DNA of 38,533 bases from Fibrobacter succinogenes (lineage in GTDB: Bacteria > Fibrobacterota > Fibrobacteria > Fibrobacterales > Fibrobacteraceae): positions 1 through 38,533 of the forward strand of contig CACXMH010000017.1 of the NCBI GenBank assembly GCA_902768715.1, written 5' to 3'. Below the pieces are notes generated by a model that had not been told where the DNA came from, did no database searches, and saw only the letters and a program-made list of their open reading frames with translations. Both the position numbers and the translations under genes were made by a program. Each line of letters opens with the position of its first letter. Within the stretch, counting starts at the first letter, position 1. Positions 1-38,533 of this stretch are shown here, in pieces.

Positions 1-1
1 T

Positions 2-1555
2 GATGCCGGTAACGAACTGTTCGTTGCCAACACCGGTGTGCCTCGTGGCCGTACCACTGTGATTGTGCCGTTCCGTGCATTCTCCAAGTTCCCGTACTAC
101 CAGCCGCCTACCGCCAAGGAAAACGGCCTGTTCGACCTGAAGGGGGTTGTCTCCCTCGACTTCAAACCGGGTGGAGAAGGTTCCAACGGTAGCTTCGAAG
201 TGGACAACATCAAGCTCACCAACCAGAAGGAAGTGAAGGCTGCTGACCGTCCGGCTCTCGTGAAAATCGAAGTCAAGGGTACCGGCGATGTGGTGAACCC
301 CAACATTTCTGGCGGCCTGTTCGGCATCAACGCTGCCCTCTGGGATGGCGACATGCTGGACAACCCCAAGTTCAAGGTGCAGACGGCTGAATACGCCAAG
401 CGCATCAACCACGGCATCATCCGTTATCCGGGCGGTCTCCGTGCCGATGACGACCACTGGAAGGAAATTCTCGACAACCACGACTGGATGGTGGATACCG
501 ACGAGTTCCTCGCCTGGTTGAAGAAGACCGGTTCTAACGCCATGTTCACCGTGAACTTCGGCTCTGGCACCGAAGAAGAAGCCGCTGCCTGGGTGAAGCA
601 CACCAATGTGGACAAGAAGGCTGGCATCAAGTACTGGGAAATCGGTAACGAAGTCTATGGTAACTGGCATCCGTACTATGAAAAGTACGGTAAGGATGGC
701 GGTACCATTTACGGTAAGCGCGCTCGTAAGTTCATCGAAGCCATGAAGAAGGTCGATCCCACTATCAAGGTGGCCGTGCTCGGCGTGCTGGATGGCGAAT
801 GGAACGACAACGTGCTTCGTGAAACCGGCGACATTGCCGACGGTATCATTGTTCACCACTACCCGCAGCACTACGGTGAAGAAAACGACTTCGCCATGCT
901 CTCTGCTCCGCAGGACCTGGTGCCCATCTACAGCCGCCTCCACAAGCTGGTGGACAAGTGGACCAAGCACTTCAACAAGGAAAAGAAGTTCGAGCTGTGG
1001 CTCACCGAATGGAACTCCGTGGACTTCAACCCGGGTCCGCAGACCATTTCTCTCGAGAACGGCCTGTTCGTTGCTGACTACCTGGCCATGCTTGCCACCG
1101 AAAACGTGGACAACGCACAGTACTGGGATATCCACAACGACATCACTCCGGAAGGCGGTGACTACGGTTACCTGACCCGTTCCGCCGAAGAGTGCATGAA
1201 CTGCCCACGTCCCAGCTACTGGGCTTTCCAGATGGCTTCTGACGCTCTCCGCGGCAAGCTGTTGAAGACCGAAATCTCCGGTGACAAGGAATCCCTCATC
1301 ACCACCTACTACACCGAGAACGGCAAGAAGAAGTCCCTGTTGGTGATCAACAAGAACCCCTACAGCGACTACGAGCTGAAGCTCTCCATCCCTGGCTTCT
1401 CCGGCAAGGCTACCGTCCAGACTCTGGACCGCAGCTCCGAAAAGCTCAAGGAAGGCTGGGCCAACGACCCGTCCAAGAAGGCCAAGAAGGGTGTCGATGT
1501 GAGCAAGCCGATCAAGGTCGGCAAGCGCACCATTACCCTCATTACCATCGAGTAA
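2..1555 (+). CDS. GH51-type glycoside hydrolase with N-terminal CBM11-like module (5' partial)
   Basis: The reading frame is open to the left edge, so the gene starts upstream. The GTG at 38 is an internal Val codon. Visible residues 1 to about 75 look like the end of a beta-sandwich carbohydrate-binding module (CBM11/CIA30 type, ending near 'FEVDNIKL'). From about residue 95 comes a clan-A TIM barrel with an 'EIGNEVYG' motif (acid/base Glu about 217) and 'LWLTEWNS' (nucleophile Glu about 336). GH51 enzymes are retaining arabinofuranosidases or endoglucanases. The pairing with CBM11 resembles the Fibrobacter endoglucanase F type, so a secreted cellulase or hemicellulase is likely; the substrate cannot be decided from sequence. 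Codon use is strongly biased, which suggests high expression. A strong terminator follows at 1602. Confidence 0.85.
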   Translation, partial: DAGNELFVANTGVPRGRTTVIVPFRAFSKFPYYQPPTAKENGLFDLKGVVSLDFKPGGEGSNGSFEVDNIKLTNQKEVKAADRPALVKIEVKGTGDVVNPNISGGLFGINAALWDGDMLDNPKFKVQTAEYAKRINHGIIRYPGGLRADDDHWKEILDNHDWMVDTDEFLAWLKKTGSNAMFTVNFGSGTEEEAAAWVKHTNVDKKAGIKYWEIGNEVYGNWHPYYEKYGKDGGTIYGKRARKFIEAMKKVDPTIKVAVLGVLDGEWNDNVLRETGDIADGIIVHHYPQHYGEENDFAMLSAPQDLVPIYSRLHKLVDKWTKHFNKEKKFELWLTEWNSVDFNPGPQTISLENGLFVADYLAMLATENVDNAQYWDIHNDITPEGGDYGYLTRSAEECMNCPRPSYWAFQMASDALRGKLLKTEISGDKESLITTYYTENGKKKSLLVINKNPYSDYELKLSIPGFSGKATVQTLDRSSEKLKEGWANDPSKKAKKGVDVSKPIKVGKRTITLITIE

Positions 1556-1566
1556 TTGACGGAATT

Positions 1567-1594
1567 TCATCCCCGACTCGGTCGGGGATCTCCT
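1567..1594. repeat. Dispersed palindromic repeat, family A
   Basis: A 9-bp perfect stem (ATCCCCGAC / GTCGGGGAT) with a TCG loop, preceded by TCAT and followed by CTCCT. The same layout (TCAT, GC-rich palindrome, ATCTCCT) recurs at 18475 and inside murB at 20070, and inverted at 18380. It sits just after the GH51 stop codon and may help transcript ending or stability. Confidence 0.7.
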
Positions 1595-1601
1595 AGCAAG
1601 G

Positions 1602-1631
1602 AAAACCCCGGCAGAGCCGGGGTTTTTCGTT
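1602..1631 (+). terminator. Rho-independent terminator of the GH51 gene
   Basis: Perfect 11-bp stem (AAAACCCCGGC at 1602-1612, GCCGGGGTTTT at 1616-1626) with an AGA loop, followed by a T-rich stretch. It lies 47 bases after the GH51 stop codon. Confidence 0.9.
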
Positions 1632-1656
1632 TGTCCTGCTGGGTATAAAAAGTAAA

Positions 1657-1777
1657 AGCCCTCTCTTTCGGTGAGCAACAAAGCCCCTAGTATTAACTAG
1701 GGGCGGTTGCGAACTTTGACCACTTAGCACTTTAGTGCTTACGTGGGCATGACCACCTTTAGGTGGGAGAGAGGGCT
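1657..1777 (-). ncRNA. Candidate structured RNA of unknown family
   Basis: A perfect 10-bp pair closes the segment (AGCCCTCTCT at 1657-1666 with AGAGAGGGCT at 1768-1777). Inside are three arms: 1675-1710 (GCAAC/GTTGC outside a 9-bp GCCCCTAGT/ACTAGGGGC stem with an ATTA loop), 1720-1746 (CCAC/GTGG outside AGCAC/GTGCT) and 1753-1766 (CCACC/GGTGG). Two arms share a TTTA loop (plus-strand sense). On the minus strand the closing stem is followed by TTTTACTTTTT, as in an intrinsic terminator, so that strand is preferred. No protein gene overlaps. I do not recognise the family; a small terminal-inverted-repeat element is the main alternative. Confidence 0.45.
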
Positions 1778-1821
1778 AACCAGAGAAGTTTTTCCCAAAT
1801 TTAGCCCGAGCGGTCGTTAAA

Positions 1822-1850
1822 AAAAGCCCTCTCGCAAGAGAGGGCTTTGC
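1822..1850 (-). terminator. Terminator of the tRNA-Val/tRNA-Asp unit
   Basis: The hairpin AAAGCCCTCTC / GAGAGGGCTTT is followed on the minus strand by seven T residues, directly after tRNA-Asp. Its stem sequence is the same as the closing stem of the structure at 1657-1777. Confidence 0.85.
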
Positions 1851-1855
1851 TTTCG

Positions 1856-1931
1856 CGGGATAGACGAGGCTTGAACTCGCAACCTCCGGCGTGACAGGCC
1901 GGTGCTCTAACCAAAATTGAGCTACCACCCC
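1856..1931 (-). tRNA. tRNA-Asp (GTC)
   Basis: Cloverleaf on the minus strand with acceptor pairing GGGGUGG/CUAUCCC (two G-U pairs), anticodon arm CCGGC-CUGUCAC-GCCGG giving anticodon GUC, T loop UUCAAGC and discriminator G. The 3' CCA is not encoded. The D loop is about two U residues longer than in the usual bacterial tRNA-Asp. Confidence 0.93.
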
Positions 1932-1953
1932 AAAACGCTTGCGTTTATGGTAG

Positions 1954-2028
1954 TGGGCGATAACGGATTCGAACCGCTGACATTCTGCTTGTAAGGCAGA
2001 CGCTCTGAACCAACTGAGCTAATCGCCC
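1954..2028 (-). tRNA. tRNA-Val (TAC)
   Basis: Cloverleaf on the minus strand with acceptor GGGCGAU/AUCGCCC, anticodon arm UCUGC-CUUACAA-GCAGA giving anticodon UAC, T loop UUCGAAU and discriminator A. CCA is not encoded. Its 5' end is only 7 bases after the stop codon of the upstream protein gene, so both are probably on one transcript. Confidence 0.95.
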
Positions 2029-2035
2029 GAAAGGG

Positions 2036-2227
2036 TTACTTGTCCTGTTTTTTGCCGCCGAAGAGAATCCCGATAGGGATGACGACTACGTAGGCAAGGA
2101 CTAGGATAAGTGGTGCGACCGTAAGGCTGACCGGATTGTCGGCGGGCCCCTGCTGGAGGCAGAAGAAGCCAATAACCAAAAGCAAGATTCCGATAGCAAT
2201 CAAAATGAAATTCTTCTTGTTCATCAT
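2036..2227 (-). CDS. Small two-helix membrane protein (DUF3098-like)
   Basis: 63 residues starting MMNKKNF, with two hydrophobic segments (about 6-24 and 34-56) separated by a short polar turn 'QQGPADNPVS', and a basic C-terminus (GGKKQDK). The layout resembles the small DUF3098 membrane proteins of Bacteroidetes; this match is by eye and no function is known. An AAGG lies about 10 bases before the ATG. A near-consensus promoter stands upstream (2253-2282) and tRNA-Val begins 7 bases after the stop codon. Confidence 0.7.
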   Translation of the reverse strand: MMNKKNFILIAIGILLLVIGFFCLQQGPADNPVSLTVAPLILVLAYVVVIPIGILFGGKKQDK

Positions 2228-2252
2228 CTTACAGTGCCTTAAAGTTACAGCG

Positions 2253-2282
2253 CAAATATAGTATAAAACAACTAAATGTCAA
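2253..2282 (-). promoter_or_regulatory. Sigma-70-type promoter for the small membrane protein and tRNA unit
   Basis: On the minus strand, TTGACA (2282-2277), a 16-base spacer, then TATATTTG (2260-2253). The start codon at 2227 leaves a leader of about 20 bases with a plausible ribosome site. Confidence 0.75.
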
Positions 2283-2291
2283 GGGAAAAAC

Positions 2292-4583
2292 CTATTTCTG
2301 TCCGGGGTATTTCACACGGGTGTGGTAGGTGCCGTCCAGGCTGCGAAGGAAAGCCTGCTCCAGTTTGAACAGCTCACGGACCGACAGGTTGCATTCGCTG
2401 AACTGACCTTCGTTGAAACGGCCCTGGATGGTATTGTGGATCATTTCTTGCAAGGCTTCGGAATCCATGTTGGACATGGAGCGGCTGGTGGCCTCGATAA
2501 TGTCGGCCAGCATAAGGATTGCCGTTTCCTTGCTCTGGGGCTTTGGTCCCTTGTACTGGAAATCCTCCAGTTTTACAACCTTGCTGGGGTCTTCCTTGGC
2601 GGCTTCCAGAGCCTTGTGGTAGAAATACTGGATTGTGGTGGTGCCGTGATGTTCGGAAATACCTGCGGCCACCAGTTCGGGAATCTTGTATTCCTGGGCA
2701 AGGGCATAGCCTTGAGTCACGTGCCCGATGATAATCTTGACGGACTGAGCCGGATCCAGGGAATTGTGGGGGTTGATTCCCTGTTTCTGGTTTTCGGTAA
2801 AGAATTCCGGACGCATGGTCTTGCCGATATCGTGGTATAGCGCCATGACGCGAACCAGCAGGGAATTGGCCTCGATACTTTCGGCCACCTTTTCGGCCAG
2901 GTTCGACACCTGGATGCTGTGGTGGAACGTGCCGGGGGCAAGCTCGGAAATGCGCTTCAACGCTGGACGGTTGAAGTCGGACATTTCCATGAGGGTGAGT
3001 ACCGTTGTAATACCGAAGATGCGCTCCATCAAGTGAACAAAGAATGCTGACGCGATGGCGATACAAACTGCGAAGTTCGCGCTGGCGGCAATAAGGGTCT
3101 GGTAAAAGGCTTCAAAACCCATACGGTTTCTGAGCAGGAACATAATGCTAATGGCTGCAGACATAGAAAGGATGCCAACAATAATGGCATAGATGAACTG
3201 CACTCTGTAGCGGATTTTTGTCAGCGGAACAAGGGAAATCATCAGGACTGCCATCACGGTAATGGTGGCCGCCAGGTCGTAGCCGTTGAGAATGCCGAAT
3301 ATCATGGAAGATAGCACGGAAAAAGCAATGCCAAGCCTGTAATTAAAGAGAACGGTGGCAATGACAGGAGTAAAGGCGAAGGGGTAGAGCCACATGAAAT
3401 CCACGCCTTCGGGGAGCACCATGGCTTCGGGTCTGTTCAGGGAATTGGACAGGTAGTGTACCGCCCAGAAGCTGACTAGCTGGATGACAGCCAGAAGCAC
3501 CAGGCTCCACAGCTGCCTTGGGCTCTTGAACTTGCGTACCGTTTCATTGTAGAAGAAATAGAAGAAGAAGGCGATGATGATGAGGGCGAGGATAATGGAC
3601 TGGCCGAAGGGAGCTGTAAGGGTTCTCTGGTTTTCTTCTTTCTGCTGGGCCTGTTGCAGTGCTTCCATTTTTTCAAGGATTTCCTTGGTAATGGGGTCGC
3701 CCTGTTTCACTATTTCCATACCGCGAGGAATCATGCCCTTGATAAGGGTCACCTTGTCGCGGGCGGCGGCTTTACGTGCGCTTGTCTCTTTTTCTAGGTA
3801 GAAAACGTTTGGCAACGAGAACACATAGAGGACTTCGTAGAAGGCACTCTGCAATCCCTGATCGCTGGGAAAGGCCTGTTGCAATTGGGCAAAGGATTCA
3901 TCGATACGGCGCTGTAAGGGCTGTATGGCGCTAGTTTCCAGCGTCATTTCTTCGCTGTCACGAATCATGGCCACTGTAGTCTTGTTGTAAATCAGATGCT
4001 TGATGTCCTGGACATTGTAGGATTCCATGAACAGTTTTAGTTCCGTTTCTGTTTTGGCAAGCAGGGTGTTGGAAATGCCACGCTTGAGCATTTGGTTGAA
4101 TACAGAAAGAATGGAGTCGCGGGCCTTGGCGTTTTGACTCAGGGGCTTGATTGCCGTAATCGAAAGCCTTTGCTTCAAGACCTCGTAAATACGGGATGCC
4201 TGCTGCACCTTCATCTGCAAGGTGTCCGTGGCCTCGGGATTTGTGCTTCCGGGTGCGTTAATTTGTGCTTGCAAGCTGCCGTACTGGGCAAGCTTGTGCA
4301 GGTACTGTTTCAAGTCTTCGCTGATGCGGTTGGTCTCGTCGGAGTTATACTCGAAAATGGCGTTGACCTTTTCTTCGGCACGCTGGCGCTCGGCCTCAAT
4401 TTCTTGCTTGGACTTGGGAATGTCGAAATTGATGGGGGAGATGATGGTGCGGGTACTGAGCTGGCCCAGGTGGGGGTGGTCCGCCTGCATGGCGATATTC
4501 TTGTCGGGGAACAGGAATATGGCGATAGCCGCGACCAACACGCAGCCAAGGAAAAGATGGAGTTTTTTCTTCTTCTTTTTCAT
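2292..4583 (-). CDS. 7TM-HD family phosphodiesterase (PgpH/YqfF type)
   Basis: 763 residues. After a basic start there is one membrane anchor (8-25), a long extracytoplasmic domain (about 30-320) of the 7TMR-HD extracellular type, a run of about seven membrane helices (328-520), and a cytoplasmic HD domain (about 545-725). HD-domain ligands are visible: HH at 554-555, HD at 584-585 (YHDIGK), H621, HH at 645-646 and a late Asp in 'MLADIIEA'. In Firmicutes and Listeria, family members degrade cyclic di-AMP; that substrate is inferred here. The ATG overlaps the phoH stop codon (TAATG), which indicates translational coupling. Confidence 0.88.
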
Positions 4584-5524
4584 TAGGAGTCCTTTTGTTC
4601 GTAGGCGGACAAAATATCTTTCACCAGTGGATGCCGTAAAACATCGGTGGCGGTAAATTCAACTTGGGCGATGCCCTTGATGCCGTTCAAGATGGTCATG
4701 GCGTGTTCCAGTCCGGATTTTTGTCCCTGGGCCAGGTCCACTTGGGAAGTATCCCCGGTAATGATGGCCTTGCTGTGAGGGCCGAGCCTTGTGAGGAACA
4801 TTTTCATCTGGGGAACAGTGGTGTTCTGGGCCTCGTCCAAGATGATGAAAGCCCGCTTGAGGGTGCGACCGCGCATGTAGGCGAGGGGAGCAACCTCGAT
4901 GGCGCCCGTTTCTTCGTAACGACGGAGTTTTTCTGGAGGAAGCAGTTCAGAGAGGCTGTCGTGGATGGGACGCAGATAAGGGGCAATTTTTTCTTTCAGG
5001 TCGCCAGGCAGGTAACCTAGGGATTCACCGGCCTCTACGGCAGGTCGGACTAGGCATATCCGTTCGGCCTCGTTCCGTTCGAGGCTCGCGACGGCAAGGG
5101 CTACCGCAAGAAACGTCTTGCCTGTACCGGCGGGGCCCTTGGCGAAAATGACGTCGTTCTTTTCGACGGCCTTTACAAGTTCTGCCTGGGAGGGCGTCTT
5201 TGGGCCGATGGATATGCCGAACCGATTCCGGATGATAGGGGTTGCCCCGACGGAGAAATCCTGTACGACTGGCGACGAAGATTTTCCGAGAAGCCGTTCC
5301 ACCTGCTTGGCGGTGAAGGATTCCCCGTGTTTTGCGGCGATTTTCAGCTGGTCCAGGACTGTCAGCAGGCCTTGTAGGTCTGCACCGTCCTTGGGTTTCA
5401 AGTTGAGGCCCGGGAGCCTGGTCTGTATCTCAACACAAAAACGGCCTTCCAGCAAGCGGAAAACCGTTTCGTTCTCTCCTGAAACCATACGTTTCAGGTT
5501 ATCAGAGATGGAGTAATGTTCCAA
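4583..5524 (-). CDS. phoH: PhoH-like ATPase
   Basis: 313 residues. Walker A is GPAGTGKT (130-137) and Walker B is IILDEAQNT (227-235), followed by '[10 protein letters not shown]', all typical of PhoH, a cytoplasmic ATPase linked to RNA metabolism. Residues 1-90 form the usual N-terminal part. The frame opens with TTG at 5524, just after the stop codon of the upstream lipoprotein gene; the first ATG would be at Met13, so the start is not certain. It is coupled to the HD-phosphodiesterase gene. Many bacteria have ybeY in this cluster, but none is seen here. Confidence 0.92.
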
Positions 5525-5529
5525 ATGAC

Positions 5530-5823
5530 CTACTCGGCGTCGGGACGTTCCACCGGAATGCCCAACTTGTTCTTGGCGTCGAAGATTTCCTTACGGAGCT
5601 TATGGTTTTCTTCGGTTATGGCCATGGCTTCGTCTTCGTTCTTCTTCAGCTTGTTTTCGTCAATATGCTCCTTTTGGACGGCTGCTTTTCCACCAGCGCC
5701 GCCGGCTGCGCCTCCTTCGGCACCACCTTCGTCGCCGCTACCACCGGAAGAGCCGGCGCAAGCGGTGAAGAGGGCAAGGGACAGAGAGGCGAGGATCAGT
5801 TTCCAATTTTTCAAAAATGACAT
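5530..5823 (-). CDS. Small lipoprotein with Gly-rich linker and short coiled coil
   Basis: 97 residues with a lipoprotein signal 'LALFTAC' (modified Cys about 22), then a flexible Gly/Ser/Ala stretch (23-48) and a charged helical segment (about 50-90) that looks like a coiled coil ('ENHKLRKEIFDAKNKL'). It should be membrane-anchored. The function is unknown. It is the first gene of a three-gene unit with phoH and the HD phosphodiesterase; the next start codon is 5 bases beyond its stop. Confidence 0.75.
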   Translation of the reverse strand: MSFLKNWKLILASLSLALFTACAGSSGGSGDEGGAEGGAAGGAGGKAAVQKEHIDENKLKKNEDEAMAITEENHKLRKEIFDAKNKLGIPVERPDAE

Positions 5824-5903
5824 TATTCAGGCTCCATTCTAGTCTGTGTTGCGTAAAATGTATATTATTTACGGCAAAAAAGTAGAAAAAAAGTGAAATC
5901 CTT

Positions 5904-7268
5904 ATGAAAAAAGACGATTTTTTGCGAAAATCCTATTCTCAGGTCTTCATTTCTTCGCCGGATTACGATTCTTGCGCCCTTTATGCTCAAAGGCGCGCCC
6001 AGATGATGGGAATGTTGGACTCCTTCTGCGTTTTTGGAGGAATGCCTAAAGATCCCGGTTCCGAAGAGGCCTTTACGGAAACTTGGACTCGCTTTGTCCA
6101 GGATCCGGCGTTCTTGTTTCTTACGGGGGTGAACCAGCCGGGCTGCTACCTGGTGCTGGATCCCAAGGCAAAAAAGCCTGTGCTCTTTGTGCCCGAAAAG
6201 GACCTTTTCCGGGAATTCTGGAATGGAAAACGGTTAGGAATCGAACCTGGAAGTGACGATGTATCTAGGGTCACAGGCATTGCCGATGTCCGGGATGCCC
6301 TGGAGTTTTTGCCCTTTGTGGAAACCATGGCAAGGAAGTACCGGTCCAGGGGGTTCGGTTACGTCTATTACTATGAAAAGGTCCGGGGTGACCATAACGA
6401 TAGACTGAAAGATCAGGTGGCGAAGGTCCTGGACCGGCAGGGGATGAAGGTGAAGACATGCTCGCCGATGCACTTTGCAGAGAGGCTTCCGTTGGGACCG
6501 GAGCGCATCGCCGACGCCAAGAAGGCCCAGTCCATCACGGAAAAGGCTTTCCGCAACCTGCTTTCGCGGGTGAAATCTTTCAGGAATGAGCGGGAACTGT
6601 ACCTGTACCTGAACTACGAGATGCAGCGCCGAAGCGACGGCGACCTGGCGTTTCCGACCATTGCTGCTTCCGGAGATAACGCCTGCTGCCTGCACTATGT
6701 GAAAAACGACGAGCCCCTGAAGTCGGGTCGGATGATTCTTTTGGATTTTGGCGTGCGTTATGGGACACTCCATAGCGACATTTCCAGAACAGTTCCCCTG
6801 AACGGAAAATTCAATCCCTTGCAGGAACTGCTATACCAGATTGTACTGGATTCTGCGTTAGTTTATCAGAAATCTGTACGGCCCGGGGTGAGCCTGAAGG
6901 AAATAGGACAGATTCCCTGGGACTATATCATGGGTGAACTGGAAACCCGTTTGGTGAAGAAACACAAGGGCAAGTTCAAGCTGTGCTACGACAGGAGACC
7001 CCATGGGGTAAGCCACTTTATCGGCGAGCATATCCATGACGGTGACCCCGGTTCACGCTCCCTGGACACGGTCCTGGAACCTGGCATGCTGATTTCTTGC
7101 GAACCGGGACTGTACGGTGAATTCGAGGGGGTGTTCAACGGCCGGCGCTACCGCGAAAAGATCGGTATCCGCATCGAGGACGACCTGCTGATTACGAAAA
7201 CGGGCTTTTTGAACATTTCAAAGAAAATCCCGAAAGAAATAGCAGAGATTGAGCGGCTGATTTCTTGA
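5904..7268 (+). CDS. Xaa-Pro aminopeptidase (peptidase M24, aminopeptidase P type)
   Basis: 454 residues, the usual length for aminopeptidase P. An AMP_N domain covers about 25-190 and an M24 'pita-bread' domain about 205-450. The five metal ligands can be placed: Asp281, Asp292, His371, Glu400 and Glu425. It should release N-terminal residues that precede proline, using two Mn ions in the cytoplasm. The ATG has no clear ribosome site; a TATATT box lies about 37 bases upstream. It stands alone between a divergent operon and the next plus-strand gene. Confidence 0.9.
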   Translation: MKKDDFLRKSYSQVFISSPDYDSCALYAQRRAQMMGMLDSFCVFGGMPKDPGSEEAFTETWTRFVQDPAFLFLTGVNQPGCYLVLDPKAKKPVLFVPEKDLFREFWNGKRLGIEPGSDDVSRVTGIADVRDALEFLPFVETMARKYRSRGFGYVYYYEKVRGDHNDRLKDQVAKVLDRQGMKVKTCSPMHFAERLPLGPERIADAKKAQSITEKAFRNLLSRVKSFRNERELYLYLNYEMQRRSDGDLAFPTIAASGDNACCLHYVKNDEPLKSGRMILLDFGVRYGTLHSDISRTVPLNGKFNPLQELLYQIVLDSALVYQKSVRPGVSLKEIGQIPWDYIMGELETRLVKKHKGKFKLCYDRRPHGVSHFIGEHIHDGDPGSRSLDTVLEPGMLISCEPGLYGEFEGVFNGRRYREKIGIRIEDDLLITKTGFLNISKKIPKEIAEIERLIS

Positions 7269-7389
7269 CCCAAGAAAAAGGCCCCGTGCCTCGAACCTCG
7301 AGCCTCGAACCCCTAACCCCTAGATCCTAGCCCCTAAATCCTAGCCCCTAATTACTATCTTTACCTTCAAATTTTTATGAAGGTCCAAA
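7269..7389. repeat. Short degenerate tandem repeats between two genes
   Basis: Units such as CCTCGAACC and CCTAGCCCC/CCTAACCCC are repeated imperfectly over about 7286-7350. After them come a TATCTTTA box (7356-7363) and a GAAGG ribosome site (7379-7383) that serve the next gene. Confidence 0.6.
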
Positions 7390-10300
7390 ATGTGGAAATA
7401 TAGCGGAGCGATCCGATTCTTTCTTTCTATCCTTGCAGTAACGTTTGTCCAGATGGGTGTGTTCATTTACGCCCAGAAGATTCTTTCCGGCTCTTTTGTC
7501 GGGGTGGAGGGCGGCCAGAACTGGCAGAGCCTGATGCTACAGATCTTCTTTATCGCCCCCTATGTGGTGTTCGTGTGGGCGGCAGGGCTTTTCTCCAATA
7601 AGTTTTCCAAGAACAGGGTGCTGGCCTGGTCGTCGCTCTTTATGACGTCCTTTGTGATTGCCATGGCAGTACTTGTGACCTGCGGTGTTCCCCGAGTGGC
7701 CTTCTGGCTCTGCATAGGCCTTTCTACAGGCTTTGCGGTTCATAGTGCAGCCAAGTACGCTGTGCTGAAAGAAATGTTTGGCGTCCGGAACCTGAGCTAT
7801 GCCAACGCCTTCTTGCAGATATTCTCCCTGAGCGGTATCATCGCTGCCAGCTGGCTTGCCATTGTGGGCGTGAATCTCATTGACCTGGGAAGCCTTGCCA
7901 GGTACGAGGCCGTGCGCCAGATCATTGCCAAGTCCGTGGTGATTCCCTGGATTCTGGTAGGGGTGAGCGTGCTTGGTACCGTGGCCAGTTTCTTGATCCC
8001 GAAGGTCAAGTATGCTGACCGGAATGTGAAATTTACCACGGCCCGCCGCAGGTTTAGCCTGGGCTGGCGTCAGCGTTCCCTTCGTGCGATTATCATCGCT
8101 CTTTCCATGTTCTGGGCCATGGCCCAGGTGTTTACCCTTATGTTCCAGGACGTGTCTGGTTCCGAGACGGTGGACATGATCCAGAACTACCTGCCTTTTG
8201 CCATTGGCGGCCTGATGGTGGGATCTATCTTCTCGGCACGCAATTCTAGGGACTTTATTGAGACGGGCTTTATTCCTCTGGGCATGATCGGAACCTCCCT
8301 CTGCATGTTCCTGATTCCATTCATGGTGCATCCTGTACCCCTTTCCATAACGCTTGCCTTGGTCGGATTCTTTGGTGGCATATTCCTGGTGCCTGTGAAT
8401 GCCCTTTTGCAGTACAATACCCGTCCCAACAATTCCGGTTGGGTTATCGCCCTTGCGAACTTGATTCAGGCTATTGTTCTGGGTATTTTCTTGGTGCTGT
8501 TCTCGGTGATGGTGCATTACACCCATATCCGTCCGCAACTCTATTTTGTGGGGCTTGGAGTTATTTCTTTGGCCGTGTTCGCATGGACGATTACGAACCT
8601 GCCTCAGGCATTAATCCGCTCCCTTTTGCGCCTGGTGTTTAGCCGCCACAGGATACGTGTGCTGAACGTGGGAAATATCCCTAACGTAGGTCCTGTGCTC
8701 ATGGTGGGTAACCATCATAGCTTTATCGACTGGGCCATGCTCCAGATGGCATGCCCCCGTCCGCTTTGCATAGCAAGCAACAAGGACCATTTTGAAAAGT
8801 GGTACTTGCGCGCTATTCTCAAGCGCTTGGGAATGATCCGAATCGATAACCGCCATCCCGAAGAGGCCATGGAAAAGATCCACGAGGCATTGCTGGCAGG
8901 CAAGGCGGTGGTCATGTTCCCCACAGGCGAAGTTTCCAAGTCTCCCCATGTAGAACCTTTCAACTTGGACTACTCCAAGGCGGTGGAAGGAACCGATGCC
9001 GTGTTGCTCCCGTTCTATATCCAGGGGCTTTGGGGTTCTAACTACAGTTACAGCGGCTCTGACATGTACGGAGCCTCTTCGGACCGTTCCGTGACAGTGG
9101 CCTTTGGCGAACCCATTTCTGCAAAGACTCCGCCTAACGAGGTCCGAGCCATTGTCCGCAAGATTTCAATTGAAGCTTGGCAGTATGCTGTTAAATTTGT
9201 GCGTCCCATTGCCGCTTCATGGATTAACACTTGCAAGAAGTACGTGAAGAACGGTCCTGCCATCTACAATACCGATGGCGGTCACTTCTCCGGATACAAG
9301 CTCATGGGAGCAGTTATGGCTTTCCGAGGGCTCTTGAAAAAGAAGTTGGGCAAGCAGGAACAGAACATCGGTATCATGCTCCCGCCAAGCCCCGCTGGCG
9401 TCATCGTGAACTTGGTGCTCTGGGTCATGGGCAAGACCAACGTGAACCTGAACTACACATCTTCTGTAGATAATGTGAAGTACTGCTGCGAAAAAGCGGA
9501 TGTTTCTACTGTTATTTCTAGCCGCCAGTTTGTGGAAAAATTGAAGGGTAGGGGCAACGACTATTCCCAGGTTGCTTCGGACAAGGTCCGCATCCTCTAT
9601 GCCGAAGACCTGATGAAGGAAATTCCCAAGGTAAAGATTGCTGCTCTTCTGGTGCTTTGCATGATTATGCCTGCTTGGCTTATCCGCTTCGTGTTCTGCA
9701 AGCATACCCGCATCGACGATACCGCCGTAATTGTGTTCAGTTCTGGCTCCGAAGGGACTCCCAAGGGCGTGCTCCTTTCGCACCGCAACCTGATGGGCAA
9801 CATCCAGCAGCTGGCCTGCATCTTGAACGTGAGCCGTGGCGACGTGATGCTGTCGGAACTTCCGTTGTTCCACAGTTTCGGTCTGACGGTGACAACACTT
9901 TTGAACCTGACAGAAGGCTGCCCCATCGTGGCGGTGGCGGACCCCACCGACGTGAAGACCATGGCCCGGGTGTGCTCCCGCTTCCGCGTGACCTGCATGG
10001 TGGCGACCCCCACCTTCTTGCGGGCCTTTACCGTGAGCCGCTACGTGCACCCCTTGGTGTTCAAGTATGTGCGCATCATCATCGCCGGTGCAGAAGCCCT
10101 GCGGCCTGAGCTGGCTACGGCCTTCCGACTCAAGTTCGGCAAGGAAATTTTCGAAGGTTACGGTTGTACTGAGACTGCTCCCGTGGCGTCGGTCAATACC
10201 GAAAACACCCTGCTGAACGATTACATGACTATGCAGGTGAACAACAAGCCTGGCACTGTTGGCCCGGCACTTCCTGGAACCCAGTTTCTGATTGTGGACC

Positions 10301-10818
10301 CCGAAACCAACGATCCGCTCCCCACGGGAGAGGCCGGCATGATCCTCATCGGCGGCTGCCAGGTGATGCAGGGCTACCTGAAGGATGACGAACGTACCAA
10401 GAGCGTCATCGTGAATATCAACGGTATTCGCTATTACCGCACGGGCGACAAGGGTTACCTGGACGAAGACGGGTTCCTCACCATCGTGGACCGTTACAGC
10501 CGCTTTGCCAAACTCGGTGGAGAGATGGTGAGTCTTGGAGCAGTCGAGAAGAAAATCCAGGATACACCGGTGCTGGAAGGTTGCGACTACCTGGTGACCA
10601 CAGTGCCCGATTCTGCAAAGGGCGAAAAGATTGTGCTGCTCTACCAGGGCGACAAAGACCCGAAGCAGGTGCTCTCGGAACTTAGGGTCTCTGGATTCCC
10701 GCCCATCATGCTTCCGTCTCTCGCATTCCCGGTGGAGAAAGTTCCAAAACTTGGGACCGGCAAGGCGGACTTTACCGGAGCGAAAAAACTCGCGAAGGAA
10801 CTGGCAGGGATTAAATAA
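7390..10818 (+). CDS. LplT-Aas fusion: lysophospholipid transporter / acyltransferase / acyl-ACP synthetase
   Basis: 1142 residues in three parts. Residues 1-405 are a multi-helix MFS transporter like LplT. Residues 415-615 are a PlsC-type acyltransferase with the HX4D motif (His442-Asp447, 'NHHSFID') and 'FPTGEVSKS'. Residues about 640-1135 are an AMP-forming acyl ligase with 'SSGSEGTPKG', 'EGYGCTETAP' and 'YRTGDKGYLDEDG', and a C-terminal 'GTGKADF' Lys motif. Together the parts would bring lysophospholipid back across the inner membrane and re-acylate it. E. coli uses two neighbouring genes; the total length matches their sum. Ribosome site GAAGG. Confidence 0.92.
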   Translation: MWKYSGAIRFFLSILAVTFVQMGVFIYAQKILSGSFVGVEGGQNWQSLMLQIFFIAPYVVFVWAAGLFSNKFSKNRVLAWSSLFMTSFVIAMAVLVTCGVPRVAFWLCIGLSTGFAVHSAAKYAVLKEMFGVRNLSYANAFLQIFSLSGIIAASWLAIVGVNLIDLGSLARYEAVRQIIAKSVVIPWILVGVSVLGTVASFLIPKVKYADRNVKFTTARRRFSLGWRQRSLRAIIIALSMFWAMAQVFTLMFQDVSGSETVDMIQNYLPFAIGGLMVGSIFSARNSRDFIETGFIPLGMIGTSLCMFLIPFMVHPVPLSITLALVGFFGGIFLVPVNALLQYNTRPNNSGWVIALANLIQAIVLGIFLVLFSVMVHYTHIRPQLYFVGLGVISLAVFAWTITNLPQALIRSLLRLVFSRHRIRVLNVGNIPNVGPVLMVGNHHSFIDWAMLQMACPRPLCIASNKDHFEKWYLRAILKRLGMIRIDNRHPEEAMEKIHEALLAGKAVVMFPTGEVSKSPHVEPFNLDYSKAVEGTDAVLLPFYIQGLWGSNYSYSGSDMYGASSDRSVTVAFGEPISAKTPPNEVRAIVRKISIEAWQYAVKFVRPIAASWINTCKKYVKNGPAIYNTDGGHFSGYKLMGAVMAFRGLLKKKLGKQEQNIGIMLPPSPAGVIVNLVLWVMGKTNVNLNYTSSVDNVKYCCEKADVSTVISSRQFVEKLKGRGNDYSQVASDKVRILYAEDLMKEIPKVKIAALLVLCMIMPAWLIRFVFCKHTRIDDTAVIVFSSGSEGTPKGVLLSHRNLMGNIQQLACILNVSRGDVMLSELPLFHSFGLTVTTLLNLTEGCPIVAVADPTDVKTMARVCSRFRVTCMVATPTFLRAFTVSRYVHPLVFKYVRIIIAGAEALRPELATAFRLKFGKEIFEGYGCTETAPVASVNTENTLLNDYMTMQVNNKPGTVGPALPGTQFLIVDPETNDPLPTGEAGMILIGGCQVMQGYLKDDERTKSVIVNINGIRYYRTGDKGYLDEDGFLTIVDRYSRFAKLGGEMVSLGAVEKKIQDTPVLEGCDYLVTTVPDSAKGEKIVLLYQGDKDPKQVLSELRVSGFPPIMLPSLAFPVEKVPKLGTGKADFTGAKKLAKELAGIK

Positions 10819-10880
10819 GTGTGGAATGTGTAGTGTGTAATGTGAAATTAGTCATTACATATTACACAATTCTCTTTTTT
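10819..10880. repeat. GTGT/ACAC-rich simple repeat able to fold back
   Basis: GTGTAATGTGA-type units are followed by their approximate complement (TCATTACATATTACACA), so the segment can form an imperfect hairpin. A related, longer array lies between thyA and folA at 12706-12828. Confidence 0.6.
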
Positions 10881-10891
10881 TGGTGGCTGAT

Positions 10892-11761
10892 ATGAGCGAA
10901 GGCAACATTGGAAAAGGCTTTACTCCTATACGGACTGTTCGGCTAGTGTCGGCCGTGGTTGCCGTTGCGGGTATGTTCTGCCTGTTGGTCCAGCGTATCT
11001 TGTCCATAGCCATGACTATGGCCCAAGAAATTCTGAACCTAGCCTTTGCACGCTACGGTAATTTCACGGGTCGCTTTGCCGCCAACAACTTTGCCGAAGA
11101 CAAGAAGCTCCTTTCGATGCTGAACGAACTGAAGGGACTGATTCCTACGGTAGAGACTGCCCTGACCTTGCTTCTGGTGCTGAGCGTTGTGCTTTTCGCC
11201 ATTGCCCTGGTGGGGCTTGCTTTGCCGAGGCAGTCGGGGCATGTGCTGGTGGCCTTGAAGCTCTTGAAGTGGCAGCCTGTCGATGGTGAAGGCGATAGCG
11301 ATGATGAACAGCTGACCTTGAGCCCGGCTTCGTTAAAGAAACTGGGAATTGCTGCCGGAGTAATCGTTGCTATTGCGTTGGCTGTTTTTGGCATTCGAGG
11401 CTGTATGCTGGTTTCCGGCGCCCAGGCTCAGGAGGCGGCCCTTCACGAGTTGAACACTGAGGTTCAGGGCTATATGTCAACCCAGCGAGCCTTCTTTAAC
11501 AAGAGTAAAGCTCTTGGCAGTGTAAAACAGCTGGGGCTTGACACCCTAGCCGATGGCAAATACTACACCTTTAGGGTAGGGCGCAATTACATTGACGCAG
11601 AATCCAAGGAAACTCTGGAAAACTGCCCTTCGGGTAGCCACTGGAGGGTGAATGCCAGCGTGAACGGATTCCTTTCCAAGGAACTGAAATTCTTCAGTAT
11701 GCTCCCCAAGAATCGGGATTGCCAAAAATTCAGCCCGAATCTCAAAAACTCAGGACGGTAG
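10892..11761 (+). CDS. Unknown three-helix membrane protein with pilin-like C-terminal region
   Basis: 289 residues if the ATG at 10892 is used; GGTGG lies 5 bases before it, while in-frame TTG and GTG codons just upstream are less likely. Hydrophobic segments are near residues 15-38, 90-112 and 150-172. The C-terminal 115 residues would be extracytoplasmic and start with a helix ('NTEVQGYMSTQRAFFNKSKALG') followed by a short beta-rich part with two Cys. The helix plus compact domain resembles minor pilin-type proteins, but there is no prepilin cleavage site. No function can be assigned. A short hairpin with a T run follows the stop codon. Confidence 0.65.
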   Translation: MSEGNIGKGFTPIRTVRLVSAVVAVAGMFCLLVQRILSIAMTMAQEILNLAFARYGNFTGRFAANNFAEDKKLLSMLNELKGLIPTVETALTLLLVLSVVLFAIALVGLALPRQSGHVLVALKLLKWQPVDGEGDSDDEQLTLSPASLKKLGIAAGVIVAIALAVFGIRGCMLVSGAQAQEAALHELNTEVQGYMSTQRAFFNKSKALGSVKQLGLDTLADGKYYTFRVGRNYIDAESKETLENCPSGSHWRVNASVNGFLSKELKFFSMLPKNRDCQKFSPNLKNSGR

Positions 11762-11890
11762 AGCCGTTTTTTTATACTTTGGTATAGAACGCTTTTACAG
11801 GTGGCGTTTTAACCTTGCCATTCCCGCGAATGTGGGAATCTGTTGGCTGTACAAGGAGAAATTGACCGCCTGGCAAAATAAAAGGATTTT

Positions 11891-12703
11891 ATGCAGCAGT
11901 ACCTAGACTTGTTGAAAGATATCATGGACAATGGTGTGGACCGTTCCGACCGCACGGGTACGGGAACCCGTTCCGTTTTTGGCCGCCAGAACCGTTATGA
12001 CCTTTCCAAGGGATTCCCCTGCCTTACCACCAAGAAACTCCACTTGCGCAGCATCATTCACGAACTGCTGTGGTTTCTGAAGGGTGATACCAACATCAAG
12101 TACCTTCACGACAACAAGGTGACCATCTGGGACGAATGGGCTGACGAGAACGGCGACCTTGGGCCTGTTTACGGCCACCAGTGGCGCAGCTGGCCTACTC
12201 CCGACGGAGGTCACATCGACCAGATCCAGAACCTGATTGACAGCCTCAAGAACAATCCCGATTCACGGCGTCATTTGGTGTGCGCCTGGAACGTGGCCGA
12301 AGTGAACAAGATGGCCCTGCCTCCTTGCCACTGCCTTTTCCAGTTTTACGTGGGCGGTGTAGGGGAGTCCGGCAAGCGCAAACTCAGTTGCCAGCTTTAC
12401 CAGCGTAGCGCCGACATGTTCTTGGGCGTGCCCTTCAACATTGCATCCTATTCCCTGTTGACCATGATGCTTGCCCAGGTCTGCGGTTACGAGGCAGCCG
12501 AGTTCGTGCACACCTTCGGTGACCTGCACCTGTACAGCAACCATTTTGACCAGGCCAAGGAACAGCTTTCCCGCACGCCCCGCAAGCTCCCCACCATGAA
12601 GATGAACCCCGATGTGAAGGACCTTTTTGAATTCAAGTTCGAGGACTTTGAACTCACGGATTACGACCCGTGGCCCACAATTAAGGCCCCGATAGCCGTT
12701 TAA
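11891..12703 (+). CDS. thyA: Thymidylate synthase
   Basis: 270 residues, normal for ThyA. It converts dUMP to dTMP with methylene-tetrahydrofolate. Visible motifs: the phosphate-binding 'RSDRTGTGT' (18-26), the catalytic Cys146 in '[12 protein letters not shown]', the '[13 protein letters not shown]' motif (171-183) and the closing 'KAPIAV'. AAGGA precedes the ATG. The next gene, folA, regenerates the folate that this enzyme oxidises. Confidence 0.97.
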
Positions 12704-12705
12704 AA

Positions 12706-12828
12706 TAGTGTGTAGTGTGAAGTGTGTAATGTGTAATGAATAGTTTCACATCCCACATCCCACATCTCACATCTCACATCCCACATCTCACATCTCACAT
12801 CTCACATCCCACATTTCACATTCCGCAT
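12706..12828. repeat. 7-base tandem array (CACATCT/CACATCC) between thyA and folA
   Basis: A GT-rich left part (about 12707-12740) is followed by roughly 11 tandem 7-base units CACATCY/CACATTY (about 12747-12822). The left part is partly complementary to the right part, so a long hairpin is possible. The array ends about 8 bases before the folA ATG and leaves no ribosome-binding site. Confidence 0.85.
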
Positions 12829-12829
12829 T

Positions 12830-13318
12830 ATGCTCATTTCCGCAATTGTCGCTGTTTCTGAAAATAACGTCATCGGTCGTGACGGTCACCTGCCATGGCA
12901 TCTGTCCGCCGACCTCAAGCGTTTCAAGGCTATCACTACGGGCCATTCCATTATTCTTGGCCGCAAGAACTACGACGACATCGGACGGCCCTTGCCGAAC
13001 CGAACCAATTACGTGTTGACCCGAAATTCCAATTTCGAAGCTCCCGGCTGCATCGTGTGCCCTTCGCTGGAAAGCGCTCTGGAACAGGCGGAGGCTGCGG
13101 GAGAGACGGAGTGCTTTATCATCGGTGGCGCCGCCGTCTATCGCGAGGCCATGCCCAGGGTGAAAAAGCTTTACCTGACCAAGGTGCTTTCCCAGGTGGA
13201 AGGGGACGTGCTTTTCCCGGAATGGGGAGACGGCTGGCGTATGGTCAGCGAAGAGGCGTTCCCTGCCGACGAAAAAAACGATTTTCCGACGGCATTCCAG
13301 GTGTGGGAGCGGGACTGA
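12830..13318 (+). CDS. folA: Dihydrofolate reductase
   Basis: 162 residues, typical of bacterial DHFR. It reduces dihydrofolate to tetrahydrofolate with NADPH. Motifs: 'NNVIGRDGHLPWHLSADLKRFK' region (12-33) with the active-site acid Asp28, 'ILGRKNYDDIG' (about 42-52) and 'FIIGGAAVYREAM' (about 96-108). The partner thyA lies upstream. The ATG directly follows a tandem-repeat array and has no Shine-Dalgarno sequence; the next gene starts 19 bases after its stop codon. Confidence 0.96.
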   Translation: MLISAIVAVSENNVIGRDGHLPWHLSADLKRFKAITTGHSIILGRKNYDDIGRPLPNRTNYVLTRNSNFEAPGCIVCPSLESALEQAEAAGETECFIIGGAAVYREAMPRVKKLYLTKVLSQVEGDVLFPEWGDGWRMVSEEAFPADEKNDFPTAFQVWERD

Positions 13319-13337
13319 TTTTTAATGGAGGTGCCCT

Positions 13338-14606
13338 ATGATTGAATTCAACGAATTCTACAAGCTGGCCGCGGCATTGGGCATCGGCTTTATCATCGGC
13401 ATGCAGCGGGAGAAATCCTACTCCGAAAGCGCAAGCCGCCACCCCGCAGGTGTCCGCACCTTCTCCATCATAAGCCTCTGTGGCGCTCTGGCGTCGTTCC
13501 TTTCGGAACTCATGAGTTCCGTGGCCCCCTTCATCACGGGCTTTGTGGTGGTGGGCCTCCTTCTGGTGGCAAGCCACGTGGCCCACGGCTTTGTGAACAA
13601 GGAAGAAGACGGCCTGACGACCAGTTTTGCCCTCATCGTGGTGTATTTCTTGGGAGCGCTGTGCTGGTACAACCGTCTGCTGGAATCCTGCATTTTGATG
13701 ATTGTCATCGTGTGGCTCTTGACGTTGAAACGGCAGCTCCACGAGTTCGCCAGCCGGATTTCTACCGAAGACATTATCGCCACGGTGAAGTTTGCCGTCA
13801 TTTCCCTGATGGTCTTGCCCTTCTTGCCGAACCAGGCCTACGGACCTGCCGGGCTTGAGGTCCTGAATCCCCACACCATCTGGCTCTTTGTGGTCTTTAT
13901 CTGCGGTATTGGCTTTGTAGGCTATATCTTGATTAAGTTGGTGGGGCCCGGCAAGGGCATCTGGCTCACGGGACTTTTAGGGGGCCTGGCCAGCAGTACC
14001 GCCCTGACGCTGAACCTTGCAGGCCGCAGCCGCGAAAACGAAGATTACTCCGGAAACTTTGCGCTGGGAATTGTGCTCAGCTGGGCGGTGATGTATGTGC
14101 GCCTTTACCTGATTTGCATTGTGCTGGTGCCAGAGCTTGCAAAGCCTTTGGCCCTTCCGCTCCTGTTGCCTGCGATGCCAGCATTGCTATACGCTTTTTA
14201 CCTGAAAGTCAAGGACGGCATGGACCACAAGGCGAAGAACTCGACCTTCAACAATCCTTTCAATCTGCTCCCGGCCATCAAGTTCGGCATCGTGTTTACT
14301 GCGGTCATGTTTGTTGCCAATGCGGCCCGGGTCTATCTGGGTTCGGGAGCTCTTTTGGCCTGCAGTTTTCTGGGCGGTGCCGCTGAGATGGATGCGGTGG
14401 CATTCTCCCTGTTGGACATGAGCATGAAGTCGAGCTTGCCTGTGCAGGAGCTGGTGCTTGCCATGCTGCTTGCAAGCCTTGCCAACACCCTAACCAAGGG
14501 CGGTCTTGTGTGCGTGCTGGGGGCAAAGTCCATGCGGAAGCCTATTTTGCCTGCGGTGGTGCTGATTTGCCTCTGCACGGCAGGACTCATCGGTTTTTAC
14601 CTGTAA
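13338..14606 (+). CDS. MgtC/SapB-family membrane protein with DUF4010-like region
   Basis: 422 residues, almost entirely hydrophobic helices. The N-terminal 'AAALGIGFIIGMQREK' and the following 'AGVRTFSIISLCGAL' are typical of the MgtC/SapB N-terminal domain. The C-terminal two thirds match the layout of DUF4010 proteins. It should be an inner-membrane protein; the function of this long form is not known. GGAGG ribosome site. Confidence 0.85.
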   Translation: MIEFNEFYKLAAALGIGFIIGMQREKSYSESASRHPAGVRTFSIISLCGALASFLSELMSSVAPFITGFVVVGLLLVASHVAHGFVNKEEDGLTTSFALIVVYFLGALCWYNRLLESCILMIVIVWLLTLKRQLHEFASRISTEDIIATVKFAVISLMVLPFLPNQAYGPAGLEVLNPHTIWLFVVFICGIGFVGYILIKLVGPGKGIWLTGLLGGLASSTALTLNLAGRSRENEDYSGNFALGIVLSWAVMYVRLYLICIVLVPELAKPLALPLLLPAMPALLYAFYLKVKDGMDHKAKNSTFNNPFNLLPAIKFGIVFTAVMFVANAARVYLGSGALLACSFLGGAAEMDAVAFSLLDMSMKSSLPVQELVLAMLLASLANTLTKGGLVCVLGAKSMRKPILPAVVLICLCTAGLIGFYL

Positions 14607-14676
14607 ATTTTGAAAGGGCGCTTGCCTGGAAATTCTAAAGACTTTATTTTTAGGAACGGAAACTAAAGAGGTTATT

Positions 14677-15597
14677 ATGCGAGTATTCGTCACTGGCGGA
14701 ACAGGATTTATCGGTCACTACGTAGTCCGTGCCCTTTTGGAGAAAGGTCACGAGGTGGTTATCGCTACAAGGCATCCTAACAAGGTGCCAAGCCTGCGTT
14801 CCCAGCCCAGTGTGAGTTTCGTAGAAGCCTCCCTGACCGACTTTGACAAGCTTGCCAAGGGGCTGGAAGGCTGTGACGCCTGTATCCATATCGCTCTTGG
14901 CTGGGGCGAGACTCCCAGCACCATGCTGATGAACGACACCCGCGCTACCGTTTTCTTGCTGGAAAACGCCGCCAAGGCGGGCTGCAAGAAGTTTATCTAT
15001 ACCTCCAGTACGGCGGCCATGGGCGTGATGCGGCCTTCTATGCGGGAGGTGACCAGCAACCTGCCTCTGGACCTGTACGGTGCCACCAAGGCGGCGGGGG
15101 AGGCCTACGTGCTAGGCTTCCGCAGGGGTTACGGAGAACAGTTCCCCGAAGTTTCCATGAAGCGCAACATCATTCGTCCGGGCTACACCTTCGGTAACCC
15201 CGCGTTCCCCGACGGATGTTCCCAGCCGGACCGCCGTTTCTTTGAAATGGCCCGTGCCGTCAAGGAAGACAAGGACATTCACATTGTCAAGAACGACGGT
15301 ACCCAGTTTATCCACGCAAGCCAGCAGGCCATGCTCTACATGAACCTGCTGGAATCCGACAAGAACGAGGAAATCTACCTGGGGCTTGGAGACGTGTGGA
15401 TTAGCTGGAAAGAAATCGCGGAACTGATGGTGGCGCAAAAGCCCGGCTGCAAGTCCAAGATTGTAGAAAAGGACCTAGGCTGGGACGACAATCCCATGCG
15501 TTTCGAGGTACAAAAAATCAAAGACCATTTTGGTCTGGTCTTTGATGCTCACGAATTCCTGGAAGGCCACGTGAAGTGGACCTATAGCCAAGTCTAG
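14677..15597 (+). CDS. NAD(P)-dependent epimerase/dehydratase (extended SDR)
   Basis: 306 residues. A Rossmann nucleotide-binding motif GGTGFIG (7-13) and the catalytic YxxxK (Tyr134, Lys138 in 'LYGATKAAGE') place it in the extended short-chain dehydrogenases. The central 'YTSSTAAMG' supplies the active-site Ser/Thr. The substrate is not clear; nucleoside-diphosphate sugars are usual for the family. AGAGG precedes the ATG. It ends one base from the convergent CobW-type gene. Confidence 0.88.
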   Translation: MRVFVTGGTGFIGHYVVRALLEKGHEVVIATRHPNKVPSLRSQPSVSFVEASLTDFDKLAKGLEGCDACIHIALGWGETPSTMLMNDTRATVFLLENAAKAGCKKFIYTSSTAAMGVMRPSMREVTSNLPLDLYGATKAAGEAYVLGFRRGYGEQFPEVSMKRNIIRPGYTFGNPAFPDGCSQPDRRFFEMARAVKEDKDIHIVKNDGTQFIHASQQAMLYMNLLESDKNEEIYLGLGDVWISWKEIAELMVAQKPGCKSKIVEKDLGWDDNPMRFEVQKIKDHFGLVFDAHEFLEGHVKWTYSQV

Positions 15598-15598
15598 G

Positions 15599-16903
15599 CT
15601 ATTCTTTTTCCAGGCAGTTGTCCATAGCGGCGATAATCTTTTTCTTGTCCATGTGCTGGCCGATAAAGACCAGACGGTTGGTGCGGTCGCCGTATTTTTC
15701 GTCCCAGATGTTCTTGAGCTGCGGGTTTTCGCGCAGTAGCTGGTCTTGCACGGCCTTGCTTTCGGCGGCGAACCAGCGCCCGAAATTCTGGGCGGAAGCC
15801 TGCTTGCCCGCCTGCTCGAACAGGTAGCTCTCTGTCGGTTCGTCACTGAACCACATGAGACCCTTGGTGCGGATGATGCAGCTGGGATAGTCGTCCAGGA
15901 ATTCCTCGAATTTTTTGCGGTTCACGGGTGGACGGCGCTCATAGACGAAGGTGCTGATGCCGTATTCGTCGCCATGGGGATGGTCCTTGTCGTGGTGGTG
16001 ACCGCAATGGCAGACCCCGTGCTCGTGGTCGCAGTGGCTGTGGTCTTCTTCATCGTGATCATCGTGGTCGTGATGGTGGTGATGCTCGTGCTCGTCATGA
16101 TCGTGGTCATCATCGTGGTCGTGATGATGATGTTCATGCTCGTCATGGTCATCATCATCCATGTCGTTGTCCGTCTTGTTGAGCTCGATGGCCCAACGGC
16201 TGGACTCCGCCACCTTCTCGAAATCGAACAGCTTGGTGTCCAGGACTTCTTTCATGTCCACCTTGCCGAAGTTGGTCTCGATCATCTTGGCAGTGGGCTG
16301 CAAGGCTTTGACCACGGCCTTCACGTGTTCCAGGTCGCCCTTGGAGAGCATGTCCACCTTGTTCAGGATAACCGTGTTGCAGAACTCGATCTGCTGGATC
16401 AAGAGGTTTGCGATGTCTTCTTCTTCCAGGTCCTTGTCCAGGAGCTTTTCGCCACCGCCGAACTCGTCGGCCAGGCGGAGCGCGTCCACCACGGCGGCGA
16501 TGTTGTCCAGGTGGCAGGCCAGACGCTGGCCGTTCTTGCCCTGCAACTGGCTTCCGGCCATGCAGATGGTCTGGGCGATAGGTACCGGCTCGCAGATGCC
16601 GCTGGCTTCAATCAGTATGTAGTCGAACTTGCCCATCTCCAGGATTTCGGCAATCTGTTCCAACAGGTCAGCCTTCAGGGAGCAGCAGATGCAACCGTTG
16701 CTGAGGGGAACTACCTTTCCGGAATCTTCCTTGGTGATGTTCCCGCCTTTCTCGATGAGAGTCTGGTCGATATTCACTTCGCCGATATCGTTCACGATAA
16801 CGGCCACGTGGTAGCCCTGCTGGTTGTTGAGGATGTAGTTGAGAAGGGTGGTTTTTCCGGCTCCGAGGTAACCGGTGAGCAGCGTAATAGGTACTGATTT
16901 CAT
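15599..16903 (-). CDS. CobW/COG0523 GTPase, metal chaperone with His-rich insert
   Basis: 434 residues from the ATG at 16903, which has a good AAAGGA site; a longer open frame starts upstream but is unlikely. Walker A is GYLGAGKT (11-18), the metal-binding CICC motif is 71-74, NKVD is 181-184, and a CobW C-terminal domain covers about 315-430. Residues 246-312 are almost only His, Asp and Glu with a few Cys, a probable Zn or Ni/Co store. Family members deliver metal to target proteins using GTP. An inverted repeat lies just upstream (16930-16952). Confidence 0.92.
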   Translation of the reverse strand: MKSVPITLLTGYLGAGKTTLLNYILNNQQGYHVAVIVNDIGEVNIDQTLIEKGGNITKEDSGKVVPLSNGCICCSLKADLLEQIAEILEMGKFDYILIEASGICEPVPIAQTICMAGSQLQGKNGQRLACHLDNIAAVVDALRLADEFGGGEKLLDKDLEEEDIANLLIQQIEFCNTVILNKVDMLSKGDLEHVKAVVKALQPTAKMIETNFGKVDMKEVLDTKLFDFEKVAESSRWAIELNKTDNDMDDDDHDEHEHHHHDHDDDHDHDEHEHHHHHDHDDHDEEDHSHCDHEHGVCHCGHHHDKDHPHGDEYGISTFVYERRPPVNRKKFEEFLDDYPSCIIRTKGLMWFSDEPTESYLFEQAGKQASAQNFGRWFAAESKAVQDQLLRENPQLKNIWDEKYGDRTNRLVFIGQHMDKKKIIAAMDNCLEKE

Positions 16904-16929
16904 TTTGATTCCTTTGAAATGCAAGTGCA

Positions 16930-16952
16930 CACTGTTCGTTAAAAAAACAGTG
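16930..16952 (-). promoter_or_regulatory. 7-bp inverted repeat between the Rrf2 gene and the CobW-type gene
   Basis: CACTGTT and AACAGTG with a 9-base A/T-rich centre. It lies 27 bases before the CobW-type start codon and 8 after the Rrf2-family stop codon. It could be an operator (for example for a metal regulator) or a weak terminator; the T run is inside the loop, which favours an operator. Confidence 0.4.
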
Positions 16953-16960
16953 AGGCTTGC

Positions 16961-17419
16961 TTAAAGTTCACAGTTCCAGTCTTTTCCGATACCCGAAGTG
17001 CCGCGGACTTTTTGGGCCTTTTTTGCCAGCTGGTCCAGCTTGACGCTTCCCAGGTAATCGCGGATGACCCGGTCCAGTTCAGTCCACACGGGGAGCGTGA
17101 CACAGATAGCGGCACGCTTGCAGGCGTTCTTCTTGTCGTCAAGGCAGGCCACGGGCGCAACAGAGGTTTCCGTCTGGGAAAGTATATCCCAGACGCTGCA
17201 TTCCTTGGGGTTGCACTTGAGCCTGTATCCGCCAGTTTTTCCGCGGGCGCCTTCCAGGAAATTCCCGCGGACAAGTGTCCCGAGAATTCCTTCCAGGTAC
17301 TTTTCGGAAATCTGCTGGTGGGTAGAAAGGTCCTGGAGTTTCACGAATTCCCCCTCCTTGCGGGAGGCAAGGTCTATCATGACTCTCAAGGCGTACCGCC
17401 CCTTAGTGGAAATGCGCAT
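16961..17419 (-). CDS. Rrf2-family transcription regulator, possible Fe-S sensor
   Basis: 152 residues. The N-terminal winged helix 'MRISTKGRYALRVMIDLA' and 'EKYLEGILGTLVRGNFLEGARGKTGGY' are typical of Rrf2/IscR proteins. Three Cys (92, 100, 106) lie where IscR binds a 2Fe-2S cluster, with spacing C-x7-C-x5-C. No isc or suf genes are nearby, so the targets are unknown. It starts 18 bases after purC on the same strand and may share its transcript. Confidence 0.88.
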   Translation of the reverse strand: MRISTKGRYALRVMIDLASRKEGEFVKLQDLSTHQQISEKYLEGILGTLVRGNFLEGARGKTGGYRLKCNPKECSVWDILSQTETSVAPVACLDDKKNACKRAAICVTLPVWTELDRVIRDYLGSVKLDQLAKKAQKVRGTSGIGKDWNCEL

Positions 17420-17437
17420 GGCTTGCGGCTCGGTTTA

Positions 17438-18322
17438 TTACAGTTCGGGCTGCTTGCCGGTGAGGCGCACGAAGATTTCTTCGTACTTGGCCAGCGTGTT
17501 CTTCACGACTTCAGGCGGAATTTCCGGACCCGGGTAGGTCTTGCCCCAGTCGAGAGTTTCGAGCCAGTCGCGGACGTACTGCTTGTCGAAGCTTTCCTGG
17601 TTCTTGCCCACCTGGTACTTGTCTGCCGGCCAGTAGCGGCTGGAGTCCGGCGTGAGCACTTCGTCGATGAGGATGGTTTCGCCGTCGATTTCACCGAATT
17701 CGAACTTGGTGTCGGCGAGGATGATGCCCTTGCTTGCGGCGTAGTCGCGGGCCTTCGTGTAGATGTCGAGGGACATGTCACGGAGGGTGGTGGCGACCTT
17801 TTCGCCAACGATGTCGAAAGTCTGTTCGAAGCTGATGTTTTCGTCGTGACCAACGTCGGGCTTGGTGCTCGGCGTGTAGAGCGGCTTTTCGAGCTTCTGG
17901 CAGAGCTGCAGGCCTTCGGGGAGAACGTGACCGCAGATCTTACCGGTCTTCTGGTAGTCCTTCCAGCCGGAACCCACGATGTAGCCGCGCACGATGCATT
18001 CCACGGAATGGCGGTGGGCCTTCTTCACGATCATGGAACGGCCGCGGAGGTAGTCGGCGTGCTTCTTGAGCACGGCCGGGTATTCGTTCACGTCGGCGGT
18101 GATGAGGTGGTTCTTCATGCCGAGGTGCTTGAACCAGAACAGCGAAAGCTGGTTGAGGATTTTGCCCTTACCAGGAATCGGGGTGGGGAGCACCACGTCA
18201 AAAGCGGAAAGACGGTCGCTGGCGACCATCAGGAAGCTGTCGCCCAGGTCGTACATGTCGCGTACTTTGCCCTGGTGGAACAGCGGAACTTCGGTAATGG
18301 GGGTATCAAATTTTAAGCTCAT
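17438..18322 (-). CDS. purC: SAICAR synthase (phosphoribosylaminoimidazole-succinocarboxamide synthase)
   Basis: 294 residues. It joins CAIR and aspartate with ATP in purine synthesis. Signature regions: 'QGKVRDMYDLGDSFLMVASDRLSAFD' (about 17-42), 'ECIVRGYIVGSGWKDYQ' (about 109-125) and 'LADTKFEFG' (about 202-210) with 'DEVLTPDSSRYW' after it. The length fits the longer bacterial and yeast-like form. A TATCTTTG box ends 8 bases before the ATG, so the mRNA may have almost no leader. No other pur gene is nearby. Confidence 0.95.
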   Translation of the reverse strand: MSLKFDTPITEVPLFHQGKVRDMYDLGDSFLMVASDRLSAFDVVLPTPIPGKGKILNQLSLFWFKHLGMKNHLITADVNEYPAVLKKHADYLRGRSMIVKKAHRHSVECIVRGYIVGSGWKDYQKTGKICGHVLPEGLQLCQKLEKPLYTPSTKPDVGHDENISFEQTFDIVGEKVATTLRDMSLDIYTKARDYAASKGIILADTKFEFGEIDGETILIDEVLTPDSSRYWPADKYQVGKNQESFDKQYVRDWLETLDWGKTYPGPEIPPEVVKNTLAKYEEIFVRLTGKQPEL

Positions 18323-18638
18323 AGTGAGTCCAAAGATAGTAAAAAGTGGTTAGTGGTTAGGCCGTAAGGCCGTGGTTAGTGTCCCGGCGCGGAGGCCGGG
18401 ATGACAATGTTAGGGGGGGGGGACTCCCCCTCGTCAAAGCCTCGCCCTATCGTGTTATGCCCGCGATTCTTCTTGTCATGCCCGCGCAGGCGGGCATCTC
18501 CTATCATCTTATCGTTCAGGGCAAGTCTTTTCCTACCCCCTCTCCTAGGGGCTTTGCCCCTAAAACCCCATTTATTGTGGAAATAAACGGTAGAAATATC
18601 TAAATTTGCCTTTTACTAATACCATTTTAAGGTAATTC
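18323..18638. repeat. Gene-free stretch filled with several repeat types
   Basis: From left to right: purC promoter box (18331-18338); GTGGTTAG direct repeats broken by GGCCGTAAGGCC; an inverted family A palindrome (about 18380-18408); a run of ten G followed by ACTCCCCCT; a second family A copy (about 18472-18503, TGTCATGCCCGCGCAGGCGGGCATCTCCT layout); and a TAGGGGCTTTGCCCCTA hairpin (about 18546-18562). Short open frames here are made of repeat sequence and have no sign of being genes. Confidence 0.7.
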
Positions 18639-19193
18639 ATGAAATTTGCCGTTCCCTTTTTGTTTTTGTTGAGCCTTGCGGTAAGCGTTTTTGCCGCACC
18701 GCCCCAGGGTAGTTCCGGGAACGTCTCCATATCTTCTACCGAGCGGATGCTTATCCAGATGCTCCTGAGCGACGAAAGTTTTGGCCCCACCTTCATGGAA
18801 AGGTGTACCGCCGAGGCGGATAGCCTGCTGGGAACGAAACAGTCGAAAGAAACCTGTGTCTGTGCGTTCAATCATCTGGTCAGGAACGATACTCTGCTCT
18901 ACCTCTTGATGAAATCCATGGATGCCAACGGCGAAATCAAGGATTTCGGCCCTCTGGGCATGCGGCTCCTTTCGCCCTGCCTCCCACCGGAATTTACTCC
19001 CGAGATGGAAAAGTCCATCGAGGACGAATGCCTCCGGGTGGTCCGCGGCGGAAACAAGTCCCGCTGCAAGTGCGCCTACAAGCATATCAAAAAGAATTAC
19101 ACGGTAAAGTCCTTGCTAGAAGAGATTTCCCTGGACAGGGAAAAACTCCGGCTGAAGCTAGTGGGCCTTGTCGGAAGGTGCGTTGTCCCCTAA
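18639..19193 (+). CDS. Secreted protein made of two Cys-containing repeats
   Basis: 184 residues with a clear signal peptide (1-20, cleaved near FA-A). The mature part has eight Cys in two similar blocks: C56, C73-x-C75, C114 and C131, C143-x-C145, C181. Both blocks contain 'CxCA' followed by an aromatic residue ('CVCAFNHL', 'CKCAYKHI') and similar distances, so it looks like a tandem duplication with up to four disulfides. A periplasmic or outer-surface location is expected. I recognise no family. The next gene starts 10 bases after its stop codon. Confidence 0.75.
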   Translation: MKFAVPFLFLLSLAVSVFAAPPQGSSGNVSISSTERMLIQMLLSDESFGPTFMERCTAEADSLLGTKQSKETCVCAFNHLVRNDTLLYLLMKSMDANGEIKDFGPLGMRLLSPCLPPEFTPEMEKSIEDECLRVVRGGNKSRCKCAYKHIKKNYTVKSLLEEISLDREKLRLKLVGLVGRCVVP

Positions 19194-19202
19194 GGAATAA
19201 AA

Positions 19203-19625
19203 ATGTTCGAGTCCCTGTTCCAGAAATACCCGTTCTTTCGCGCCGTGCCTTGCATCCTCTGCATGGCGATTATCTTCAAGCTGTCGTCCTTGACCAACGA
19301 ACAGCTGGAAGATTTTCCACAGATTTGGGACAAACTGGCCCACTTTCTGGAATACGCCACCCTCGCGGGTTGCTACGCCATGATCTGGACGCGAACGGAA
19401 TGGTCCAGGCGGCAGTGGTTGCGGGTCTTGGTTGTGGGTTTTCTCGCCTTGGCCTACGGTTGTACCGACGAATACCACCAGAGCTTTGTAGAAGGTCGGG
19501 ACTGTAGCGCTTTGGACCTGGTGGCAGACTTGACCGGTGGATTGTTCGGCGGAATCGTCTATGCCGTCATCACGCGGATTCTGAACCGCTTTGACCCGGT
19601 TACCCCTCAAAATCCCCAAGCGTAA
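19203..19625 (+). CDS. VanZ-like membrane protein
   Basis: 140 residues with about four hydrophobic segments. The signatures 'WDKLAHFLEYATLAGCYA' (about 42-59) and 'DEYHQSFVEGRDCSALDLVADLTGG' (about 91-115) are typical of the VanZ-like family. No van resistance genes are near, so a resistance role is not implied. AAGGA precedes the ATG; it probably shares a transcript with the Cys-repeat protein. Confidence 0.88.
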   Translation: MFESLFQKYPFFRAVPCILCMAIIFKLSSLTNEQLEDFPQIWDKLAHFLEYATLAGCYAMIWTRTEWSRRQWLRVLVVGFLALAYGCTDEYHQSFVEGRDCSALDLVADLTGGLFGGIVYAVITRILNRFDPVTPQNPQA

Positions 19626-19626
19626 T

Positions 19627-19664
19627 TGTCATTGCGAGGGGCGTCAAGCCCCGTGGCAATCTCT
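19627..19664. terminator. Palindrome between convergent genes (GTCATTGCGAGG-type repeat)
   Basis: ATTGC (19631-19635) pairs with GCAAT (19656-19660) around GGGGC (19638-19642) and GCCCC (19648-19652). It separates the VanZ-like gene from murB, which run toward each other. The sequence type is a common dispersed bacterial repeat. It may end transcription from both sides, but there is no clear T run. Confidence 0.5.
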
Positions 19665-20634
19665 ATTCAAATTCGCCGAGTAATATTATCTCTCGCTGTA
19701 AAGTAATCCCGAACTTTTCGGTAACTTTATTTTGTACGTACTCGCTGAGGCTCTTGATGTCTTGGGCGGTAGCGCCACCAGCGTTCACGATAAAGTTGGC
19801 GTGTAATGTGCTTACTTCTGCGCCGCCTATGCGATAGCCTTTGAGACCCGCCTGTTCGATGTAGTAGCCTGGGGCGACCTGTGTGGGGGTCTCGGCGGCG
19901 CCGACTTCTAGACGTTTGAAGATGGAACCTGCGTTGGGCATGTTCAGGGGCTGCGTGGCCTTGCGCTTGGCCATGCACTCGGCCAGTTCAGCTTCCAGGT
20001 CGGCGGTGGTCAATCCTTGCGAACTTGCGCTTTGCAGCTGGAACGTAGCCGCGAGAATGATTTTTACATTGTCATCCCCGGCTTGGCCGGGGATCTCCTT
20101 GCAGTAGTTGAAAACGCTCCGTCTGTAGCCGAAACCGCATTCGGCGGCGGACAACTCGCAGATGTTTCCGGCCGCATCAAGGACCGTCACGCCGATGCAG
20201 GCTTGTCCGATTTCTTGGCCGTAGGCGCCTGCGTTCATGTACACCGCCCCGCCCAAGGTCCCGGGGATGCCGGCCAGCTTGTGGATACCGGCGTAGCCCT
20301 GCTTGGGAGTGTGCCGGGCGAACCTGCCCAGGGGTGTTGCCGCACCTACCTTGAACCTGCCGTTCCCCAGATCCACGATTTCCGAAAATTCTCCGTCGAA
20401 GGAAATGACCACGCCTTCGTAGCCCTTGTCCGAGACCAACAGGTTGGTCCCGTTACCCAAAATAAAGTGTGGGAGATTCTTTTCCCGAGCAAAAGAAAGG
20501 GCGCTTTTCAGGCTTTCCATGGAGCTCACCTTGGCAAAATACCGCGCAGGGCCACCCACCTTGAAAGAGGTGTGCTTGCTCATGGGTTCGTTTTCTTTAA
20601 CAAACGGAGGGATGGTCGGTTCCGCAATTTGCAT
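19663..20634 (-). CDS. murB: UDP-N-acetylmuramate dehydrogenase (MurB) with a repeat-derived insert
   Basis: 323 residues from the ATG at 20634; the longer open frame upstream lacks support. It reduces UDP-GlcNAc-enolpyruvate in peptidoglycan synthesis using FAD and NADPH. Motifs: 'GNGTNLLVSDKGYEGVV' (60-76), 'GIPGTLGGAVYMNAGAYGQE' (122-141), the active-site 'GYRRS' (169-173), the catalytic Ser in 'PNAGSIFKR', and a C-terminal 'LQREIILLGE' Glu. Residues about 180-189 (EIPGQAGDDN) are encoded by a family A palindrome and interrupt the usual short link between 'GYRxSxF' and 'IILxATF'. A TATATTTG box ends 4 bases before the ATG. Confidence 0.93.
   Translation of the reverse strand: MQIAEPTIPPFVKENEPMSKHTSFKVGGPARYFAKVSSMESLKSALSFAREKNLPHFILGNGTNLLVSDKGYEGVVISFDGEFSEIVDLGNGRFKVGAATPLGRFARHTPKQGYAGIHKLAGIPGTLGGAVYMNAGAYGQEIGQACIGVTVLDAAGNICELSAAECGFGYRRSVFNYCKEIPGQAGDDNVKIILAATFQLQSASSQGLTTADLEAELAECMAKRKATQPLNMPNAGSIFKRLEVGAAETPTQVAPGYYIEQAGLKGYRIGGAEVSTLHANFIVNAGGATAQDIKSLSEYVQNKVTEKFGITLQREIILLGEFE
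20068..20101. repeat. Family A palindrome inside murB
   Basis: On the plus strand: TTGTCAT, an 8-bp palindrome (ATCCCCGG...CCGGGGAT), then CTCCT. It is the same layout as at 1567 and 18472. It is read in frame in murB, on the opposite strand. Confidence 0.85.
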
Positions 20635-20673
20635 ACAACAAATATAGGTTATAGCGAACAATTTCCATTTGGA

Positions 20674-21972
20674 CTACTGCACCACGGAGTGGATGGTTCC
20701 GTCCGAAAGTCTGGTAATAATGGTTTCGCCGACCTTTACCTGGGCCTTGCTCCGGATGAACTTGCCCTTTGCATCCAGGGTGAAGGAATACCCCCTGGCA
20801 AGGGCGGTTTCCGGACTTGCGCTCTTGACTTTCAGTTCCGTAATTTCGAACTTGGCCTTTTCCAAATCCAGAATCTTGCGGGAACCTTGCTTTAGACCTT
20901 CTTCGTTTCGGGAGACGCGCTGGGATTCGTTCCGCAAGATAAACTGGACCTCCTTGGCTAGGGACGTTCCCTTGATGGCCAGTCCGGATTTTTCCTGCTG
21001 GATTCGGCCAAAGACGGCCTGCTGCAGGGAATGGGCTAGGCCCGAAAGTTCTTCCCTGGTTTCGGACAGGAGCGTCTTGGCGCTGTCCTGGATGCCTGCC
21101 ACCATAGTCAGCATGGCCTGCCAGCTTTCAGTCATCCGCTCCACCAGGCGCTTTGCGCAATCTGTCGGCGTGATACACGAAAGGTATGCCACTTCGTCCA
21201 GCAGGCTCTTGTCGATTTCGTGGCCGATGCCCGTAAAGACGGGAACGGGGTAGTTTGCCACAGCTCGGCACAGGGCCTCGCTGTCAAAGTAGTTCAGGTC
21301 CGTCTTGGAGCCGCCACCACGGACAATGCACACCACATCGATTTCAGGATCCTGTTGCAATCGTTCAAGAGCTGCAAGGACGGTGGATTCCGTCTCGTTC
21401 CCCTGCATCTTGGCGTATTCGGTCCGGACCTTGAATGCGAAGGGGGAGGCGTCTAGCCGGGTGGTAAAATCCTTGTAGGCCGCCGTAGATTCGCCGGTAA
21501 TGAGCCCCACACGGAGCGGGGTAGGGGGCAGCTCCAACTCGGCATTCTTGTGAAGCAGGCCCTCTTCGGTCAATTTTTTCAAGATGGCCTGCCTGGTAAT
21601 GGCAAGCTCCCCGATGGTATAGACCGGGTCGATGTCCAGAATCTGGGCCTGGAATTTTCCCAGGGTAATGTATAAATCCGCCTGGACCAGGAAACAGACC
21701 TTGATCTGTTCCCGCAGGGTAAAAGGCTTGGCCGCATTTTCGGCTTTTTGGCAGATGGCCGCGTATTTGGGGATAAAGCAGGTCAGGGGGAGGGTGGCCA
21801 CGGGCTTCACGTTGCCTTCTTCGTATTCGGCGATGCTCAGGTAAACCACGCGCTCCTTGACAGTCATTTGCGTAATGACGCCGTGGACCCATACCGCAGG
21901 GGTTTCCGTCAATTTCCGCTTGACAGATTGCAGGTATTTGCCGACAGAAAAGGATTTTATGGGCTGGTCCAT
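20674..21972 (-). CDS. xseA: Exodeoxyribonuclease VII large subunit
   Basis: 432 residues. An N-terminal OB-fold (about 5-105, starting 'SVGKYLQSVKRKLTETPAVWVHGVI') is followed by the catalytic region with 'GLITGESTAAYKDF' (about 154-167) and 'CIVRGGGSKTDLNYFDSE' (about 213-230), then a long helical C-terminal part. The enzyme degrades single-stranded DNA with the small subunit XseB; no xseB is seen in the window. murB follows 39 bases downstream on the same strand. Confidence 0.95.
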   Translation of the reverse strand: MDQPIKSFSVGKYLQSVKRKLTETPAVWVHGVITQMTVKERVVYLSIAEYEEGNVKPVATLPLTCFIPKYAAICQKAENAAKPFTLREQIKVCFLVQADLYITLGKFQAQILDIDPVYTIGELAITRQAILKKLTEEGLLHKNAELELPPTPLRVGLITGESTAAYKDFTTRLDASPFAFKVRTEYAKMQGNETESTVLAALERLQQDPEIDVVCIVRGGGSKTDLNYFDSEALCRAVANYPVPVFTGIGHEIDKSLLDEVAYLSCITPTDCAKRLVERMTESWQAMLTMVAGIQDSAKTLLSETREELSGLAHSLQQAVFGRIQQEKSGLAIKGTSLAKEVQFILRNESQRVSRNEEGLKQGSRKILDLEKAKFEITELKVKSASPETALARGYSFTLDAKGKFIRSKAQVKVGETIITRLSDGTIHSVVQ

Positions 21973-22055
21973 ATTTTTTTCAATTTATTACACCCCAAAA
22001 GATAATTTTTTTTATTTTATCAAAGTAGATAGATTTAAATGTCCTAGGAGAAACA

Positions 22056-22439
22056 ATGAAATCTTTATTTTTTGTCTCTGGCCTGGTGGCGCTTGCCCTG
22101 GTGGGCTGCGCTGCCAACCAGCATGCTCTGAGTCGTTCCATGGAACAGACCGAAGGCACCCGTGCCGTGGCTACCGAAATCAAGGCGGATTCCGCCACCG
22201 TCGAAAGCGCCAATGCCCATCTGGATTCCGCAAAGGCCTACATGGAACAGAAAAAGGCCCAGGAAGCCCTGGCCGCCTTCGAGGCAAGCCGCCTGGAATA
22301 CCGCTTGGCCATGCTCCGCGCCGAGCGTGATTCCCTGAAAGCCGAAGACGAGCGGGTTGAAGGTGAACTTCGCGCCGATGTGGAACGCAAGCTCCTTTAC
22401 CAGAACATCTTGGACAACGAAAACAAGGAGGCCAAATAA
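22056..22439 (+). CDS. DUF4398-type lipoprotein
   Basis: 127 residues with a lipoprotein signal 'LALVGC' (modified Cys18). The rest is Ala/Glu-rich helix with paired 'A..H.DSAK' and 'A..AFEASRLEYRLA' segments, as in DUF4398 proteins that usually precede an OmpA-type gene. It is probably anchored in the outer membrane facing the periplasm. Ribosome site AGGAG; its stop codon overlaps the next ATG (TAATG). Confidence 0.75.
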   Translation: MKSLFFVSGLVALALVGCAANQHALSRSMEQTEGTRAVATEIKADSATVESANAHLDSAKAYMEQKKAQEALAAFEASRLEYRLAMLRAERDSLKAEDERVEGELRADVERKLLYQNILDNENKEAK

Positions 22440-23647
22440 TGAAGACGCTTAAGTTCTTGACCGCCGCCTCCCTGGTTGCCTCGTTTGCCTATGCCGCCGA
22501 TGGTTCGACGAGCTCACCAACCGAAGTGACAAAGGCTGCTGAGCCTGCCGAAGCGCCGGCAGCAGAAAAGGCTGCACCTGCTGACACCAGCAAAAAGGCC
22601 GAACCTACCGTCTATGACGTCTGCATGGATTCCCTGAACGCCCTCGAGGCGAAAATCCCTGCAAATGCCTGGAATACAAAATTGACCCTCCTCGAAGCCA
22701 AGGCAAAGGCGTCTGACATCCAGAACGAACTGAAGAAGAATCCCAAGGCAAATGTGAAGGCCATGGGGGACAACTGCCTTCTGTATGCCGAAATTATCAA
22801 GACCGAGATAGAGGTCCAGGAACGCCGTACCCACATTTCGGAAAACTGGGAAAAGCGTAACGCCACCAACCGTTCTATCGAAACCATCCAGGAACAGATT
22901 GCCAACGCCCGCAGCGGCAAGGTCTCTAACCTGGCGGCAGACTTGGAAGCCGAAAAGCTGAGGCTTGCCCAGACCAAGGACGCCATGAAGGAACAGGAAG
23001 AAAAGCTCCAGGCCGAAATGCAGCAGAACCGCGACAAGTTCCTGGCAGAAGCCGCCGAACGCGAGGCCGCCCTGAAGGCCGCCGGTGAACGTGAAGCCGA
23101 CCTGCAGAAACAGCTGGAAGCAGAACGCCTGGCCCTGGAAGCCGAAAAGAAAGCCCTTGCCGAAGAACGGGCCAAGGCCGAGGCACGCCAGAAGGAGGCC
23201 ATGAACAAGCTGAACGAACTCCAGTCCAAGCTGATTCAGGTCTCCCAGGACGCCCGCGGCATTATCCTTTCCATGAGCGACATCTTGTTTGATGTGGACA
23301 AGGCTACCCTGAAACAAGACCTGAAGACCAGTCTTGCCAAGGTGGCGGGAATCCTCACCGTTTATCAGCAATTTAATGTCTCCATTGAAGGAAATACGGA
23401 CAATACAGGTTCCGCCGATCACAACATGAAGCTTTCTCAGCAGCGTGCCGACAACGTGATGAATTTCCTGGTGGAGCAGGGCATCGACGCCAGCCGCTTG
23501 ACCGCCAAGGGTCTCGGCATGACCATGCCCATTGCGGACAATTCCACCAAGGAAGGCCGCCAGAAGAATCGCCGTGTAGATTTGGTGATTCAGGATAAGG
23601 TGCTGCAGGAATCCGCCGAACCCGAAAAAACTCCGGAACAGAAGTAG
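22439..23647 (+). CDS. OmpA-family protein with long coiled coil
   Basis: 402 residues. Signal peptide 1-20 (AYA-A), a low-complexity Ala/Glu/Pro linker (about 22-56), an alpha-helical part with a long charged coiled coil (about 115-280), and a C-terminal OmpA domain (about 285-390) with 'FDVDKATLK', 'IEGNTDNTGSADHNMKLSQQRA' and 'NRRVDLVI'. That domain binds peptidoglycan (diaminopimelate). There is no beta-barrel, so it probably spans the periplasm and ties the partner lipoprotein to the cell wall. It is translationally coupled to that lipoprotein. Confidence 0.9.
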   Translation: MKTLKFLTAASLVASFAYAADGSTSSPTEVTKAAEPAEAPAAEKAAPADTSKKAEPTVYDVCMDSLNALEAKIPANAWNTKLTLLEAKAKASDIQNELKKNPKANVKAMGDNCLLYAEIIKTEIEVQERRTHISENWEKRNATNRSIETIQEQIANARSGKVSNLAADLEAEKLRLAQTKDAMKEQEEKLQAEMQQNRDKFLAEAAEREAALKAAGEREADLQKQLEAERLALEAEKKALAEERAKAEARQKEAMNKLNELQSKLIQVSQDARGIILSMSDILFDVDKATLKQDLKTSLAKVAGILTVYQQFNVSIEGNTDNTGSADHNMKLSQQRADNVMNFLVEQGIDASRLTAKGLGMTMPIADNSTKEGRQKNRRVDLVIQDKVLQESAEPEKTPEQK

Positions 23648-23648
23648 C

Positions 23649-23846
23649 ATGTCCAAGACCGTATCCGCCATGGAAGCAAGGCAAAACTTCGGTTCACTGC
23701 TGAATCAAGTGGCCTTGCAGAAAGAGGAAGTCGTTATCGAGCGCGCAGGGAAACCCCTTGCAAAGCTCGTGGACGTGTATTCTGGGATGTCTGGAAAACT
23801 GGATTTTCGGGATATCAGCAAACTACCCAATGAGATTTGGGAATAA
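23649..23846 (+). CDS. Phd/YefM-type antitoxin without a visible toxin partner
   Basis: 65 residues beginning MSKTVSAMEARQNF, with 'LLNQVALQKEEVVIERAGKPLAKLV', the standard Phd/YefM fold: an N-terminal DNA-binding part and a C-terminal tail ('LPNEIWE') that would hold a toxin. The ATG is one base after the ompA-like stop codon. The next gene is on the other strand and is not a toxin, so this is an orphan or a degraded pair. It may still repress its own operon. Confidence 0.82.
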   Translation: MSKTVSAMEARQNFGSLLNQVALQKEEVVIERAGKPLAKLVDVYSGMSGKLDFRDISKLPNEIWE

Positions 23847-23854
23847 AACTGAAC

Positions 23855-24592
23855 CTAACGAGATCCTGTACAAGGGTTATCACCGTTTTCTGTGAAAGTA
23901 AATTCGGTTTTACCCCTTGAATCTTGTTGCGTTAATGTGTAAAGTGGACCTGCAGGATCAGACCACTCCGTATGTATTTCCTTTCCATCTGTATTTGTCC
24001 AAGTAATCCTGGCTGAAGCATAGGAGTGGCATAAATCGTTCAATGTATTGAACGTACGCGCCCAGTCGGTAGCAAAGTCAATTTGGTCTGAGTTGCTAAT
24101 CTTTACATGATCCCATTTATCTGGCGTATCATTGTTCCATCTGAAGTCAATAACGATATCAGATGTATTCTCTGCTTCTATTGTTGCATACGTAGGAAAA
24201 TTTCCATGGACTACAAGTCTAAACTCAAATTCTCCGGAATCTTGTTTAAATATTATTGCAGAAACTGCAGGGGTGTCAAACAATACTTTGTCTGGGTTTG
24301 ATAAGTTGATTTTGTCAGATTCAACCGTGGACGTTGATGAAGAGGACTCCTGAGCCTCGCTCTCTGAAGATTCAATGTTCTGTCCTTGACTATCAGACGA
24401 TCCCGTTTCTTGTTCTTGGGGGCCAGATGCAGATGATTCAATGCTGTCGTTCCCAGATGAAAAACCGGTATTTGAAGGAGGGAAGAACTCTGAATTTTCG
24501 TCTACATCTGCCGGACCAACGGTGGAACAGGCAATGAAGCCTAAACTTATCAGCGTTGCAATTCCAATTTTTTCAAAGTTGGCCTTTTTCAT
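23855..24592 (-). CDS. Ser/Glu-rich lipoprotein of unknown function
   Basis: 245 residues from the ATG at 24592, which has TTGGAG six bases before it; an upstream in-frame TTG is part of that site. Lipobox 'LGFIAC' (Cys22). A disordered Ser/Glu/Gln linker covers about 35-90, followed by a beta-rich domain of about 150 residues with no family I know. Base composition is clearly more A/T-rich than in the neighbouring genes. It is probably exposed on the cell surface. A late arrival by transfer is possible. Confidence 0.72.
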   Translation of the reverse strand: MKKANFEKIGIATLISLGFIACSTVGPADVDENSEFFPPSNTGFSSGNDSIESSASGPQEQETGSSDSQGQNIESSESEAQESSSSTSTVESDKINLSNPDKVLFDTPAVSAIIFKQDSGEFEFRLVVHGNFPTYATIEAENTSDIVIDFRWNNDTPDKWDHVKISNSDQIDFATDWARTFNTLNDLCHSYASARITWTNTDGKEIHTEWSDPAGPLYTLTQQDSRGKTEFTFTENGDNPCTGSR

Positions 24593-24604
24593 ATAAAACT
24601 CCAA

Positions 24605-24794
24605 GAAATTTCTATCTACATAAATATACTAATTTTGTTAATAAATAACCGCCATTAATGTAAAACTTTTTTTACTTTTTGAGCTAACTCGTTGATTAAT
24701 ATATAGTTGAAAAATCATTTTTTGAATTTGGGCGGTATTCTGCTAACTCGATTTTAAATAGCAAAAAATGAGCAGATTTTGTTAAATTGACGTT
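24605..24794. other. A/T-rich intergenic region between divergent genes
   Basis: 190 bases with no open frame of note. TAAATT (24783-24788) ends 6 bases before the ATG of the DUF2156 gene and may be its -10 box. No clear -35 box, repeat or hairpin. Confidence 0.4.
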
Positions 24795-25889
24795 ATGTCC
24801 GGATTTCGAACTCCTGAACTCTACGATATAAACACAATAAAAAAAGCTATCACTGACTCCGGCTATATCGGGAGCGACGCCTGCTTTGCAAATATCTATC
24901 TGCTCCGCAAAAAGTATGGCACGCAGGTTGCTCTGCAAGACGGATTTCTTTTCCGCTACTACAACGGACAGGGGAGTCGCCGGGGTTACGCTTTCCCGCT
25001 GGGGGAGGGCGATGTAGGGGCGGCCCTCAAATGGATTGCAGACGACGCTCGGGCAACGGGCCGTCCGCTGGAATTCTGCCTTGTGGACGAACCCCGCGCG
25101 CAGATTTTGCGGGAATATTTCAACACGAATCGAGTCTTCGAAACGGAAGGAATTTCTGGCAAGGAACGCGCCGAGCCTGTTCTCCATTTCGAAAATAACC
25201 GTGGCGACAGCGACTACGTTTACTCCGCAGAAGCGCTAGCGACGCTCGCGGGCAACCAATACCGCAAAAAACGCAATCACGTTTCGCGATTCAACCGCAG
25301 TTACGGGCAATTTGAACTGCGTGAAATCACCGCTGAAAATGCCGGCGTCGCGCTGGAAATTGAAAAATTATGGCTTAAGTCTGTCGCAGGAGATTCCACC
25401 TGTGAGCCTACCTGCGAATGCGAAGAGGCCGCCCGTGCCGAATGTTCCGAAGACGAAATGTCCCGCATGGCAGAATACTGCGCCATCGTGGAAGCGCTGG
25501 ACAACTTCGATGCACTTGGCATGAAGGGGGCAGTGCTGTATGTCGAAGGCAAGCCCGTCGGCATGACGATGGCTTCCGAAATTAATCCTGGCGTCTTGGA
25601 CATCCATTTCGAGAAGGTCATCGGGGAATATGCGGACAACGGCGGATATGCCGTCATCAACAAGATGTTTGCCGAACGCCTGGTGGCCGACGGTGCAAAA
25701 TTCATCAACCGCGAAGAAGACATCGGCCTGGAAGGCCTCCGCAAGGCAAAACTCTCGTACTACCCGCTGACGATTCTTGACAAAACCCACGTTACGAGTC
25801 ATCTCGACCTTCATTGTCATCCCCGCGACCTTACTTGTCATCCTGAGCGAAGCGCGCAGCGCGAAGTCGAAGGATCTAGTCCGGAGTAA
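24795..25889 (+). CDS. DUF2156-domain protein with a repeat-derived C-terminal tail
   Basis: 364 residues. The pattern 'SDACFANIYLLRKKYGTQVA' (27-46), 'DYVYSAEALATLAGNQYRKKRNHVSRFNRSY' (about 139-169) and a later 'AVLYVEGKPVGMTMASE' fits DUF2156, a two-GNAT-fold family related to aminoacyl-transferases such as phosphatidylglycerol lysyltransferase. The real substrate is unknown. The tail from about residue 340 is encoded by repeats: first a partial family A piece, then family B (25834-25882). The next gene starts 2 bases after the stop codon. Confidence 0.8.
   Translation: MSGFRTPELYDINTIKKAITDSGYIGSDACFANIYLLRKKYGTQVALQDGFLFRYYNGQGSRRGYAFPLGEGDVGAALKWIADDARATGRPLEFCLVDEPRAQILREYFNTNRVFETEGISGKERAEPVLHFENNRGDSDYVYSAEALATLAGNQYRKKRNHVSRFNRSYGQFELREITAENAGVALEIEKLWLKSVAGDSTCEPTCECEEAARAECSEDEMSRMAEYCAIVEALDNFDALGMKGAVLYVEGKPVGMTMASEINPGVLDIHFEKVIGEYADNGGYAVINKMFAERLVADGAKFINREEDIGLEGLRKAKLSYYPLTILDKTHVTSHLDLHCHPRDLTCHPERSAQREVEGSSPE
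25834..25882 (+). repeat. Family B dispersed repeat inside the 3' end of the DUF2156 gene
   Basis: Begins TTGTCATCCTGAG, has a central GCGCGCAGCGCG palindrome, and ends CGAAGGATCTAGTCCGGA. Related copies lie in grpE (33983-34023) and downstream of grpE (33399-33449). Here it is translated to give 'TCHPE...EGSSPE'. Confidence 0.85.
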
Positions 25890-25891
25890 AC

Positions 25892-26395
25892 ATGCTTTCC
25901 TCCATTCTCTCCAAAAAACAATGCGCCGCCTGCAAGTTCTGCTGCTCTTTCCGCCGGCAGAGCCTCTGGGAAACACCGCTTTTCCCGCCCGAAGTCGTGG
26001 AAAAACTCGGCAAACCAAACGAATACGGCGTGGTGGGGGAGTTTGCTGCCACGGGTGACGGGGATGCGTGCCGCCTCGTCCTTGAAAACAAATACCGCAC
26101 CGCCGATCCCGAAGAAGAAGTGCCCTGCACTTTCCTGAACCCGCAAAAAGGCTGCATCCTGAAGCACGAAGACAAACCCTTCGACTGTTCCATCTGGCCG
26201 CTCCGTATTATGCGTAAAGACGGCGAACTCGTCATCGCGCTTACGCCCACATGCCCGAGCATCGGTGCCGTTCCAAGCCAAGCTCTTACCGAACTCGTAA
26301 AATCTGGTCTCGGCGAAAAGATTCTTGCATACGCAAAAGAACATCCTTACATCATAAAGAAATACCGGGCCGGTTTCCCGATTATTTATCTTTAG
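25892..26395 (+). CDS. YkgJ-family Cys-cluster protein
   Basis: 167 residues. The N-terminal 'CAACKFCC' (Cys 11, 14, 17, 18) and a second group ('VPCTFLNPQKGCILKHEDKPFDCSIWP') form the CxxxCxxCC-type metal or Fe-S cluster site of this family (formerly UPF0153). The function is not known. It sits tightly between the DUF2156 gene and tgt and is probably in one transcript with them. Confidence 0.87.
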   Translation: MLSSILSKKQCAACKFCCSFRRQSLWETPLFPPEVVEKLGKPNEYGVVGEFAATGDGDACRLVLENKYRTADPEEEVPCTFLNPQKGCILKHEDKPFDCSIWPLRIMRKDGELVIALTPTCPSIGAVPSQALTELVKSGLGEKILAYAKEHPYIIKKYRAGFPIIYL

Positions 26396-27538
<1,143 letters not shown>

Positions 27539-27573
27539 AACACCCCCGACACTTCAATGTCGAGGGCGATTGT

Positions 27574-27612
27574 CTCAAAGTGTGCGCAATGCGCGAACGA
27601 CCTCATACCTCA
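27574..27612 (-). repeat. Family D repeat after dnaJ
   Basis: Read on the minus strand it contains ATGAGGTCGTTCGC and CACTTTGAG. The same two blocks in the same order occur after the M3 peptidase gene (36795-36830). In both places the repeat lies just after a stop codon and in the direction of that gene. Confidence 0.75.
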
Positions 27613-27637
27613 GAGGCGCCGTGCGCCGACCTCACAC

Positions 27638-28780
27638 CTATTTAAACAGGTTCTTCATCTTCTCGAGGAAGGATTCTTCCTGCGCGGTTTCCTTGTCGTG
27701 CCTGAGTTCCGCGAGTTTCTGGTAGAGTTCCTTCTCTTCGCGGCTCAAGTCCTTCGGGATTTCCACGCCGATGTTCACGTAGAGGCTTCCACGGTCACCG
27801 CGCTTGTTCAGCGGGTACAGGCCCTGTTCGCGCAGGCGCAAGATGCTCCCGGCCTGTGTGCCGGCCGCAATCTTGATCTGCACTTCGCCACCGTCCAGCG
27901 TCGGGATTCGTTGCGTACCGCCAAGGACCAACTTGTGGACCGGAACCTTGATTTCGCAGTGCAAATCGTCGCCTTCGCGGGTGTAGAAGTCATCGGGCTT
28001 TTCGGCAATCACAGCCAGCAAGTCGCCGCAGGCACCGCCGCGAGGCCCGCAGTTGCCTTCGCCACGCAGGTTCAGGTACTGGCCCTCGGCAACGCCCGCC
28101 GGAATCTTGATGGAAATCTCTTCGGTTTCCTGTACGCGACCCTCGCCGTGGCAATGCGGGCACGGTTTCGCGATGACTTCGCCCATGCCGTTACAGGTGG
28201 GGCAGGCACTTTCGGTAATCATCTGGAAGAAACCACCCGTAGAACGGCGTACACGGCCCGTTCCATGGCAGGTATCGCAGGTCTTGATGTCCTGACCGCC
28301 CTTGCCGTTACATTCCGTACACGGCGTGTAGCGTTTCAGGCGAACCTTCTTGGTGCAGCCCTCGAAGATTTCCTTGTAGCTGAGCGCCACCTTGATCTGC
28401 AAGTCGTTTCCACGCGGAGGCCCGGCCTTGCGACCGCCTCGACGGCTGCCGCCAAAACCACCAAATCCGCCACCGAAAATATCGCCAAAGTTCGCGAAGA
28501 TATCTTCGAAACTGAAGCCTTGGCCGCCGAATCCGCCTCCACCAAAACCGCCACCGGGAGCATTAAAGCCGAACTGGTCATACTGCTTACGCTTCTCGGG
28601 GTTGCTCAGCACATCGTAGGCCTCGGCAGCCTCCTTGAACTTCTCTTCGGCTTCCTTGTCGCCCGGATTCTTGTCCGGGTGGTACTTGATGGCAAGCTTC
28701 TTGTAGGCGTGCTTGATTTCGTCTGCACTCGCGTCCTTGCCGACGCCTAGAACTTCGTAATAATCTCTTTTTTCAGCCAT
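27638..28780 (-). CDS. dnaJ: Chaperone DnaJ
   Basis: 380 residues, a full type I DnaJ: J domain (1-70) with HPD at 34-36, a Gly/Phe-rich stretch (about 78-120), four zinc CxxCxGxG repeats ('CTECNGKGG', 'CDTCHGTGR', 'CPTCNGMGE', 'CPHCHGEGR') and the C-terminal substrate-binding part. It delivers unfolded proteins to DnaK and stimulates its ATPase. It lies downstream of dnaK with an attenuating hairpin between them. Confidence 0.98.
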
Positions 28781-28822
28781 AATATGCCTTCGGCTTCACT
28801 TCGATTAACAAACTCTATTTAC

Positions 28823-28858
28823 GCAAAAAGGATTGCCCCCTTTTGAGAGGCGAATCCT
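28823..28858 (-). terminator. Hairpin with T run between dnaK and dnaJ
   Basis: On the minus strand AGGATT pairs with AATCCT, extended after a one-base bulge by GCCTC with GGGGC, then TTTTT. It lies about 40 bases after the dnaK stop codon. It would lower dnaJ transcription relative to dnaK. Confidence 0.7.
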
Positions 28859-28898
28859 GTTTGATTTTGCGGCAGGTCTGGATCCGCCGCGCATTCAA

Positions 28899-30800
28899 TT
28901 AGTCAACCACTTCCGCGTCGACGACTTCCGGGCCATCGCCCTTCTTGTCGGACTTCGGCTGTTCAGAAGCACCCGGCTGCGGACCCGGCTGAGCCTGGTT
29001 TGCACCGGCGGCCTGGGCCATGGAGCTGATCATGCCCTGGAGCTTGTCCATAGCGGCCTTGATCTCTTCCTTGGTGCCGTTGTCCTTCTTGGCCTTGATG
29101 TCGTCGATGGCAGCCTGCAGCTGGCTCTTGGTGTCGGCCGGCAACTTGTCGCCAAATTCCTTCAGCTGACCTTCGGCCTGGTAAGCCATCTGTTCGGCCT
29201 GGTTCCTGATGTCCACCAGTTCGCGCTGTTCCTTGTCCTTGGCAGCGTTGGCTTCGGCATCCTTCACCATCTTGTTGATTTCGTCTTCAGACAAGCCGCT
29301 GGAAGAAGTAATCTTGATGGACTGTTCCTTGCCGGTTTCCTTGTCCTTGGCAGACACGTGCACAATGCCGTTCGCGTCGATATCGAAAGTCACTTCGATC
29401 TGCGGCACGCCACGCGGCTTCTTCGGGAGGTCGGTCAAGTCGAACTTGCCGAGCGTACGGTTGTCGCGGGCAAATTCGCGTTCGCCCTGCAGCACGTGAA
29501 TCGTCACGGCCGGCTGGTTGTCTTCGGCGGTAGAGAACACCTGGCTCTTCTTGGTCGGAATCGTGGTGTTACGGTCGATGAGCTTGGTCATCACGCCACC
29601 GAGAGTTTCGATACCCAGGGAAAGCGGGGTCACGTCGAGGAGCAACACATCCTTCACGGAGGAGTCGCCGCTAAGCACGGCACCCTGGACGGCAGCACCG
29701 ATAGCCACCACTTCGTCCGGGTTCACAGTCTTGTTCGGTTCCTTGCCGAAGAACTTCTTCACGGCTTCCTGCACGGCCGGGATACGGGTAGAACCACCGA
29801 CCAGGATCACCTCGTCGATTTCGCTCAGGGAGAGGCCGGAGTCGGCGATAGCCTTGCGGCAGGGTTCCATGGAGCGTTCCACCAGGTGGGCGGTCAGCTG
29901 GTCAAACTTTGCACGGCTGAGCGTGAGGTCCAAGTGTTTCGGGCCCGAAGCGTCGGCAGTGATGAAGGGGAGGTTGATGTTGGTCGAAGTCGTGGCAGAA
30001 AGGTCGATCTTCGCCTTTTCCGCGGCGTCCTTCAAACGCTGCAGGGCCATCTTGTCCTTCTTCAGGTCGATGCCCGGATTGTCCTTCTTGAATTCGTCGT
30101 TGATCCAGTCGATAATCACTTCGTCGAAGTTGTCACCGCCGAGCATCGTATCGCCGTTGGTGGCCTTCACGCTGAACATGCCGTCGTCGATTTCCAGGAT
30201 GGAGATATCGAACGTACCGCCACCGAGGTCATACACGGCGACCTTTTCGCTCTTCTTGGAGTCAAGACCGTAGGCAAGGGCGGCTGCCGTCGGTTCGTTC
30301 ACGATACGCAGCACTTCGAGGCCAGCAATCTTGCCGGCATCCTTCGTAGCCTGACGCTGGGAGTCGTTGAAGTAGGCGGGGACCGTAATCACGGCCTGCG
30401 TCACCGGCTGGCCCAGGTAGTCTTCGGCAATCTTCTTCATGGTCTGGAGAACCATGGCCGAAATCTCGGGAGGAGCGAACTGCTTGTCGTCCACCTGCAC
30501 GCGGACCGGGTCAGAACCCGTGCCCACCAGCTTGTAGGGCATGTTCTTTTCGGCAGCGGAGCATTCGCCAGCCGTACGGCCCATGAAACGCTTGATGGAG
30601 TAAATGGTCTTTTCGGGGTTGGTGATGGCCTGACGCTTTGCCACGTGGCCCACCAGACGTTCGCCGTTCTTGCCGAAAGCGACAATGGACGGGGTGGTGC
30701 GGAAACCTTCCGCGTTAGCGATCACGACCGGCTTGCCGCCTTCCATCACGGACACGCAGCTGTTGGTCGTACCAAGGTCAATACCGATAATCTTGCTCAT
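28899..30800 (-). CDS. dnaK: Chaperone DnaK (Hsp70)
   Basis: 633 residues from the ATG at 30800 (AGGAG site upstream); the 14 extra residues of the longer frame are not conserved. ATPase domain 1 to about 385 with '[11 protein letters not shown]', '[12 protein letters not shown]' and 'VGGSTRIP'; substrate-binding domain to about 505; helical lid; and a Pro/Gln-rich tail ending in the typical 'EVVDAEVVD'. It folds proteins with DnaJ and GrpE. A sigma-54-like element lies at 30876-30892 and an inverted repeat farther upstream. No CIRCE operator is visible. Confidence 0.98.
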
Positions 30801-30851
30801 AATGAGTCTCCTATTTTTAAATTCTTGCCGCCCGCGAATCATTCCGAAAGG

Positions 30852-30868
30852 GGGCGATTTTTACGCCC
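30852..30868 (-). promoter_or_regulatory. Hairpin in the dnaK leader
   Basis: GGGCG and CGCCC pair around a TAAAAAT loop on the minus strand. It lies close to the start point expected from the upstream -24/-12 element and could stabilise the mRNA. Confidence 0.4.
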
Positions 30869-30875
30869 ATACATA

Positions 30876-30892
30876 AGCAAAACCCGTGCCAA
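30876..30892 (-). promoter_or_regulatory. Sigma-54-like (-24/-12) element before dnaK
   Basis: Minus strand TTGGCACGGGTTTTGCT: GG at 30890-30889, exactly 10 bases, then GC at 30878-30877. This fits the YTGGCACG-N4-TTGCW consensus in full. The start codon lies 76 bases after the GC. A related element precedes grpE. It might instead be an operator, because TTTGGCACGG also occurs in the grpE leader without a -12 part. Confidence 0.6.
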
Positions 30893-30921
30893 ATGTTAAT
30901 AACTAGCAAAAAACGCCCATT

Positions 30922-30940
30922 TTGTTTCGTTCTGAAACAA
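30922..30940 (-). promoter_or_regulatory. 7-bp inverted repeat upstream of dnaK
   Basis: TTGTTTC and GAAACAA separated by five bases. It lies about 30 bases upstream of the -24 part of the dnaK element, a possible site for an activator or repressor. Next to it (30946-30961) is GCCCC...GGGGC. Confidence 0.4.
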
Positions 30941-31010
30941 CGAAAGCCCCTAATTCGGGGCAAAAACGGGGCGTTTCATATCAAAACACTCGACAATTTC
31001 CAAAAGTACA

Positions 31011-31052
31011 AAACTGAATTGAACAAAAACACAAAACAGAATTAAACAAAAA
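31011..31052 (+). repeat. Direct repeats upstream of the DUF4143 ATPase
   Basis: Two 19-base A-rich units (31011-31029 and 31034-31052) match at 17 positions with a 23-base period, about two DNA turns. A further similarity is shared by 30991-31011 and 31066-31083 (YGACAATTT, then CAAAA). They end just before the promoter, which suggests an operator. Confidence 0.5.
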
Positions 31053-31065
31053 TATAAAACAAAAC

Positions 31066-31096
31066 TTGACAATTTTACAAAACGAATATATATTGG
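31066..31096 (+). promoter_or_regulatory. Sigma-70-type promoter of the DUF4143 ATPase, probably leaderless
   Basis: TTGACA (31066-31071), 17-base spacer, TATATT (31089-31094). The ATG at 31102 is 7 bases after the -10 box, so RNA would start at or within a few bases of the ATG. There is no ribosome site. The TTG in the -35 box is in frame but cannot be the start codon of this transcript. Confidence 0.75.
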
Positions 31097-31101
31097 TAAA
31101 T

Positions 31102-32394
31102 ATGAAAACGTATTTTCCCAGAATGGTCGATGACGAACTGGACCTGAGGCTTCGTTCTTCGGGTGCCGCTCTTATAGTCGGTCCCAAATGGTGCGGCAAG
31201 ACTACGACGGCAGAACAAAAAGCCCAAAGCGTTGTCAAGATGCAAGATCCCGACTTCAGGGAGAGTTATCTTGCAACCGTATCGATTAAACCGTCTTTAT
31301 TGCTGAAAGGGGAAAATCCTCGATTGATTGACGAATGGCAGGACGCCCCCATTCTGTGGGACGCCGTCCGCGCGGAAGTGGACCGTAGGGGAGAAGACGG
31401 GCTTTTTATCTTGACGGGTTCCTCCAGTTTTGATCTCTCAAAGACGATCCATTCGGGAACAGGGAGAATATCACGATTGAAGATGTTCCCCATGAGCCTT
31501 TTCGAATCACAAGAATCCAATGGCAAAATATCACTTTCAAAACTGTTCGACGCCCCCAAAAGCGATATTGACGGAATAATGTCCGGCCTTTCGATTGAAC
31601 AACTCATCCACGCCGCCTGCCGTGGTGGATGGCCTGCCGCCCTTTTCAAGAAAGGAGACGATGCTCAACTTGTTGTCGCGCAGGACTATCTCGAAAACAT
31701 ATGCCAGACAGACATATCTACGGTTGACGGAGTCGAAAGAAACCCCAAATGGACAAAGGCTATCCTGAAATCGTACGCCCGGAACATTTCAACGTTGGCA
31801 AAGACCTCCAGCATCCATAAGGACATTCTGTCGGAATCGGACAATTTTTCCATAATAACACTGGATTCCTACTTAAACGCGCTGCGCAGACTATTCGTCA
31901 TAGAAGATCTGGACGCCTGGAGCCCATCCATCCGTTCCGCCACATCTATCCGTTCAGGGAAGAAGAGGGAATTTTCCGACCCCTCGATTGCCGTTGCTGC
32001 GATGGGCGTCTCTCCCGAATACTTCTACACTGACCTGAAAACTTTCGGTTTTGTTTTCGAGACGCTTTGCATCAGGGACTTGAAGGTCTATTCACAAAAA
32101 CTACGTGGCGAACTTTCTTATTATCGTGACAGGACCGGGCTTGAGGCCGATGCCGTGTTGCACTTGAATGACGGGCGATATGCCTTGATAGAGTTTAAGT
32201 TGGGGAGCCGCGAAATTGAGGAAGGAGCAAAGCACCTGACGACTTTAAAGGATCTTATACGGGAGCACAATAAGAAAAGCGACCAAATTCAGCTTCGTGA
32301 ACCGGACCTGCTGATGGTTGTCACTGGCGGGCAAATGGCATATACGCGACTTGACGGTGTGAAAGTCGTCCCGATTGGCTGCCTTAGGGACTAA
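31102..32394 (+). CDS. ATP-binding protein with DUF4143 domain
   Basis: 430 residues from the ATG at 31102. N-terminal AAA-type part with Walker A 'GPKWCGKTT' (about 29-37) and 'RLIDEWQDAP' (about 77-86) as Walker B; 'LTGSSSFDL' follows (sensor-like). The C-terminal DUF4143 region (about 190-400) ends with the nuclease-like pattern 'YYRDRTGLEADAVL...YALIEFKLG'. These proteins are widespread, often variable between strains, and have no proven role. It is placed between dnaK and thiF on the opposite strand, with an A/T-rich promoter region, which suggests insertion. Confidence 0.87.
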   Translation: MKTYFPRMVDDELDLRLRSSGAALIVGPKWCGKTTTAEQKAQSVVKMQDPDFRESYLATVSIKPSLLLKGENPRLIDEWQDAPILWDAVRAEVDRRGEDGLFILTGSSSFDLSKTIHSGTGRISRLKMFPMSLFESQESNGKISLSKLFDAPKSDIDGIMSGLSIEQLIHAACRGGWPAALFKKGDDAQLVVAQDYLENICQTDISTVDGVERNPKWTKAILKSYARNISTLAKTSSIHKDILSESDNFSIITLDSYLNALRRLFVIEDLDAWSPSIRSATSIRSGKKREFSDPSIAVAAMGVSPEYFYTDLKTFGFVFETLCIRDLKVYSQKLRGELSYYRDRTGLEADAVLHLNDGRYALIEFKLGSREIEEGAKHLTTLKDLIREHNKKSDQIQLREPDLLMVVTGGQMAYTRLDGVKVVPIGCLRD

Positions 32395-32512
32395 TCCAGG
32401 CGGAGAGGGCATCACATGGTCGAACGGCGTCGATTTCGCCCCGGAATTCATCAGAAGCCTTCAGTAGGCTGAACCCGGTTTGGCGTGCCATTCGGGGTCT
32501 TAGGGGCAATAT

Positions 32513-33160
32513 TTATTCTAGTCCCAGCACGAGACGAATGGCGGTCAGGGCCTGGTGGGCGGCGCAAAGCATGACGCGGGGGGCTACAAGCCCGACGACT
32601 TCGTCCACGTCGTTCTTGCCGTCGCCGCAGAGGTAGAACTTGTCTGTTATGCGGCGGGTGAGGATGGCGTTTCCGCTGTCGTAGCTTGCCATTCCGCTTG
32701 CCGCTACCAAATATTTCTGGGGCAACTGTTCCAAAACCGTATCCACCAGCATGGCCTTGGCGTCGGCCTTGTCGAAGGCTTCGCAGATGACGTCGGCCTC
32801 CTGCAAAAGGGAGACTGCATTTTCGGCGGTGACCTTGACCTGATGGACCTCATATTCTACGTAGGGCGCGATCTCTTTCAGGTTCTCGAGGAGGGCTTCG
32901 GCCTTGGGGATGCCCACCTGGTTCATCTTGTACTGCTGACGGTGCAGGTTGGTGATGTCCACCGTGTCGAAATCTATCAGGATGAGCCTGCCGACGCCTG
33001 CACGGGCAAGGGAAATGGCGATGTTCGAGCCGAGGCCTCCCAGGCCGCATACGGCAATTGTTGCTTTTTGCAGTTTCTCGACGGCATTAGCGCCCTGCTT
33101 TTGGACCAGGGCGGCCAGGATTTGCTCACGGGAGGGGAGGGGTGCAGCGCTAGACGACAT
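32513..33160 (-). CDS. thiF: ThiF-family adenylyltransferase (short form)
   Basis: 215 residues. 'GLGGLGSN' (39-46) and 'IDFDTVDITNLHRQQY' (about 62-77) form the ATP-binding site of the E1-like ThiF/MoeB family. It is shorter than E. coli ThiF, and I see no CxxC zinc pairs, as in the short ThiF form. It should adenylate the C-terminal Gly of ThiS for thiazole synthesis. The start codon overlaps the thiS stop codon (TGATG). No other thi gene is in the window. Confidence 0.87.
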   Translation of the reverse strand: MSSSAAPLPSREQILAALVQKQGANAVEKLQKATIAVCGLGGLGSNIAISLARAGVGRLILIDFDTVDITNLHRQQYKMNQVGIPKAEALLENLKEIAPYVEYEVHQVKVTAENAVSLLQEADVICEAFDKADAKAMLVDTVLEQLPQKYLVAASGMASYDSGNAILTRRITDKFYLCGDGKNDVDEVVGLVAPRVMLCAAHQALTAIRLVLGLE

Positions 33161-33354
33161 CAGCCGCCACCTACGAAATTCACGACTTCGACACAGTCTC
33201 CGTCGGCAAGGACAGTCTCGCCATACTTGGACTTGGGAACAATTTCACCGTTCCGTTCCACGGCGATACGGACCTGGTTGTAACCAGCCTCGGCAATATA
33301 GCTAGCCAAGGTCTTGCCTGCGGCATCTACGTCTTGTCCGTTAATCTTCAGCAT
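33160..33354 (-). CDS. thiS: Sulfur carrier protein ThiS
   Basis: 64 residues, a small beta-grasp protein that ends in Gly-Gly-Gly, with 'VAVERNGEIVPKSKYGETVLADGDCVEVVNFVGGG' type organisation (about residues 29-64). The C-terminal Gly is adenylated by ThiF and then carries sulfur. It is coupled to thiF. A TATATTTG box ends 4 bases before the ATG, with no ribosome site, so a leaderless mRNA is likely. Confidence 0.88.
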   Translation of the reverse strand: MLKINGQDVDAAGKTLASYIAEAGYNQVRIAVERNGEIVPKSKYGETVLADGDCVEVVNFVGGG

Positions 33355-33398
33355 GAGTCAAATATAATTTATATAAAAAATAGGTGGGGGAGTTTATT

Positions 33399-33449
33399 AG
33401 ATCCTTCGACGGAGTTTATCCCAGACTAGTTCTGGGACCTAGGATGACA
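33399..33449 (-). repeat. Family B repeat between grpE and thiS
   Basis: Read on the minus strand it starts GTGTCATCCT and ends GTCGAAGGATCTA, with an internal palindrome CCCAGAACTAGTCTGGG. Same ends as the copies in grpE and in the DUF2156 gene, but a different middle. Confidence 0.75.
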
Positions 33450-33456
33450 CTACGTG

Positions 33457-34134
33457 TCACTTCCCGGACGAAACAATCACCTTCGCGGTCTTCAAGATCT
33501 TGTTCTTGAGCTTGTAGCCCTTCTGGAACACGGTGACCACGTGGCCTTCGGGCACGGTCTCGCTGGGCTGCTGCATCAGGGCTTCGTGCATGTTCGGGTC
33601 GAATTCCGCGCCGGTGGGGTCGATTTGCTCGAGGCCCGCGTCGGTCAAGATTTTTGCGAACTGGTTGTAGATCATCTGCATGCCTTTCTCGAAGGCTTCC
33701 AAATCCTGGGCCTTGTTTTCGCTGGCAAAAGCGCGCTCGAAATTGTCCTGCACTTCGGAGAGCTTTTCCAGGAGCTTGCCGTTGGCGGTTTCGATGAGTT
33801 CCAGCTGTTCCTTGGCGGTACGGCGGCGGTAGTTGTCGAATTCGGCCATCAGGCGGAGGTTTCTGTCGTTGGCCTCGGCAAGGGCGGCCTTGAGGGCGGC
33901 AGTCGGGTCTTCGGCAGCGGGTTCCGCAGGCTGTTCAGAGGCGGCGTCTGAGGGCTGCTCGGCGGAAGCGTCGGCAGGTGCGTCCGGACTGGATCCTTCG
34001 TCGCCTTGCTCCTCAGGATGACACTCCGAGCCCGAGACGCTCTCGTCTAATTTCATTGCGTCTTCGGCGGCCTTGAGCACGTCTGCTTCGAATTTTGCCT
34101 TTTCTTCTGCGGTCGGTTCCAAATCTTCAGCCAT
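33457..34134 (-). CDS. grpE: Nucleotide exchange factor GrpE with a repeat-derived insert
   Basis: 225 residues from the ATG at 34134 (AAGGA site); the 12-residue upstream extension is not GrpE-like. It releases ADP from DnaK. The C-terminal 140 residues match GrpE: long helix 'AEANDRNLRLMAEFDNYRRRT', then the beta domain with 'GMQMIYNQFAKILTDAGLEQIDPTGAEFDPNMHEAL' features. The N-terminal 90 residues are acidic and Ala-rich. Residues about 37-52 (ECHPEEQGDEGSSPD) come from a family B repeat read in the same frame as in the DUF2156 tail. Upstream is a sigma-54-like element. Confidence 0.95.
   Translation of the reverse strand: MAEDLEPTAEEKAKFEADVLKAAEDAMKLDESVSGSECHPEEQGDEGSSPDAPADASAEQPSDAASEQPAEPAAEDPTAALKAALAEANDRNLRLMAEFDNYRRRTAKEQLELIETANGKLLEKLSEVQDNFERAFASENKAQDLEAFEKGMQMIYNQFAKILTDAGLEQIDPTGAEFDPNMHEALMQQPSETVPEGHVVTVFQKGYKLKNKILKTAKVIVSSGK
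33983..34023 (-). repeat. Family B repeat inside grpE
   Basis: On the minus strand: GTGTCATCCTGAGGAGC...GACGAAGGATCCAGTCCGGA. It shares TGTCATCCTGAG at the left and CGAAGGATCYAGTCCGGA at the right with the copy at 25834-25882. Confidence 0.85.
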
Positions 34135-34196
34135 TTCTATAGAATCCTTAAAAAATTGCCTGTTGGGCATGCGTTTTACTTTTCCGTGCCAAATTT

Positions 34197-34213
34197 AGCA
34201 AAATATATGCCAA
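34197..34213 (-). promoter_or_regulatory. Sigma-54-like (-24/-12) element before grpE
   Basis: Minus strand TTGGCATATATTTTGCT: GG at 34211-34210, exactly 10 bases, then GC at 34199-34198. Only the two bases after TTGGCA differ from the full consensus. The start codon lies about 64 bases farther. A TTTGGCACGG block identical to the dnaK element follows at 34193-34184, and a TGCC-CAACA-GGCA hairpin lies in the leader. Confidence 0.55.
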
Positions 34214-34378
34214 AGGTAAAGCAGGGGAATTTGAGCCATAAAACAAGCATAGTAGTATTATTGTGAAACAAGCACCCCTCTCGTTTCCTATATTTTAGTT
34301 TACATAACCCGCATTATCGGCAATCAAATATAGCAATTTTTGCCCCAATTTGTCAAATTTGGCCAATCCTGCATTTCC

Positions 34379-34394
34379 TATCTTTATATATTGT
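34379..34394 (+). promoter_or_regulatory. Adjacent -10-like boxes before the LEA-like lipoprotein
   Basis: TATCTTTA (34379-34386) is directly followed by TATATTGT (34387-34394). The ATG at 34402 is 7 bases later. There is no ribosome site, so a very short or absent leader is likely. No -35 match was found. Confidence 0.45.
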
Positions 34395-34401
34395 AAACGA
34401 A

Positions 34402-35082
34402 ATGAGCAAAATGCCCTCCAAATATAAATTTATCCTGTTTGCGGTGGTCTGCCTTTTTACCGCCGTGCTGCTGCAGAGCTGTGCGGCTACCCGAAAGATC
34501 GACGCAGCAAGCATCCTGAGCAAGACCAAGCTAGAATTCAAGGAACTCGCGCTGGATTCCGTGACCATCAATCCGGAGCTGTTCGAGCAGGTCAAGAACC
34601 TTAAGTCCACGCTGCTGCCAAACCCCCAGGTGGTGCTTATCGTGCAGAACCTGGCCAGAGGGATTATCGAGAAGGAACTGGGCAAGGCGCACCTGACGGC
34701 CGTCATGACGGCAAACAACCAGAGCACCGACACCCTGTGGGTCCGGAATTTGAAGGCGAACCTTTTCTTGGATACCCTGATAGAACTGCCATTGCAGCTG
34801 AAGGATTCTACGGTGCTTTTGCCCGGCGCAAGCGACATCACGCTTACGACGGATTTTCCGCTGGACAAAAGACTTTTAGCCCTGACCGGAATCACCAAGT
34901 ACCGCGCCAAGGGCGAAATTTCTGTATCCCTGGAAGCCGAAGGCCCGCTGGTCTCCTTTGATTTTGACATAGAACATCCCATTTCGCCCGAAGAAATGCG
35001 CGCCCTGGAAGACAGGGCCCGGAAATCCCTTTTGGACGGCCTTGTCAGTGACTGGGTCTATTCCATTTTCCCGAAGGAATAA
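34402..35082 (+). CDS. Lipoprotein with LEA14/WHy-like domain
   Basis: 226 residues with a lipoprotein signal 'AVLLQSC' (Cys27). The region about 38-165 ('LEFKELALDSVTINPELF...') resembles the beta-sandwich LEA-2/WHy domain found in bacterial periplasmic lipoproteins. The C-terminal part ends in an amphipathic helix. No function can be given. The M3 peptidase gene starts 2 bases after its stop codon, so the two are in one transcript. Confidence 0.68.
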   Translation: MSKMPSKYKFILFAVVCLFTAVLLQSCAATRKIDAASILSKTKLEFKELALDSVTINPELFEQVKNLKSTLLPNPQVVLIVQNLARGIIEKELGKAHLTAVMTANNQSTDTLWVRNLKANLFLDTLIELPLQLKDSTVLLPGASDITLTTDFPLDKRLLALTGITKYRAKGEISVSLEAEGPLVSFDFDIEHPISPEEMRALEDRARKSLLDGLVSDWVYSIFPKE

Positions 35083-35084
35083 TT

Positions 35085-36773
35085 ATGAAACTCCCCCGTC
35101 GTTTTGTCCCCGAAAACCTGAATCCCGATGACGAAAAGAAAATCAGCGAGCTTTACCGGAGCCTGCTCTTGCGGGACGTTCCTGCCGCCGCCACTCCCCT
35201 ACGGGACTGGATTCTGGACTGGAGCGAGCTGAACTCTGTGCTGGGCGAAGTCAGCTGCCGCCGCTACGTGGCCATGACCTGCGACACCAAGGACGAAAAG
35301 GCCGCCAAGGCCTATGCCGACTTTGTGGAAAACATCCAGCCAGTCATCAACGAATACGATGACAAGCTGAACAAGAAACTGATGGCTCACCCCGCCAAGA
35401 ACGAACTCAAAGGCGAGTTTGGCGAATGGTTCAAGGGCGTGCAGGTTTCCCTGGACCTGTTCTCCCCCGACAATATTCCCCTGGAAACCGAAGAAAACAA
35501 GGAAATCCAGGCCTACCAGAAGATTACCGGCGGCATGAGCGTGGAATTCGAAGGCAAGACCCAGACCATGCAGCAGATGGCGACCTACATGGAAAAAACG
35601 GACCGGGGCTTGCGGGAACGGGCCTGGCGGGCCATGTGGGAACGCCGCCTCAAGGATAAGGACGCCCTGGACGGGGCTTTTGATAAGTTGTTCAAAATCC
35701 GCAAGGAAATCGCCAGGAACGCCCACTGCAAGGACTTTATCGACTACATTTTCCTCGCGAAGCACCGGTTCGACTACTCCCCCGCCGACTGCGAAGCCTT
35801 CCACGAGAGCATCGAGAAGCTAGTACTTCCCCTGCTGAAAGAAATCTACAAGAAACGTGCCCAGAAAATGGGTCTTGAAAAGCTCAGGCCCTGGGACCTG
35901 GATGTCGATCCGCTGAACAGGCCTGCCCTCAAGCCATATTCTAGCGGAGCGGAACTCATCGAGAAGGTGGACCGGATTTTCGAAAGCATCCACCCACAGG
36001 CAGGCAAGTGGGCCAGGGAGATGCAGGCCCAGAACCTTATTGACCCGGATTCCAGGCTCGGGAAGGCCCCCGGCGGATACCAGATTGGCTTTGATGAGAG
36101 TCGCCTCCCCTTCATCTTTATGAATTCGGCCTGCACGGATCGGGACATTTACACGCTTTTGCATGAATCCGGCCATTCTTTCCACCAGTTCGCTTTGGCG
36201 AACCAGCCCATATTCCCCTACCGCGACGTTCCTGCCGAATTCGCCGAAGTGGCCAGTATGAGCATGGAACTTATTGGCATGTCGAACCTAAAACCGTTCT
36301 ACGGAGACGACCGCGAGGCCATTTCCCGGAGTATCCTGGGCGAACTGACGGATGTCATCTGGCTGTTCCCCTGGGTGGCCAGCGTAGATAGTTTCCAGCA
36401 CCGCATCTACAGTTTCCCCGAACACACGGCCAGCGACCGCACCGACATCTGGAACGAAATCATGGACCGCTACGACGCGGGCATCGACTATTCGGGCCTG
36501 GAAGCGGTTCGCGGAAACCTCTGGCAAAAGCAGCTCCACATTTTCGAGTGCCCGTTCTACTACATCGAGTACGGGATTGCCCAGATTGGGGCCCTGCAGG
36601 TGTGGGCAAACTTCAAGAAAGACCCGAAAAAGGCCATCGACGATCTGTTCCGGGCCGAAAGTCTGGGGAGCAGCCGCCCCCTGCCGGAACTTTTTGCCGC
36701 CGCAAACATCAAGTTCGACTTCACCCCCAAGACGCTTGAACCGCTGATGCAGGTCGTGTGGGACGAGCTTTGA
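35085..36773 (+). CDS. M3-family oligoendopeptidase (PepF type)
   Basis: 562 residues, normal for M3B peptidases. The zinc motif HESGH is at 360-364, followed by 'FHQFA'; a downstream Glu in 'VPAEFAEVASMSMELI' gives the third ligand. It should cut short peptides in the cytoplasm. The ATG has AAGGA just upstream, inside the end of the preceding lipoprotein gene. Two repeat hairpins follow the stop codon. Confidence 0.92.
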   Translation: MKLPRRFVPENLNPDDEKKISELYRSLLLRDVPAAATPLRDWILDWSELNSVLGEVSCRRYVAMTCDTKDEKAAKAYADFVENIQPVINEYDDKLNKKLMAHPAKNELKGEFGEWFKGVQVSLDLFSPDNIPLETEENKEIQAYQKITGGMSVEFEGKTQTMQQMATYMEKTDRGLRERAWRAMWERRLKDKDALDGAFDKLFKIRKEIARNAHCKDFIDYIFLAKHRFDYSPADCEAFHESIEKLVLPLLKEIYKKRAQKMGLEKLRPWDLDVDPLNRPALKPYSSGAELIEKVDRIFESIHPQAGKWAREMQAQNLIDPDSRLGKAPGGYQIGFDESRLPFIFMNSACTDRDIYTLLHESGHSFHQFALANQPIFPYRDVPAEFAEVASMSMELIGMSNLKPFYGDDREAISRSILGELTDVIWLFPWVASVDSFQHRIYSFPEHTASDRTDIWNEIMDRYDAGIDYSGLEAVRGNLWQKQLHIFECPFYYIEYGIAQIGALQVWANFKKDPKKAIDDLFRAESLGSSRPLPELFAAANIKFDFTPKTLEPLMQVVWDEL

Positions 36774-36794
36774 GGACGTGCCTTGCGGCACTTT

Positions 36795-36873
36795 GAGCAA
36801 TGAGGTCGTTCGCATAGCTCACTTTGAGGTATCGTTTGACAAAAAAAAGCCTCAAAGCCTTGCAAAGCAAGGC
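36795..36873 (+). repeat. Family D repeat and hairpins after the M3 peptidase gene
   Basis: ATGAGGTCGTTCGC and CACTTTGAG blocks (36799-36830) match the segment after dnaJ. CTTTGAGG then pairs with CCTCAAAG across about 20 bases, and a GCCTTGC-AAA-GCAAGGC hairpin lies at 36857-36873. Together they probably end the peptidase transcript. Confidence 0.65.
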
Positions 36874-36940
36874 AACCTCATAGTTTATACCGTAAATTTT
36901 CAAAATAATGCTTTTTTTTGAAAATTTAAGCTAAAATCGG

Positions 36941-36971
36941 TTGACAAGGGCGAAAAAAACATCTATATTTG
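36941..36971 (+). promoter_or_regulatory. Consensus-type promoter for tRNA-Ser and rpoZ
   Basis: TTGACA (36941-36946), 17-base spacer, TATATTTG (36964-36971). tRNA-Ser starts 14 bases after the box. This is one of the closest sigma-70 matches in the window. Confidence 0.88.
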
Positions 36972-36985
36972 GCCTCACATCCTAA

Positions 36986-37070
36986 GGAGGGATGGCCGAG
37001 TGGTTGAAGGCGCACGCTTGGAAAGCGTGTTTACTTTACGGTAACGAGGGTTCGAATCCCTCTCCCTCTT
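36986..37070 (+). tRNA. tRNA-Ser (GGA)
   Basis: Long-variable-arm tRNA with acceptor GGAGGGA/UCCCUCU (first pair G-U), anticodon arm CACGC-UUGGAAA-GCGUG giving anticodon GGA, variable arm with UUACUUUACGGUAA, and T arm GAGGG-UUCGAAU-CCCUC. The discriminator base is U instead of the usual G. CCA is not encoded. rpoZ starts 23 bases farther with no promoter between. Confidence 0.94.
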
Positions 37071-37093
37071 CTAAAAATTTCGGAGGTACCCCG

Positions 37094-37414
37094 ATGTCCG
37101 ACCAGAGAGTTTATCTCGACGATATTTACGCTAGCAAGGAATGCCAAGGTTCCGTTTTCCGTGCCGTGGTCATGATGGCCCACGAGGCCCGTTTCCTCAA
37201 CAGCCAGGCCGGTCAGGGTTACATCCAGCTCACCAAGAAGCCCACCACCATTGCCATGTACAAGTTCAAGGAAGGCAAGCTTTCCATGACAGAAAAGGCA
37301 AGCAACGACGTGACCGAAGAAGCCATTGCCGCTTCTGCTGCCGCCGAATCCGAAAACGTGGCGGAAAACGCTGCCGCCAATGCCGAAGCAGCCGACGCCG
37401 CTTTTGGTGTGTAA
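37094..37414 (+). CDS. rpoZ: RNA polymerase omega subunit (RpoZ/Rpb6-like)
   Basis: 106 residues from the ATG at 37094, with GGAGG seven bases before it; a longer frame reaching into the tRNA gene is not real. The N-terminal part ('VYLDDIYASKECQGSVFRAVVMMAHEAR', about 6-33) fits the omega/Rpb6 fold, and the last 40 residues are an acidic Ala/Glu tail. Omega helps assemble RNA polymerase. The match is by eye and the family is short and variable, so some doubt remains. It is probably cut from a shared precursor with tRNA-Ser. Confidence 0.7.
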   Translation: MSDQRVYLDDIYASKECQGSVFRAVVMMAHEARFLNSQAGQGYIQLTKKPTTIAMYKFKEGKLSMTEKASNDVTEEAIAASAAAESENVAENAAANAEAADAAFGV

Positions 37415-37434
37415 TTCCGAAACTTTTTGAAGAG

Positions 37435-37466
37435 ATACCTCGGACTAACCTCCGGGGTATTTTTTT
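37435..37466 (+). terminator. Rho-independent terminator after rpoZ
   Basis: 10-bp stem ATACCTCGGA (37435-37444) with TCCGGGGTAT (37451-37460), one G-U pair, six-base loop, then TTTTTT. Confidence 0.92.
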
Positions 37467-37479
37467 GTATCCACCTTCC

Positions 37480-37510
37480 GGGGCTGTCTTTTTTTGCTAT
37501 CTTTAGCCCC
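37480..37510 (+). promoter_or_regulatory. fba promoter region with flanking inverted repeat
   Basis: TATCTTTA (37498-37505) is a likely -10 box. GGGGCT (37480-37485) and AGCCCC (37505-37510) form an inverted repeat around it, which could be an operator. The -35 region is poor. The fba ATG is about 57 bases downstream with an AGAGG site. Confidence 0.45.
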
Positions 37511-37562
37511 GTAACTTTTAAACCGGCGGCCCAGGTCGCCACACAATCAAGAGGTAAATCAA

Positions 37563-38533
37563 ATGGCAGTTTCTTACAAGGAACTCGGCCTGGTGAACAC
37601 CAGGGAAATGTTTGCAAAGGCTGTTAAGGGTGGCTACGCTATCCCGGCTTTCAACTTCAACACCATGGAACAGATGCAGGCCATCGTGCAGGCTGCTGTG
37701 AAGCAGAAGTCTCCGGTGATCATGCAGGTCTCTAAGGGTGCCCGTAACTACGCTAACGGCACCATCCTCCGCTACATGGCTCAGGGTGCTGTTGAATACG
37801 CCAAGGAACTCGGCTGCGCCAATCCGCAGATCGTGCTCCACCTCGACCACGGTGACTCTTTCGAACTCTGCAAGGACTGCATCGACAACGGTTTCTCTTC
37901 CGTGATGATCGACGGTTCCGCTCTTCCGTACGAAGACAACATCGCCCTCACCAAGAAGGTTGTTGAATACGCCCACGCTCACGACGTGACCGTCGAAGCT
38001 GAACTCGGCGTGCTCGCCGGTGTGGAAGACGAAGTCCAGGCTGAAGAATCTCACTACACCAAGCCGGAAGAAGTGATCGACTTCGCTACCCGTACGGGCT
38101 GCGACTCCCTCGCTATCTCCATCGGTACCAGCCACGGTGCTTACAAGTTCAAGCCGGAACAGTGCACTCGCGACCCGAAGACTGGCAAGCTCGTTCCGCC
38201 TCCTCTGGCATTCGACGTGCTCCACGCCATCGAACAGAAGCTCCCGGGCTTCCCCATCGTTCTCCACGGTTCTTCTTCCGTGCCGCAGGACGAAGTCGAT
38301 ACCATCAACGCCCACGGTGGCAAGCTCCCGGATGCCGTCGGTATTCCGGAAGAACAGCTCCGCGAAGCTTCCAAGTCCGCTGTCTGCAAGATCAACATCG
38401 ACTCTGACAGCCGTCTCGCCATGACTGCCGCTATCCGTAAGTATTTCGACGAACATCCGGAACACTTCGACCCGCGCCAGTACCTCAAGCCGGCTCGCGA
38501 AAACATGCAGAAGATGTACGAACACAAGATCGT
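37563..38533 (+). CDS. fba: Class II fructose-bisphosphate aldolase (3' partial)
   Basis: The frame runs open from the ATG at 37563 to the window edge (323 codons). It cleaves fructose-1,6-bisphosphate in glycolysis. Zn and catalytic residues: 'HLDHGDS' (Asp95, His96), 'VEAELGVLAG' (Glu147) and 'GTSHGAYK' (His191), then 'VLHGSSSVP' and 'KINIDSDSR'. Codon use is strongly biased, as expected for a very abundant enzyme. Ribosome site AGAGG. The long open frame on the opposite strand is a result of this bias. Confidence 0.96.
   Translation, partial: MAVSYKELGLVNTREMFAKAVKGGYAIPAFNFNTMEQMQAIVQAAVKQKSPVIMQVSKGARNYANGTILRYMAQGAVEYAKELGCANPQIVLHLDHGDSFELCKDCIDNGFSSVMIDGSALPYEDNIALTKKVVEYAHAHDVTVEAELGVLAGVEDEVQAEESHYTKPEEVIDFATRTGCDSLAISIGTSHGAYKFKPEQCTRDPKTGKLVPPPLAFDVLHAIEQKLPGFPIVLHGSSSVPQDEVDTINAHGGKLPDAVGIPEEQLREASKSAVCKINIDSDSRLAMTAAIRKYFDEHPEHFDPRQYLKPARENMQKMYEHKI

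Follow-up and report, generated by a model that had tools for sequence, protein, structure and literature searches.

The window, that is the whole stretch of 38,533 nucleotides analysed here, belongs to a MAG of the gut bacterium Fibrobacter (114 contigs, about 95% complete) and carries on its minus strand the murB gene for an essential cell-wall enzyme, UDP-N-acetylenolpyruvoylglucosamine reductase (19663-20634, with a likely ATG start and a frame which stays open to 20661). The identity of the gene is secure: its product matches both Pfam FAD_binding_4 and MurB_C, MurB chains from the PDB match it with an E value of 1e-50, and the top Foldseek matches of the modelled protein are MurBs. A murB orthologue is present in 77 of 80 Fibrobacter genomes. 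The protein keeps all 38 columns which are invariant across 41 aligned MurBs, and the arginine of its GYR motif (codon 20122-20124, minus strand; R171 counted from the ATG) is found in 41 of 41; from general knowledge of MurB this residue is presumed to be the active-site arginine with a catalytic role.

Shortly after the invariant arginine the gene is occupied by a palindromic element of 30 nt (20070-20099, plus strand) with the layout TGTC-ATCCCCGG-CTTGG-CCGGGGAT-CTCCT, referred to here as a CGTC-type REP or family A. It comprises a TGTC head (20070-20073), an 8-bp stem with the arms ATCCCCGG (20074-20081) and CCGGGGAT (20087-20094), a 5-nt loop and a tail which runs to 20099. In the murB frame it is read as EIPGQAGDDN (codons 20068-20097, minus strand), located between GYRRSVFNY and IILAATF. 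An earlier sequence-only reading had recognised a palindrome at 20068-20101 with this translation, and its coordinates, frame and neighbours proved correct. The same reading placed the insert next to the active site, which holds along the sequence, just after the GYR arginine; in space the segment is modelled as disordered. The protein model has a mean pLDDT of 92 and falls below 50 only at residues 180-186, so that the prediction places the REP-encoded segment in a disordered loop within an otherwise confident MurB fold. The sequence-only reading would have been refuted by conservation of the ten residues in distant MurBs without the repeat family; no aligned MurB of another phylum has them. 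Because murB is otherwise intact and conserved, its sequence suggests that the insert-bearing enzyme is active. It could be argued that the insert is an artefact of assembly, given a MAG of so many contigs, or a mark of a decaying pseudogene. Nevertheless, the same element lies at the same place in a separate assembly (L047) and related forms lie in two others (L046, L045), the murB frame is open throughout with the 38 invariant columns kept, and assemblies of about 10-30 contigs (G030, G080, G082, G083) likewise contain inserts, of the two other repeat families described below, which makes this explanation highly improbable.

The family A layout, TCATNCC...GGNATCTCC, occurs in 76 strict copies in the 2.84-Mb genome and its reversed pattern in none, therefore the element is not a product of chance; for a related pattern 0.00 occurrences were expected per shuffle of the window. 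These strict counts are undercounts, the search pattern having demanded a CTCC tail so that copies with other tails were left uncounted. Most copies (48) have an 8-bp stem with a 4-nt loop, 15 have an 8-bp stem with a 5-nt loop, and nine a 9-bp stem with a 3-nt loop, which can also be read as 8 and 5. Nearly all stems begin with AT, and their arms, of ten sequence types, match each other as complements in nearly all copies. The strict copies are mostly single. Two intergenic ones lie in the window on the plus strand, at 1567-1593 (5-nt loop) and at 18474-18501 (4-nt loop); the second is CGTC-1-like and is faced by a degenerate partner at about 18380-18406, and the murB copy with its 5-nt loop is CGTC-2-like. 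Both had been noticed from the sequence, at 1567 and 18472, as sharing a TGTCAT layout with the murB element; the copies are real, but the one at 1567 starts with TTTCAT (head TTTC). A second palindrome of another family, B, touches murB from outside: GTCATTGCGAGGGGC...GCCCCGTGGCAATC(TC), at 19627-19662 on the plus strand, directly abuts the stop codon of the gene (19663-19665), so murB bears one palindrome within and one at its end. Repeats of other kinds are also seen in the window. A short intergenic tandem repeat of the CACATCYCACATCT type spans 12747-12823, with a related stretch near 10811-10868, and a gene judged by eye to encode a CobW-like GTPase (15599-16930) contains a stretch of about 45 residues rich in His, Asp and Glu, built from short repeats and possibly metal binding.

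A profile search of the genome (MAG about 95% complete) gave no match to Y1_Tnp (PF01797), and a Y1/RAYT transposase was rejected on this ground as the present-day mobiliser of the element in this genome. The domain is present in 27 of 80 congeners and is missing from the REP-rich genomes G083 (138 copies) and G081 (92 copies).

About ten of the 76 copies lie in frame within conserved genes, where domains are recognised on either side of the copy or around it; this census of in-gene copies was made from the sequence flanking them. The carriers are murB, uvrA, uvrB, hemA, hrpB, dus, a sodium:solute symporter, a uroporphyrin methyltransferase-HemD fusion, an RNA-methyltransferase-like protein and a GFO/IDH/MocA oxidoreductase, with a glycosyltransferase (L133) as a weaker case. 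Copies close to the N-terminus or before the first domain were excluded as intragenic (ThiG, an ABC protein, a TonB plug, Omp85, TPR, a sigma-54 activator, ORF6N, a class II tRNA synthetase and a DHH protein), because in such reading frames the true start may lie downstream of the REP. In uvrA (L138:2-2446) and uvrB (L015:2-1627) the insert occupies a linker between domains, and wherever an alignment shows the placement of an in-gene copy it is a linker or a loop. The in-frame copies make use of five reading frames, which makes it less likely that the element itself has a coding function. The insert in dus is present in this genome, in G062 and in G066 and is absent from G016, G022 and G084, a distribution pointing to a fairly recent insertion.

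The gene hemA, for glutamyl-tRNA reductase, deserves separate attention. One of its loops carries a REP in this genome (L027:634-1995) and a long-apex form of the REP in L263-L265, it is filled with CHPERS..EVEG, a GTCATCCTGAGCG..GTCGAAGGATC repeat, in L272, L274 and L275, and with NVIASVARQSN, which is family B in another frame, in L278 and L280. The HemA loop (L262-L291) is a further site at which repeats have landed recurrently, those of at least three families being spread over different species of Fibrobacter. The long-apex REP has a TGAGCG..GTCGAAG segment between its arms, as if one repeat had been inserted at the hairpin tip of another. It is dispersed in nine of 12 genomes, for example at G022:C12:2838-2889, G066:C44:5718-5769 and G000:C60:1583-1634 among other copies, and it is the form found in murB of G022.

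In MurB itself the segment from FGYR to SATF has 13 different lengths among 76 congeners (16-43 residues between the anchors), and every other segment between tested anchors has a single length, save one neighbour with five. The shortest and commonest loop is of the QKNKA type. The sequence-only reading had stated that GYRRSVFNY and IILAATF are normally only a few residues apart; the distance is indeed four residues (KNKA) in 21 of the 76 congeners, up to about ten in most others, and about 3-5 in MurBs from Firmicutes and other lineages. In 19 of 78 Fibrobacter murB genes there is a dispersed repeat or what is left of one, always in this loop and always in frame, and three families are represented there: A, the REP; B, with the layout GTCATTGCGAG...GCAATC; and C, with CCTGAGC..GCCGAAGG. 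Family A is intact at the identical place in the gene of the window (L044) and in L047 (G028), takes the long-apex form in L046 (G022), is reduced to a half-element in L045 and L074-L076, and survives as a remnant in L048 and L078. In G018 (L120:880-960) the REP has been tandemly duplicated with flanking bases into two 39-nt units, which add about 26 residues in frame. Family B, as GTCATTGCGAGG...CCGAAGCAATC, fills the loop of L056, L083 and L087, and family C, as CCTGAGCCTGCCGAAGG, that of L072, L099, L103, L105, L108 and L109. All three are dispersed repeats in their own right, with 11-138 copies in 16 congeners for A, 2-67 copies in ten genomes for B and 2-14 copies in ten genomes for C; for each the reversed pattern was found 0 times.

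How many insertions are needed was judged from a MurB tree built without the loop columns; it is a gene tree, and recombination could mimic its pattern. The filled gene of G018 (L120) is sister to an empty gene with QKNKA (L081) at a support of 100/99, away from the clade of the window gene, and the two sisters have about 91% nucleotide identity. The HemA of G018 is 71% identical to that of the present genome, compared with 85-98% for matched parts inside the clade of the latter, so it too points outside this clade. The family A copy of G018 looks like an independent insertion, given the empty state of the sister and the duplication of the REP. Forcing L120 into the clade of the window gene costs 20.5 log-likelihood units with an AU p of 0.08, and keeping family B as a single clade gives an AU p of 0.095. 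On account of these two values at least four insertions are likely but not proved; three families in the MurB loop are shown. In families B and C, inserts may have been lost or exchanged between lineages.

The same AU values keep one origin formally open for A or for B, and a single ancestral insertion in Fibrobacter should be considered, which would have diverged into what now resemble families A, B and C and disappeared from the other lineages. Families A and B have short motifs such as GTCAT in common, and a view of this kind was preferred by the authors of the Rickettsia study for the RPE-4/6/7 loci (PMC3767692). However, A, B and C are each dispersed in the same genomes and the inserts match the layout of their own family rather than intermediates, empty sisters stand next to filled genes on the tree, and the palindrome of L120 is still intact beside an empty sister of about 91% nucleotide identity. 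A single diverged insertion is therefore unlikely, and we favour the MurB loop as a recurrent landing site, a hotspot rather than the seat of a diverged common origin.

The explanation which we regard as very probable is that of repeated in-frame insertions, near-neutral and tolerated, into a MurB loop which is disordered and accepts changes of length. A non-autonomous CGTC-type REP would have entered murB in the ancestor of the Fibrobacter clade to which the window belongs, landing in the loop that links the GYRxSxF segment to the following strand. Because the insert has no stop codon in five of its six frames and lengthens the gene by a multiple of three, it would be translated as a flexible extension, and according to the model the enzyme would keep its fold. 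The loop is the main length-tolerant part of MurB, where new sequence probably costs little; insertions elsewhere in the protein are probably purged and those in the loop survive, which would explain why three families have been taken up over the genus. Once in place, the repeats would erode, expand or be exchanged in frame. Movement of the REP may have depended on a transposase of the Y1/RAYT type, which would have acted in trans or at an earlier time, or on repair-associated copying.

An adaptive role has also been considered, in which the added loop, or the hairpin in the mRNA, tunes the activity of MurB or the translation of murB. The loop begins shortly after the invariant arginine, the element folds as RNA into a strong hairpin (-21.6 kcal/mol, z -3.7), and the inserts of the window gene and of L047, from two species, are unusually alike, being identical at 47 of 48 nt compared with about 84% in the murB flanks. 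This likeness exceeds what plain neutral drift predicts and may reflect constraint, or exchange with other copies in the genome. In contrast, unrelated sequences fill the same loop, most species do without them, the inserts decay to half-elements and the segment is predicted to be disordered, so a benefit to the host seems quite unlikely as the cause of their presence. It seems rather probable that certain loops of conserved enzymes, those of MurB and HemA, are recurrent landing pads: over the history of the genus, unrelated palindrome families would arrive there in frame, insert into one another, decay and give way to others, so that housekeeping enzymes regularly gain loop sequence from dispersed DNA repeats.

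In-frame REPs and RPEs are well established, and the literature searched contains no report of such elements in murB or in Fibrobacter; neither name is mentioned in the main text of the CGTC REP survey (PMC3733652). As far as this search goes, novelty lies in the gene and the phylum, and in the clear turnover of several families in one enzyme loop beside empty sister genes. In the Rickettsia study two possibilities were weighed, an insertion hotspot and a single old insertion that diverged, and the authors leaned to the latter (PMC3767692). The question becomes directly testable in Fibrobacter, which offers dozens of species, some assemblies of few contigs, and sister genes that differ in whether this loop is filled, as well as a natural series of loop variants in one essential enzyme.

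It remains to place the murB element among known systems. In the CGTC survey this REP super-family has an unpaired CGTC (or TGTC or CCTC) end and an 8-9-bp stem, is arranged predominantly in head-to-head dimers, and includes RPE-6 (CGTC-1) and RPE-4 (CGTC-4) of R. conorii (PMC3733652). The murB element resembles these REPs in its TGTC head, AT-initiated 8-bp stem, 4-5-nt loop, tens of dispersed copies, lack of a dedicated transposase and occurrence of some copies in frame within genes, uvr genes included; it differs in the tail, which is CTCC here and mostly, though not always, fits CCA there (Di Nocera et al. 2013, PMC3733652). The survey also describes REPs as over-represented in repair genes of other phyla, uvr genes among them (PMC3733652). 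The carriers uvrA and uvrB agree with this, in small numbers, and the present case extends in-frame REPs to Fibrobacterota. GTAG REP/RAYT systems are likewise short dispersed palindromes, but the murB element is without a GTAG end and its genome without a Y1_Tnp match. RPE-1 to RPE-3 of Rickettsia, almost devoid of the ATGAC motif (PMC3767692), and the Wolbachia WPE are also palindromes translated inside host genes, the elements themselves being different. A further parallel is offered by RPE-4, RPE-6 and RPE-7, which lie in frame in conserved genes and have the ATGAC motif, and for which one site can hold elements of different groups in orthologues; their encoded segments are exposed in the protein, and that of MurB is modelled as disordered (PMC3767692, PMC3733652). 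Rickettsia inserts of the published list exceed the murB element in length (68-192 bp), and a single origin was argued for them, whereas three distinct dispersed families and empty sister genes speak for repeated insertion in Fibrobacter. The comparison with Rickettsia elements that enter genes without breaking them, made by the sequence-only reading, is borne out by the place of RPE-4 and RPE-6 in the CGTC super-family, whose layout the murB element has except for its CTCC tail; it is right in kind, and a single element is only part of the picture. The evidence supports a dispersed palindromic element inserted in a conserved gene without breaking it, which works like an RPE in a Fibrobacter rather than a Rickettsia host; the most fitting description of it is a CGTC-type REP whose tail is a variant.
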